From a virus, in the IMG/VR virus record IMGVR_UViG_3300012189_000005, positions 1 through 43,572 of that record: a stretch of 43,572 nt of DNA. One strand, given 5' to 3'. The first letter of the stretch is position 1. Each line of letters opens with the position of its first letter. The translations under genes and the position numbers were made by a program. The notes under the pieces are model-generated. The model saw nothing but the letters and a program-made list of their open reading frames with translations, made no database searches and was not told the origin of the DNA. Of the stretch, positions 1 through 43,572 are shown one piece after another.

Positions 1-276
1 ACCAACCGCGTCACCAACCGCGCCACCAACCGCGCCATCAACCACGCCACGAACCGCGTCACTAACCGCGCCACCAACCGCGTCACGAACCGCGCCACTA
101 ACCGCGTCATCAACCGCGTCATCAACCGCGCTACAAACCGCGTTACCAACCGCGCCACGAACCGCGCCATCAACCGCGCCACCAACCGCGCCACCAACCG
201 CGCCATCAACCGCGCTACCAACCGCGCTACCAACCGCGTTACCAACCGCGCCACCAACCGCGCTACGAACCGCGCC
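1..276. repeat. 12-bp tandem repeat, 23 units (left part of array)
   Basis: Twenty-three contiguous 12-bp units of the form a[c/t]naaccgcg[t/c][t/c] run from base 1 and end where atcattta begins. The aaccgcg core is invariant except in the unit at 37 (aaccacg). The array lies inside the DUF6745 gene, and each unit is four codons. It continues in phase at 43283-43572. Confidence 0.97.
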
Positions 277-528
277 ATCATTTAATTCTCTAATTATGGC
301 ATCAGCCAGAGGTGCCGCAAATGCTCCAACTATAGGAGACTGTACGTGTACAATGATTTTAGGAACTATGAGATTACTCTTTGTATAAGCTATACTCACT
401 TGTTTTTCAAATTCTTTCCAGTTTGCTTCACCGGTTTTAAGACCGATAGCAATCCATTTGTCGCGCCACGCCGGCATAAAAGCCTTTTGTTTTTCGGTAA
501 GTTCACTAATATAGGTTTGTTTTTTCAT
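1..528 (-). CDS. DUF6745-family protein, N-terminal part (continues at 43572)
   Basis: I recognise the N-terminus (residues 1-90) from DUF6745 proteins: an ELTEKQKAFMPAWRDKWIAI stretch, then a PKIIVHVQSPIVGAFAA segment. Function of the family is unknown. The ATG at 528 follows AAAGG. From about residue 85 the reading frame enters the 12-bp tandem repeat and encodes a tetrapeptide array [D/G/N/S]-A-V-[G/R/D/S/C]. The frame is open to base 1 and 528 is exactly 176 codons. The matching C-terminal part is at 42500-43572, so the complete protein is about 528-532 residues on a circular molecule. The upstream gene (649-993) is the likely partner. The assignment rests on remembered family sequence. 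Confidence 0.8.
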   Translation of the reverse strand, partial: MKKQTYISELTEKQKAFMPAWRDKWIAIGLKTGEANWKEFEKQVSIAYTKSNLIVPKIIVHVQSPIVGAFAAPLADAIIRELNDGAVRSAVGGAVGNAVGSAVGSAVDGAVGGAVGGAVDGAVRGAVGNAVCSAVDDAVDDAVSGAVRDAVGGAVSDAVRGVVDGAVGGAVGDAVG

Positions 529-579
529 GAATACCTTTCAATAATTCCAAATATTCTTTTAAGATGATATATATAACCT

Positions 580-610
580 TTTGTCTTTTTTATTATCAAA
601 AAAAGACAAA
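580..610. terminator. AT-rich perfect inverted repeat, possible bidirectional terminator
   Basis: A perfect 12-bp inverted repeat (tttgtctttttt at 580-591 and its complement at 599-610) encloses a 7-nt loop. It sits between the stop of the 649-993 gene and the start of the DUF6745 gene. The stem has only two G-C pairs, so its terminator strength is uncertain. Confidence 0.35.
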
Positions 611-648
611 GCAATCATTAAGTAAAATACAAATACTCTGCGTATACA

Positions 649-993
649 TTAGTCAATTACTCTACGGATCATCCCATCTTGAGGTGATTCTTCAGTCTCC
701 TGGTCCATAAAATAAATTCCGGTCCCAAATTCATGAGTCATATGCTCTTCATGAGATACTTCAGCAGGTGCGCTCAAAAGGTACAACCACCGTTTTATTG
801 TTTCACCATGTTCTTTTGTCTCATATTCATATACTTCGAATTCCTTTTCAGATGTAAGCAAATGTTTGTGACCAGTTGTTTCGCCCCAAGCATCAACATG
901 TTTTTTTGTTTTTTTAACAAACCGTGCACCCTTGGGAAGCTTATCAATCTGAAACCAATCCCTATCACCATGGAAGCCAATAAATTTTTTCAT
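649..993 (-). CDS. small conserved protein, partner of the DUF6745 gene
   Basis: 114 residues, hydrophilic, no membrane segment. It has an early GDRDWFQIDKLPKGA segment, a TTGHKHLL core, a PAEVSHEEHMTHEFGTGIY block and a C-terminal RRVID. I recall this pattern (TGH.H, then P..L.HEEH...G.Y) in small proteins encoded beside DUF6745 genes in bacteria; no function is known to me. Promoter P1 (1027-1056) lies just upstream. An AAAGG precedes two possible ATGs. The one at 998 gives only ATG-GCA-TGA and its stop overlaps the ATG at 993 used here, which may couple initiation. The DUF6745 gene follows after 120 bp. Confidence 0.8.
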   Translation of the reverse strand: MKKFIGFHGDRDWFQIDKLPKGARFVKKTKKHVDAWGETTGHKHLLTSEKEFEVYEYETKEHGETIKRWLYLLSAPAEVSHEEHMTHEFGTGIYFMDQETEESPQDGMIRRVID

Positions 994-1026
994 GCCATGC
1001 CGTACCTTTCTTATATTTATGTATCC

Positions 1027-1056
1027 ATACTAACATGCACGGATACTAGTTGTCAA
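1027..1056 (-). promoter_or_regulatory. leftward promoter P1
   Basis: Read leftward: TTGACA (1056-1051), an 18-bp spacer, TAGTAT (1032-1027) with an upstream TG. It shares a spacer block, ATCCRTGCATGT, with P3 at 5868 and in part with P2 at 3311. It should start transcription near 1020 for the 649-993 gene. Confidence 0.75.
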
Positions 1057-1088
1057 TGTTAAATAGTTCATTCAAGAATCTGTCGAAC

Positions 1089-1643
1089 TCATACATGTTT
1101 CCAACTCTTGAATCGTCTAACACGTGAAATAGTTTCTTTGTTTAAATCATATAAATTTGCCAGAGCTATATTGGTTAGCTTGCTTGACCTTATATTCTTT
1201 ACGGATTCATTATTCAACTTGCTACAACCATGCCTTTCTCCTGCACAATGTCTACCTCTTCTCACGGCATCGTGTATGTTGTCGGCCTGGGTACCAGTCT
1301 CAAGATGATCAACATTAACACAAGCTCCATAATCGCATTTGTGACGAAGGACCAGTCCATTTGGAACCTTACCATTCTTTTGTTCCCAGAAATAATGACC
1401 CAAGAATATAGGTTTACCTCCTCTTTTTACCGCCGGTCTTATTCCAGCCCAAGGTTTGTGTGAGGTACAGATAATACAGCCATTAGAAAGTTTTGTTAAG
1501 ACAATAGGACGGCATTGCTTTTGGTAGATATACAGAGGGTCGCCATGTATTCTTTTCATTTCGTAATGATTTTTGCAATAACCAGACGAATGATAAGGTT
1601 TTTTACAGTCATCCACATTACAATTCTTGATAATCTTACGCAT
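1089..1643 (-). CDS. HNH homing endonuclease
   Basis: Site-specific DNA endonuclease, probably a free-standing homing enzyme. The first 40 residues hold a zinc-knuckle-like set of Cys and His (CNVDDCKKPYHSSGYCKNHY). The centre carries the HNH core LRHKCDYGACVNVDHLETG, and the C-terminus (ERHGCSKLNNESVKNIRS onward) is a helix-turn-helix of the type that gives target specificity. 184 residues from the ATG at 1643; a TTG at 1679 would extend it by 12 residues into the upstream gene. It sits between the unrelated 1660-1911 gene and promoter P1. Confidence 0.85.
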   Translation of the reverse strand: MRKIIKNCNVDDCKKPYHSSGYCKNHYEMKRIHGDPLYIYQKQCRPIVLTKLSNGCIICTSHKPWAGIRPAVKRGGKPIFLGHYFWEQKNGKVPNGLVLRHKCDYGACVNVDHLETGTQADNIHDAVRRGRHCAGERHGCSKLNNESVKNIRSSKLTNIALANLYDLNKETISRVRRFKSWKHV

Positions 1644-1659
1644 CTGATAGGTTATCTTT

Positions 1660-1911
1660 TTACCATTGTTTAAAATCAATTGAATAATTATGCAATAGAT
1701 CAGCTAAAGCTTCATCTAAAGTCTGTCCAGCTCCAGTCAATGTCCCATTAACCATTTCACCATCGTCTTCACTACTGTAGAAACAAAACCAAGAAGCACC
1801 GTTTATATTTGGAACACGGCGCATATAAAGTATAAGAGGTTCTTCATCGTTAGATGTTTCGTATATGACAACTGGTAAGGTCGTTAAAATGTTATCCAAA
1901 TTTTTAGTCAT
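1660..1911 (-). CDS. hypothetical protein (83 aa)
   Basis: The ATG at 1911 has a clear GAGGA seven bases upstream. A soluble protein of 83 residues with alternating strands (VVIYET, LILYMRRV, SWFCFYSSED) and a C-terminal GAGQTLDEALADLLHNY helix. That helix resembles the end of HicB-like domains, but no HicA partner is present, so I do not name it. Confidence 0.6.
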   Translation of the reverse strand: MTKNLDNILTTLPVVIYETSNDEEPLILYMRRVPNINGASWFCFYSSEDDGEMVNGTLTGAGQTLDEALADLLHNYSIDFKQW

Positions 1912-1931
1912 CGCATTTCCTCACTTATCTA

Positions 1932-2027
1932 TCAGTCTTTACTATTGTATTTGGTGACTATTGGGATTATATATTGCATTGTTTTCAGCACTATGTCAGT
2001 TTTTTGATTGTCGGTTAGGTCGGTCAT
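1932..2027 (-). CDS. micro-gene (31 aa)
   Basis: Begins MTDLTDNQKTD. Its ATG overlaps the TGA of the upstream micro-gene (ATGA), which is the main reason to call it. It belongs to a chain of six end-to-end small frames from 2490 down to 1932. Function unknown. Confidence 0.4.
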   Translation of the reverse strand: MTDLTDNQKTDIVLKTMQYIIPIVTKYNSKD

Positions 2028-2101
2028 ACCCTCGTCTCTCTTAACAACCTTTCCAGCTCATCAATCGCTGGCTTAATCACTTTGTTGAAATATCCCATCA
2101 T
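2024..2101 (-). CDS. micro-gene (25 aa)
   Basis: Begins MMGYFNKVIKPAIDELERLL, a predicted amphipathic helix. Its start overlaps the stop of the upstream frame, and its stop overlaps the start of the next (both ATGA). No strong Shine-Dalgarno, so translation is probably coupled. Confidence 0.45.
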   Translation of the reverse strand: MMGYFNKVIKPAIDELERLLRETRV

Positions 2102-2253
2102 AGCCGTATCTCCACTTGCTTAGCACAGAAACTGCATTTGTACAGCCGGTAGTAAGGTGTAATGCGTAACATGAAGTTCACGACATTGCCTTGGTGGAGA
2201 TGCTTGTGTCGCCACAGCTTAATAGCTGTCTTCAAATTAGTTATTAGCTTCAT
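2098..2253 (-). CDS. small cysteine-containing protein (51 aa)
   Basis: Starts at the ATG at 2253 (MKLITNLKTAIKLWRHKHLH); a TTG at 2304 is an alternative. The C-terminus RLYKCSFCAKQVEIRL contains a CxxC pair typical of a small zinc site, with His residues at 15-17 as possible further ligands. The stop overlaps the next start. Function unknown. Confidence 0.5.
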   Translation of the reverse strand: MKLITNLKTAIKLWRHKHLHQGNVVNFMLRITPYYRLYKCSFCAKQVEIRL

Positions 2254-2329
2254 GTAATTTCTTACAATGCAATAAATATCCTTTATGTTCCAGGCAATAG
2301 ACAAGCCCTATGACTGCGGAAGCCGCCAT
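2237..2329 (-). CDS. micro-gene (30 aa)
   Basis: Begins MAASAVIGLVYCLEHKG and ends LHEANN. It overlaps the start of the next gene by 17 bases and lies directly after the stop of the 2331-2426 frame. Only context supports it. Confidence 0.35.
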   Translation of the reverse strand: MAASAVIGLVYCLEHKGYLLHCKKLHEANN

Positions 2330-2330
2330 G

Positions 2331-2426
2331 TTACTTAACTCCCGCTTGCTTTGCCGGCGCTCGTTCTTTGGCGTCTTCTCTCCGCCCTTGATCGTACATA
2401 CTTAGCACGCGTCCAGTGAATTTCAT
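2331..2426 (-). CDS. micro-gene (31 aa, basic)
   Basis: Begins MKFTGRVLSMYDQGRRED and ends with a Lys/Ala-rich tail. AAGGA lies ten bases before the ATG at 2426. Likely expressed in the leftward chain; function unknown. Confidence 0.4.
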   Translation of the reverse strand: MKFTGRVLSMYDQGRREDAKERAPAKQAGVK

Positions 2427-2427
2427 A

Positions 2428-2490
2428 TCAATTACCAATCCTTACTCTTTTACCTTCGTTCATTAGTTGGATAAGCATAGATGGTTTCAT
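2428..2490 (-). CDS. micro-gene (20 aa)
   Basis: MKPSMLIQLMNEGKRVRIGN with AGGA six bases upstream of its ATG, immediately after the stop of the 2499-2732 gene. The ribosome site is good; the peptide is too short to classify. Confidence 0.4.
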   Translation of the reverse strand: MKPSMLIQLMNEGKRVRIGN

Positions 2491-2498
2491 AATGATTC

Positions 2499-2732
2499 CT
2501 AAAAACTTAGCATTACAATTAGAAGCGCAGCAAACAATGGAAGCATAATAAGCGCGTCTAACAGCATTTCTTTACTTGGAAGTAGTCTTTGTAGGCTTTT
2601 GATCGTCGGAACGATTATAGGGGCCTTCTCGTAGCTCACAGCTAAAGCAAGACCCGAAGGGTTGCCTGCGGCTAGATCTCCGATCCTAGACGGTTCTATG
2701 TGCCACGCTGAGTTGTAGATTTGCTTTGACAT
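2499..2732 (-). CDS. small membrane protein (77 aa)
   Basis: AAAGGA lies seven bases before the ATG. Residues 1-55 are soluble and the last 22 residues (LLDALIMLPLFAALLIVMLS) are one hydrophobic segment, so it is probably a tail-anchored membrane protein. One copy of the dispersed GATC palindrome lies within its 5' part (2671-2689). Function unknown. Confidence 0.6.
   Translation of the reverse strand: MSKQIYNSAWHIEPSRIGDLAAGNPSGLALAVSYEKAPIIVPTIKSLQRLLPSKEMLLDALIMLPLFAALLIVMLSF
2671..2689. repeat. dispersed GATC palindrome, copy 1
   Basis: GCTAGATCTCCGATCCTAG; its complement matches the 19-bp motif YTARGATCGNAGATCTWGY also found at 4999, 9701 and 21302. This copy is inside a coding sequence. 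Confidence 0.6.
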
Positions 2733-2823
2733 TACATTTCCTTTCTTGTTAGTTTTGATTAACTCATAGCTCAGCCCGAGGGTGGGGATTCAGACTGAGC
2801 GAGGAGCTAACCAGGTTAGTCTC

Positions 2824-3009
2824 CTAAACGAACAGTCGCACAACTTTATCGTACGCAATGTACGCAGCCATGAACACGGTTGAGGCCATTAGCAGACCTA
2901 CACGGTGCCGGTACGTTACGTAGGATAGGATTTTTACGGTACTCATCTCGCTGATTATGCGGATGCCTTCTTTTGTTGGGTTTTTAATTTGGGTTTCTAT
3001 GTACTTCAC
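2824..3009 (-). CDS. small membrane protein (61 aa)
   Basis: I choose the GTG at 3009 because AGGA lies six bases upstream. An in-frame TTG at 3069 would add 20 residues but has no ribosome site, and the extra segment is encoded by a hairpin repeat (3027-3047). The C-terminal 25 residues (VGLLMASTVFMAAYIAYDKV) form one membrane segment. It is the first gene after promoter P2 and its structured leader. Function unknown. Confidence 0.55.
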   Translation of the reverse strand: MKYIETQIKNPTKEGIRIISEMSTVKILSYVTYRHRVGLLMASTVFMAAYIAYDKVVRLFV

Positions 3010-3026
3010 GGTGATCCTTTCTTTTT

Positions 3027-3047
3027 GATCCGAAGGATCGCCTTCGG
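3027..3047. repeat. GATC/CCGAAGG hairpin repeat
   Basis: CCGAAGG and CCTTCGG form a 7-bp stem with a 4-nt loop just upstream of the ribosome site of the 2824 gene. A nearly identical segment, AGCCGAAGGCGAT..TTCGGATCAA, lies in a coding sequence at about 14689-14712, so this is a dispersed repeat. Confidence 0.55.
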
Positions 3048-3065
3048 CTATTGTTTTTGTTTGTT

Positions 3066-3161
3066 CCAAGAGACATATAAGCTGTCAGAGGCTAGCTGTT
3101 GATCTACGTGTTTGTTTTGCAGTGTCAAAATATTACGCGTAACAGCTCGTATGTCTCTTGG
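3066..3161 (-). ncRNA. long hairpin in the P2 leader (structured RNA candidate)
   Basis: A perfect 12-bp inverted repeat (ccaagagacata at 3066-3077, complement at 3150-3161) is continued by an inner 5-bp pair (agctg 3080-3084, cagct 3143-3147) and encloses a 58-nt loop. It lies in the roughly 295-nt untranslated leader between P2 and the GTG at 3009. I see no riboswitch family I know. It could be a regulatory leader or the ends of a tiny mobile element. Confidence 0.45.
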
Positions 3162-3273
3162 ATTTTGTTCTCCTTGGGGGAGCCTATCAGTCACTGGTCA
3201 GATCATTGTAAGTCCCGTAGGTCTGTACATGTCTCGTGTGCTGATTGGTTCCGTTTGAGGGAGTGAATGTGCG

Positions 3274-3303
3274 GTTAAGCATTTGTGTGTACTTATGCTT
3301 AAC
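3274..3303 (-). promoter_or_regulatory. 5'-end stem-loop of the P2 transcript
   Basis: gttaagcat (3274-3282) pairs perfectly with atgcttaac (3295-3303). The predicted start of the P2 transcript is at about 3303, so the RNA would begin with this 9-bp hairpin, which may protect the 5' end. Confidence 0.45.
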
Positions 3304-3310
3304 TGTTACC

Positions 3311-3340
3311 ATACTAACACGCATGGGGGGATTGTGTCAA
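3311..3340 (-). promoter_or_regulatory. leftward promoter P2
   Basis: Read leftward: TTGACA (3340-3335), 18-bp spacer, TAGTAT (3316-3311) preceded by TG. The -35 box overlaps the stop codon of the HNH frame upstream. The spacer ends CATGCGTGT, close to P1 and P3. Confidence 0.75.
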
Positions 3341-3706
3341 GCATGGATTTGTTTTTTTAACCATGGATGAAAGTATGCATGACATCTTTCACAAAGAGTA
3401 ACTATATTTATTCTTCTGTTAGAACCCCATTTACTTAACGCTATTATGTGATGACGAACATAAAAACTGTTCACCTCGTTAGTAGTTTTATCTTTGTTAC
3501 ATAAAAAAACATTTATCAGCCATTCTATGTTTCTTACGTACAACATGATCTGTAATAAATTCATTACGCACTAGTTTAAGTGTAGTTCGTGGCATAGGTT
3601 CGTTGCGCCCTCGACTAGAATTTGCATATTTAAGCAATGCGTACTTATCGTCTGGATTCTCACGTACCAACCTCCACCACCACACCAGCCATTCAGTCTG
3701 TGTCAT
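3337..3706 (-). pseudogene. HNH endonuclease interrupted by a frameshift at a 7-A run
   Basis: The frame from the ATG at 3706 (AAGGA upstream, MTQTEWLVWWWRLV) runs to DKCFFM and stops. A second frame carries the rest of an HNH domain: VRHHIIALSKWGSNRRINIV, then TLCERCHAYFH. The two join at a homopolymer (A7 at 3503-3509; U7 in the mRNA). Removing one base gives KCFLCNKDK, which supplies the missing CxxC and makes one complete HNH protein of about 122 residues. It is either a broken gene, an assembly indel or a slippage-expressed gene. Confidence 0.75.
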
Positions 3707-3748
3707 TATTTTCCTTAGCTATTCCCTTTAGTCATAACGTGGTCCATA

Positions 3749-3860
3749 CCCCCCCGCTCCAGTGTGGTGACTGGGGTCCCTGTGATCTAGCTTTAGCTAA
3801 GTAACAGGCTGGAGCCGGACGCGGGGGGTAAACGCTACCCGGATTTGTGCCTGTTACTTA
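3749..3860. ncRNA. intergenic structured element with 12-bp inverted repeat
   Basis: The 256-bp gap 3707-3962 has no convincing gene. TAAGTAACAGGC at 3798-3809 pairs perfectly with 3849-3860, and an inner GGGTA/TACCC hairpin lies in the loop. A C-run plus GCTCCAG at 3749-3762 could instead pair with CTGGAGC and the G-run at 3809-3827, so two alternative folds exist. The strand that is transcribed is probably leftward. It is not a tRNA I can recognise. Confidence 0.4.
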
Positions 3861-3962
3861 ATACGTCTTAGTTTAACGCCGAACTATTATGTACGGTTCG
3901 ACAGGTGATCATACAACACCAGCTAGATGTTTTTAATAACCAAAAAAGCCGCAAGATTACTC

Positions 3963-4151
3963 TTACGACTCGTTTGGACGATTTAACAAAAGATAAGTGT
4001 TCTGTGGTGCGGATGCACCCAGGCTTATCAGTATGCTTAGTATAGCATTTTTTGTTACCATCGTGTTTTTAGAATACAACTTCACCCGTTTTCTTTGCAA
4101 GTTTTTCGTACAGTGCCCGTATAGAATCTTTATCTCCAGGGAATATTCCAC
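3963..4151 (-). CDS. doubtful small basic protein
   Basis: The frame opens at a GTG (4151) inside the end of the upstream gene with no ribosome site; another GTG at about 4075, after AAAGA, would give a 40-residue product. It contains SKNTMVTKNAILSILISLGA, which could be a weak membrane segment. Start and reality are both uncertain. Confidence 0.3.
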   Translation of the reverse strand: MEYSLEIKILYGHCTKNLQRKRVKLYSKNTMVTKNAILSILISLGASAPQNTYLLLNRPNES

Positions 4152-4447
4152 TTTTTTACGAAGTTCCAGGTAACCTTATCGTGATATTCAGGTTTAGTGG
4201 GGTTCCCGTTTCTGTCTACCATAAAATAACTGATGCAAATTTTTTCTATGATACTAAGATGTTTCCGAATGTAATCATCCGGAGTAGATTCGTTCCGCCA
4301 GTTAAGATACACATGTTTTATGTTAGTACAGAGCATCTCTTGCTTCTCAGTAGGCTCCTGTTGATTATTCAGGATGCGCCAGATAGCCTCACCCTCTTCC
4401 GCAGGTACAGTCTTCGATCCCCCGTCGATTAAGGTCAGGTAGGCCAT
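4130..4447 (-). CDS. hypothetical protein (105 aa)
   Basis: Starts at the ATG at 4447, overlapping the upstream stop by one base (TGATG), so translation is coupled. Soluble and mixed charged, with a C-terminal KPEYHDKVTWNFVKKWNIPW. Always read with the 4447-4917 gene. I do not recognise a family. Confidence 0.65.
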   Translation of the reverse strand: MAYLTLIDGGSKTVPAEEGEAIWRILNNQQEPTEKQEMLCTNIKHVYLNWRNESTPDDYIRKHLSIIEKICISYFMVDRNGNPTKPEYHDKVTWNFVKKWNIPWR

Positions 4448-4917
4448 CAGGTACCGAGTTCTTTCTTGATGAGGGTAGTAAATAGTGCGGAAGGGTTTCG
4501 TCCACGCTCAAGCGCATACTCTAGATGGCGAGTCAGCACCGGCTCAGGCAGCCGCCACGCGGCGTAGCAATACCATTTAAGAGCTACGGGGTTGTTTAGT
4601 TTGGTAACGAGGTAGTGCGCGACCCTATCCACTTCGTCTGCGCTGACGTTCAAAAGTGGCGTAGTCATACAGTATTCATTGTTCATTGTTTCATTGGAAG
4701 CTAAAGCTTTGCTCTTCATTGTCCATTGTTCATTGTCCATTGAAGCTCTAGACCGGTAGTTTGGAAAATCCACTTGACTTATCCGTTCTACCCAAGGTAC
4801 AATGGGTATGTTGTAGACATCCCCGAGGTAACACTTGGGGTTTTTCTTATATGCTAAAAGTTCGACTGACGATTTGGCCGTGTACTTTGGTTTTATCGTG
4901 GGCATTGTTGTAGACAA
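4447..4917 (-). CDS. hypothetical protein (156 aa) with in-frame CAATG repeats
   Basis: Residues 1-50 include PKCYLGDVYNIPIVPWVERI. Residues 58-80 (SMDNEQWTMKSKALASNETM) are encoded by short direct repeats of CATTGT[C/T]. The C-terminal half is helical (SADEVDRVAHYLVTKLNN, then LEYALERGRNPSALFTTLIK) and resembles the end of replication-accessory proteins, but I cannot name it. The start used is a TTG at 4917 after AAGAG; an ATG at 4905 is possible. It follows the terminator at 4958-4987. Confidence 0.6.
   Translation of the reverse strand: MSTTMPTIKPKYTAKSSVELLAYKKNPKCYLGDVYNIPIVPWVERISQVDFPNYRSRASMDNEQWTMKSKALASNETMNNEYCMTTPLLNVSADEVDRVAHYLVTKLNNPVALKWYCYAAWRLPEPVLTRHLEYALERGRNPSALFTTLIKKELGT
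4674..4745. repeat. short CATTGT[C/T] direct repeats
   Basis: Two clusters of CATTGT or CATTGTC units (4674-4696 and 4714-4745) flank a GGAAGCTAAAGC segment. They lie in frame inside the 4447-4917 gene and look like an inserted low-complexity stretch. Confidence 0.7.
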
Positions 4918-4957
4918 TACTTACTCTTAACATACCGCAAACTACTATCATTTTGCA

Positions 4958-4987
4958 AGAAAAAAGTCCGGATATTGGTATCACGGG
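4958..4987 (-). terminator. leftward rho-independent terminator
   Basis: Read leftward: CCG-T-GATA CCAA TATCCGG, a stem with one bulge and a 4-nt loop, followed by ACTTTTTTC. It lies after the 5028-5099 gene and should end transcripts coming from P3. Confidence 0.55.
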
Positions 4988-4998
4988 CTTAAGCTAAA

Positions 4999-5017
4999 GC
5001 AAGATCTTCGATCTTAG
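4999..5017. repeat. dispersed GATC palindrome, copy 2
   Basis: GCAAGATCTTCGATCTTAG in the gap downstream of the 5028-5099 gene. Its complement matches the motif seen at 2671, 9701 and 21302. It is preceded by AGCTAAAGC, also present at about 2640 and 4698. Confidence 0.6.
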
Positions 5018-5027
5018 TGAGCATGGA

Positions 5028-5099
5028 TTACAGCTCCTTATACACCTCTTCCCATTCTTCTTTGGTGAGGTCGAGGGGTTGCGCTGTTTCTCTCATCAT
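5028..5099 (-). CDS. micro-gene (23 aa, acidic)
   Basis: MMRETAQPLDLTKEEWEEVY and three more residues. The ATG overlaps the upstream stop (ATGA) and GGAG lies nearby. A short acidic helix; function unknown. Confidence 0.5.
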   Translation of the reverse strand: MMRETAQPLDLTKEEWEEVYKEL

Positions 5100-5365
5100 C
5101 TTTTCTCCACCCAACAATGCGTAGCAGGATTAGTATTATTAGTCTCACATAGAAATTCGTAATGTAGGGCGTCCTGAAGCTCACCACAGCCTTTCTCGTC
5201 GATTGTAGAGCTGATTCTGGACTCATTACAGACTTTGTAGACTGCGCGGCTCTCAGCCTCGCTACGTGCGTTGTTTATTACTAGCCCGATGCTAGTACCA
5301 AGGAGTGTTCCGGCAATGATTGCAATGGCTGATAGTTTAATGAGGTGTAAAGTGTGAGTTTTCAT
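5096..5365 (-). CDS. small exported or membrane-anchored protein (89 aa)
   Basis: AAAGGA precedes the ATG. Residues 9-30 (IKLSAIAIIAGTLLGTSIGL) form a signal peptide or anchor with a KTHTLHLIK basic start. The rest is outside the membrane by prediction and contains four Cys (near 46, 60, 73 and 84), suggesting two disulphides. Possible roles include superinfection exclusion, but nothing identifies it. Confidence 0.6.
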   Translation of the reverse strand: MKTHTLHLIKLSAIAIIAGTLLGTSIGLVINNARSEAESRAVYKVCNESRISSTIDEKGCGELQDALHYEFLCETNNTNPATHCWVEKR

Positions 5366-5373
5366 AGGTTCCT

Positions 5374-5499
5374 TTACAGAAAGTACGCTACCAACAGGAT
5401 TGCTATGAATGCACCTGTACAGATTTCAAGTAATGGTTGTTCATAGCGGTTGTACAGTTGTTTGATGATTGCGGTTGTGGGTGCGGGTTCGTAGCTCAT
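5374..5499 (-). CDS. small membrane protein (41 aa)
   Basis: MSYEPAPTTAIIKQLYNRYE followed by a single membrane segment (LEICTGAFIAILLVAYFL). AAGGA lies five to six bases before the ATG. It ends eight bases before the next gene. Function unknown. Confidence 0.6.
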   Translation of the reverse strand: MSYEPAPTTAIIKQLYNRYEQPLLEICTGAFIAILLVAYFL

Positions 5500-5507
5500 G
5501 GGATTCC

Positions 5508-5573
5508 TTATTTAGGCTTGTTGGCCGTTGGCTTTGATGGACGAGGGCGGTCTAAGGCTTCACGGCTAGCCAC
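5508..5573 (-). CDS. doubtful micro-gene (21 aa)
   Basis: GTG-started frame ASREALDRPRPSKPTANKPK, Pro/Lys-rich. No ribosome site; its stop overlaps the AAGGA of the next gene. Kept only because of the packing of neighbours. Confidence 0.25.
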   Translation of the reverse strand: MASREALDRPRPSKPTANKPK

Positions 5574-5586
5574 ACCAACAAATTAG

Positions 5587-5760
5587 TTATACATTGCGCC
5601 CGAGCATGTTTGGATCTGTTTCGGGTTCGGTGGCGTATTCTAAGGCTTCTTCTTCGGTGGTGAACCAGCTTGTAGCTGTCTCGTTGTCGTTCTCGTCCAG
5701 GATATGCACGCAGTATCTGTATGCGCCATTATCTGTGACGGTTTCAAGAGTGTGGTTCAT
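5587..5760 (-). CDS. hypothetical acidic protein (57 aa)
   Basis: Begins MNHTLETVTDNGAYRYCVHI, contains a beta-hairpin-like DENDNETATSWFTTEEEALE and ends MLGRNV. AAAGG lies nine bases upstream, and the ATG overlaps the stop of a 14-codon leader frame. The W-F-x-T-x-x-E-A-x-x-Y pattern resembles the 42104-42271 protein at the far end of the same arm. Function unknown. Confidence 0.65.
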   Translation of the reverse strand: MNHTLETVTDNGAYRYCVHILDENDNETATSWFTTEEEALEYATEPETDPNMLGRNV

Positions 5761-5801
5761 GATTTAGAGCCTTTCATGAGATTGATAATCTTGGTAGCCA
5801 T
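5757..5801 (-). CDS. possible 14-aa leader peptide
   Basis: MATKIINLMKGSKS, first frame downstream of promoter P3. Its TGA overlaps the ATG of the 57-residue gene. Could be a leader that couples translation; evidence is only the overlap. Confidence 0.35.
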   Translation of the reverse strand: MATKIINLMKGSKS

Positions 5802-5867
5802 TTGCTGTCCCCGGTTGATCGAAGCGTTTCGCTTGATGCGGTTGGTGTGTCGCAAGTGACTAATACC

Positions 5868-5897
5868 ATACTAACATGCATGGATAACGCGTGTCAA
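5868..5897 (-). promoter_or_regulatory. leftward promoter P3
   Basis: Read leftward: TTGACA (5897-5892), 18-bp spacer, TAGTAT (5873-5868). The spacer includes ATCCATGCATGT as in P1. CCATACTAA at 5866-5874 is repeated in inverse as TTAGTATGG at 5901-5909, framing the promoter with a 9-bp inverted repeat that may be an operator. Confidence 0.8.
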
Positions 5898-5916
5898 TAC
5901 TTAGTATGGAGTTTTC

Positions 5917-5945
5917 TTGACTTTCCGTGCGTTAACAGATAGAAT
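5917..5945 (+). promoter_or_regulatory. rightward promoter facing P3
   Basis: TTGACT (5917-5922), 17-bp spacer, TAGAAT (5940-5945). The start point would fall at or within a base of the ATG at 5953, so the transcript is probably leaderless. With P3 it forms the divergent centre of the genome. Confidence 0.7.
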
Positions 5946-5952
5946 ATAGAGT

Positions 5953-6159
5953 ATGAATACAGCTAGCACTGGTGCGCTTTCAGCTAAGTTTGTAAAGCGT
6001 GTAAACCTTACGAAGTATTCTCTCCAGCGCGTAGAGCATGAGGACGGCACCCCAGGTCAGGTATATGAAATGGTTATCCCCCTAGGCGAGAAGTACAACG
6101 CTAAGCTCTACGCTACGGCTGAAGCGGTAAAAGAATCAGGGTATTTTAGTGAACAATAA
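5953..6159 (+). CDS. hypothetical protein (68 aa), probably leaderless
   Basis: Small soluble protein; its middle (LQRVEHEDGTPGQVYEMVIP) looks like a beta-hairpin. The ATG lies 7 bases after a good -10 box, and no Shine-Dalgarno is present. First gene of the rightward arm, directly before the Acb2-like gene, so possibly an early counter-defence gene. No family recognised. Confidence 0.65.
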   Translation: MNTASTGALSAKFVKRVNLTKYSLQRVEHEDGTPGQVYEMVIPLGEKYNAKLYATAEAVKESGYFSEQ

Positions 6160-6172
6160 TCAAGGAGTTACT

Positions 6173-6439
6173 ATGGACAACGCAAACGAACAAACCAACA
6201 ACCCACCATTAAGCTTTGGCCAAAAGGCTGTGGGGCTTACATTTAATCCCTCTAATGGCACTGAAATTGGTGATCATGTGCAGACTATTAAGCAGCAATG
6301 TGCTGATGTTATCGATACTCTCAATAATTTACGCAATAACACCGAAGATGGTGAGCAAAAGCGTATGTACTCGGTTGCAATTACAGAATTACAGACAGCC
6401 CAAATGTGGGGCGTGAAAGCTGTTACATGGGCGAGCTAA
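6173..6439 (+). CDS. Acb2/Tad1-like hairpin protein, candidate anti-CBASS sponge
   Basis: 88 residues from the ATG at 6173, chosen because AAGGAG lies six bases upstream. The core SFGQKAVGLTFNPSNG, then an IKQQCADVIDTLNNLRN helix and the ending SVAITELQTAQMWGVKAVTW, match what I recall of the Acb2/Tad1 helical-hairpin family. Characterised members bind cyclic nucleotide signals and blind CBASS or Thoeris defence. Which signal this one binds, if any, is not visible. Its position at the head of the early rightward genes fits an anti-defence role. Confidence 0.6.
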   Translation: MDNANEQTNNPPLSFGQKAVGLTFNPSNGTEIGDHVQTIKQQCADVIDTLNNLRNNTEDGEQKRMYSVAITELQTAQMWGVKAVTWAS

Positions 6440-6553
6440 TTGAAGTATTGGGATACATTTGACAGTGTTAAGACTGTTGATCGTGCGCCAGAATGGGACG
6501 GCCACACCCCCACAGATGTGGTGCAACGTCTGCTTGATTGGAGAGTACAGTGA
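6440..6553 (+). CDS. small hypothetical protein (37 aa)
   Basis: TTG start directly after the stop of the Acb2-like gene; sequence KYWDTFDSVKTVDRAPEWDG continuing to RLLDWRVQ. Its TGA overlaps the GTG of the next gene. The composition looks protein-like (many Trp and Asp); function unknown. Confidence 0.45.
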   Translation: MKYWDTFDSVKTVDRAPEWDGHTPTDVVQRLLDWRVQ

Positions 6554-6870
6554 ACCAACCTGAACAGGCATTTTATACGCCACCTAAGTCAAAGACAGTG
6601 CTACCCACAAATGCAGAGATGGCTGCTTGGAATAAAGCTATAGACCGTCAATATATGGGTGTTGGGGGTTTCTGTGGCTATTGTGGTGAAGCTTGTAGGC
6701 CATTCTTTAGAAGTCTGCCCCAAGAGTTAAGAGACACGGCCTGTGAGTACAACGGTAGTCATCCAGATTGCGGCGATCACAATATGGTATTTAAAGAAAA
6801 GACGCCGGAAGTGTTTGGAGCATATGAGATATATGAATGTACTAAATGCAAGATTCAAGAGAGTTATTAG
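6550..6870 (+). CDS. cysteine-rich protein, probable zinc binder (106 aa)
   Basis: GTG start with GGAG seven bases upstream, overlapping the previous stop. Cys pairs occur as GGFCGYCGEAC (about 44-50) and YECTKCK at the C-terminus, with C and H residues between (ACEYNGSHPDCGDHN). This suggests one or two zinc ribbons. It could bind nucleic acid or protein; no family named. Confidence 0.6.
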   Translation: MNQPEQAFYTPPKSKTVLPTNAEMAAWNKAIDRQYMGVGGFCGYCGEACRPFFRSLPQELRDTACEYNGSHPDCGDHNMVFKEKTPEVFGAYEIYECTKCKIQESY

Positions 6871-6959
6871 TATGATTAACATTAGTTCTTCAGGTGCCGC
6901 GTAAAGTGTTAATACGAATACACACAGTGGATATGTAGTTATCAACTATACTGAGGAAT

Positions 6960-7424
6960 ATGAATTCCACTATAACAATTAGCAAGAGAAAACAAGGTAA
7001 GCAGCTTGTAAACGCGGAGAGAACTGTATTAATAAGTAAGTTGGTAGATGCACTTTGTAATGGTTATCAAAGTACAACAGCACTAGCTAATCTGTTAAAA
7101 GTAGATCGAAGTACAATAGATGCATACAGACCATTAGCTGATGAGTTAATTGGGAAGATGAAATTAGACAGGAATGTTATTAGGAATCTCCAGGTACAGA
7201 GGTTATTTCGTCTGGTAGAAGGCTTGATGGACGACCTTAAAACTGAAACTGATAAGAAGTACAAACTGATCATTCATGACAAGATAGCGAAGTACTGTAG
7301 TCTTTTGGCCTCTGTTACCGGCATTAACCAGGAGTTCACCCCAACAGATGAGAAAGGCACACGATTAGTCATTGTACGGGCTAAGGAGAGTACGCCGGTT
7401 GAGGGGGAGATTGTGCCTAGCTAA
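6960..7424 (+). CDS. HTH protein, candidate small terminase subunit
   Basis: 154 residues. An N-terminal helix-turn-helix (STTALANLLKVDRSTIDAY), a central helical region (LFRLVEGLMDDLKTETDKKY) and LLASVTGIN before a disordered tail. The domain order and size match phage small terminase subunits, which bind the packaging site and recruit TerL. However, it lies 8 kb from TerL, so a plain regulator remains possible. A TATACT sits seven bases before the ATG, with GAGGA between. Confidence 0.45.
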   Translation: MNSTITISKRKQGKQLVNAERTVLISKLVDALCNGYQSTTALANLLKVDRSTIDAYRPLADELIGKMKLDRNVIRNLQVQRLFRLVEGLMDDLKTETDKKYKLIIHDKIAKYCSLLASVTGINQEFTPTDEKGTRLVIVRAKESTPVEGEIVPS

Positions 7425-7545
7425 CAGGGGTAAGGCTAAACATGTCATTCCGTTAGGCCGTAATAAGCGGGTTGGCAAGTACTGTGGGCGCAAATGTAGG
7501 GATGCGGCGTACTATTACAGGCGCTCTGTGAGCAACGTACGATAG
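7411..7545 (+). CDS. small zinc-motif protein (44 aa)
   Basis: TTG start overlapping the end of the HTH gene, after GGGGGAG. Contains KYCGRKCRDAAYYYRR, the C-x3-C plus Arg helix seen in small zinc proteins that read YCSxxCRxxAxRxR. The 8026-8439 protein has the same motif. Likely DNA-binding; partners unknown. Confidence 0.5.
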   Translation: MCLANRGKAKHVIPLGRNKRVGKYCGRKCRDAAYYYRRSVSNVR

Positions 7546-7965
7546 TCTAGGATCGCTTGTAAGAGATTGAGTGGCGTTGGGGACCGCACTGAGCTAATGT
7601 GTACAGTCGCACATTACCCATTTTACGACAGCGTTAACAGGGGTGATAGCCATACACATCAGCATGGTACACATGGCACACCATATATAGCGTGTCAAAG
7701 GCCTTAACCCATGTGCCCCCACCTATCCATGCATGCTCATCTGTTATGTAGGTACACACAGCAGACGATTGGCGATGGCGATTGAAACGGTATAACCCCT
7801 TTGCGGTGGAGCGGTGCGTCAAAACCTTATCGGGTAGGGTTTCTTTCGGGTGCGCGTGGGTGTCACCACCAACATAAACCCCTCAGATTTTCGTTATCTA
7901 ACAGAGGTAATCGTCCATAATGAACAGCCTTCCCCTTAAAAATTCAGGAGCCTAGAATATACACT
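7546..7965. other. 420-bp stretch without a confident gene
   Basis: No rightward frame with a ribosome site is present. A leftward frame at 7634-7822 is listed separately as doubtful. Short inverted repeats occur (aatgtg/cacatt near 7592-7611, gccat/atggc near 7647-7675) but I cannot tie them to a function. It ends at the octamer-bearing promoter. Confidence 0.4.
7634..7822 (-). CDS. doubtful leftward protein (62 aa)
   Basis: TTG start with AAGG four bases upstream; sequence KGLYRFNRHRQSSAVCTYIT, then AWIGGGTWVKAFDTLYMVCH. The composition is plausible, but it lies against the direction of its neighbours and has no promoter I can see. Confidence 0.3.
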   Translation of the reverse strand: MTHRSTAKGLYRFNRHRQSSAVCTYITDEHAWIGGGTWVKAFDTLYMVCHVYHADVYGYHPC

Positions 7966-8246
7966 ACCGTATCTTGACATTGATCCGTATCACCTATATA
8001 ATCCGTATCATAAAGAAAGGAAATTATGACTGATACGGTAAAAAATGATACGGTCGATGATACGGTAAAGTGTCTAAATTGCGGAAAGAAATTAACAGAG
8101 AGATCCCAGAGAGCAAAATTCTGTTCTGATGCCTGCAAGTTGAAATTTAACCGTATCAAAAAGCAAGGATTTACCGTATCACCCACCTCTGTAGGGGATG
8201 CCGAAAACACGGGTTTATACGAATCCAATGATACGGTTGATACGGT
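7966..8246. repeat. ten copies of octamer GATACGGW
   Basis: The octamer GATACGGT (or complement ACCGTATC / TCCGTATC) starts at 7966, 7984, 8002, 8032, 8047, 8059, 8150, 8173, 8230 and 8239. The first three are spaced exactly 18 bp and overlie the promoter. The other seven lie inside the following coding sequence, in both orientations. Likely operators or iterons. Confidence 0.85.
7974..8002 (+). promoter_or_regulatory. rightward promoter with embedded octamers
   Basis: TTGACA (7974-7979), 17-bp spacer, TATAAT (7997-8002): a consensus sigma-70 type promoter. One octamer lies upstream of the -35 box, one in the spacer and one from the end of the -10 box over the start site, so a protein bound there would block it. 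Confidence 0.85.
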
Positions 8247-8439
8247 CACTGCTACAGACCAACTTTTCATTGACGATGCTGCGAAGCGCGGTTTGGTGAA
8301 TTGGTATAACTTTAGCAAGGAGCTTTACGAACGAAAGTGCATTTGGGATGAAAAGTTATTTAGTACACACTTGAAATTAAACAAATACTGTTCGCCGGAG
8401 TGCCGGAATAATAATTCTAAGCCATTAAAAGGAGAGTAA
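8026..8439 (+). CDS. zinc-motif protein encoded by an octamer-bearing gene
   Basis: 137 residues; AAAGGA six bases before the ATG. Residues 20-50 hold CLNCGKKLTERSQRAKFCSD then ACKLKFNR, a four-Cys zinc ribbon with a basic helix; a second YCSPECRNNN site lies near the C-terminus after an isolated Cys (RKCIWDEKLF). DTV repeats at both ends of the first half are the translation of the GATACGGT octamers. A DNA-binding autoregulator or origin-binding protein is the natural inference. I know of similar small zinc proteins with TV-rich repeats in mobile elements, but not a proven function. Confidence 0.65.
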   Translation: MTDTVKNDTVDDTVKCLNCGKKLTERSQRAKFCSDACKLKFNRIKKQGFTVSPTSVGDAENTGLYESNDTVDTVTATDQLFIDDAAKRGLVNWYNFSKELYERKCIWDEKLFSTHLKLNKYCSPECRNNNSKPLKGE

Positions 8440-8440
8440 G

Positions 8441-8497
8441 GTGTTAGAGTTCGATCGACCCTACAAGTCAGTGAAGTTTAAACTCTTTTACGAGTAA
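8441..8497 (+). CDS. micro-gene (18 aa)
   Basis: GTG start with AGGAG seven bases upstream; LEFDRPYKSVKFKLFYE. It links the zinc-protein gene to the metalloprotease gene, which has no strong ribosome site of its own, so it may couple translation. Confidence 0.4.
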   Translation: MLEFDRPYKSVKFKLFYE

Positions 8498-8499
8498 AT

Positions 8500-8886
8500 A
8501 TGACTGACAAAGAATACGCCGAACAGAAGAAACGCATTGAAACAGTCTTTAATGCCTGGTTCTATGAGCTACAATTGAATCTCTGGGATATAGATCAGCG
8601 TTTCCTGCGGGACGTAGACGAGGAAAACCCTACCTTTTTAGCGATTACGAACGCTTTATGGCCGTACCGGAGAGTCACCTTTAACTGGTATTTACCAAAC
8701 GTGAGTACGGTGTCTGATAGCCAGCTTGAACTTCATGTAGTACACGAAATGGTACATACGCTGCTTGACCCGCTTCATACACCAGAGACAGATGCAGCGA
8801 AACTTGAGTTTGCAACGCAGTGTGTGGCTCAGTCTCTTTTGTGGACACGCAAAAACAAAAAGGCTCCTCTCGCAAGGAAGCCTTAA
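8500..8886 (+). CDS. small zinc metallopeptidase-like protein
   Basis: 128 residues. The helix LELHVVHEMVHTLLDPL contains HExxH, the zinc and catalytic motif of gluzincin/SprT-type peptidases; a candidate third ligand is an acidic residue in the following PETDAAKLEFATQC helix. No signal peptide, so cytoplasmic. Phages carry such short HExxH proteins with unknown substrates. The ATG follows the micro-gene stop by two bases. Confidence 0.65.
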   Translation: MTDKEYAEQKKRIETVFNAWFYELQLNLWDIDQRFLRDVDEENPTFLAITNALWPYRRVTFNWYLPNVSTVSDSQLELHVVHEMVHTLLDPLHTPETDAAKLEFATQCVAQSLLWTRKNKKAPLARKP

Positions 8887-8905
8887 TGTGAGGAAACAAC
8901 AGCGC

Positions 8906-9115
8906 TTATACGGTTGGTTCTGCCGGAGTGACTACTGATTCGCTCCAACCATTCGCCTCAAGTGCTGCTTTTATCGCAGCCCATCCCGGATCTTCTGCCG
9001 GTTGTGGGGGCACTACACCTTTAACTGCTTCAACAGCAGCCGCAAGGACCGCCTCGTCACTGACGACTTGGGCAAGAGCATCTGTAAGGTCTTGTTCTAG
9101 TTTGTCCATATTCAT
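8906..9115 (-). CDS. hypothetical acidic protein (69 aa)
   Basis: AAAGGAG precedes the ATG at 9115. Ala/Val-rich helix (LAQVVSDEAVLAAAVEAVKG), a Pro-rich hinge and DPGWAAIKAALEANGWSE. Third gene of a leftward trio inside the rightward arm. Resembles tail-fibre-associated small proteins only in composition; no family named. Confidence 0.6.
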   Translation of the reverse strand: MNMDKLEQDLTDALAQVVSDEAVLAAAVEAVKGVVPPQPAEDPGWAAIKAALEANGWSESVVTPAEPTV

Positions 9116-9160
9116 ATTGACTCTCCTTTGATCCTAGGATCATCCTACGGATCTCTACGT

Positions 9161-9382
9161 TTACGTTACGAAATAATTATACAGTTGTTTGAAAGGTTTT
9201 ATAGCTGACTGTTCTTTGGCTTTGCGGGTAGCATTGGCTGTGTTGGCGGTAGTGATGCCGAGATGATCCTCCAGCGTGTTAGTAATAGTGACAAGTTGTG
9301 TTTGTATGGAACCTGGCAAACTCTTTGCGTAGTCTGATTTAATCTTTTGGATCAGTTGATAGACTATGTGAGCATTTTCCAT
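9161..9382 (-). CDS. hypothetical helical protein (73 aa), paralogue of the next gene
   Basis: Shares the pattern ME-x2-H-x2-YQ..., then LEDxLGIT, with the 9382-9687 protein. It starts on a TAATG overlap with that gene, so the pair is co-translated. Coiled-coil-like; likely arose by tandem duplication. Function unknown. Confidence 0.6.
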   Translation of the reverse strand: MENAHIVYQLIQKIKSDYAKSLPGSIQTQLVTITNTLEDHLGITTANTANATRKAKEQSAIKPFKQLYNYFVT

Positions 9383-9687
9383 TAGGAAGCACTTGTTCTA
9401 TTAGCCGCATCAGTAACCGCAGCTGCTATGTCGCCGGGAGATTTAGTAATAACTGAGGGAGCGCCGGTTTGGGCGGTAGGAGTTGGTTTGTCTTCGGCTG
9501 TTTTACGTTCCAGAGCCTCTTTCTGGGCCTTCGTGATACCTAGTTCGTCTTCTAGGGCGTGGATGGCCGTTTCTAAAGCCAGTTTGACTCTGGAGACGGC
9601 CTCTTCTTGCTCTTTGGTATGGATCTCAGTGTATAGGTGTTCTGTGGTTGTTTTTAGTGCTTGGTATGTAGCGTGCATTTGTTCCAT
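9382..9687 (-). CDS. hypothetical helical protein (101 aa)
   Basis: N-terminal helix MEQMHATYQALKTTTEHLY, a second helix ending LEDELGITKAQKEALE, and a low-complexity Thr/Pro/Ala tail. First gene of the leftward trio, diverging from the tail-fibre genes at 9808. Possibly a virion accessory or chaperone; nothing identifies it. Confidence 0.6.
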   Translation of the reverse strand: MEQMHATYQALKTTTEHLYTEIHTKEQEEAVSRVKLALETAIHALEDELGITKAQKEALERKTAEDKPTPTAQTGAPSVITKSPGDIAAAVTDAANRTSAS

Positions 9688-9700
9688 ATTTTTTCCTTAT

Positions 9701-9719
9701 TTAAGATCGCAGATCTAGT
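9701..9719. repeat. dispersed GATC palindrome, copy 3
   Basis: TTAAGATCGCAGATCTAGT in the divergent gap between 9687 and 9808. Matches copies at 2671, 4999 and 21302. A related GATC-rich stretch, gatcctaggatc, lies at 9130-9141. Confidence 0.6.
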
Positions 9720-9807
9720 TTATTTAAGATTCTGCTTTTATTATAGCCCACAGACTCCTATTATATGAGTAGAGACTTTTTGTAAGATAGTTTTTTAGGA
9801 GGATACA

Positions 9808-10839
9808 ATGGCGGTAACATCAGTAAACGGCGGAACAGGAAACGTAAGTGAGATTGAACTTGCCTCTCATAGGGTATTGAACGATGGTACAATAGCGCTC
9901 GCGATGTGCAATCCGGATGGGACATCCATTAACAGCGTTCTGAACTCAACAATTACTAGTACAAGCGCCAATGCCTTTACTGTAGGCCCCAACGGGGCAA
10001 CAAATCCGACATTTAATGTTGATGGATCGGTAACGAGTCAAGCGACCGGTGTTAATATTGCAGGGGCCGCCGCCGGAAACGGTGTCGTAGTGAGTGCCCT
10101 TAGTTCGGGATCGAACGAAAACCTGACTATTCGACCGAAAGGTACGGGACTTGTCGTTATTTCGAGCGGTACGGGTAACGCTGGTATGCAAGTCGGTTCG
10201 ACTTCTTCGCTAGCAACAGCAGTATTAACCGTAAAGAGCTCCAACGCGCAGGCATTTGCAGTGGGATTGAACGGAGCCACTAATCCAGCATTTAACGTAG
10301 ATGACTCGACTGCTTCGTCAGCAACAGGGCTGAATGTAAAGAGTGCTGCTGCTGCTGGTGGTGTGGCTGTATCGGTTATTTCTTCGGGGACGAACGAAAA
10401 TCTGACCGTTGATGCAAAGGGTAGTGGTACGGTTGTTGTCGGGGGAGCAAGTACTGGTCTCGTATCACTTGGACGGGGTAGCGTCAGTGCGACGCTTACT
10501 AGTTCTACCATTGCCTCACTTGGTACAACCCAGAACTCCACACCAACAGCCGCACAGCTTCTTGGTGGTGTTGTTACCCAAACTGGTGCTACTGGCGCCG
10601 GCACAGTAACATTACCAACTGGTACACAGCTTTCTACGGCAGTTCCTGGTGTTGCGGTTGGTGATACATTTGAGACAGTATTCGCTAACTTGGGTGGTGC
10701 ACAGACACTAACCATTACCGGAGCTACCGGCTCAACAGTTCTTGGTACTGCCGCAATTGGATCGGGTAAAAACGCTAGTTTGATATTTGTGAATACCGGC
10801 TCTAACACCTGGAACGTCTACGTAAGAGTGTCGGCTTAG
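9808..10839 (+). CDS. virion surface/tail fibre-type protein with internal duplication
   Basis: 343 residues, rich in Gly, Thr, Ser, Val and Asn, as in phage fibre and decoration proteins. Two copies of a module of about 70 residues follow each other: NAFTVGPNGATNPTFNVDGS...SSGSNENLTI and QAFAVGLNGATNPAFNVDDS...SSGTNENLTV. The C-terminus (about 250-343) is a beta-rich domain, GGAQTLTITGATGSTVLGTA. AGGAGG precedes the ATG. First gene of a three-gene receptor-binding set. Confidence 0.7.
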   Translation: MAVTSVNGGTGNVSEIELASHRVLNDGTIALAMCNPDGTSINSVLNSTITSTSANAFTVGPNGATNPTFNVDGSVTSQATGVNIAGAAAGNGVVVSALSSGSNENLTIRPKGTGLVVISSGTGNAGMQVGSTSSLATAVLTVKSSNAQAFAVGLNGATNPAFNVDDSTASSATGLNVKSAAAAGGVAVSVISSGTNENLTVDAKGSGTVVVGGASTGLVSLGRGSVSATLTSSTIASLGTTQNSTPTAAQLLGGVVTQTGATGAGTVTLPTGTQLSTAVPGVAVGDTFETVFANLGGAQTLTITGATGSTVLGTAAIGSGKNASLIFVNTGSNTWNVYVRVSA

Positions 10840-10848
10840 GTTCTTACT

Positions 10849-12438
10849 ATGGCTGGGCGAATCACTCCAGGCCCCAGTGCGAATGGGCTAAACGACAACT
10901 TTGCCGCTTCGTTTGTAACCGCTTCTGATGGCAAACCGGCATTAGCCGTGGTTAACACTGACGGTACCACTGTTTCTGGCGGTGGCGGTGGCGGCGGAAC
11001 GGTTGCGATTAGTCAGACAACGCCAGGAAGTACGAATAACGTATCGATAAGCGGTTCAAGTGGGGCAGGAACATCTGTCCTTATTAAAGATTCGACTGCC
11101 TTTGGCGATGGGGTTACGTCCGGCATATTGGCTGTGCATCCAGAATTATATAGAACTGGAACCGCTGATTACGCCCGGTGGCCTGGTGATGCAACAAGTG
11201 GTGCATTTGTCCAATTAAAGGGCGGAACGAATGGTCTGGCATTAGAATCTGGGGGAAATTTAGCTACTATTACTACGGATGTTGCCCCATTAGTCGTGTC
11301 TAATGCGGGTGGATATGTCAGACAAGATTCTACAGCAACTATAGCTAAAGAATCTGGCGGTAATCTTGCCACAATTGTTACTAATACGGGGCTCGGTTCC
11401 ACGGCGGCTAACCAAACAAATGGAAACCAACAGACAAAGATAACGAATGGTACTAATGTAGCAGATGTTTTAGCTAGCGATACAGGATTTAACGGAGCTG
11501 TTATAGCAAATGCCACCAAAACTATATCTTTTACGACCTCTATCGCAGGTGCGCAGACATTGTTAGCTAACACGGATGTACGAGGTTACGGTACTGTAGA
11601 GGTGGTCTATACTTCTGTAGGCACCGGGCTCGCTAATACTGGCCAATTCTCTGCAACAAGTGGTGGAACATATGTGTCGTCATCCAACTTCGCATCCGGT
11701 ACGGCTGGCTTTTCAGGGGCGCTTGGTACGACAGTTAGTGTTATTTACACTTCACCGATAAAAGGCAATTTTTTCCAAATAGCTATTTCAGCTTTAACCT
11801 CCGGCACTGTAAGCGGCACTGTGACTCTTCGCGCAAACCCACCGCAATCAAGTGGTGTTGCAGCTTCGCAGACAGGTACGTGGACAGTTGGCTCTAACTC
11901 GGCCACAGGTTCAGCTATTCCAGCGAATGCCTTTTTTATAGGGTTACAGAACGGATCAGGAAATTTAACTGGTTGGACAGTCAGTTCCGCACAAGGAGAT
12001 GGAGGGGCCTCCGGAAGTACAGCTGCAACATCCCAAGTTGTATATAACGGTTCTACCTATGACCGGATACGCACGCCAGTTATTGTTAAGACGGCAACCG
12101 CTACCGCGTCAGGTGATACTGCCGTATGGACTCCGACATCTGGCAAGAAGTTTCGGTTAATGCGTTTTATGATAACCCTAACTGCAAATGTTTCTCTTGC
12201 CGCCGGAGCGGTGGAAGAGGTTATTTTTAGGGATAGTACAACGGCTATGCCGGTTGGTTTCTCAGAATTTGTTCCGACTACCGCCGTTACAACGAATCAG
12301 GGAGGTTTTACATCCGGATGGGTCGATATCGGTAATGGTATACTTTCGGCGACCGCTAACAATGTACTTAACATAAATCTAGGTACAGCTTTAGCAACCG
12401 GTGAATGCCGGATTCTTGTATGCGGTACTGAGGAATAA
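10849..12438 (+). CDS. tail/virion beta-rich protein (529 aa)
   Basis: Starts like its neighbour (MAGRITPGPSANGLNDNFAA) and has a seven-Gly linker at about residue 45. Then come imperfect repeats (ALESGGNLATITT and AKESGGNLATIVT) and a C-terminal beta-sandwich-like domain from about 400 (TPTSGKKFRLMRFMITLTAN). Probably a tail fibre or baseplate-associated protein. No enzymatic motif seen. Confidence 0.65.
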   Translation: MAGRITPGPSANGLNDNFAASFVTASDGKPALAVVNTDGTTVSGGGGGGGTVAISQTTPGSTNNVSISGSSGAGTSVLIKDSTAFGDGVTSGILAVHPELYRTGTADYARWPGDATSGAFVQLKGGTNGLALESGGNLATITTDVAPLVVSNAGGYVRQDSTATIAKESGGNLATIVTNTGLGSTAANQTNGNQQTKITNGTNVADVLASDTGFNGAVIANATKTISFTTSIAGAQTLLANTDVRGYGTVEVVYTSVGTGLANTGQFSATSGGTYVSSSNFASGTAGFSGALGTTVSVIYTSPIKGNFFQIAISALTSGTVSGTVTLRANPPQSSGVAASQTGTWTVGSNSATGSAIPANAFFIGLQNGSGNLTGWTVSSAQGDGGASGSTAATSQVVYNGSTYDRIRTPVIVKTATATASGDTAVWTPTSGKKFRLMRFMITLTANVSLAAGAVEEVIFRDSTTAMPVGFSEFVPTTAVTTNQGGFTSGWVDIGNGILSATANNVLNINLGTALATGECRILVCGTEE

Positions 12439-12443
12439 TACCG

Positions 12444-14414
12444 ATGGCTACAATCACTTTTGAAGATTTTTTCCCAACAACTGATGATACCTATCCAGCC
12501 ATTCCCCACAACCACACCTATGATTCGATAACCTTTAAAAGTAATGTTGTTTTTTCCGGTTCTGTTACGCAGAGTGGTAGTGCTCTAGGATTTTCTTATT
12601 CGCCAGCGACTTTTGTGGTGGCTACTCTAAGTTCAGGGTATAAAGCTGATTATATTGCTACCGGTACGAATGACCAGGTGCCGATTAATGCTGCTATTAC
12701 GGCAGCAGCTATTACCGGCGGAAAGGTATTTATCCATGCTGGAACCTATAAGATTCAGGCACCGATAGTGCCGCTGAGCAATGTGTGTATTCAAGGCGAA
12801 GGCACGGCAACCGTCCTAGCTGGAAATGGTACCAATTTCAGCATTATGCAGAACTTAGCTTCTTTGAACAGCCCCACAACTGATATTGAGATTTGTGATT
12901 TGAAGATTGATGGTACGGGGGTTACGAATACCAGCAGTTACTCTCCTGCGTATAAAGGAATTTATCTACAGTATTCCAAACGGCTCAAACTACATGGTCT
13001 CTACGTATATGGCACGCTAGCGACCGGTATAGGTGTAGACTTTTTGGTCGACACGATTATTGATCGCTGTGTAGTAGACACCTGCGGCACATCGTTCGCG
13101 GTTGGGGGAACTGTCGGTAGCAACGGCATTGGTATCGGTACCGCAAAATACGCGGTTGAGTCGTGGGTTGTTTCTAACTGTGTAGCTGTTAATACTGGTA
13201 ATGTTGGATTCATGTGCGAAGCTCAGAACGGAATAACGAATAGTGAATATATGACATTCGCGAATTGTTTGAGTTATAACAATGGAACCGGATTTCTAGA
13301 TTCCGGTGTTAGTAGGGTATCATTTAACAATTGTTGGGCCTGGGCAAATACTACAAGAAGCGGGTTTTTGGTGAATACTGGAGATATTGCTATTCCAAAC
13401 GGTGTTTTTATGCCAAATAATGTATATCTTACTAACTGTTACGCATTTGATCAGACAAATAGTAGTGGTTTTGTTATTGTTGATGACCAAATAGCACATC
13501 ATGTGACACTTGGTTATAACATTCATTTGCAAGGTTGTGTGGCGACTGGAAATTCTGTGGCTGGATTTGTCGTTCAGGATGTCTCTAAGGTATCAATGAT
13601 AGACTGTAAAGCATCTACAAATGGTACTCATGGGGTACTTGCATATAGTGATAATGTACAGATTCCGTTTAAAGATCTGAAAATTATTGGCGGTGCCTAT
13701 TACAACAATAGTACGGGAGCTAGCGGAGCAAATGATGGGATTCGTATAGGCTCTAGTGGTCCAGGCATAATGTCGCATGCTCTTATACAAGGAGCCAGTT
13801 GTTACGATGATAACGTCCACACAGTGACTGATGGAACGATTACAACCGGAACGGCAATCCTCACTTCCGCAACCGCTGGATTCAATGCCTCAATGGTAGG
13901 TAACACTATAACAGTCAATGGTGCCGGTTCAGCGGGTGGAAATCTGGTAACGACTATCCTTTCCTGGCAATCGCTTACACAAGTTACAGTAGCTGCTAAT
14001 GCCTCTACAACAGTAAGTGGTGCAACGACTACGTGGGGAACAGCCAATCAACGTTATGGAATCGGTATTGCGGGAACTACGAATAACAACAATATTCGTA
14101 TACTGCATAACGATTTATATGGAAATAAGACAGCACAATTCAATACCGGAGCAATATCAACACTTGAAGTTCGTGGCAATGCTGGATATAACCCAATCGG
14201 GCAGGCTTCTATCAGTGTGACGGCTTCGCCGTTTACCTATACCGCCGGCAATTCACCAGAAGATGTTTTCATTAATGGAGGGACAGTTAGTTCAATCGTT
14301 AAAGGTTCTACAACGCTTGCCAGCGCAAGCCCATCTGTAGTACATCTAGAGCCAAACCAAGCAGTTGTGGTAACGTACAGCAGTGCGCCAACAATGGCAG
14401 CTGATAAATATTAA
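12444..14414 (+). CDS. tail spike with right-handed beta-helix (pectate-lyase fold)
   Basis: 656 residues. Residues 80-120 (DQVPINAAITAAAITGGKVF onward) are the usual entry into a pectate-lyase-type parallel beta-helix, followed by many coils with N/C ladders such as LTNCYAFDQ and LQGCVATGNS. Such spikes bind and often cut host surface polysaccharide. A compact beta module at about 465-535 (DGTITTGTAILTSATAGFNA) interrupts the helix. The last 80 residues are a small beta domain. Catalytic residues cannot be assigned by eye. Confidence 0.8.
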   Translation: MATITFEDFFPTTDDTYPAIPHNHTYDSITFKSNVVFSGSVTQSGSALGFSYSPATFVVATLSSGYKADYIATGTNDQVPINAAITAAAITGGKVFIHAGTYKIQAPIVPLSNVCIQGEGTATVLAGNGTNFSIMQNLASLNSPTTDIEICDLKIDGTGVTNTSSYSPAYKGIYLQYSKRLKLHGLYVYGTLATGIGVDFLVDTIIDRCVVDTCGTSFAVGGTVGSNGIGIGTAKYAVESWVVSNCVAVNTGNVGFMCEAQNGITNSEYMTFANCLSYNNGTGFLDSGVSRVSFNNCWAWANTTRSGFLVNTGDIAIPNGVFMPNNVYLTNCYAFDQTNSSGFVIVDDQIAHHVTLGYNIHLQGCVATGNSVAGFVVQDVSKVSMIDCKASTNGTHGVLAYSDNVQIPFKDLKIIGGAYYNNSTGASGANDGIRIGSSGPGIMSHALIQGASCYDDNVHTVTDGTITTGTAILTSATAGFNASMVGNTITVNGAGSAGGNLVTTILSWQSLTQVTVAANASTTVSGATTTWGTANQRYGIGIAGTTNNNNIRILHNDLYGNKTAQFNTGAISTLEVRGNAGYNPIGQASISVTASPFTYTAGNSPEDVFINGGTVSSIVKGSTTLASASPSVVHLEPNQAVVVTYSSAPTMAADKY

Positions 14415-14441
14415 GGAAGAGATTTAAGGTTAAGGAGAGAT

Positions 14442-14735
14442 ATGACCCCTCAAGAGGCTTTACAAGTGTTAGACCAGGCAGCTGCTCAAGTGCAGGCAGT
14501 CCGTGCTTTTCATGAACAAGTTGTGAATGCGGTAAAAGTATTGAACGACTTTGTGCAGGCGCATAACGACAATCCGAATAATAAGCTTGGTGAAGAGGTA
14601 AAGGCGGGATCATCTGTACCCATAGGATCATCAGAAGTAGATGGTGGGACTCCGGATAGTGAACCGGAGCCGCAGGATCATTCTTCAGCCGAAGGCGATT
14701 CTTCGGATCAAGCCGAAGGTGAAGTTGTAGAGTAG
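14442..14735 (+). CDS. small helical protein with acidic tail (97 aa)
   Basis: AAGGAG precedes the ATG. Residues 1-50 are a helix or coiled coil (ALQVLDQAAAQVQAVRAF); the rest is a disordered Ser/Glu/Asp-rich tail. Part of the tail, AEGDSSDQAEG, is encoded by a copy of the CCGAAGG-GATC repeat. Likely a virion or packaging accessory; function unknown. Confidence 0.6.
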   Translation: MTPQEALQVLDQAAAQVQAVRAFHEQVVNAVKVLNDFVQAHNDNPNNKLGEEVKAGSSVPIGSSEVDGGTPDSEPEPQDHSSAEGDSSDQAEGEVVE

Positions 14736-14767
14736 TAAAAAAGCACCCACAGAAAGGATGAGTTTCC

Positions 14768-15304
14768 ATGGGCACAGAACAGATTATAACAAAGGCGGTT
14801 CCGGGGTACGAGGGGCTGTATGAGATTGACACTATAGGTAGAGTTTGGAGTTTACGATACCCTCACGTTAGAGAGCGAAAACGACTGAAGGGAAATTGCG
14901 ATACCAAAGGGTATGTACAAGTTGTTTTAATAAAAGATAGAATACGTAGAACGCGTCCAGTACATTGTATTGTTGCTGAGATTTTTATTCCTAACCCGTT
15001 AGGTAAGCCACAAGTGAACCACAAGGATGGGGTTAAGACTAACAATTGTCTCAATAATTTAGAGTGGATGACAAATGCTGAAAATATGCAGCATAGTTAC
15101 ACGATTTTAGGTAGAGAGCATCTAAAAGGTTCCGATAATGGTGCTTCTAAATTAACTGAGGATCAGGTCATTAGTATTTGGAATTACAAGGGCAAAAAGA
15201 CATTAAGGCAGATCTCAAGACAGTATAATGTGACCATGGCTGCCATTTCATTGATACATACAGGTAAAACGTGGGGATGGTTAACAGGCAATTATGGAAT
15301 ATAA
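14768..15304 (+). CDS. NUMOD4-HNH homing endonuclease
   Basis: 178 residues in the usual order: NUMOD4 (VPGYEGLYEIDTIGRVWSLR, residues 11-30), HNH (GKPQVNHKDGVKTNNCLNNL then EWMTNAENMQHS, about 78-112), and a C-terminal helix-turn-helix (LTEDQVISIWNYKGKKTLRQ). It is inserted directly before TerL and overlaps its start by 11 bases. Homing into or beside terminase genes is common in phages. Confidence 0.9.
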   Translation: MGTEQIITKAVPGYEGLYEIDTIGRVWSLRYPHVRERKRLKGNCDTKGYVQVVLIKDRIRRTRPVHCIVAEIFIPNPLGKPQVNHKDGVKTNNCLNNLEWMTNAENMQHSYTILGREHLKGSDNGASKLTEDQVISIWNYKGKKTLRQISRQYNVTMAAISLIHTGKTWGWLTGNYGI

Positions 15305-16862
15305 GATTACATTGTTTGACAAGCAAGAACGGTTCATTTTCTCTGAAAAACCTTTTTCAGCATATTTTGGTGGATTTGGCAATGGGAAAACCATGAGTGG
15401 ATGTATTAAAGCGCATCAGCACTGCCAACAAAAGGATGCTTTTTTTCTTATTGGTAGACGACATGCCACTGATCTCGAAGATTCTACTCTCCGCGATTTT
15501 ATGGAGTTATTTCGTAGTATGGGGAAGTATTCTCCAGGTCGAAAATCTTTTGCATTTTATAAAGATGGTGTGCGCTGGAGTGAAGTTATTTTCAGACACC
15601 TTGATGATATGCAGTCCCTAACTAACATGAACTTGAGTGGTTTTTGGATAGATCAGGCCGAGGAAGTAAGTGAAGATGCGTTTGACTTTTTGCTGGGACG
15701 TATTCGACGTCCAACAGTAGATCGCCGAGAAGGGTTTTTAACGGGGAATCCAGCTGGGCATGATTGGATATGGCGTAGATTTATTAAGAAAAAAAGGAGA
15801 GACGGAAAAATTCTCCCCGATGCTAGCGATTACGAGATGATTGTGGCTAGCACCCTAGAGAATAGAAAGAATTTACCTGAAAGTTACATCCGTGGATTAA
15901 TGAGTCAACCAGATTCCTGGGTAAAACGATTTGTAGAGGGTTCTTTCGATACCTTTTCCGGCCAAATCTTCGACGAATTCAGCCAAGATCTACACGTTAT
16001 TCAGCCTTTCACGGTCCCGAGTGGTTGGGAAAAGATACGTGGTATAGACCACGGACAGTCTGGTGAGCACGCCACCGCATGCTTATGGATGGCTATTGAT
16101 TACAATGGGAACTGTTACGTGTACCAAGAGTACAAAAAATATAATGATATCGTTTCAAATCATGCTCAAATGATTAACAAAATGAGCAAGGTTCGTATTG
16201 AAGGCCAGATACTCGACGATCACTATTCATATACTGTTATCGATCCCTCTACCCACGCTAAGAATAAGGTATCTAAGAACGGCGTAAGTTTTTCAGTGGC
16301 TGATGAGTACCTGGATAGCGGAATTGCTACTATAGGGGCTCAGAATGACGTTATTGCTGGTATAAACCGCGTAAAAGAATACCTCAAGATAGATCCGGAA
16401 CACTACCACCCATTTAAACAGGAAGACGGCGAACCAGTACGTGGTGCTCCTCATCTGTATATTTTCTCCAGTTGTACCGAAACTATAGAGGAGATACAGC
16501 AGTATAAGTGGAAGCAAGCGTTTGGAGTGAGTACGAACTCTGAGGCCGACGATATTAAGGAACGCCCGCGTAAGAAGAATGATCACACGACCGATGTCTT
16601 GAGATACCTAATAGCTTCTCGTCCTCAATCCCCCCAACATATGACCTCAATAGCTCCGTGGGTCTTCCAGAATCCCATAGAGCTTGCCAGACGCGCTCAG
16701 AGCATGGGCTTGACTGTAGATGACCTCATGGCCCAAAGATACGGCAATACGAGCCTCAGACACTCTACAAGTGGTATATCGCACTCAGGGGGTATCTCTC
16801 ATTCAAATAGTAGCCAATGGCGTTCCTCCGGAACTAGCGTCGGGCATCAGACTGGACTATAG
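15294..16862 (+). CDS. terL: terminase large subunit
   Basis: ATP-driven DNA packaging motor and headful or site nuclease. Near residue 26 AYFGGFGNGKTMSGC is the Walker-A-like loop; SGFWIDQAEEVSED at about 115-128 is Walker B with the catalytic Glu. The nuclease half begins at IRGIDHGQSGEHATACLWMA (about 247) and includes YTVIDPST. 522 residues is normal. The last 35 residues are a Ser/His/Gly-rich tail. It starts inside the end of the HNH gene and has no strong ribosome site, so expression may be coupled to it. Confidence 0.93.
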   Translation: MEYKITLFDKQERFIFSEKPFSAYFGGFGNGKTMSGCIKAHQHCQQKDAFFLIGRRHATDLEDSTLRDFMELFRSMGKYSPGRKSFAFYKDGVRWSEVIFRHLDDMQSLTNMNLSGFWIDQAEEVSEDAFDFLLGRIRRPTVDRREGFLTGNPAGHDWIWRRFIKKKRRDGKILPDASDYEMIVASTLENRKNLPESYIRGLMSQPDSWVKRFVEGSFDTFSGQIFDEFSQDLHVIQPFTVPSGWEKIRGIDHGQSGEHATACLWMAIDYNGNCYVYQEYKKYNDIVSNHAQMINKMSKVRIEGQILDDHYSYTVIDPSTHAKNKVSKNGVSFSVADEYLDSGIATIGAQNDVIAGINRVKEYLKIDPEHYHPFKQEDGEPVRGAPHLYIFSSCTETIEEIQQYKWKQAFGVSTNSEADDIKERPRKKNDHTTDVLRYLIASRPQSPQHMTSIAPWVFQNPIELARRAQSMGLTVDDLMAQRYGNTSLRHSTSGISHSGGISHSNSSQWRSSGTSVGHQTGL

Positions 16863-16870
16863 TTTAGAAT

Positions 16871-17197
16871 ATGAATCCACAAGCAGACTTTCAATCTAAA
16901 ATTGTGCCTGAAGAACTACAAAAACTAAACGTTGACGTGAAGCAGGTCGGTTATGTTGACCGTGAGCACATATTGCGGTTTCTACAACTTATTCCGACAA
17001 ATGACGGTGTACATATAATTAAAGAAGTGCAACATTGGCTAACTGATCTTCATAATGATCCTACCTATGATACGGTGACGTTCCCCCAAAATGATATCCA
17101 GGCGATTATTGCTGACTTGGATTCTTATGGTCATGTAAGTACTGAGACAGTGCTTAGATTCAAAGAGCAGTACGGTAAACAGGTGCCGCTAGGATGA
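16871..17197 (+). CDS. hypothetical protein (108 aa)
   Basis: Between TerL and the portal; soluble and helical (DREHILRFLQLIP, ETVLRFKEQYGKQV). Overlaps the next gene by four bases (ATGA). Position suggests a head-assembly or packaging accessory, but no family is recognised. Confidence 0.65.
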   Translation: MNPQADFQSKIVPEELQKLNVDVKQVGYVDREHILRFLQLIPTNDGVHIIKEVQHWLTDLHNDPTYDTVTFPQNDIQAIIADLDSYGHVSTETVLRFKEQYGKQVPLG

Positions 17198-17517
17198 TCG
17201 AGGCTATTTTAATAGTTGGAACTATTATAGCTGTCGTGTTGATCGCGTGTCTTGTTTTTTTAGTCTTGCAGTATAGTGAATCTCGTAAGACAAATATTTT
17301 GCTCATTAAGGATAGTACGCAGGCTTATCTTGATGCTATTCAAGGGCAGAAGACTAAAAAACCAGTTCTCTCGCCTACCCGAAACGGTGTACCAATTCAA
17401 GACAACCGAAAGGTTGAGATTGATAAGTCAGACGGCACTAACTTGCTTGAAATGGATCCCGAAGAAGCATATCAGGCTATTATGGGTACAATGGGTGTAG
17501 TTGAGGATAAGAAATAA
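17194..17517 (+). CDS. single-span membrane protein (107 aa)
   Basis: Residues 4-26 (AILIVGTIIAVVLIACLVFL) form one membrane segment; the remainder is a charged cytoplasmic tail ending EEAYQAIMGTMGVVEDKK. It abuts TerL and portal genes with overlaps at both ends (ATGA upstream, TAATG downstream). A membrane protein in a packaging operon is uncommon; the role is unknown. Confidence 0.65.
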   Translation: MIEAILIVGTIIAVVLIACLVFLVLQYSESRKTNILLIKDSTQAYLDAIQGQKTKKPVLSPTRNGVPIQDNRKVEIDKSDGTNLLEMDPEEAYQAIMGTMGVVEDKK

Positions 17518-20024
17518 TGCCTAATTTATTCGACAAGTTCCGTAACCAATCCCCCGAGGATAAGGCAAAAGAGGCTGCGGAGGCGACAATTATTGAGGAT
17601 ACCGGGCGTGTCTGGAAATACCTCTATGAATCCCGGCGTCGGCGTGAGTTCGAGTGGTTTGTGAATGATCAGTTCTACAACAATAACCAATATCTTCGCT
17701 ACAACATCGGTGCTCGACGCGTGGAAACCGATTCGCTCGACAAGTATCGTGACAAAGTGACGATTAATATTTGTAAACAACAAGTACGCGGTATTAACAA
17801 CTTTCTAAATGCTGAGCATCCAACAGTAGGGATTCGTCCCGGAGACCAGGCAGATGACGCCTATTTGCGTGCTCGCAAAGAAAAGCACCAGGCTGATTAT
17901 TGGTACGACGTCCTACGGATGAATGAGGAATGTAAGCTTATTACTCTTGATGGCTGTAAATATGGCGTTGGCTGGGCCAAGATTGCCTGGGATAACGATG
18001 CTATTTATCCAACAAAACCGTTCACGCTGAACAATGGAGATACCCAGGATCACTTATATGGTGAGGTGACATTTGAGCGCACCGACCCATTTGAGGTATA
18101 CCCTGACCCGTTGGCCCGTTCCAAGAACAAACAACGCTATATGGCGCATGCTGTAGTTAGGACAGTCGCTGAGATTGAAAATAACGAGAACTACAGTAAC
18201 CGTGATAAGGTGTCACCGGATCAACGATTAGCCGCCTCATACTTAAAACAATTCCAAATTCGTCAGAATCTTGCGGGAGCGCAGTTTTTTGGAACCGGAC
18301 AAAAACAAGGAATGGACACTGTTTTAGCCATTGAGTTATACCAAAAAGTGTTCAATAAAGAAAAGAATAAGTGGGAAGTATGGATGACGACCCGAACTGA
18401 ACACGGAGTTCTGCTCCGTCACCAGCTCTGGCCGATGGATGAGTTTCCGTTTGAGTACTTTCAGACTGAACCGGCACCGTTTATCATGGACTCCAAGGGA
18501 GTTATTCATGATATTCGTGAGCCAAACCGCGCATTGAATCAGATTGTTTCTCAACTGCAGGAGAGCGCCCGTATTATGGGGAAACTGAACTGGCGCGTTC
18601 CGCGTGGTTCCAACCTAAATGTTATCGACGACTCTACCGGCCAGCTTCTTGAGTATGACGTAACACCTGGCGGCATTCCCGAGCCAGTTAGTCCTGGGAA
18701 CCTTCCGAGTTACCTTATGCAACTCCCGAATATGTATGTGAACTTTATGCAGGACATTGGTGGTATGCACGCCGGGTTTAACGGTAAAGCTCCGTTCGCT
18801 CAGGCTTCTGGTGATTTAGTTGACGAGTTAAGTGTTGGCGACCAAAACAACCTTACAATTTACAGAGATAACTACGATGACTTCCTGCGTCGTAGCTTCA
18901 AGTTGATGTTTAAAACCGCTAAAGTCAACTACAAGGGAACTCGTATCGTGCCTTCTGTTACTGCCGATGAGTTTGGTGAATATAATTCTGAAGAGATTAG
19001 GCCTGACGATATCTCTACAAGTGATGATGTACTTGTTTCTACTGGTACAGCGATGCCTTACTCAATTCCTCAGAAGCAACAGATGTACATGAATCTCTGG
19101 AAAGAGAAAGTCATCACTGATCCAAATGTACTCTTAAAACTTATCCAAATGCCCGATCTCGATAACCTTATCGGGGACGACGAACAGGACATCTCTCGTC
19201 AATTAGATGAGATTCGGGCAATGATCCAAGGGAAAGACCCGGCAGACCCGAAAAACGGTCTTACACCACTCATTGCTGAGAACCATTCAGTACATATCCA
19301 GACGATAGACAAATTCGTAAAGGGCGAGAAGTTCAAAAAGCTGTCCCCTGAGATTCAGCAGCACATCATGGATCACCGCGCTGCTCATATTGATTTCTCA
19401 ATCCAACTTCAAAAGATAGCCCAGGCTATGCAGATGGAGCCAATTAAACGTTCTATTACAACGATGATTCGTCCGACTAATCTTAACGAGTTAACGCCAA
19501 TAGAACGGGTGCAGTTTTTCGGCCCGATGGGCGTCCAGTCTGATGCTGCCCAGGTACAACTTCGTGGTGGTCTGTACATTCAAGATCCAGCCCAAGCCGA
19601 GATGCAAGCGCAAAATGAGGACATTGAAATGCTTGGTATGCGTCAGGTGCAGGTAGGACTCGGAGATAATCACCAGGTGCATATCGAGACACATTCTCAA
19701 GTTGTTGACCACCCGAATTTTGCTAAACAACCACTTGTCGTGCAGAATCTTTTTGCTCAGCATATTAAGGATCATTTACAGGCTATGAAAGACATTGTGA
19801 GCGCCCCCGGGCTTGTTCCGAATGATCAGGTAGGTATGCCGAACCAGCCACGAGTGCACCCGCCGCAACCTGGTCAACTTCCTCAGAACCTACAACAAGC
19901 ACAGGATAAGGTGGCTCCAGCGGTTAACACCAAGCCTATGGCTACCATGCCAGGGAGTAAACCGGCTTCTCAGGACATTTTGCGGAAACCCCCAAGAAGT
20001 GTTAAATTGAGGGGGAAGAAATGA
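17517..20024 (+). CDS. portal protein, P22-type
   Basis: 835 residues, the long form typical of P22-like portals. N-terminal EFEWFVNDQFYNNNQYLRYN and VTINICKQQVRGINNFLNAE, then PDQADD-type crown segments, the wing (TDPFEVYPDPLARSKN), and a C-terminal Gln/Pro-rich tail (about 770-835) ending in basic residues. It forms the dodecameric ring at the vertex through which DNA enters and leaves. It follows TerL by two small genes and overlaps the next gene by four bases. Confidence 0.88.
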   Translation: MPNLFDKFRNQSPEDKAKEAAEATIIEDTGRVWKYLYESRRRREFEWFVNDQFYNNNQYLRYNIGARRVETDSLDKYRDKVTINICKQQVRGINNFLNAEHPTVGIRPGDQADDAYLRARKEKHQADYWYDVLRMNEECKLITLDGCKYGVGWAKIAWDNDAIYPTKPFTLNNGDTQDHLYGEVTFERTDPFEVYPDPLARSKNKQRYMAHAVVRTVAEIENNENYSNRDKVSPDQRLAASYLKQFQIRQNLAGAQFFGTGQKQGMDTVLAIELYQKVFNKEKNKWEVWMTTRTEHGVLLRHQLWPMDEFPFEYFQTEPAPFIMDSKGVIHDIREPNRALNQIVSQLQESARIMGKLNWRVPRGSNLNVIDDSTGQLLEYDVTPGGIPEPVSPGNLPSYLMQLPNMYVNFMQDIGGMHAGFNGKAPFAQASGDLVDELSVGDQNNLTIYRDNYDDFLRRSFKLMFKTAKVNYKGTRIVPSVTADEFGEYNSEEIRPDDISTSDDVLVSTGTAMPYSIPQKQQMYMNLWKEKVITDPNVLLKLIQMPDLDNLIGDDEQDISRQLDEIRAMIQGKDPADPKNGLTPLIAENHSVHIQTIDKFVKGEKFKKLSPEIQQHIMDHRAAHIDFSIQLQKIAQAMQMEPIKRSITTMIRPTNLNELTPIERVQFFGPMGVQSDAAQVQLRGGLYIQDPAQAEMQAQNEDIEMLGMRQVQVGLGDNHQVHIETHSQVVDHPNFAKQPLVVQNLFAQHIKDHLQAMKDIVSAPGLVPNDQVGMPNQPRVHPPQPGQLPQNLQQAQDKVAPAVNTKPMATMPGSKPASQDILRKPPRSVKLRGKK

Positions 20025-20305
20025 GCCGTCCTAAAGGAAGCAAGAATAAGGTAAAAAGGAATAAAATGAGTGAAGTTGCAGATGAACAAAAGGTTAAAGA
20101 GACTGCGAATCAGAATGTACTTCATACTGAAACGAAAGCATCTACTGTAAATGTCGCCATCGACGAAGATGCTGATAAAGTAGATTCCTTTGGAGGTGAC
20201 TGTCAAAACTGTGTTAATCACGGTAAGGACAGTAGTGAACTCAATAAGGATGGCACCTGTCCTGTTTGTGGTTTTGATAAATCTAAGCTCTACGGAGCAT
20301 ATTAG
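20021..20305 (+). CDS. small protein with basic start and zinc ribbon (94 aa)
   Basis: Begins MSRPKGSKNKVKRNK, AT-hook-like. The C-terminal 35 residues hold CQNCVNHGKD and CPVCGFDKS, a four-Cys zinc ribbon. Starts on an ATGA overlap with the portal gene. Perhaps a DNA-binding virion component; no family named. Confidence 0.6.
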   Translation: MSRPKGSKNKVKRNKMSEVADEQKVKETANQNVLHTETKASTVNVAIDEDADKVDSFGGDCQNCVNHGKDSSELNKDGTCPVCGFDKSKLYGAY

Positions 20306-20318
20306 AAAGAGAGATTAT

Positions 20319-20516
20319 ATGGCAAACTCAAAACTCCCCCCGCGCAAAGGCACTACTTTGACTCCCACCTACCGGGCAACCCCTGGCGCTACTGGCCCGG
20401 TCAGCAAAAGCGAATACCAGCGCAGCAAAGCGTCCGGTGGCAATGGCAAGTCTGACTACAAGCGTAGCGGCGGTGTCGTTTCCCCGACTAGTATCCCGAT
20501 GACAAAAAATCGATAG
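20319..20516 (+). CDS. small basic protein (65 aa)
   Basis: I use the ATG at 20319 because AGAGAG lies just upstream. A disordered, Lys/Arg/Ser/Gly-rich sequence (KLPPRKGTTLTPTYRATPG then SDYKRSGG). Similar short basic proteins occur between portal and scaffold genes in many phages; role unknown. Confidence 0.6.
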   Translation: MANSKLPPRKGTTLTPTYRATPGATGPVSKSEYQRSKASGGNGKSDYKRSGGVVSPTSIPMTKNR

Positions 20517-20619
20517 TTTACTACCTCTGGTTAGTAGTGTATATATATCAATAGAGAAGACTTAACTTCTATAAAAAATGTTAAGTACAAAGCACACGCT
20601 TTGGAAATAGGAAGTACTC

Positions 20620-21291
20620 ATGGCAAATGACGAAACCGGCGAACCTTCCGTCCCGCCAACGGAACCAAGTGCGGATGCACCAATTGATCCAAAAGATCAA
20701 CCAGTCGAACCCAAATCTCCCGGCAGTGAAGTCGATATCAACCCAGAGAACGGGAAAGACAAGAATGTACCTTACGATAGGTTTCATGAGGTCAATGAAG
20801 CCAAGAAGCAGGCCGAAGAGCGTGCTTTAAAAGCTGAGGAAGAACTTGAGGCGCTGAAAACACCTAAAGATGATCCTCCTTCAGATGATGATATTGACCC
20901 AGATACCGAGAAGCTCCTTGATTCTTATGTAAAGAAGAAAGGTTTTGTCAGCGAGAGCGAATTACAAGTTCGTAGCGATGTACAAGACCTGAAATCTGAA
21001 TATGCTAAGAACGATATTCCCTTTGACGATAAAGCCATTTATGACTATTCGAAAAAGAATGGATTACCGGTTCCTGCTTCTAAGGAAGGTTGGCGGGCAA
21101 TGTATAGAGCCATCAACCACGAATCTATCCTAGAATCGGAACGAAAGAAAGCTATTGCTGAATATCGTAAAGGTAGCGATAGTACTGCTGAAAAACCAGG
21201 CCCAGGTGGGGCGAAGAAACCCGCTGACGAAAAGCTCCTTACTCGTAAAGAGCGTATCCACGCGGCTGCCCAGAGGGTGTTTGGAAACTAA
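20620..21291 (+). CDS. scaffolding protein
   Basis: 223 residues, highly charged and Pro/Asp/Glu-rich at the N-terminus, with a helical centre (DRFHEVNEAKKQAEERALKA) and a basic C-terminus (LLTRKERIHAAAQRVFGN) that would contact the capsid protein. It sits 58 bases upstream of the major capsid gene, the standard place for a scaffold. No protease motif is visible. Confidence 0.8.
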   Translation: MANDETGEPSVPPTEPSADAPIDPKDQPVEPKSPGSEVDINPENGKDKNVPYDRFHEVNEAKKQAEERALKAEEELEALKTPKDDPPSDDDIDPDTEKLLDSYVKKKGFVSESELQVRSDVQDLKSEYAKNDIPFDDKAIYDYSKKNGLPVPASKEGWRAMYRAINHESILESERKKAIAEYRKGSDSTAEKPGPGGAKKPADEKLLTRKERIHAAAQRVFGN

Positions 21292-21301
21292 GTAGTATCC
21301 C

Positions 21302-21320
21302 TTTAGATCGAAGATCTAGT
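21302..21320. repeat. dispersed GATC palindrome, copy 4
   Basis: TTTAGATCGAAGATCTAGT in the gap between scaffold and capsid genes; in RNA it folds as a 6-bp stem with a GAA loop. It could act as a processing site between the two messages. Confidence 0.6.
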
Positions 21321-21349
21321 TAAACTATTAATTTATTGGAGATACAATC

Positions 21350-22621
21350 ATGGCTTTTCAAGCTAATCTTTCGAGTGTATCTGCGATGCTTAAGGAAGTT
21401 TATCCTGGTGAGATCGAGGATGAGTTTAACAACGAATGTGCGTTGTGGGCTTTGCTCGACTCTGAAAAGGTACAACTAGCCGAAGGTCAGCACTTAGTGC
21501 GCCCCTTCCGTGTTGGTCGTAACCAGGGTATCGGTTCCCGTAATGATGGCGACTCGTTGCCAGCTAGCGGTCGCCAGTCCTTGCAGCGTGCGCAGATTAA
21601 CATGTCTAGTACTTACTTGGTTGGGAGCATCACCGGTCGTGTTATTCGTAGTTCTTACGATGACCAAGCAGCCTTTGAGAATGCTCTTAGTGAGGAAATT
21701 AAATTTGACCTTACTGATATGGCTACCGAAGTATGTTTCCAGTTGTATGGCCTTCAGGGTCAGCGTACGACTGTCAACGGTAACGTAGTGGCAAGCACGA
21801 GTGTTGTGGTAAACAGTACTCAATATCTTGCTCCGAATATGTACGTTGAGTTCTGGAATGGTGCAAGCAACCAGACGGTGAATGATGCAGGTTTGACCAA
21901 TGGCCAAACTGGCACGTTAATTACTGCTGTGAACAACACCACTAACACGGTTACCGTGACTACCGCTCAGACTATTACTTCTGGTGCCGGTGTGTCGCGT
22001 GCTGGGAACAACACCGCACAGGTGACGACTAAAGAAGCGGTCGGCTTGGACTTCATGCTAGACGACGGTACGGATTATTCCAGTATCGCTAACTATTTCG
22101 GTGTAAGCCGTGTGACCTATCCGATTCTGTATGGCAACCGCTTTAACGCGGCAGGCACCACAACTGAGAACCTGATGCAACGCGCCTTTGACGCTGCTCG
22201 TCAGATCGGTGGTGGCATAATCGACGTCATCACGACAGACTACGCATCTCGTCGGGTGTACTCGAACTTGCTCACCTCGAACAAGCGCTATCCGGTTGAG
22301 GGCATTAATGCTCCCGAATTTGCTGGTGGTATTAAGGTCTCCAAAGACTTGCGTACCCAGCTTGGCGAAGGTTTGAGCTTTAGCGGTGCGATGGTGTTGC
22401 CGTCTCGCTTGGCTCCGCCTGCTAAGATGTTTGGTCTGGATACTAAGAGTTTCCACTTGTACCAGCAATCTGACATCGAATGGATCATGAACGGTGATTC
22501 TGTACTGCACCCGTTGTTGGCAGCCAACAACACGGATGCGTATGAGTTCTCGCTGTTCTATGACTTCCAGGTCTACGATGAAAAACCTAATTCGGGATTT
22601 AAGATTGTTAACACATTTTAG
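21350..22621 (+). CDS. major capsid protein (HK97 fold)
   Basis: 423 residues. N-arm LSSVSAMLKEVYPGEIEDEF, an E-loop region (PFRVGRNQGIGSRNDGDSLP), a long-helix segment (FENALSEEIKFDLTDMATEV) and the P-domain end (WIMNGDSVLHPLLAANNTDA then FSLFYDFQVYDEKPNS). Residues 145-225 (Thr/Val/Asn-rich) look like an insertion domain exposed on the capsid. GGAG precedes the ATG, and a strong terminator follows the stop. Confidence 0.88.
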   Translation: MAFQANLSSVSAMLKEVYPGEIEDEFNNECALWALLDSEKVQLAEGQHLVRPFRVGRNQGIGSRNDGDSLPASGRQSLQRAQINMSSTYLVGSITGRVIRSSYDDQAAFENALSEEIKFDLTDMATEVCFQLYGLQGQRTTVNGNVVASTSVVVNSTQYLAPNMYVEFWNGASNQTVNDAGLTNGQTGTLITAVNNTTNTVTVTTAQTITSGAGVSRAGNNTAQVTTKEAVGLDFMLDDGTDYSSIANYFGVSRVTYPILYGNRFNAAGTTTENLMQRAFDAARQIGGGIIDVITTDYASRRVYSNLLTSNKRYPVEGINAPEFAGGIKVSKDLRTQLGEGLSFSGAMVLPSRLAPPAKMFGLDTKSFHLYQQSDIEWIMNGDSVLHPLLAANNTDAYEFSLFYDFQVYDEKPNSGFKIVNTF

Positions 22622-22642
22622 TCTTGTCTAGTCAAACATCAT

Positions 22643-22670
22643 ACAACCCCTGTTATAATGCAGGGGTTGT
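22643..22670 (+). terminator. terminator after the capsid gene
   Basis: Perfect 10-bp stem ACAACCCCTG / CAGGGGTTGT with an 8-nt loop, followed by ATTAATTT. It would end or attenuate the high-level head transcript before the HNH gene. Confidence 0.8.
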
Positions 22671-22732
22671 ATTAATTTGGGTTGTTTGGTATATTGACTA
22701 TACGTTAACCGTGGAGTTTCAAGGGGTTTCAA

Positions 22733-23362
22733 ATGGCATATAATCGTATACTTCCAGGAGAAAAGTACGAGAGATGGACTGTGATTAAATTTGTCGAAAG
22801 ACAAAAAACGATGTATCTATGGCTATGTAAATGTCAGTGTGGTACTGAAAAAATTGTAGGGGCAGCGGGATTAAGACAAGGGAAGAGTAGATCATGCGGA
22901 TGTCTACGCAATGATCTCAGAAAACATGATGACAGTTATTATCTAGAATTTTTTTGGAATAAAGTTGAAAAAACAGATGGATGTTGGATATGGAAAGGCT
23001 CTAAAACTTCGGGTGACTATGGAATACTTAGTGTTAACGGTAAAAGTGTGTACGCTCATCGTTTTTCCTATGAACTTGTTCATGGAAAAATACCCGGTAA
23101 ATTAGTGATAGATCATCTGTGTCGTCACCATAGTTGCGTAAATCCTCGTCATTTAGAGGCGGTAACAACCGGAGAAAATGTTTGGAGGGGAGTGGTGGAT
23201 AGGAGAAAAAACTGTTGTGTTGAGGGACATCCGCTTACGCCCAATAACATCTACGTGAACCCCACCACTGGTAAGCGTCGATGTCGAGCTTGTCGAGATT
23301 ACAAACGTCGGCTTCACTACCTCAAACACAAAAATACCAAACTAGCTTCTTCTACCACATAA
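22733..23362 (+). CDS. HNH homing endonuclease with N-terminal zinc domain
   Basis: 209 residues. Residues 1-62 form a small zinc-binding module (LWLCKCQCGTEKIV, then SRSCGCLRNDL) common at the start of phage HNH proteins. The HNH core is HRFSYELVHGKIPGKLVIDH followed by LCRHHSCVNPRHLEAVT (about 104-140). A Cys pair near the end (KRRCRACRDYKRR) is a second zinc site. AAGGGG precedes the ATG. Inserted between the capsid terminator and the co-chaperonin gene. Confidence 0.9.
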   Translation: MAYNRILPGEKYERWTVIKFVERQKTMYLWLCKCQCGTEKIVGAAGLRQGKSRSCGCLRNDLRKHDDSYYLEFFWNKVEKTDGCWIWKGSKTSGDYGILSVNGKSVYAHRFSYELVHGKIPGKLVIDHLCRHHSCVNPRHLEAVTTGENVWRGVVDRRKNCCVEGHPLTPNNIYVNPTTGKRRCRACRDYKRRLHYLKHKNTKLASSTT

Positions 23363-23377
23363 CGGTATACTAATCCA

Positions 23378-23659
23378 ATGCAAACAATCCAACCAGCCGA
23401 AGACTACGCGTTCATCAAGAAAAAAGAGCAAGCTAACAAGGGCAAGAGCAAGAGTGGGCTACTGTACATCCCTGAAACTGCCCAAGAACAACTTAACATC
23501 GCCACGGTTATCAACGTAGGAAGTAACGTCAAATATGAGTTGGATGACGAGATCCTATATAAGCCCTACGCTGTGATCGATGTGAAGGTGAATGACGAAG
23601 CATATCTTATGGTTAACAAAGAAGATATTATCGGTAAAATTGTAGACGTTGCTAGCTGA
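23378..23659 (+). CDS. GroES-like (Cpn10) co-chaperonin
   Basis: 93 residues with the Cpn10 layout: IQPAEDYAFIKKKEQ start, a mobile loop (NKGKSKSGLLYIPET), the VINVGSNVKYELDDEILYKP core and the end YLMVNKEDIIGKIVDV. By analogy with T4 gp31 and other phage GroES homologues it would cap host GroEL, helping fold the capsid protein encoded just upstream. There is no ribosome site; TATACT lies six bases before the ATG, so it may be leaderless and separately expressed. Confidence 0.85.
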   Translation: MQTIQPAEDYAFIKKKEQANKGKSKSGLLYIPETAQEQLNIATVINVGSNVKYELDDEILYKPYAVIDVKVNDEAYLMVNKEDIIGKIVDVAS

Positions 23660-23692
23660 CGTTAGCCAAGTATTTAGTGCTAGAATAGGGGT

Positions 23693-24130
23693 ATGCTCCC
23701 AGATAACGCGAAAGCTCAGTACGTGACTGCTCAGATCCGCCGTTTAGGCGTGAAGGACATACAGCTTTTTTACGATCACCAGACCAAATTATGGGCGCTA
23801 TGCCAAGTTAAACAGATTCCCCGGACAATCATTATACTAGACAACGCTAGTGGATCTGAGATACAACCCCAGATTCTGTGGTGGATACGTACCCCGAAAG
23901 GTAGCTACCGTCCACCGGGTGAGCAGGATGTTAACGATGTTATGGCAATGGTTCAACGTGCTAAGATAATTGCACAGAAATCAAAGAGCAATCCCAACTG
24001 GCTTGATGACCAGATGCTAGAGGCTGAACGTGTTAAGACTGAGAAACACAAGAAGCACCAGGACGAAAACCTACGCTATGCTATCAGACATTTCAAAGTC
24101 CAGGACGACATCAGAAAGAACCATAAATAA
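23693..24130 (+). CDS. hypothetical head/tail-region protein (145 aa)
   Basis: Mixed alpha/beta (IQLFYDHQTKLWALCQVKQI; ILWWIRTPKGSYRPPG) with a basic helical C-terminus (EKHKKHQDENLRYAIRHFKV). TAGAAT lies six bases before the ATG. It overlaps the next gene by one base. Conserved position between capsid and adaptor genes suggests a head-completion role; unnamed. Confidence 0.6.
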   Translation: MLPDNAKAQYVTAQIRRLGVKDIQLFYDHQTKLWALCQVKQIPRTIIILDNASGSEIQPQILWWIRTPKGSYRPPGEQDVNDVMAMVQRAKIIAQKSKSNPNWLDDQMLEAERVKTEKHKKHQDENLRYAIRHFKVQDDIRKNHK

Positions 24131-24822
24131 TGTCTGTTCTGCTAACCCCAAATCTCGGCTATCTGCGCTCCCGGACGCGCTTCTATATTGACGAACCACT
24201 CCAGGCCAACTTTAGTGATTCCAACATTAACGCCTCAATCAACGAAGCTCAGCAGGATATCATTACCGAGATTGTCCAAGTAGACGAAGACTACTTTATC
24301 AGTGGTACCCCAACCGCAATCCAGATGGATGGCACCAATGAGCGGTTTGCACTAGCGGCCGACTTTTACAAGATGGTGCGGATAGAGTATGCAGCCACTG
24401 GCCAACGTATCCCGTTTTTTACGTTTCGGGAAAAGAACAGTTATGGCGAAAACATTGTACCGTTTTCCAACGTTGGGGCGTTCGGTACCATGACGCAGGC
24501 CTACATTTTAGGTAACTTTGTAGGGTTCAACCCGCTCCAGACCGATCCGGGCGTAGTCGTACAATATTGGTATGCACCGATCGCTCAAGACATGGTGAGT
24601 GACGCCGATGCCACAATAGTTCCGCGCATGTGGGCAGATCTTCTAGCTATCCAGGCGGCCATTGACTGTTACATCAATGACGAGGACGACACCAGCGCCC
24701 TAGAGCGTAAGTACAATCGTAAGATCACTCGGATGCGCAGTCTTGCCCGGCAACGTCAACAGCAGAACCCCAAGCACGTCATTCGCACTAATTACGGCGA
24801 TAACCCGTTTATCCCGATCTAG
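24130..24822 (+). CDS. head-tail adaptor-like protein
   Basis: 230 residues; N-terminal LGYLRSRTRFYIDEPLQANF with INEAQQDIITEIVQ, a helical bundle start typical of gp6/gp4-like adaptors that dock below the portal ring, a beta-rich centre, and a long C-terminal helix (ALERKYNRKITRMRSLARQR). The C-terminal tail PFIPI could insert into a neighbour. Located between capsid and tail-hub genes. Confidence 0.6.
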   Translation: MSVLLTPNLGYLRSRTRFYIDEPLQANFSDSNINASINEAQQDIITEIVQVDEDYFISGTPTAIQMDGTNERFALAADFYKMVRIEYAATGQRIPFFTFREKNSYGENIVPFSNVGAFGTMTQAYILGNFVGFNPLQTDPGVVVQYWYAPIAQDMVSDADATIVPRMWADLLAIQAAIDCYINDEDDTSALERKYNRKITRMRSLARQRQQQNPKHVIRTNYGDNPFIPI

Positions 24823-24829
24823 GTAACAT

Positions 24830-26578
24830 ATGAGGCAAATACCCGCGCATCTTTCCCGGCCACAGCTCAACGCCCCCCGGCGTAAGCTTGAGGACGACGT
24901 ACCATATTTTGGTACGCTTAACACAACTGATGATCCGACGGCACTTAACGAAGTTGACTCCCCGGATACGTTGAATACGGTTTATGATTCAATCAAGGCT
25001 GTAGGTTCACGCAAAGGATATACGAAACTTCTTACCACAAAGCTGTCTTCGTTTATCGGAGGTATATATTCGTATTATCAATCGACGGGGACAAAGAAGT
25101 TGCTGTATGCATCGAACACAAATTTGTATACCTATAACAATGCCGGTGGCTCTACGACAGTTGTGGGAACACCAACCACTTTTACAGCTAATAAACAATT
25201 TGATTTTGATGAGTTCATGGACACGGTTTATGGGGGCAACGGTACCGATCCTTTAATTGCTTATAACGGTACGAACTATAGCGTAGCTAATGCCGCCATT
25301 ACTCCTCAGTTTGTAAAGATTCACAAGAACCGAACGTTCTGCGCAAATGCTAATTCATCAATCCTGTACTTCTCTGATGCCGGAAACCCAACATCTTTTC
25401 CGGCCAACAATTATATTCAGATCAATACCAACGACGGCCAGAACATAACGGGGATTGATGAACTTTTAGATAACTTAGTGATTACAAAAGATGATTCAGT
25501 ATGGATTCTCACTGGAGATCCGTTAGGCGCAGGGAACTTAACGACCATTGGAAACTTGCAGCTTCGCCAAGCCACAGGTACGGGGGGATGTTCGGCCTTT
25601 AGAACGCTACAGAGAGTTGGCACCGCCTTGTTCATGATGCACTACTCTGGTATCTACGCCTTGCAGAACTACTCATTAACACTTCTTAGTGGGGACTTGA
25701 ATACAACATTTAAGACCGGGATGAACCCAGGATTTATCCAACTTTCATGGGCGGTGTATAATCAGCCTGAAAAAAAGTACATTCTAGGCTATCCAAGTTC
25801 GGCATCTACTGTGCCAGATCAGGCGATTGTATACGACAATCTCGTTAAAGGCTTTACTATGTGGGATCACATCCCTGGGGGATGTGCAGTTAATTACCGT
25901 TTCTCAGGTTTAAGCGACGTTATCGTGATGGGTGATCCAAGTCAGGGGAACATCTACGAACTTTTACAGGGTACTGCTGATATCGCTGGTGATAACGGAA
26001 CCTCGACAGGCGGCAGTATTACGACACTCGTAGACTCCACAAAATCCTGGACAACAAATCAATTTGTCGATTGTCGTGTTATGATTGGCTCTAATCTCGG
26101 GAACTATGCCACTGCTATCGTACAAAGCAATACCGCAACAACACTAACATTTACGACTACCGTAACCTCTCCAGGAGCTGGAACGCCCTACAGTATCGGT
26201 TATTACACTTCGTATTGGAAGACGAACATTAAAGACATGGCGATGACTGGCTACTCTAAGAAGTATCGCTTCCTAAACCTTTTTGTGGATACTGAGAAGT
26301 ACAATATTTTATTCGGTAGCTCAATTGATTTTGCTCCCTTAAGTTTTAACAAGCCATTCAATCTGTCTTCTAATTCGCCGATATGGGGAACATTCGTTTG
26401 GGGGGCGTTTACTTGGGGCAGCTCCGTATCTGAATTCGGGCAGGCAAACATCGGGGGGACAGGCCGGTACTACCAGGCAATGTGGGGGAACAACCTTGCT
26501 AACCAACCGTGGCGCACGATGCACTACTCAGTAAGTTACAAGCTCAAAAAGTTGCGCGCTAACGTGGTAACAACGTAA
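24830..26578 (+). CDS. tail hub/stopper-type beta-propeller protein
   Basis: 582 residues, made of repeated four-stranded units (LLYASNTNLYTYN, DPLIAYNGTNYSVA, ILYFSDAGNPTSFP, SVWILTGDPLG). This matches P22 gp10-like hub or stopper proteins. A short inserted module lies at about 390-445 (TGGSITTLVDSTKSWTTNQF). The following gene starts on a TAATG overlap. Confidence 0.6.
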   Translation: MRQIPAHLSRPQLNAPRRKLEDDVPYFGTLNTTDDPTALNEVDSPDTLNTVYDSIKAVGSRKGYTKLLTTKLSSFIGGIYSYYQSTGTKKLLYASNTNLYTYNNAGGSTTVVGTPTTFTANKQFDFDEFMDTVYGGNGTDPLIAYNGTNYSVANAAITPQFVKIHKNRTFCANANSSILYFSDAGNPTSFPANNYIQINTNDGQNITGIDELLDNLVITKDDSVWILTGDPLGAGNLTTIGNLQLRQATGTGGCSAFRTLQRVGTALFMMHYSGIYALQNYSLTLLSGDLNTTFKTGMNPGFIQLSWAVYNQPEKKYILGYPSSASTVPDQAIVYDNLVKGFTMWDHIPGGCAVNYRFSGLSDVIVMGDPSQGNIYELLQGTADIAGDNGTSTGGSITTLVDSTKSWTTNQFVDCRVMIGSNLGNYATAIVQSNTATTLTFTTTVTSPGAGTPYSIGYYTSYWKTNIKDMAMTGYSKKYRFLNLFVDTEKYNILFGSSIDFAPLSFNKPFNLSSNSPIWGTFVWGAFTWGSSVSEFGQANIGGTGRYYQAMWGNNLANQPWRTMHYSVSYKLKKLRANVVTT

Positions 26579-27192
26579 TGGGAAGATTAGATCCTTTTAG
26601 CGACCTTACTGGGAAAATGTCTCAGAGTGAGCTAAATGCTCAAGACATTTCAAATATTATAGAAGAAATTAATAAGATTCAGGATACCCAAACGGGGCAT
26701 ATTCAACAAACAAATTTAGCTACGATTATCAATGATGGTACGACGAATCGCATATTGAATGGCTATCAGAGTGTGCTCGATCAATGGGGATTATTTGTTA
26801 GCAAACCTGGCATTGATGTTACAAAGGCTACTGCTGATCAACTCATCTTTAACAGCAATCAGGATATATTTAAAATTGCGTTGTCCGATACGGCAACTTT
26901 ATCTTACGACGGTAATGTGAACACATTTTTGACCATACCACATGGGTTGCTCACAATACCAATCGTATCTGCCTATGTACAACTTCCCAATGACGCCAAT
27001 TTTTCTCCCATGAATGGTCAATTCGTCCCCATGCCTGTATATATGAATAGAGTTGGGTTACCAGTACTGCAATGCGTGCAATCGGCCGACGCAACCAATA
27101 TATATTTAAGAGTTCATGATATTTATTCAAGCGGTGGTTCTCCAGAGATCTATAACTTCAGATATTATATCCAGCAAGAGACTGCTAATTAA
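26578..27192 (+). CDS. tail protein (204 aa)
   Basis: N-terminal amphipathic helix with Gln/Ile repeats (ISNIIEEINKIQDTQTGHIQ), suggesting trimerisation, then a beta-rich C-terminal half (TFLTIPHGLLTIPIVSAYVQ). Starts on the stop of the hub gene. Likely a tail-needle or fibre-attachment protein; the exact family is not recognised. Confidence 0.55.
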   Translation: MGRLDPFSDLTGKMSQSELNAQDISNIIEEINKIQDTQTGHIQQTNLATIINDGTTNRILNGYQSVLDQWGLFVSKPGIDVTKATADQLIFNSNQDIFKIALSDTATLSYDGNVNTFLTIPHGLLTIPIVSAYVQLPNDANFSPMNGQFVPMPVYMNRVGLPVLQCVQSADATNIYLRVHDIYSSGGSPEIYNFRYYIQQETAN

Positions 27193-27253
27193 GGATGGTT
27201 GAAACTTACTCGATAAGACAGCATAATACAGATAGATAAAAGAAAGAGATACT

Positions 27254-28177
27254 ATGGCCCTTTCATTACCGTATCCTAATACTCCGCTAGTTGGACAGCC
27301 TGGAGATCCTGTACCGATAAATGCTAATTTTACTGCTTTGGCTCAAGCAATTCAGGCCTTTGACGGATCACAGATAGCAGTCGGCACAGTAGTCGCTGCA
27401 GCTCTCAACTCTGTGATTAATCCTGTTACTCGTGATAATCTGATCATTACCAATTTTGTATCTTCCGGTTGTGTCTGGAGTACCGTGTCCGGGCTATCAG
27501 GGACGATGAGCAGTGGAACATTGTTCATTAATGGGAACATGGCCGTTGTGAACGGTGTGATATCGAAAACATTTACCGCTTCTAAAGATACCTATATCGA
27601 TATCGATGTTAACGGCAACGTGTATTACCAAGAAGTGTCGAATGGCGCTGCTTCTCCGTCAATCACGGCTAACTCGATTCGAATAGCAAAAGTCGTAACT
27701 AGCGGTGCCGCTATTACTTCCATTGTGCAGACTGGCGTCGATTCATTAAATAATCAGATTTATCCTACTAATCCGAACGGCTATAATAGCTGGCCATCTT
27801 GGACTCCGACGTGGACAGTTTTAACGGTAGGTAATGGAGTGAACGCTAGTTCTTACATTAAAATTGGTAAGACAATCATTGCTAGAATACAGTTCACTCT
27901 CGGTAGTACAAGTTCAATGGGGACCGGTACGCCGACCTTTACTCTGCCAGTTCCTGCGGTTGCATTAGTTTCGTCTTGTTACTTAGGACTAGTTCGTCTT
28001 AACACGTCCACTTCTAGTCCTGGGATCGTTAGATTGGCCAGCACAACTACTGCTGATATTAAAAGCCAGCTTGCCTCTGGTACTTATCTAGCTGAAGATC
28101 AGCTTTCTGCCACAGTCCCTGGTACTTGGACAGCGGCTTCTACAATATCAGGGACATTTATATATGAAGCAAGTTAA
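27254..28177 (+). CDS. tail fibre protein (307 aa)
   Basis: Starts with a phage-typical LVGQPGDPVPINANFTALAQ and continues through beta-rich shaft segments (DTYIDIDVNGNVYYQ) to a C-terminal sandwich (GKTIIARIQFTLGSTSSMGT, then TPTFTLPVPAV) common at fibre tips. A ribosome site (AAAGAGA) precedes the ATG. Confidence 0.7.
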   Translation: MALSLPYPNTPLVGQPGDPVPINANFTALAQAIQAFDGSQIAVGTVVAAALNSVINPVTRDNLIITNFVSSGCVWSTVSGLSGTMSSGTLFINGNMAVVNGVISKTFTASKDTYIDIDVNGNVYYQEVSNGAASPSITANSIRIAKVVTSGAAITSIVQTGVDSLNNQIYPTNPNGYNSWPSWTPTWTVLTVGNGVNASSYIKIGKTIIARIQFTLGSTSSMGTGTPTFTLPVPAVALVSSCYLGLVRLNTSTSSPGIVRLASTTTADIKSQLASGTYLAEDQLSATVPGTWTAASTISGTFIYEAS

Positions 28178-28191
28178 AACAGAGGCATATA

Positions 28192-29055
28192 GTGCAACCT
28201 AATCTCTCTGACTACCAATCAGCAGCTCAAGCAATCTATCAGCCGCAATTGCAAGCAGATATTACTACGAGTAAAGCAAATTCCGCCGCTCAAGTCGCAA
28301 ATCTAGAGTCTTCTAAAGGCCAGATTGGTACTAACTACAATGCGGCTATCCAGAATCTACAGAACTCCGTACAAGACCAAGCAGGCAAGATAGGACAGCT
28401 ATACACAAGTCGTTTGCTCGGTAACATCTCCGGCCTTCAGGGGAATGACATGGGTGAGATGTTCTCTCGTGCTGGACAACAACAGGCCACTATTGAGAGT
28501 ACTCGCGTCAATGCTCTGAATAGCGTAGCTACTCAGGAGGCCAATGTGCAGAACCAAGAGATTGCCGGGGAATCAGCACTTGCTAGTAAATATCAAGGAC
28601 TCCAAGCTGAATATGCTAACAGTGGATATGCAAGTGCTCTAAAAGATTACAATGCCCAACAACTTGAACAACAAAAGATGGCACAGTCTCAGGCTAATGC
28701 TGACCGGACATATGGTCTTGATGTTGCGAGATTAAATCTGTCTGCACAATCTCAAGCTAATGCTGCATCAGGAATGTATAAAGCTAGTGCTAAGGCCGGA
28801 GGACAAGGATTCGCTTACACCGGTCCGAATGGACAAGCGCTCAATCTTGGCATGTATGCTAAGTCTATTGCGAACAATGGCACTGATGCCTTAAAGATTA
28901 TTCAGAATCAATTACAAGCATCTAATACCGGTACTGATAAACAGGCTTTGAACTACTTTAATGCTCAAATGCAGAAGTACAACGGGAACTTTAATCAGGT
29001 TATCGGTGCAATTTCTAATAAAAAGGAGTACGCCTCCTTGTTCAGTGGTATGTAG
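28192..29055 (+). CDS. internal virion/ejection-type protein (287 aa)
   Basis: GTG start after AGAGG. Very rich in Ala, Gln, Ser and Asn, with long helices (SAAQVANLESSKGQIGTNYN; QQQATIESTRVNALNSVATQ). Such Gln/Ala helical proteins form the ejected internal complex of podoviruses. It lies directly before the large ejection-like gene, fitting an ordered set of pilot proteins. Confidence 0.6.
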   Translation: MQPNLSDYQSAAQAIYQPQLQADITTSKANSAAQVANLESSKGQIGTNYNAAIQNLQNSVQDQAGKIGQLYTSRLLGNISGLQGNDMGEMFSRAGQQQATIESTRVNALNSVATQEANVQNQEIAGESALASKYQGLQAEYANSGYASALKDYNAQQLEQQKMAQSQANADRTYGLDVARLNLSAQSQANAASGMYKASAKAGGQGFAYTGPNGQALNLGMYAKSIANNGTDALKIIQNQLQASNTGTDKQALNYFNAQMQKYNGNFNQVIGAISNKKEYASLFSGM

Positions 29056-29056
29056 C

Positions 29057-31399
29057 ATGGCAGGAATGTATGGTGATACAAACGTTGCAGGAGCAAACCC
29101 AATGCTCTCCGTTAACAATCCCGCTGCTCAAGCGCTTGCTATGTCTCCTTCTGGTGCTCCGACAAGCTCATGGGCACGCTATGCTCAGCAGGGTGCACAG
29201 AAAACAACGCTTCTCAACAAGATGATGAACGCAGGAAAGGAAGTGGCGCGTGGTGGCGCTGCTGTTGGACGTTTTATCGGCGGCGGAGTGGCAAAGGGTG
29301 TTAATACTGCTGTTATGGCTGGAAAACAAGTAGGATATACCGCTGAAATGGAGGCTGCAAACGCAAGTCATAACCCAGTTGCATTTAGTCACGCTAATGC
29401 GGCTTCTCAGGCGAACTACAAACAAGCCAATAAACCAAACGCCGGAATACTTAATAGCGGTACCTTCTTTAAAAATGGTCAGGAAGCACAAAGTGGTAAA
29501 TTAAGCACAGTTAGTAAACGTGTCGGCGGTGGAATGCTACAAGTCGCAGGAGATGTTCTGCCGGTTGCTAAGATTGGTAAAGCAGCCAAGATATACAAGG
29601 CTGGCGAAGGATTAGTGGACGCATCTAAAGCCTCTAAGATTGCGAGTACCGCTGAAAAGGGTGGTAAAGCATTGCTCAAAACGGCGGGTAAAGAAGCTGG
29701 TAAACAGGCAGCGATAGGCGGGGGATCGTCTGGTGCAGCATCTGCTGGCGCACAGCTAACCCAGAACGGGAAAGTAGACCTTAAGCAGACGGCTAAAAGC
29801 GTGGGCGTAGGTACATTGGTTGGTGGAGTGGCCGGTGGCATAAGCAAAGTATTCGCTGCCGGTTCAAAAGTCGCGCTGGACAAGATCAAGAACGCTCCCA
29901 AGGCCGCTGAGTCTCCAGGTGTTATGTCTGACGTAATGACCGGTAAACAAGCAGATAAAGCCGCTGTCGTGGCTCACACGAAGATAAACGTCAACCAAGC
30001 GCCGAACGCTGCTGAAAAGGTAGGTGTTACGACACCATTGCGCCCCGGTATTAAGCAAGTATCTGAAACGAATAAGATAAATGTTCGCACTCCACAGAAG
30101 ATGTCAGATCAGCAATTCCATGCTGAGTTTAAGAAGTTGAATGATAGCTACGACAAAGAAAACGCGAACCTTCAGAAGCAAGCAGAAACAAAGGCACTAA
30201 ACGCTCCTAGTACCCCGGCCGCAAAATTAGCTAACTCAAAATTACCTACAGTAGACGGTTACAATCATTCATCAGAATTGGTAAAAGATCACGCTGACAT
30301 GCTCAAGAGTATTGAAGATGGTGCAACTGGTGGTCAAACGACTATGAATATTGACGGTCAGTACGTTCGTACCTCAGAACATAGCCAGTTCTACAGACAG
30401 TACTATGCCAATCATGGCCGGGTACCGAGTATGGCCGCCTATAAGGAACAGGCGTTAAAAGAGCTTCAAAGCGGTAAAGCACCATTTGGCATGAGTGATA
30501 CCTATAAGGGTCTTAAGGATAGGGAGACTAATCCGTATAACCCAAAGACTGATTCAACTCCCGTAAGGATTACTAAGACTAGTACAGATACTCGTACGCA
30601 GGTTGCAGCACGTTTGCTAGATGCTAAGTACGAAAAGGCACTTAATGACCTGCAAGATCGCTACCATAACCCGGAGCTATCCGCTACTGTTGCACCTAAA
30701 AAGCTGTCCAGCCAAACACTCCCGGCAGAAAAAACTACTGGCGGTACCCAAAAACTGGTTAATGGCAAGGTCGTTAAGTCTACTCCAATAGAAACACCGG
30801 GAATCTCTAATAAAACAGAGGTAACAGGCAAAACGGAATCCAATAGAATTACTCCACAGAATGAACCTGGTGAAGTAAAGGTATCTGGTAGCGCCCTCAA
30901 GCAAGAACAGCGTGCTGTCCAGCAGGGGCTGGTTAAAGAGTTTGAGAATAAGGCAACATACAGCACGGGGAGTCATAAGATTGAGGCGGCGGCGGCTGTT
31001 AAACTTACTCATGAAGATCCGCAGAAAGCATTAGACATTGCTATGGGTAAGACTCCAGGCAATAATGCGCTGCATGAGGTGGCCGTCAGACATGCTGTAG
31101 AGAACAAAGCGGCACAGGAAGGCGATGTGGCTACTATGCAGCGCTTGGCGTCCTCTAAACAGCATTCAGTGACGTCTGAGGCAGCACAGAGGCTTGGAGC
31201 CGAGGGTTATCATAGTGACTCAAGCAATCCGATAGAACATATGCGAACGGTGAACGCTACTCGTGCGGCGGCGTATGAGAAGAAGACTGGGCAGCAATTG
31301 GCTAAGACATTGAGTAAGTCAGCTAGGGAGATTGATTCGCATATTGTTAGACCAACCCGTGAGACCTGGGACTCATTTATTCGCGGAATTCAGTGCTGA
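29057..31399 (+). CDS. large internal/ejection protein, N-terminal fragment of a split gene
   Basis: 780 residues from the ATG two bases after the previous stop. Gly/Ala/Lys-rich helices with possible membrane-active patches (AIGGGSSGAASAGAQLTQNG; VGVGTLVGGVAGGIS), then long charged coils. It ends abruptly at RGIQC. Just before its stop is GCGGAATTCAGTGCTGATG, and a similar string occurs at the start of the 31870 gene on the other side of an HNH gene. I infer the two were once one gene of about 1440 codons, cut by the HNH insertion. Confidence 0.65.
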   Translation: MAGMYGDTNVAGANPMLSVNNPAAQALAMSPSGAPTSSWARYAQQGAQKTTLLNKMMNAGKEVARGGAAVGRFIGGGVAKGVNTAVMAGKQVGYTAEMEAANASHNPVAFSHANAASQANYKQANKPNAGILNSGTFFKNGQEAQSGKLSTVSKRVGGGMLQVAGDVLPVAKIGKAAKIYKAGEGLVDASKASKIASTAEKGGKALLKTAGKEAGKQAAIGGGSSGAASAGAQLTQNGKVDLKQTAKSVGVGTLVGGVAGGISKVFAAGSKVALDKIKNAPKAAESPGVMSDVMTGKQADKAAVVAHTKINVNQAPNAAEKVGVTTPLRPGIKQVSETNKINVRTPQKMSDQQFHAEFKKLNDSYDKENANLQKQAETKALNAPSTPAAKLANSKLPTVDGYNHSSELVKDHADMLKSIEDGATGGQTTMNIDGQYVRTSEHSQFYRQYYANHGRVPSMAAYKEQALKELQSGKAPFGMSDTYKGLKDRETNPYNPKTDSTPVRITKTSTDTRTQVAARLLDAKYEKALNDLQDRYHNPELSATVAPKKLSSQTLPAEKTTGGTQKLVNGKVVKSTPIETPGISNKTEVTGKTESNRITPQNEPGEVKVSGSALKQEQRAVQQGLVKEFENKATYSTGSHKIEAAAAVKLTHEDPQKALDIAMGKTPGNNALHEVAVRHAVENKAAQEGDVATMQRLASSKQHSVTSEAAQRLGAEGYHSDSSNPIEHMRTVNATRAAAYEKKTGQQLAKTLSKSAREIDSHIVRPTRETWDSFIRGIQC

Positions 31400-31418
31400 T
31401 GAAAGGTATACTATAGGT

Positions 31419-31868
31419 ATGAGATACATCCTCTTAACGCAGGGTCAAAAAGTTTTGGTAGATGATGAAGACTTTGAGATGCTTTCGCAGTACAAGTGGC
31501 ATCTTCATAGTACCGGATATGCAAGGAAGTCTAGCCCTAAAATGTACATGCACCGATTGATTATGAATCCCGATAAGAAGTTACAGGTAGATCACAAAAA
31601 TCACAATAGACTGGATAATAGACGACAAAATCTACGAGTTTGCACCGAGGAACAAAACAAATTTAATATGAGTGATCGAAAAGACAATACATCTGGTTTT
31701 AGAGGTGTTACTTGGAATAAAGAAAAACATAAGTGGACAGCTCAGATTGGATTTAAGGGTACGACTAAAAATCTTGGTCACCATTTAGATAAAATCGAGG
31801 CTGCTAAAGCTTATAATACCGTTGCACAGCAATTATTCGGCGATTTTGCCAGATTGAACGAGGTATAA
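31419..31868 (+). CDS. HNH-AP2 homing endonuclease
   Basis: 149 residues from the ATG at 31419; TATACT lies six bases upstream. HNH part: YMHRLIMNPDKKLQVDHKNH then RLDNRRQNLRVCTEEQN (residues 47-87). AP2 DNA-binding domain: TSGFRGVTWNKEKHKWTAQI then AAKAYNTVAQQLFG (about 93-145). The HNH+AP2 pairing is a known homing-enzyme layout. It occupies almost all of the 470-bp gap between the two ejection-protein fragments. Confidence 0.92.
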   Translation: MRYILLTQGQKVLVDDEDFEMLSQYKWHLHSTGYARKSSPKMYMHRLIMNPDKKLQVDHKNHNRLDNRRQNLRVCTEEQNKFNMSDRKDNTSGFRGVTWNKEKHKWTAQIGFKGTTKNLGHHLDKIEAAKAYNTVAQQLFGDFARLNEV

Positions 31869-31869
31869 G

Positions 31870-33858
31870 ATGGCTGGCGGATTTTGTCTGATGCCCGAAG
31901 CGGTTCAACGCTTCAAGATTGGCCTAAAGAACGGTACTATCAATCCTGCGAAGTTGGCGGATATGTCGTCAGCAGATAGGAATAAGTTTTTTGAACAGTT
32001 TGTTGGTAAGCCGAATGCTCAAGGTGTTAATAGCCTGTTCGAGAGTAAATTGTTGTTGAAGAATCAAAACCAAGGTTTTCTGCTTTGGGCGAAGAAAGTA
32101 GCTGGGCTCAAGCCCGCAGTCAAACAAGATCTTATCTCTAAAATCAATCGGCTAGATAGAGTTCTCGATCCCGAAGATAAAAAAGCATTCCTCCACGATC
32201 TAGCTTCTACGAAGTTGGGGGTAAATGTTACGCAGGAAGAAGCGAAGACTATAGCCGACATGTCTAAAACTCTTGCTATCTCTAAGGATAGTGCGGATAA
32301 ACTTGTTGCACAACATGGATATACGAAAACCAGCGAAGATGCCCGAATAAAGGCTGGCGTAGACAGAGTGATGTTGGAAAAGTATGTGACCGATCTTAAG
32401 GGTTCTGCCAGTAAAAAGACATTCGGTCAGAGTATCAAACCAACTAATTGGATAAATGTTACCAAATCGCTCATAGGTGCAACAAAAGGTATTGTCGCTT
32501 CTATGACCTCGCATGCACCCTTGAAACACGGGTTCATGGCCCTTTTTGAAGATCCGAAACATTGGGCGAAAAATTATGGTACTCAATTTTCGGATGCAGT
32601 TAAAGAAGTAGCTGGTAAAGACGTAATGAGCGCTATTCGAGCGTCGGGGTATGCGAGAGAGAATTCAATCAATGGTATTTATGATAAATGGATTCCCGGA
32701 GAGCTATCAAAGACAAACGAAGAGTACCATGTAGATATTCCTTCTAAAATACCGGTTGGTGGCCGTCTCTATAAGGGTAGCAAGACGATGTTCGATGGAT
32801 TCAACCTTAAAATGCGGATGGATTTGGTTGATCACTACGTTACTATCGTTAAAAAAATGGGGTTAGATCCGAAGGATCCCGAAGTTGCGAAAGCGTGGGG
32901 GAAGCTAGCCATTGATCAAACTGGCGGTAAGACGAAAAATCCCGACAATGCCCTAGGTTTTTTCTTGTTTTCACAACGATTGCTTAAATCGCAAGCGAAT
33001 AATCTTACAATACACATGTTTGATAAGACTGCTACTACCGCTACAAGGGTACAATCTGCAAAGACATTGGCTAAAGTAGTCACTGGAGTTGGCGCAGTGA
33101 TGGCTACCGCTAATGCTATAAGCCCTGGAACAATCGAGTTCGATCCGCGTAGCTCTAACTTCGGTAAGATCAAGGTAGGTGACACCCGATTTGATATAGC
33201 GGGGGGTTATGGAAGCATTATTGCGCTTGGGGCAAGGATTTCTAGTGCGATGCAGGGAAAGCCTGCTATTAAAAGTGCATCGACTGGTGCTCTGTCTATG
33301 GTGGGCAGTGGTATCGGTCAGACATCTTACGGTACCTTAGTAGGAGATTTCTTGACTGGTAGGGGTTCGCCGACAGAACAGATTATATCGGACATGGCTA
33401 ACCAAAAGACCTTCTCCGGCGGTAAGCCAACTTTAAAGAGTGAGATAGGCGCACTCGTTACCCCGATACCCGCCCAGACATATGGACAGCTTAAAAAAGA
33501 CCCTAATGCGGCTAATAGTGTCCTAGTTATGATGGCGCAACAACTTGGACTTATGTCTAATACGTATGGGGTCACTACTTCATGGGATTATGCTACAAGT
33601 AAAACGCTTACTCAATTTAAGACTAAAGTTAGTGATACTCAATTCAAGGCTGCCGCACAACAATATGATAGTCGTTACTCAACATGGCTTAATAAGATTA
33701 AAAGCAATGATACATACAATAGTATGTCCCCTGTCGACCAACAAGCGCTTATTACCGCAGAAAAGAGTAAAATACAATCAGATATTTTCAAGCAGAATGG
33801 TTTTAAATATCATGCGGTAAAGACCAATAAGAGGCAACGTAATTCACTTTTGCAATAA
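31870..33858 (+). CDS. large internal/ejection protein, C-terminal fragment of a split gene
   Basis: 662 residues. The start GGFCLMPEAVQRFKIGLKNG, then INPAKLADMSSADRNKFFEQ and LFESKLLLKNQNQGFLLWAK, is a motif I recall from the interior, not the start, of very large phage virion proteins. Mid-region GKDVMSAIRASGYARENSIN and a hydrophobic patch (TLAKVVTGVGAVMATANAIS) suggest membrane contact during DNA ejection. Its first codons duplicate the sequence at the end of the 29057 gene, so it is probably the downstream half of a split gene. Confidence 0.65.
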   Translation: MAGGFCLMPEAVQRFKIGLKNGTINPAKLADMSSADRNKFFEQFVGKPNAQGVNSLFESKLLLKNQNQGFLLWAKKVAGLKPAVKQDLISKINRLDRVLDPEDKKAFLHDLASTKLGVNVTQEEAKTIADMSKTLAISKDSADKLVAQHGYTKTSEDARIKAGVDRVMLEKYVTDLKGSASKKTFGQSIKPTNWINVTKSLIGATKGIVASMTSHAPLKHGFMALFEDPKHWAKNYGTQFSDAVKEVAGKDVMSAIRASGYARENSINGIYDKWIPGELSKTNEEYHVDIPSKIPVGGRLYKGSKTMFDGFNLKMRMDLVDHYVTIVKKMGLDPKDPEVAKAWGKLAIDQTGGKTKNPDNALGFFLFSQRLLKSQANNLTIHMFDKTATTATRVQSAKTLAKVVTGVGAVMATANAISPGTIEFDPRSSNFGKIKVGDTRFDIAGGYGSIIALGARISSAMQGKPAIKSASTGALSMVGSGIGQTSYGTLVGDFLTGRGSPTEQIISDMANQKTFSGGKPTLKSEIGALVTPIPAQTYGQLKKDPNAANSVLVMMAQQLGLMSNTYGVTTSWDYATSKTLTQFKTKVSDTQFKAAAQQYDSRYSTWLNKIKSNDTYNSMSPVDQQALITAEKSKIQSDIFKQNGFKYHAVKTNKRQRNSLLQ

Positions 33859-33878
33859 TGTAAGATAAGGAGAACAAT

Positions 33879-34103
33879 ATGGCACGATCAGTAAGAGTAC
33901 CAGCACCAAAAGTAGTGATGTCTAAGTCGACAGTAGCAAAAAAGGCAAGTAGGGGCGTAGATATGGGGAAAAAGAATGTCCCCGGCAAAACTGGGTTTGA
34001 TACTGTTGCCAATAAGGCCGCAAAAGCCTATGGATCGGCTGAGGCAGGCAAACGGGTTGCAGCTGCGGCCATGAATAAGATGCGTAGTAAAGGGATGCTT
34101 TAA
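33879..34103 (+). CDS. small basic protein (74 aa)
   Basis: AAGGAG precedes the ATG. Lys/Ala-rich (KSTVAKKASRGVDMGKKNVP; AKAYGSAEAGKRVAAAAMNK). May bind DNA or a virion partner. Overlaps the next gene by one base. Confidence 0.6.
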   Translation: MARSVRVPAPKVVMSKSTVAKKASRGVDMGKKNVPGKTGFDTVANKAAKAYGSAEAGKRVAAAAMNKMRSKGML

Positions 34104-34258
34104 TGCCATTCCGTAGCCAACAGCAAGAGAAAGCTGCTTTTGGCGGCTATCTTGGCAAAGAGATGAAATCTAAGGCCAAACAATGGGCAGCCGAAACTGA
34201 TCAATCTTCACTTCCTAATAAAGCTAGATCGCGCAAACCAAGACGTAAAAAGAAATAA
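34103..34258 (+). CDS. small basic protein (51 aa)
   Basis: MPFRSQQQEKAAFGGYLGKE then a Lys/Arg tail. Starts on a TAATG overlap. Resembles the short phage proteins that begin with a PFxSxxQ motif; function unknown. Confidence 0.55.
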   Translation: MPFRSQQQEKAAFGGYLGKEMKSKAKQWAAETDQSSLPNKARSRKPRRKKK

Positions 34259-34261
34259 AGT

Positions 34262-34495
34262 ATGAGCATGGACCCCTGGTCTCCTCTTAGCGCGACAGTC
34301 GCCGGAACTATAATTAGTATGCTGGCGACTGCTAATGTTGTGCAGTGGCGGGAGATTCGTAAACTTAATGCAGAACGACTGCAGGATATTAAAGAGATCG
34401 GTGAAGTTGATCGAAAAATTATCAAAGGTGCAACAATTGCTCTAGATAATTTGCGTCGTAAAATAAATGGTATAAGCGGGAGTAAAAAGACATGA
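34262..34495 (+). CDS. membrane-anchored coiled-coil protein (77 aa)
   Basis: Residues 9-27 (SATVAGTIISMLATANVVQW) form a membrane segment; the rest is a charged helix (REIRKLNAERLQDIKEIGEV). An arrangement seen in spanins or holin accessories at the head of lysis cassettes. The next gene starts on an ATGA overlap. Confidence 0.55.
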   Translation: MSMDPWSPLSATVAGTIISMLATANVVQWREIRKLNAERLQDIKEIGEVDRKIIKGATIALDNLRRKINGISGSKKT

Positions 34496-34683
34496 TCTAT
34501 TTATTCAATCCGTTCGCAAAACTACGGCACAAGAATGAATCGGAGATAGAATCTATAAAGAGAAAACATCGTAAAACGACTCAGGAAGCTCGTCAATCGC
34601 TTCGTAAAGTTAATTCTGTTTTAACAAATGGTTTTGCTATAAAGGTGTATCGTGCTCATGGAGATAAGCATGGAAGCCCTTAA
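34492..34683 (+). CDS. small basic protein (63 aa)
   Basis: Strongly basic helix (ESIKRKHRKTTQEARQSLRK) after a short hydrophobic start (MIYLFNPFAKL). Coupled to the previous gene. Lysis-region accessory by position only. Confidence 0.5.
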   Translation: MIYLFNPFAKLRHKNESEIESIKRKHRKTTQEARQSLRKVNSVLTNGFAIKVYRAHGDKHGSP

Positions 34684-34996
34684 GATTATTTTGCTAGTGG
34701 GATTTGTTATTCGTCCGATTCAGATTATGATTATTCTCTACTTAGCCTTCATACAATGGCGGGAACTTCATGTGAAAACTTCATATCAACCTATTAAACG
34801 TTTATTATTCATATTATTCTTAGCGAATGCTTTTGTTTACAGTTTTTCCCTATTTATCGATATGGTAGGCCTATTCCATTGGTTTTCAGATAAAGGTTTA
34901 TTATTTTTGACATCATATTTGGCCGTTAATGTGCTATCGGCTATGCTGATTACGATTGTCTTGCTAATCATATACAAATTACGAATCAAAGAATAA
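34670..34996 (+). CDS. multi-span membrane protein, lysis region (108 aa)
   Basis: Start chosen at the ATG at 34670 with GGAG seven bases upstream; it overlaps the previous gene. Three to four hydrophobic segments (IILLVGFVIRPIQIMIILYL; LLFILFLANAFVYSFSLFI; VLSAMLITIVLLIIYKL). The size and topology are holin-like, but other roles cannot be excluded. Confidence 0.6.
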   Translation: MEALKIILLVGFVIRPIQIMIILYLAFIQWRELHVKTSYQPIKRLLFILFLANAFVYSFSLFIDMVGLFHWFSDKGLLFLTSYLAVNVLSAMLITIVLLIIYKLRIKE

Positions 34997-35032
34997 TCTC
35001 TTTTAATAAAAATGATATAGTACGGATATAAT

Positions 35033-35428
35033 ATGCAGTCACATAAGAACTGGTATAGGAAACATCAAGATCAGATGTCTACTAGCGATAAAATAGCAGA
35101 TAAGGTAACCGCCTTTGCCGGCACGATGCGGTTTATCTATGTCCATTTTGTCTGGTGGATAGCATGGTTTGTTATCAACAGCAACCTCTTGCATCTTTCT
35201 TTTGATAAGTATCCGTATAACCTTCTTACTATGATATTGTCACTGGAAGCAATTTTGCTTGCCACGCTCATCATGATTAGTCAGAACCGGCAAGCAGCCC
35301 GGGACAAAGTACAGGCTGAACACCAAGCCGAACACCAAGAAAAAGAGCTTGCATTAAATACTGAACTCACGAAAGAAGTTAATGAACTTACGAAAAAAAT
35401 TCATGCATTTATAACGAAGAAGCAATGA
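35033..35428 (+). CDS. DUF1003 family membrane protein
   Basis: 131 residues. An amphipathic start (SDKIADKVTAFAGTMRFIYV), two membrane segments, the family signature SFDKYPYNLLTMILSLEAI, then LIMISQNRQAARDK, and a long charged coil with EHQAEHQEKE. DUF1003 is widespread in bacteria, with unknown function. In a phage lysis region it may modify the membrane or be an auxiliary holin. Confidence 0.85.
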   Translation: MQSHKNWYRKHQDQMSTSDKIADKVTAFAGTMRFIYVHFVWWIAWFVINSNLLHLSFDKYPYNLLTMILSLEAILLATLIMISQNRQAARDKVQAEHQAEHQEKELALNTELTKEVNELTKKIHAFITKKQ

Positions 35429-35471
35429 TACAGTTTTTTCATAGAATACATAAGTATGCAAAGGGGATGAA

Positions 35472-36227
35472 ATGAATGCTATCCAAAAGTTTATAGTAAC
35501 AGATTCTAACTGGGATTCTGGACGTGGAGGGCATATGGTAACTGGTATCGTGTTACATACAATGGTTGGTAACACATCGGGATCACAAGCACGTTTTAAT
35601 GATCCTGCCAGCCAAGTATCTGTCCACTATGGCATAAGTCTTGATGGTAGCATTCACCAATGGGTAGAGGAGGCCGACACTGCTTACCAAGCCGGTAACT
35701 ATACCATTAATCAGACTACAATTGGTATCGAACATTCCGACAATTCAAATCCTAATGACAGTGTTCGTACTCAAGCAGAATACGATAGCTCTTCAGATCT
35801 GGTAGCAGACATCTGTAAACGATACCAAATCCCTTGCGATACTGATCATATCTTTTTACATAAGGATGTTATTGATACTTCAGTCTATCCCGGTGGCACT
35901 GCTTGTCCTGATGGATTAGACACAAATAAGATAATAAGTATGGCGGCAGCAAAACTACAAGGAGACTCTATGTATCCGAACGCGAATGATCTACAGACAA
36001 TCACCAACCAATGTGGTTGGCAAAAAGACCCAGACGGCAAAACAAATCCAAATGCTATTGCGTTTTGGACAACCGGCACAAGTAACCCTGATTGGGGAAA
36101 TCCGCATCTCATACTAGTAAAATTGGCACTCGAGTTGTATTATCAGGGACGAAAAGAGGGCGAAGCCTTGGCAACGGATAATGGGGCTCAAGGTAAGTTG
36201 GATCAAATTAAACAGATAGTAGGATGA
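35472..36227 (+). CDS. endolysin: N-acetylmuramoyl-L-alanine amidase (Amidase_2/PGRP type)
   Basis: 251 residues. Catalytic domain 1-160: zinc His in GIVLHTMVG (about 28), SVHYGISLDGSIHQWVEEAD, TIGIEHSDN and the second zinc site region HKDVI...ACPDGLD with His and Cys/Asp. It cuts the amide bond between muramic acid and the peptide stem. Residues 165-251 (NANDLQTITNQCGWQKDPDG; DWGNPHLILVKLAL) look like a small C-terminal targeting domain. No signal peptide, so it needs the neighbouring holin. Confidence 0.88.
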   Translation: MNAIQKFIVTDSNWDSGRGGHMVTGIVLHTMVGNTSGSQARFNDPASQVSVHYGISLDGSIHQWVEEADTAYQAGNYTINQTTIGIEHSDNSNPNDSVRTQAEYDSSSDLVADICKRYQIPCDTDHIFLHKDVIDTSVYPGGTACPDGLDTNKIISMAAAKLQGDSMYPNANDLQTITNQCGWQKDPDGKTNPNAIAFWTTGTSNPDWGNPHLILVKLALELYYQGRKEGEALATDNGAQGKLDQIKQIVG

Positions 36228-36228
36228 T

Positions 36229-36630
36229 ATGCAGCCAGAGACCAACCAAAGCGGATTAATCCCGAATCAATCTGCAACGCCTAAAACCGGAACAGCTATA
36301 GATGTAGTCGTAAAACCGACGCAAAAGAAGGAAACTTCTATGAATACATTTCTTGATGATGCTTTAGCGACTGAAGGAAGGGTAACCCAAAATTTACCAA
36401 TCATTTCTCAGACAGTAGACGATCTCGTAAAGCCTGGTTGGCGCACGAGCGAATGGTGGACGACGATTGCCGTCGATATTACTTCTTTGAGCGGTGGCGT
36501 ATTGCCGGCAAATTCAAGATGGGTAAAAGTATCTGCTCTTGCAGTTATAACGATTACTACAGTTGTATATATTATCAGTCGTACTCATGTGAAGAAAGCG
36601 GCTATCTCTAGCGTACCTGGAAAGTCATGA
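36229..36630 (+). CDS. holin candidate with two possible starts
   Basis: 133 residues from the ATG at 36229 (AGGA five bases upstream). A second in-frame ATG at 36340 has its own AAGGA and gives a 96-residue form starting MNTFLDDALATEG. Near the C-terminus WRTSEWWTTIAVDITSLSGG and VSALAVITITTVVYIISRTH provide membrane segments of a phage holin. The gene follows the endolysin by one base. Two forms from one frame recall dual-start holin/antiholin genes, but the function of the extra 37 residues is unknown. Confidence 0.6.
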   Translation: MQPETNQSGLIPNQSATPKTGTAIDVVVKPTQKKETSMNTFLDDALATEGRVTQNLPIISQTVDDLVKPGWRTSEWWTTIAVDITSLSGGVLPANSRWVKVSALAVITITTVVYIISRTHVKKAAISSVPGKS

Positions 36631-36931
36631 TCTGATGTTTGGAAAGTAGTTCGACAACTGCTAGCATATCATCGAACATCATCTTCACTCCTAATCGTTT
36701 GCAGGCTTCCAGTTTTAGTTTAGGTATATCTTCATAGTCCTCAAACACTACGAATTCAACGTGCGTACAAGGTATCTTGCGGAGCGCATGACGGGTCTTA
36801 GCTACATTTGTGGCCTTTACTGCTGTAATGATATATACGACATGTTGTGCGCCAAGTAAAGTATTAATGAGCTTTATGAATAGCTTGGGGTCATTTGTAA
36901 TGGTGTGGTGATAGTCTATTCCGATAATCAT
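36608..36931 (-). CDS. HAD-superfamily phosphatase-like protein
   Basis: 107 residues. N-terminal IIGIDYHHTITNDPKLF carries the HAD motif I site; the nucleophile Asp6 is present but the second Asp of DxD is His8, which may change activity. VVYIITAVKATN resembles motif II, and the acidic end KMMFDDMLAVVE is motif IV. Short size suggests a cap-less enzyme. Its 3' end overlaps the holin gene by 23 bases at the convergence of the two arms. GGAGG precedes the ATG. Confidence 0.7.
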   Translation of the reverse strand: MIIGIDYHHTITNDPKLFIKLINTLLGAQHVVYIITAVKATNVAKTRHALRKIPCTHVEFVVFEDYEDIPKLKLEACKRLGVKMMFDDMLAVVELLSKHQIMTFQVR

Positions 36932-37025
36932 GAGGTAAAATTTCCTCCCAATGTAGTTTAACTATATCTAATGTGGGCTGTGTTGGTCTTTTAGCATGTA
37001 GAAGATACGAAATAAAGTGTTTCAT
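36891..37025 (-). CDS. small hypothetical protein (44 aa), overlapping
   Basis: MKHFISYLLHAKRPTQPTLD, continuing to LHWEEILPH. It overlaps the HAD start by 41 bases and has only a weak ribosome site. Protein-like composition, but low confidence. Confidence 0.35.
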   Translation of the reverse strand: MKHFISYLLHAKRPTQPTLDIVKLHWEEILPHDYRNRLSPHHYK

Positions 37026-37070
37026 GATTAGCAGCTCAAGGGTTGATGTGAGCACGCTGCATGTGATCCT

Positions 37071-37436
37071 TTAATTAAGTTGATTCTTTAGATTATTTAC
37101 TAATTCTTCTAGTTCTTGAATAGAGAACTTATACGTACCTCTATGCTCACTAATATACTCCCATCTTTCGGGGAAGATGTCTTTAAACCATTGACCAGCC
37201 TCTACCGGATTTTTATGCCACCAGTTTATATGACAGTGATAACAGAGCACCTTCATATTTAGGGGTTCCCATCGCAATTTATTCCCAGCGGATACGGGGA
37301 TAACATGCGATACATGCCTAAATGACCCTTCGACATATTTATAACAATGCTGGCATATATTCCCATCACGTTGCCTCACAACGTTTTTGCTAAGGAGGTC
37401 TAACTTCTTTATGAGTAGTTTACGATCTTTTGACAT
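37071..37436 (-). CDS. HNH nuclease (121 aa)
   Basis: CQHCYKYVEGSFRHVSHVIP, NKLRWEPLNMKVLCYHCHIN and WWHKNPVEAGQWF give a CxxC...H...N...CxxCH...H core close to NinG/Rap-type recombination nucleases rather than NUMOD homing enzymes. A C-terminal helix follows. It overlaps the end of the next upstream HNH gene by 17 bases. Could act in DNA processing or be a second homing enzyme. Confidence 0.8.
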   Translation of the reverse strand: MSKDRKLLIKKLDLLSKNVVRQRDGNICQHCYKYVEGSFRHVSHVIPVSAGNKLRWEPLNMKVLCYHCHINWWHKNPVEAGQWFKDIFPERWEYISEHRGTYKFSIQELEELVNNLKNQLN

Positions 37437-37947
37437 GAGACCACCGACTTCCTCTCATGACGTGAGCAATTGTAGAATAGCCAACGTTAAATGTCTTAGC
37501 CAGATCTTTATAATATATTTTTCCTTTTTTGGATAATATGTATCTTATGTTTGCTTCAGTTAGTTTTGCCTGTACACATTCTTCACCTCTAACTATTATT
37601 TGTCTCCCCATCTTTATCGCATGTATTGCGTTTTCTTTATTAGTACACCATTCAAGGTTTGTTGCTGCATTATTAGTTTTGTCACAATCTATGTGGTTGA
37701 CTATAGGTTTGTTGTCAATATTGGGCACGAAGTATTTGGCCACTAGACGATGTAATATAAAATTTTTACGATTTTGTTTTGATCCATCCTGTAACGCTAT
37801 ATAATAATATGCACGTTGCTTGTTCAGGGTAGGAGTCAGTATCTTAGGAGCCCTTCCATTGTAGCCGTGCTTAGATAGTACCCGCCCTTTATCGCTAATT
37901 AGGTAGTTCCCCCCAAAATCTTCTATTTTTTTCCATGTTTCATACAT
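37420..37947 (-). CDS. NUMOD4-HNH homing endonuclease
   Basis: 175 residues: NUMOD4 (WKKIEDFGGNYLISDKGRVL), HNH (NKPIVNHIDCDKTNNAATNL then EWCTNKENAIHA), and a C-terminal HTH (IYYKDLAKTFNVGYSTIAHV). Same domain order as the 14768-15304 enzyme but divergent in sequence, so independently acquired. Directly upstream of, and overlapping, the other HNH gene. Confidence 0.9.
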   Translation of the reverse strand: MYETWKKIEDFGGNYLISDKGRVLSKHGYNGRAPKILTPTLNKQRAYYYIALQDGSKQNRKNFILHRLVAKYFVPNIDNKPIVNHIDCDKTNNAATNLEWCTNKENAIHAIKMGRQIIVRGEECVQAKLTEANIRYILSKKGKIYYKDLAKTFNVGYSTIAHVMRGSRWSHVKRS

Positions 37948-37992
37948 GACAGTAATGTAACATATACAAGGATAACGTTCTACTTCTTTCTT

Positions 37993-38181
37993 TTAGTGGG
38001 CTTCTTTGACTTCGATATGGACAACATGCGGTCCTGCTTTTTTCTTTCTGGAATAAAAGTAGTCTATAGTAGGCCAGCCAAATCCTATAAATATACTAAT
38101 GATTCCAATAATCCAAATCAGCGTTAATAAAGGATCCTGTCTTAGCAGTTCGTACATGAATTGAAGGATCGTTATTGTCAT
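37993..38181 (-). CDS. small membrane protein (62 aa)
   Basis: One or two membrane segments (PLLTLIWIIGIISIFIGFGW) and a basic C-terminal tail (YFYSRKKKAGPHVVHIEVKE). Follows the DUF1737-like gene by ten bases. Function unknown. Confidence 0.55.
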   Translation of the reverse strand: MTITILQFMYELLRQDPLLTLIWIIGIISIFIGFGWPTIDYFYSRKKKAGPHVVHIEVKEAH

Positions 38182-38191
38182 CGCTCATTCT

Positions 38192-38362
38192 CTAGTCTTT
38201 AGTCATCGCTTGGTAAATAGTAGTGGTTGTCCCATTATCAGTAGTCGCTACTTGGGGGCTACCATGTAATTGGTATCCCTTATCGAGTAATTCGTTTACC
38301 TTTTTCACTAGGTCACCTGAAGCGGTAACATTTGCTGATACAATTACATAGCGTTTAGCCAT
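38192..38362 (-). CDS. DUF1737-like small protein (56 aa)
   Basis: AGGA eight bases before the ATG. KRYVIVSANVTASGDLVKKV, then NELLDKGYQLHGSPQVA and IYQAMTKD, is the beta-helix-beta pattern of DUF1737 proteins (V-N-x-L-x-x-G-[WY]-x-x-x-G-x-P then QAM). Role unknown. Confidence 0.65.
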   Translation of the reverse strand: MAKRYVIVSANVTASGDLVKKVNELLDKGYQLHGSPQVATTDNGTTTTIYQAMTKD

Positions 38363-38415
38363 TTTATTTTCCTAACTTAGTTATATTGTTATTCTGGGCT
38401 GTTATTGTCGCATAT

Positions 38416-38616
38416 TCAAGTTTTGTTTTCGTCATGAATTTGCCCTCGCAAGCCACCTAAGATAACTCCTGCTTCTTCGGCATAGCCTGAAACATCATTG
38501 CCGGCTATCACTTGCTCTAGCATTGCTGAAATGATCCTGGCCTCTATACCAGTAAGAACAACATCTCCAGGGCCACTAGGAAGATTTAAGCCTTCTGGGC
38601 AAAATTGTTCAGTCAT
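38416..38616 (-). CDS. hypothetical protein (66 aa)
   Basis: Acidic helical protein (GPGDVVLTGIEARIISAMLE; SGYAEEAGVILGGLRGQI). No strong ribosome site. No family recognised. Confidence 0.55.
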   Translation of the reverse strand: MTEQFCPEGLNLPSGPGDVVLTGIEARIISAMLEQVIAGNDVSGYAEEAGVILGGLRGQIHDENKT

Positions 38617-38682
38617 CTTTGTTCTTTTGTCTCGGCAGTCTTAAGGGTAAGGGCGGCTAGTTCACGCACAATATTCTAGCTA

Positions 38683-39144
38683 TTACTGGTTCTCCTTTTG
38701 GTGCTTAGTAGCTAAGTTAGCACGTTCGTCTTCCAGAACGTTTAGGGCGGCGTGGTGAGCGTCTACAAGCCCATACCATTGGGACATATCTAAGTCTTCC
38801 GACCGGGCTGGCGTAAGCCCCTTTACAAGTTCGATGACTTGATCCAGCGCGCTGAGTTCCGCTGCTTCTACTTGTTGGGTGTGCCAAGCAAGAACATTGT
38901 TAAAAAACGTTTTTACGTTAAATAGGCCGGTATCGGGATTAGGCATGTCGGCTGAATATATCGCATGCAACTGTTGAAGCTCTTCCTCCCTACTACTTGG
39001 GGCAGCATTGGACGGATTAGATGCGTTCGTGCTAGCATCTAGCTCTATATCCTGGGGTTGTGGAGTGTCCTTACTCATGCTTGGCCCCGCATCATTTAGT
39101 ACCTCTGTTATTACCTCTTCACGCATCTTGTTCTTGTCGATCAT
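38683..39144 (-). CDS. hypothetical protein (153 aa)
   Basis: GAGGAA precedes the ATG, which overlaps the previous stop (ATGA). Disordered N-terminal third, then helices (EEELQQLHAIYSADMPNPDT; LSALDQVIELVKGLTPARSE). The composition suggests a replication or assembly accessory. No family recognised. Confidence 0.6.
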   Translation of the reverse strand: MIDKNKMREEVITEVLNDAGPSMSKDTPQPQDIELDASTNASNPSNAAPSSREEELQQLHAIYSADMPNPDTGLFNVKTFFNNVLAWHTQQVEAAELSALDQVIELVKGLTPARSEDLDMSQWYGLVDAHHAALNVLEDERANLATKHQKENQ

Positions 39145-39503
39145 ATATTATTCCTCATTGAGTTCTCCACTATCCGTAACCTCGATTGCAACTGCGATAA
39201 CAGATCCTGTACTGACCCATACACCATCTTGCTATTCTCGAAGTCGTATCGTTGCTGTGTAGATAGTCCTTTTGCATACTGCTGGGCCTTCGTAGCACCT
39301 AATCCCTCATGAAGTTTGAACTGCTTGAATGATTCATCTGTGGCCATTTTGTGCAGTCTAGAAACATGGTCAGCAAGATAACTGTTGTATACCGAAAGCT
39401 TCACCATAACATCACTGAGTTTTAATGGATCGTTCCATAGATCTTGTTCATGAATGGTTTTACGCATTTTTTGTATGCCAGTGAGTGCATCTTCAAGATT
39501 CAT
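39141..39503 (-). CDS. hypothetical helical protein (120 aa)
   Basis: Mostly helical with heptad character (EDALTGIQKMRKTIHEQDLW; LSDVMVKLSVYNSYLADHVS; VQDLLSQLQSRLRIVENSMR). Starts inside the end of the 39493 gene, so it is translationally coupled. Lies downstream of the ssDNA-binding gene; perhaps a recombination or replication accessory. Confidence 0.6.
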   Translation of the reverse strand: MNLEDALTGIQKMRKTIHEQDLWNDPLKLSDVMVKLSVYNSYLADHVSRLHKMATDESFKQFKLHEGLGATKAQQYAKGLSTQQRYDFENSKMVYGSVQDLLSQLQSRLRIVENSMRNNI

Positions 39504-39642
39504 GGATCAAATTTTCTTTATTATCTTCATAAAATGCTTCTAATAAACTAAGTATTGTCTCTTGATTTTCTCTATCTAAATTACGAAATTGTTTTGTAGT
39601 CGTGAAAAGCATAGTATTGGTCAATATCTTGGATTTATTCAT
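39493..39642 (-). CDS. small hypothetical protein (49 aa)
   Basis: MNKSKILTNTMLFTTTKQFR, continuing to an acidic helix (ETILSLLEAFYEDNKEN). Immediately after the ssDNA-binding gene, overlapping the next by 11 bases. Function unknown. Confidence 0.5.
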   Translation of the reverse strand: MNKSKILTNTMLFTTTKQFRNLDRENQETILSLLEAFYEDNKENLIHES

Positions 39643-39643
39643 C

Positions 39644-40162
39644 TTAAAACCCTACTGCGTTCAACTCTTCATCAGTCGGTGCCCAATTCTCTCCTTTTTC
39701 TTCAGTGGGTGGTGGCACTGCTTGTCCTTCATATGCTTCAGATACCAATATCCCATTTGGATATTCTTTTTTAAGATCAAGTTCTTTGCAACTGTTTTCT
39801 TGCTCAGCAGTTAATGGCTGAGAATTGGGCATGGGTGTAAAGAAGTAACGGGTAGCCGTACTTTCACCTGTACGCTTAATACTGACATCATATGAAGTTG
39901 GATCACCCCATGGACTCAAGGCCATATTCTCAATTGATTTATAAACAAGTACCGATTGATCCATAACTTGAGCACCATTAAGATCGTGGTTATACACTAT
40001 CCATGTATATTTAGTCTGTGGTTTACCTTGAAGATTGGTAGTATTGCGTACCAATGGTTCATCGCTAAAAATTCTGATCTTGGCGGATTCACCATCTTTG
40101 AGTTTGAGATATTTGGTTCCACCTCCAGCTGGAGGGATATATTTTCCGTATACGTTGGACAT
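39644..40162 (-). CDS. gp32-like ssDNA-binding protein
   Basis: 172 residues. N-terminal KYLKLKDGESAKIRIFSDEP, a WIVYNHDLNGAQVMDQSVLV strand region and DPTSYDVSIKRTGESTATRY fit an OB-fold of the gp32-like phage SSBs. The last 25 residues are acidic (PPPTEEKGENWAPTDEELNA), as in the protein-recruiting tails of SSBs. It would coat ssDNA during replication and work with the nuclease at 40799. GGAG precedes the ATG. Confidence 0.65.
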   Translation of the reverse strand: MSNVYGKYIPPAGGGTKYLKLKDGESAKIRIFSDEPLVRNTTNLQGKPQTKYTWIVYNHDLNGAQVMDQSVLVYKSIENMALSPWGDPTSYDVSIKRTGESTATRYFFTPMPNSQPLTAEQENSCKELDLKKEYPNGILVSEAYEGQAVPPPTEEKGENWAPTDEELNAVGF

Positions 40163-40368
40163 TATTTTATCTCCTTGTATAAGTTACAATCTTTAAACAT
40201 TTCTGCTATCTTCTTATGGTATACATGGCGTCGGTACTCGCGTTGGCACTCAGGATTAATTATCTGAGCTATTCTTTGGCGGCTAACTCCTGCTTTATTT
40301 GCAATCGCTTGATAAGTCATGCCTTGATTTCGTAATTCTACGACTCGTTCTTTAGTCAAGTTAATCAT
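40162..40368 (-). CDS. small helix-turn-helix protein (68 aa)
   Basis: Start at the ATG at 40368, overlapping the upstream stop region. NQGMTYQAIANKAGVSRQRI is a sigma-70-region-4-like HTH with the VSRQR recognition helix. Likely a transcription regulator, candidate reader of the phage promoters. A longer upstream frame has no ribosome site. Confidence 0.65.
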   Translation of the reverse strand: MINLTKERVVELRNQGMTYQAIANKAGVSRQRIAQIINPECQREYRRHVYHKKIAEMFKDCNLYKEIK

Positions 40369-40540
40369 ATATATTGTTATTGACACTATCACCCTTTTTG
40401 AACCGACCCTTTTCATCCTTCTGAATATTGTCTTTAGCCCCTGGCTTATCCCACCGCTTCCGAGCCTTCTCTTTGTAGTAATCGGGCCCATAGCGCTCTA
40501 TACTTGTATTACGTTGTTTTATGCGTGATTTTTCAGTCAT
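40361..40540 (-). CDS. small basic KGG-related protein (59 aa)
   Basis: Start chosen at the ATG overlapping the previous stop (ATGA). SIERYGPDYYKEKARKRWDK resembles the TNKxKYGxDFYxxIG part of KGG-repeat proteins, such as the one at 42268. Ends in a basic tail. Function unknown. Confidence 0.5.
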   Translation of the reverse strand: MTEKSRIKQRNTSIERYGPDYYKEKARKRWDKPGAKDNIQKDEKGRFKKGDSVNNNIYD

Positions 40541-40806
40541 AACCATATTCTCTTGGGTTTAAATTTCTTGTTCTTAATCGCCATATCGTGTTCAGGATAT
40601 TCGTTAGAAGCTATGCCTTCGCAGGTGGGGGTCCAATGGCGATCATATAAACTTGGTCGCATAAACATAAGATTGTGTTTAATGCAAACTGGTTTCCAGC
40701 CTCCAAGAAATGACCATTGATAAAATGGTATGCTCGGTGCATCGCTCAACGTGCCGTCGTCATGACGGATTTTCGGTCCATCATTAGTCATAGTAAAATT
40801 ACTCAT
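40537..40806 (-). CDS. hypothetical protein (89 aa)
   Basis: IPFYQWSFLGGWKPVCIKHN, then YDRHWTPTCEGIASNEYPEH and a basic end KNKKFKPKRIWL. Overlaps the nuclease gene by eight bases. One or two Cys/His pairs may bind metal. No family. Confidence 0.55.
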   Translation of the reverse strand: MSNFTMTNDGPKIRHDDGTLSDAPSIPFYQWSFLGGWKPVCIKHNLMFMRPSLYDRHWTPTCEGIASNEYPEHDMAIKNKKFKPKRIWL

Positions 40807-41746
40807 CTTTAGGCTCCTTATACCCCGAACAAAACATTATGCCAGCGTCAATTGCTTCCATGTTCTTATCTGTCATCTCTTTTCCTTCCGCACGTCGCTT
40901 CATCACCCTATTCAGACGTCCACAGAGCTTACTGGCTGTGTCTGCGTAGTCTGAGGGTGAATCATACCCATAGTCTCCGAGATACGAGCTGTACTCAATA
41001 TGCCAGTTCTTTTTGAACTTATCGTTAAATATCGTTAATCGAGGTTCCAGGGGTGGGGCGTCTATCGTTAAGATCTCGGCCATACGCTCAACATCTTTCT
41101 TATATAATTTCAATAGTTTTTCAGTGTTTGGCATAACGCCCCATTCCTGAATACGAAGATCATCACGCGAGATGTATATAAGCAATCCTGGTAGTTTCAT
41201 GGTGTGTGCGTAGTGGAACAGTTGTAGCATGTGGTGAGTAGCCGGTTGTTTTTCATAAAGATTAAACATCATGCCTGAACAGGATTTAATCTCTAGTATT
41301 TGGTCACGTAGTCCCTGTGGATGCCGTTCCCGCAATTTGCTTACAACGCTACTCGCAACAGCGTCGAAACCTTCCGGGAAATCACCAAATGCGTCTTCGG
41401 TTATGTCCTTAATCTCGCCACCGGCTAAGAAGTCTAGCTTGCCCGTGACCTCAAGTGCAAATTCGGTGTTAGAAATGTGTGTCTGCGTCTCTTTAAGCAA
41501 CCCAGCTCGAACCAATATCTGTTTAACAAGAAACTCAGTGAGGTTCCCGGCTGCGAACTTACGTTGGCTACGGCTATTTGGTGGAGTCGTAGGTTGGCGA
41601 CCCTTCATCTTATAGTAGCGGTCGTAATAGCTGCCACTTAGCTCCGAGGCCCAGCAATGCCTTCTAGGTACCATCTCACGCTCTATACGGCCTGCGGATA
41701 GGCTTTGGTTCCATATGCTGGCAAGGCTGAACGAGTTATTGCTCAT
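40799..41746 (-). CDS. PD-(D/E)XK nuclease (RecB/Cas4-like exonuclease)
   Basis: 315 residues. RKFAAGNLTEFLVKQILVRA resembles the RecB-family helix, LEVTGKLDFLAGGE gives the catalytic Asp and ILEIKSCSGM gives the ExK; LQLFHYAHTMKLPGLLIYIS is the following helix-strand with the QxxxY motif. Probably produces 3' overhangs for recombination with the gp32-like SSB, in the same operon. No Cys cluster for a Cas4-type Fe-S site is obvious. Starts on a TAATG overlap. Confidence 0.75.
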   Translation of the reverse strand: MSNNSFSLASIWNQSLSAGRIEREMVPRRHCWASELSGSYYDRYYKMKGRQPTTPPNSRSQRKFAAGNLTEFLVKQILVRAGLLKETQTHISNTEFALEVTGKLDFLAGGEIKDITEDAFGDFPEGFDAVASSVVSKLRERHPQGLRDQILEIKSCSGMMFNLYEKQPATHHMLQLFHYAHTMKLPGLLIYISRDDLRIQEWGVMPNTEKLLKLYKKDVERMAEILTIDAPPLEPRLTIFNDKFKKNWHIEYSSYLGDYGYDSPSDYADTASKLCGRLNRVMKRRAEGKEMTDKNMEAIDAGIMFCSGYKEPKDE

Positions 41747-42117
41747 TATTCGATACCCATAGCCTTTTGACCAGCCTCTAGAAATAGGTATTCTATCGCC
41801 TCGTATTGTACTTTCGCATGTTCATCGTGAAATGGAGGACCGCTAACCTTGAGTTTCTCTACTTCCTTATGAAATCTGTCATACCATTCCTGGCCGGTCA
41901 TCGCCGCCGTGCCTTCAAAGGTAGTTAACTCTTCCGTACCATTAGCAATAAATAGTTTGTCGTATTCTTGCCATTCTTTAAGTACCTTTTTAGGAACAAA
42001 TATATCATCTCCATTTTCAAGTATCTGTAAGATGTCCTCAGCCGTAGGCTCACCAACGCTGCCATCTATACAAGCCGCTAATTCTGCTATCTTGGCCTTT
42101 AACTCACTTCTGCTCAT
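41746..42117 (-). CDS. hypothetical protein (123 aa)
   Basis: Start at the ATG at 42117 with GGGGAG seven bases upstream. Helical (RSELKAKIAELAACIDGSVG; VPKKVLKEWQEYDKLFIA; QYEAIEYLFLEAGQKAMGI). Directly upstream of, and coupled to, the nuclease, so perhaps a partner. No family. Confidence 0.6.
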   Translation of the reverse strand: MSRSELKAKIAELAACIDGSVGEPTAEDILQILENGDDIFVPKKVLKEWQEYDKLFIANGTEELTTFEGTAAMTGQEWYDRFHKEVEKLKVSGPPFHDEHAKVQYEAIEYLFLEAGQKAMGIE

Positions 42118-42271
42118 CAACCAACTCCCCAAGCAGCTTAATCACATACTCCGCTGCGTCACTTCGGTTTGTAAAATACCTATTCTCAGATTCGTCTTTG
42201 TGATTATCTGAAGCGGTTACTAAGTAGCCATTGTGGAGTTCTTTAATGGTGTAATCGTAGCGTTGGGTCAT
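42104..42271 (-). CDS. small hypothetical protein (55 aa)
   Basis: AAGG eight bases before the ATG, which overlaps the KGG gene stop (ATGA). TIKELHNGYLVTASDNHKDE then RYFTNRSDAAEYVIKLLGEL, a small beta-beta-alpha protein similar in layout to the 5587-5760 product. Function unknown. Confidence 0.6.
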   Translation of the reverse strand: MTQRYDYTIKELHNGYLVTASDNHKDESENRYFTNRSDAAEYVIKLLGELVDEQK

Positions 42272-42498
42272 GCCGATACCTTGCTTTTAGGTCGTTTACT
42301 GATTTTTCCACCTTTGCTACCCGCAATCGCGGCACGTTCCCGGCCAGTCAATCCATCATCGCTAAGTAATAAAGAGGCAAATCCTCCATTATTGCTCAGT
42401 TTTCCCCCAATGGAACCTAGTCGAGCGTAAAAATCTATACCATATTTTGTCTTATTTGTCATTGCAGCACGTTTACCGCCTTCTTTGGTGCCAGCCAT
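42268..42498 (-). CDS. KGG-motif protein (76 aa)
   Basis: AGGAG seven bases upstream. MTNKTKYGIDFYARLGSIGG, SNNGGFASLLLSDDGLTGRE and RAAIAGSKGGKISKR match the family of small basic phage and bacterial proteins with KGG repeats. Probably nucleic-acid-binding; function unproven. It starts two bases after the DUF6745 stop and heads the nuclease operon. Confidence 0.75.
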   Translation of the reverse strand: MAGTKEGGKRAAMTNKTKYGIDFYARLGSIGGKLSNNGGFASLLLSDDGLTGRERAAIAGSKGGKISKRPKSKVSA

Positions 42499-42499
42499 G

Positions 42500-43572
42500 T
42501 TATGCTCCTAATCCAGCAAGGAATGCTTTTTTATCCGTATTATGTTTCATAGCCATACAAGCATCAGCATCTTTACCGACTTTGTTTACATAATTAGTAA
42601 CAAATGAAATGTGCTCTTCATTCGTACTTGGGTTGAGATAAAACAAAAAGTATTTATCTTGTTCGTAAATATCTCCAGCCGCAATTTTATACAATCTGTT
42701 AACAACAAGGTTGCCCTTTTTTTCTTTTTCCATGCCTTCAATATAGATATATTTTTTGATTCGTCGGTTAGGAAGATGTTCATAAAACATTTCTTGGCCT
42801 TCATCAATCAACTGAGCTTTCATCTCTTTAATGAATGTTTTACCTTTTAGATATGTCATTGCCATTCGGCGTTGATCCACGTCGGTAATGTTAGCGAGTT
42901 CTTTAGCGGTAAGTGTACCTGATACGATTTTTCTCCATAGCGTTGGGTCTTTATCAAAACGGATACCATGTAAAACATGAAAACCCCATCCGTCTGGCCA
43001 CTCTATAGCTTTTTCGGTATCAGAATGTAGCTGTCCATTTTTATCTCTGTTTATTATTTTTGGCCGATTGCAGACCATAACAAAATCTTTATATGGCCAC
43101 CACCAACAAACGGATTTTGCTATTTGTTGATAACATCTAGCACGTTCAGATATATCTTGAGATAGTTCCAGACTACATATATCCATAAAAAAACTTGTAT
43201 AGCTTGGTGAACCCCAATACCATGAACCTACCCAAAATTGGCCTCCCAATAGGTTATACCATTTAAGATTTTTCATAACGTCACCAACCGCGTCACGAAC
43301 CGCGTCACCAACCGCGCCACCAACCGCGCCACGAACCGCGTCATCAACCGCGCCATCAACCGCGCCATCAACCGCGCCACGAACCGCGTTACCAACCGCG
43401 TCACGAACCGCGCCATCAACCGCGCCACCAACCGCGCCATCAACCGCGCCATCAACCGCGTTACCAACCGCGCCACTAACCGCGTCACGAACCGCGCCAC
43501 GAACCGCGTTACCAACCGCGCCACCAACCGCGCCACCAACCGCGTCACCAACCGCGCCACCAACCGCGTCAC
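42500..43572 (-). CDS. DUF6745-family protein, C-terminal part (continues at 528)
   Basis: The conserved domain begins MKNLKWYNLLGGQFWVGSWY (43276) and includes the hallmark WWWPYKDFVMVCNRPKIINR, LHSDTEKAIEWPDGWGFHVL and a C-terminal DADACMAMKHNTDKKAFLAG. No stop or break separates it from the repeat, which reads [D/G/N/S]AV[G/R/D/S] in the same frame to the window end. The ATG at 43276 lies in the middle of the protein and is not its start. 258 residues of domain plus the array. Function unknown; possibly a host-interaction or defence-related protein by analogy of repeat diversity only. Confidence 0.8.
   Translation of the reverse strand, partial: DAVGGAVGDAVGGAVGGAVGNAVRGAVRDAVSGAVGNAVDGAVDGAVGGAVDGAVRDAVGNAVRGAVDGAVDGAVDDAVRGAVGGAVGDAVRDAVGDVMKNLKWYNLLGGQFWVGSWYWGSPSYTSFFMDICSLELSQDISERARCYQQIAKSVCWWWPYKDFVMVCNRPKIINRDKNGQLHSDTEKAIEWPDGWGFHVLHGIRFDKDPTLWRKIVSGTLTAKELANITDVDQRRMAMTYLKGKTFIKEMKAQLIDEGQEMFYEHLPNRRIKKYIYIEGMEKEKKGNLVVNRLYKIAAGDIYEQDKYFLFYLNPSTNEEHISFVTNYVNKVGKDADACMAMKHNTDKKAFLAGLGA
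43283..43572. repeat. 12-bp tandem repeat, 24 units plus 2 bases (right part of array)
   Basis: Twenty-four units of the same form as at 1-276, then ac. The last 14 bases (accaaccgcgtcac) equal the first 14 bases of the window. The array is broken by the window ends, so its true copy number is unknown. Confidence 0.97.

Follow-up and report, generated by a model that had tools for sequence, protein, structure and literature searches.

An array of ten copies of the octamer GATACGGW lies on both strands at positions 7966–8246 of the window, the whole 43,572-nt (43.6-kb) stretch of DNA analyzed here, which is a tailed-phage contig and a virus record of IMG/VR. The copies are interleaved with a promoter and continue into the gene behind it, and in two related phages an array occupies the same place, with the word differing in each of the three phages. 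The array is probably an operator cluster for a phage-encoded DNA-binding regulator that shuts off the strong promoter of a small-gene cassette, an interpretation that we favor with some reserve.

The octamer occurs 13 times in the window, including three copies in the 43.3 kb outside the array, while shuffled sequences predict about two (1.94). The ten clustered copies start at 7966, 7984, 8002, 8032, 8047, 8059, 8150, 8173, 8230, and 8239, a density of ten per 281 bp with a Poisson probability of ~1e-26, and the best 7-mer cluster in each of 10 Markov-simulated sequences reached 3–5 copies versus ten in the real array. Nine of the ten copies are preceded by T, giving the longer motif TGATACGGW. 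The spacing between copies is irregular, ranging from 9 to 91 bp, and the copies are not contiguous.

Beneath the first three copies is a plus-strand sigma-70 promoter, TTGACA-17-TATAAT (7974–8002), which matches 12 of 12 consensus positions, a match to consensus only. Its −35 element is located at 7974–7979 and its −10 element at 7997–8002, separated by a 17-bp spacer. All three copies are on the minus strand and spaced at exactly 18-bp intervals: copy 1 (7966–7973) ends right before the −35 element, copy 2 (7984–7991) sits inside the spacer, and copy 3 (8002–8009), whose 7-base core begins right after the −10 element, covers the likely transcription start. Several identical sites overlapping promoter elements are one mark of a promoter operator cluster, and this layout recurs in relative G001 and, with the −10 element alone, in relative G002.

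The remaining seven copies are distributed within the first gene of the cassette (8026–8439, plus strand), which encodes a 137-aa protein with two zinc knuckles of the Cys-x2-Cys type. Five are on the plus strand (8032, 8047, 8059, 8230, and 8239) and encode D-T-V, and two are on the minus strand (8150 and 8173) and encode R-I and T-V-S. In 20,000 synonymous recodings of the gene with phage codon usage, the octamer count averaged 0.78 and never exceeded five. Since no recoding reached the seven octamers of the real gene, a constraint acts on the DNA beyond the protein sequence. The first-pass annotation, made from the letters alone, had described ten copies over a promoter and its gene, three of them exactly 18 bp apart on a consensus promoter and seven in the gene in both orientations and different reading frames, and had concluded that the constraint is on DNA; the window count, coordinates, translation, and recoding agree with it throughout. 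Its reading of the array as putative binding sites over a promoter gains strength from two relatives that carry arrays at the corresponding position, while the partition function that it offered as an alternative is disfavored, as discussed below.

The label of zinc-ribbon protein given to the 8026–8439 product holds as far as the paired Cys-x2-Cys knuckles are concerned (CLNC...CSDAC and KYCSPEC), but the library matches, PHROGs included, are weak and fall on the zinc segments of HNH proteins from phages. The product matched no winged-helix or initiator family in Pfam, PHROGs, or NCBIfam, and it has no relative of solved structure. Apart from a zinc knuckle of 33 residues in L002, phages and relatives yielded no close homolog, and the array-bearing relatives carry no homolog of the gene. 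It had been suggested that homologous genes be examined for octamer arrays; no array-bearing homolog was found, L002 itself having no array. A search of viral contigs for the exact octamer together with a zinc ribbon gave chance-like matches, none with more than one octamer. The second cassette gene (8500–8886, plus strand) encodes a 128-aa protein with an HEMVH motif that resembles a zinc metalloprotease site, with no family match in Pfam, PHROGs, or NCBIfam. The cassette proteins of G001 and G002 are unrelated to the 8026–8439 product and likewise matched no family in these libraries; a ribbon-helix-helix reading of them, made by eye, was supported neither by RHH_1 nor by Pfam, PHROGs, and NCBIfam. 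The family libraries revealed no recognized repressor fold in the cassette, and two structure models, with mean pLDDT of 45 and 43, were too poor for use.

The phage belongs to a poorly known group, the nearest isolate terminases being ~30% identical to its large terminase (15294–16862, plus strand). A portal (17517–20024), a major capsid protein (21350–22621), and an endolysin (35472–36227) are also encoded. Upstream of the array, a 154-aa helix-turn-helix (HTH) protein (6960–7424, plus strand) is probably the small terminase subunit, judging from its sequence, with weak Pfam and PHROG matches. The array starts 540 bp downstream of this gene, and the DNA in between (7425–7965) is a conserved non-coding region containing GTCGCACA and GGTATAACCC-N5-CGGTGGAGCGGTGCGTCA, which is common to G001 and weaker in G002 and G006. 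The region, which four related phages have in common and which carries GTCGCACA and CGGTGGAGCGG-type blocks, is a candidate packaging site.

The large terminase was used as the query for finding relatives and retrieved 27 contigs, seven of which share 51–65% identity with it. Homologs of the HTH protein were found in four relatives, G001, G002, G005, and G006, and arrays were found in G001 and G002 at the equivalent place, between the terminase-small-like HTH gene and a small-gene cassette. In G001 (L324), 17 matches to GTACNGTA are all located at 4393–4762 (370 bp) of an 11-kb stretch, where they fill the spacer of a TTGACC-16-TATAAT promoter and run on from the first base past TATAAT. In G002 (L294), 11 copies of TGTATATACA are all located at 6002–7688 (1.7 kb) of a 19.7-kb locus, with one copy starting immediately behind TATAAT, a pair a short way upstream of the HTH gene, and another within a gene further along the cassette; this TATAAT has no good −35 element at the expected spacing. 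In all three phages, the base right after TATAAT starts the local word, namely CCGTATC in the window, GTATATAC in G002, and GTACGGTA in G001. In a search of five records, TTGTATATACA and TGTACNGTAC each turned up in no phage but their own; neither the G001 array word nor that of G002 was found in the window or in the other relative; and the stretches of the relatives examined showed no cluster of GATACGGW. At the equivalent place, G006 lacks an array, a TTGACN-TATAAT promoter, and a rightward cassette alike, which indicates that the three go together; it retains the conserved non-coding element (GGTATTACCC-N5-CGGTGGAGCGG) alone, so the element is independent of them. Searches for further relatives by small-terminase alignment or by the conserved element returned the same phages and one unrelated contig, and the array is known in these three phages only.

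We infer that the effect of the array is repression, because sites on every element of a promoter are its signature. Protein bound at the upstream edge of the −35 element, in the spacer, and at the transcription start would exclude RNA polymerase, since no element of this very strong promoter is left uncovered by the three sites. The seven sites within the initial 240 bp of transcribed sequence may add cooperativity, looping, or an elongation roadblock, and the sites combined could bring about a steep shut-off of the small-gene cassette beside the terminase and packaging region, possibly with spreading of the bound protein. It is a guess that the zinc-ribbon product of the first gene is the regulator and acts on its own gene. 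The arrays of differing words at one spot point to a fast-changing DNA-binding switch, in which regulator and sites may change together; a separate word in every phage lineage is what such joint change would lead one to expect, and the fixed place and changing words would fit a regulator that alters its specificity along with its sites. A more specific proposal, which we put forward as doubtful, is that of a cassette beside the packaging region whose word switches wholly from one related phage to another at an unchanged place and promoter register, and whose small zinc-knuckle product binds the sites in its own gene and possibly spreads along that gene. If the operator interpretation is true, these phages provide a natural series of operator arrays with one layout and different words, and material for studying the joint change of a DNA-binding regulator and its sites. 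They would also show how coding sequence is bent to accommodate operators, and mark a regulated cassette adjoining the terminase genes of phages about which little is known.

Two known systems are the nearest functional parallels. The operators and stoperators of Cluster A mycobacteriophages are short asymmetric sites at promoters and downstream of them that block initiation and elongation with phage-specific specificity (PMC9283540), and the window array resembles them in its short asymmetric sites at and behind a promoter and in its phage-specific word. However, stoperators are ~13 bp long, point along the direction of transcription, and occupy short intergenic gaps all over the genome (PMC9283540), whereas the window sites are packed into 281 bp, face both ways, and extend into a gene. 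The omega heptads of pSM19035, which act as parS and operators, are 7-bp non-palindromic repeats lying in both orientations over promoters and bound by an autoregulator (PMC9499535); the window array also consists of short non-palindromic repeats over a promoter in both orientations, but the heptads are contiguous and serve a ParA, while the array is irregular and no ParA match was found. The array is assigned to neither class because its sites form a cluster of irregular spacing and occur within the gene on either strand.

Iterons and packaging sites, too, usually occur in two orientations and with copies inside genes, a point against the operator interpretation. Known pac and cosB sites are repeats within or beside small-terminase genes, as in P1 pac and lambda cosB, and the probable small-terminase gene and the conserved non-coding element lie directly upstream of the array in all array-bearing phages. 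The array could accordingly be a pac- or cosB-like packaging site bound by the HTH small terminase encoded just upstream, its overlap with the promoter being secondary. We regard this as rather unlikely: the adjoining gene is a weakly assigned small terminase, G006 retains this gene and the conserved element without an array, small terminases 43–48% identical would need to read three different words, and packaging does not require sites so exactly interleaved with promoter elements. Less probable still is a replication origin whose iterons extend into an initiator gene. The origins of lambdoid phages are located within the O gene (PMC7466680), and the window sites share with the lambda O iterons their position within coding sequence (PMC7466680), but they lie over a promoter as well, and the product of the gene is a zinc-ribbon protein, for which Pfam, PHROGs, and NCBIfam gave no winged-helix or initiator match. 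Triplets of GATACGGT do occur in winged-helix phage replication initiator-like genes, at ~11 of 52 overlapped ORFs as judged by eye, far more than in the reversed-octamer control, where the matches listed were repetitive proteins and one initiator-like gene (~1 of 113 ORFs, by eye); across genomes, such triplets are mostly coding tandem repeats. The cumulative GC-skew minimum, at 3–4 kb, is away from the array, and the relatives have arrays but no homolog of the 8026–8439 gene.

Short non-palindromic repeats that cover a promoter and face both ways, similar to the pSM19035 parS heptads (WATCACW; PMC9499535), would also suit a partition site (centromere) for a ribbon-helix-helix or zinc-ribbon ParB-like protein, the alternative named in the first-pass annotation. 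The partition-motor search, which covered PF13614 (AAA_31), found no ParA-type ATPase in the window or five relatives, six records in which the controls matched; the tyrosine integrase family (PF00589) was also without a match in these records with working controls, and RHH_1 was without a match in the window, G001, G002, and G006. With copies that are irregularly spaced and not contiguous as well, a partition role is very improbable. Least probable is that the array is a protein-level repeat or stems from recent duplication of a unit encoding DTV, without any role in DNA binding. Five of the copies do encode D-T-V in frame, and tandem coding repeats are common among the octamer-scan matches, but the spacing is irregular, the flanks differ, and synonymous recoding cannot reach the observed count; this reading is already contradicted by the three non-coding copies and by the two that lie on the opposite strand in other frames.

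Several further observations were made. In unrelated phages (L006, L021, L028, L033, L042, L049, L054, L056, and L141), GATACGGT repeats occur in the linker of winged-helix replication initiator-like proteins; they look like in-gene iterons and in some of these genes are read in several frames. G002 carries 21 predicted tRNA genes (L329:1275–5021), with none in the window or the other relatives scanned. A 12-bp repeat, CGYYACNAACCG, spans both ends of the contig (1–412 and 43163–43562), and its right-end copies lie within the frame of a DUF6745-containing ORF (42500–43570, minus strand). Because the repeat runs over both ends, the genome is probably circular or permuted, with the contig ends falling within a single tandem-repeat gene. 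Pfam matches among the small ORFs of the window include an Acb2/Tad1 hairpin protein, of a family of phage anti-defense nucleotide sponges, and a Cpn10 co-chaperonin; the ORF at 23378–23656 reads like the latter.
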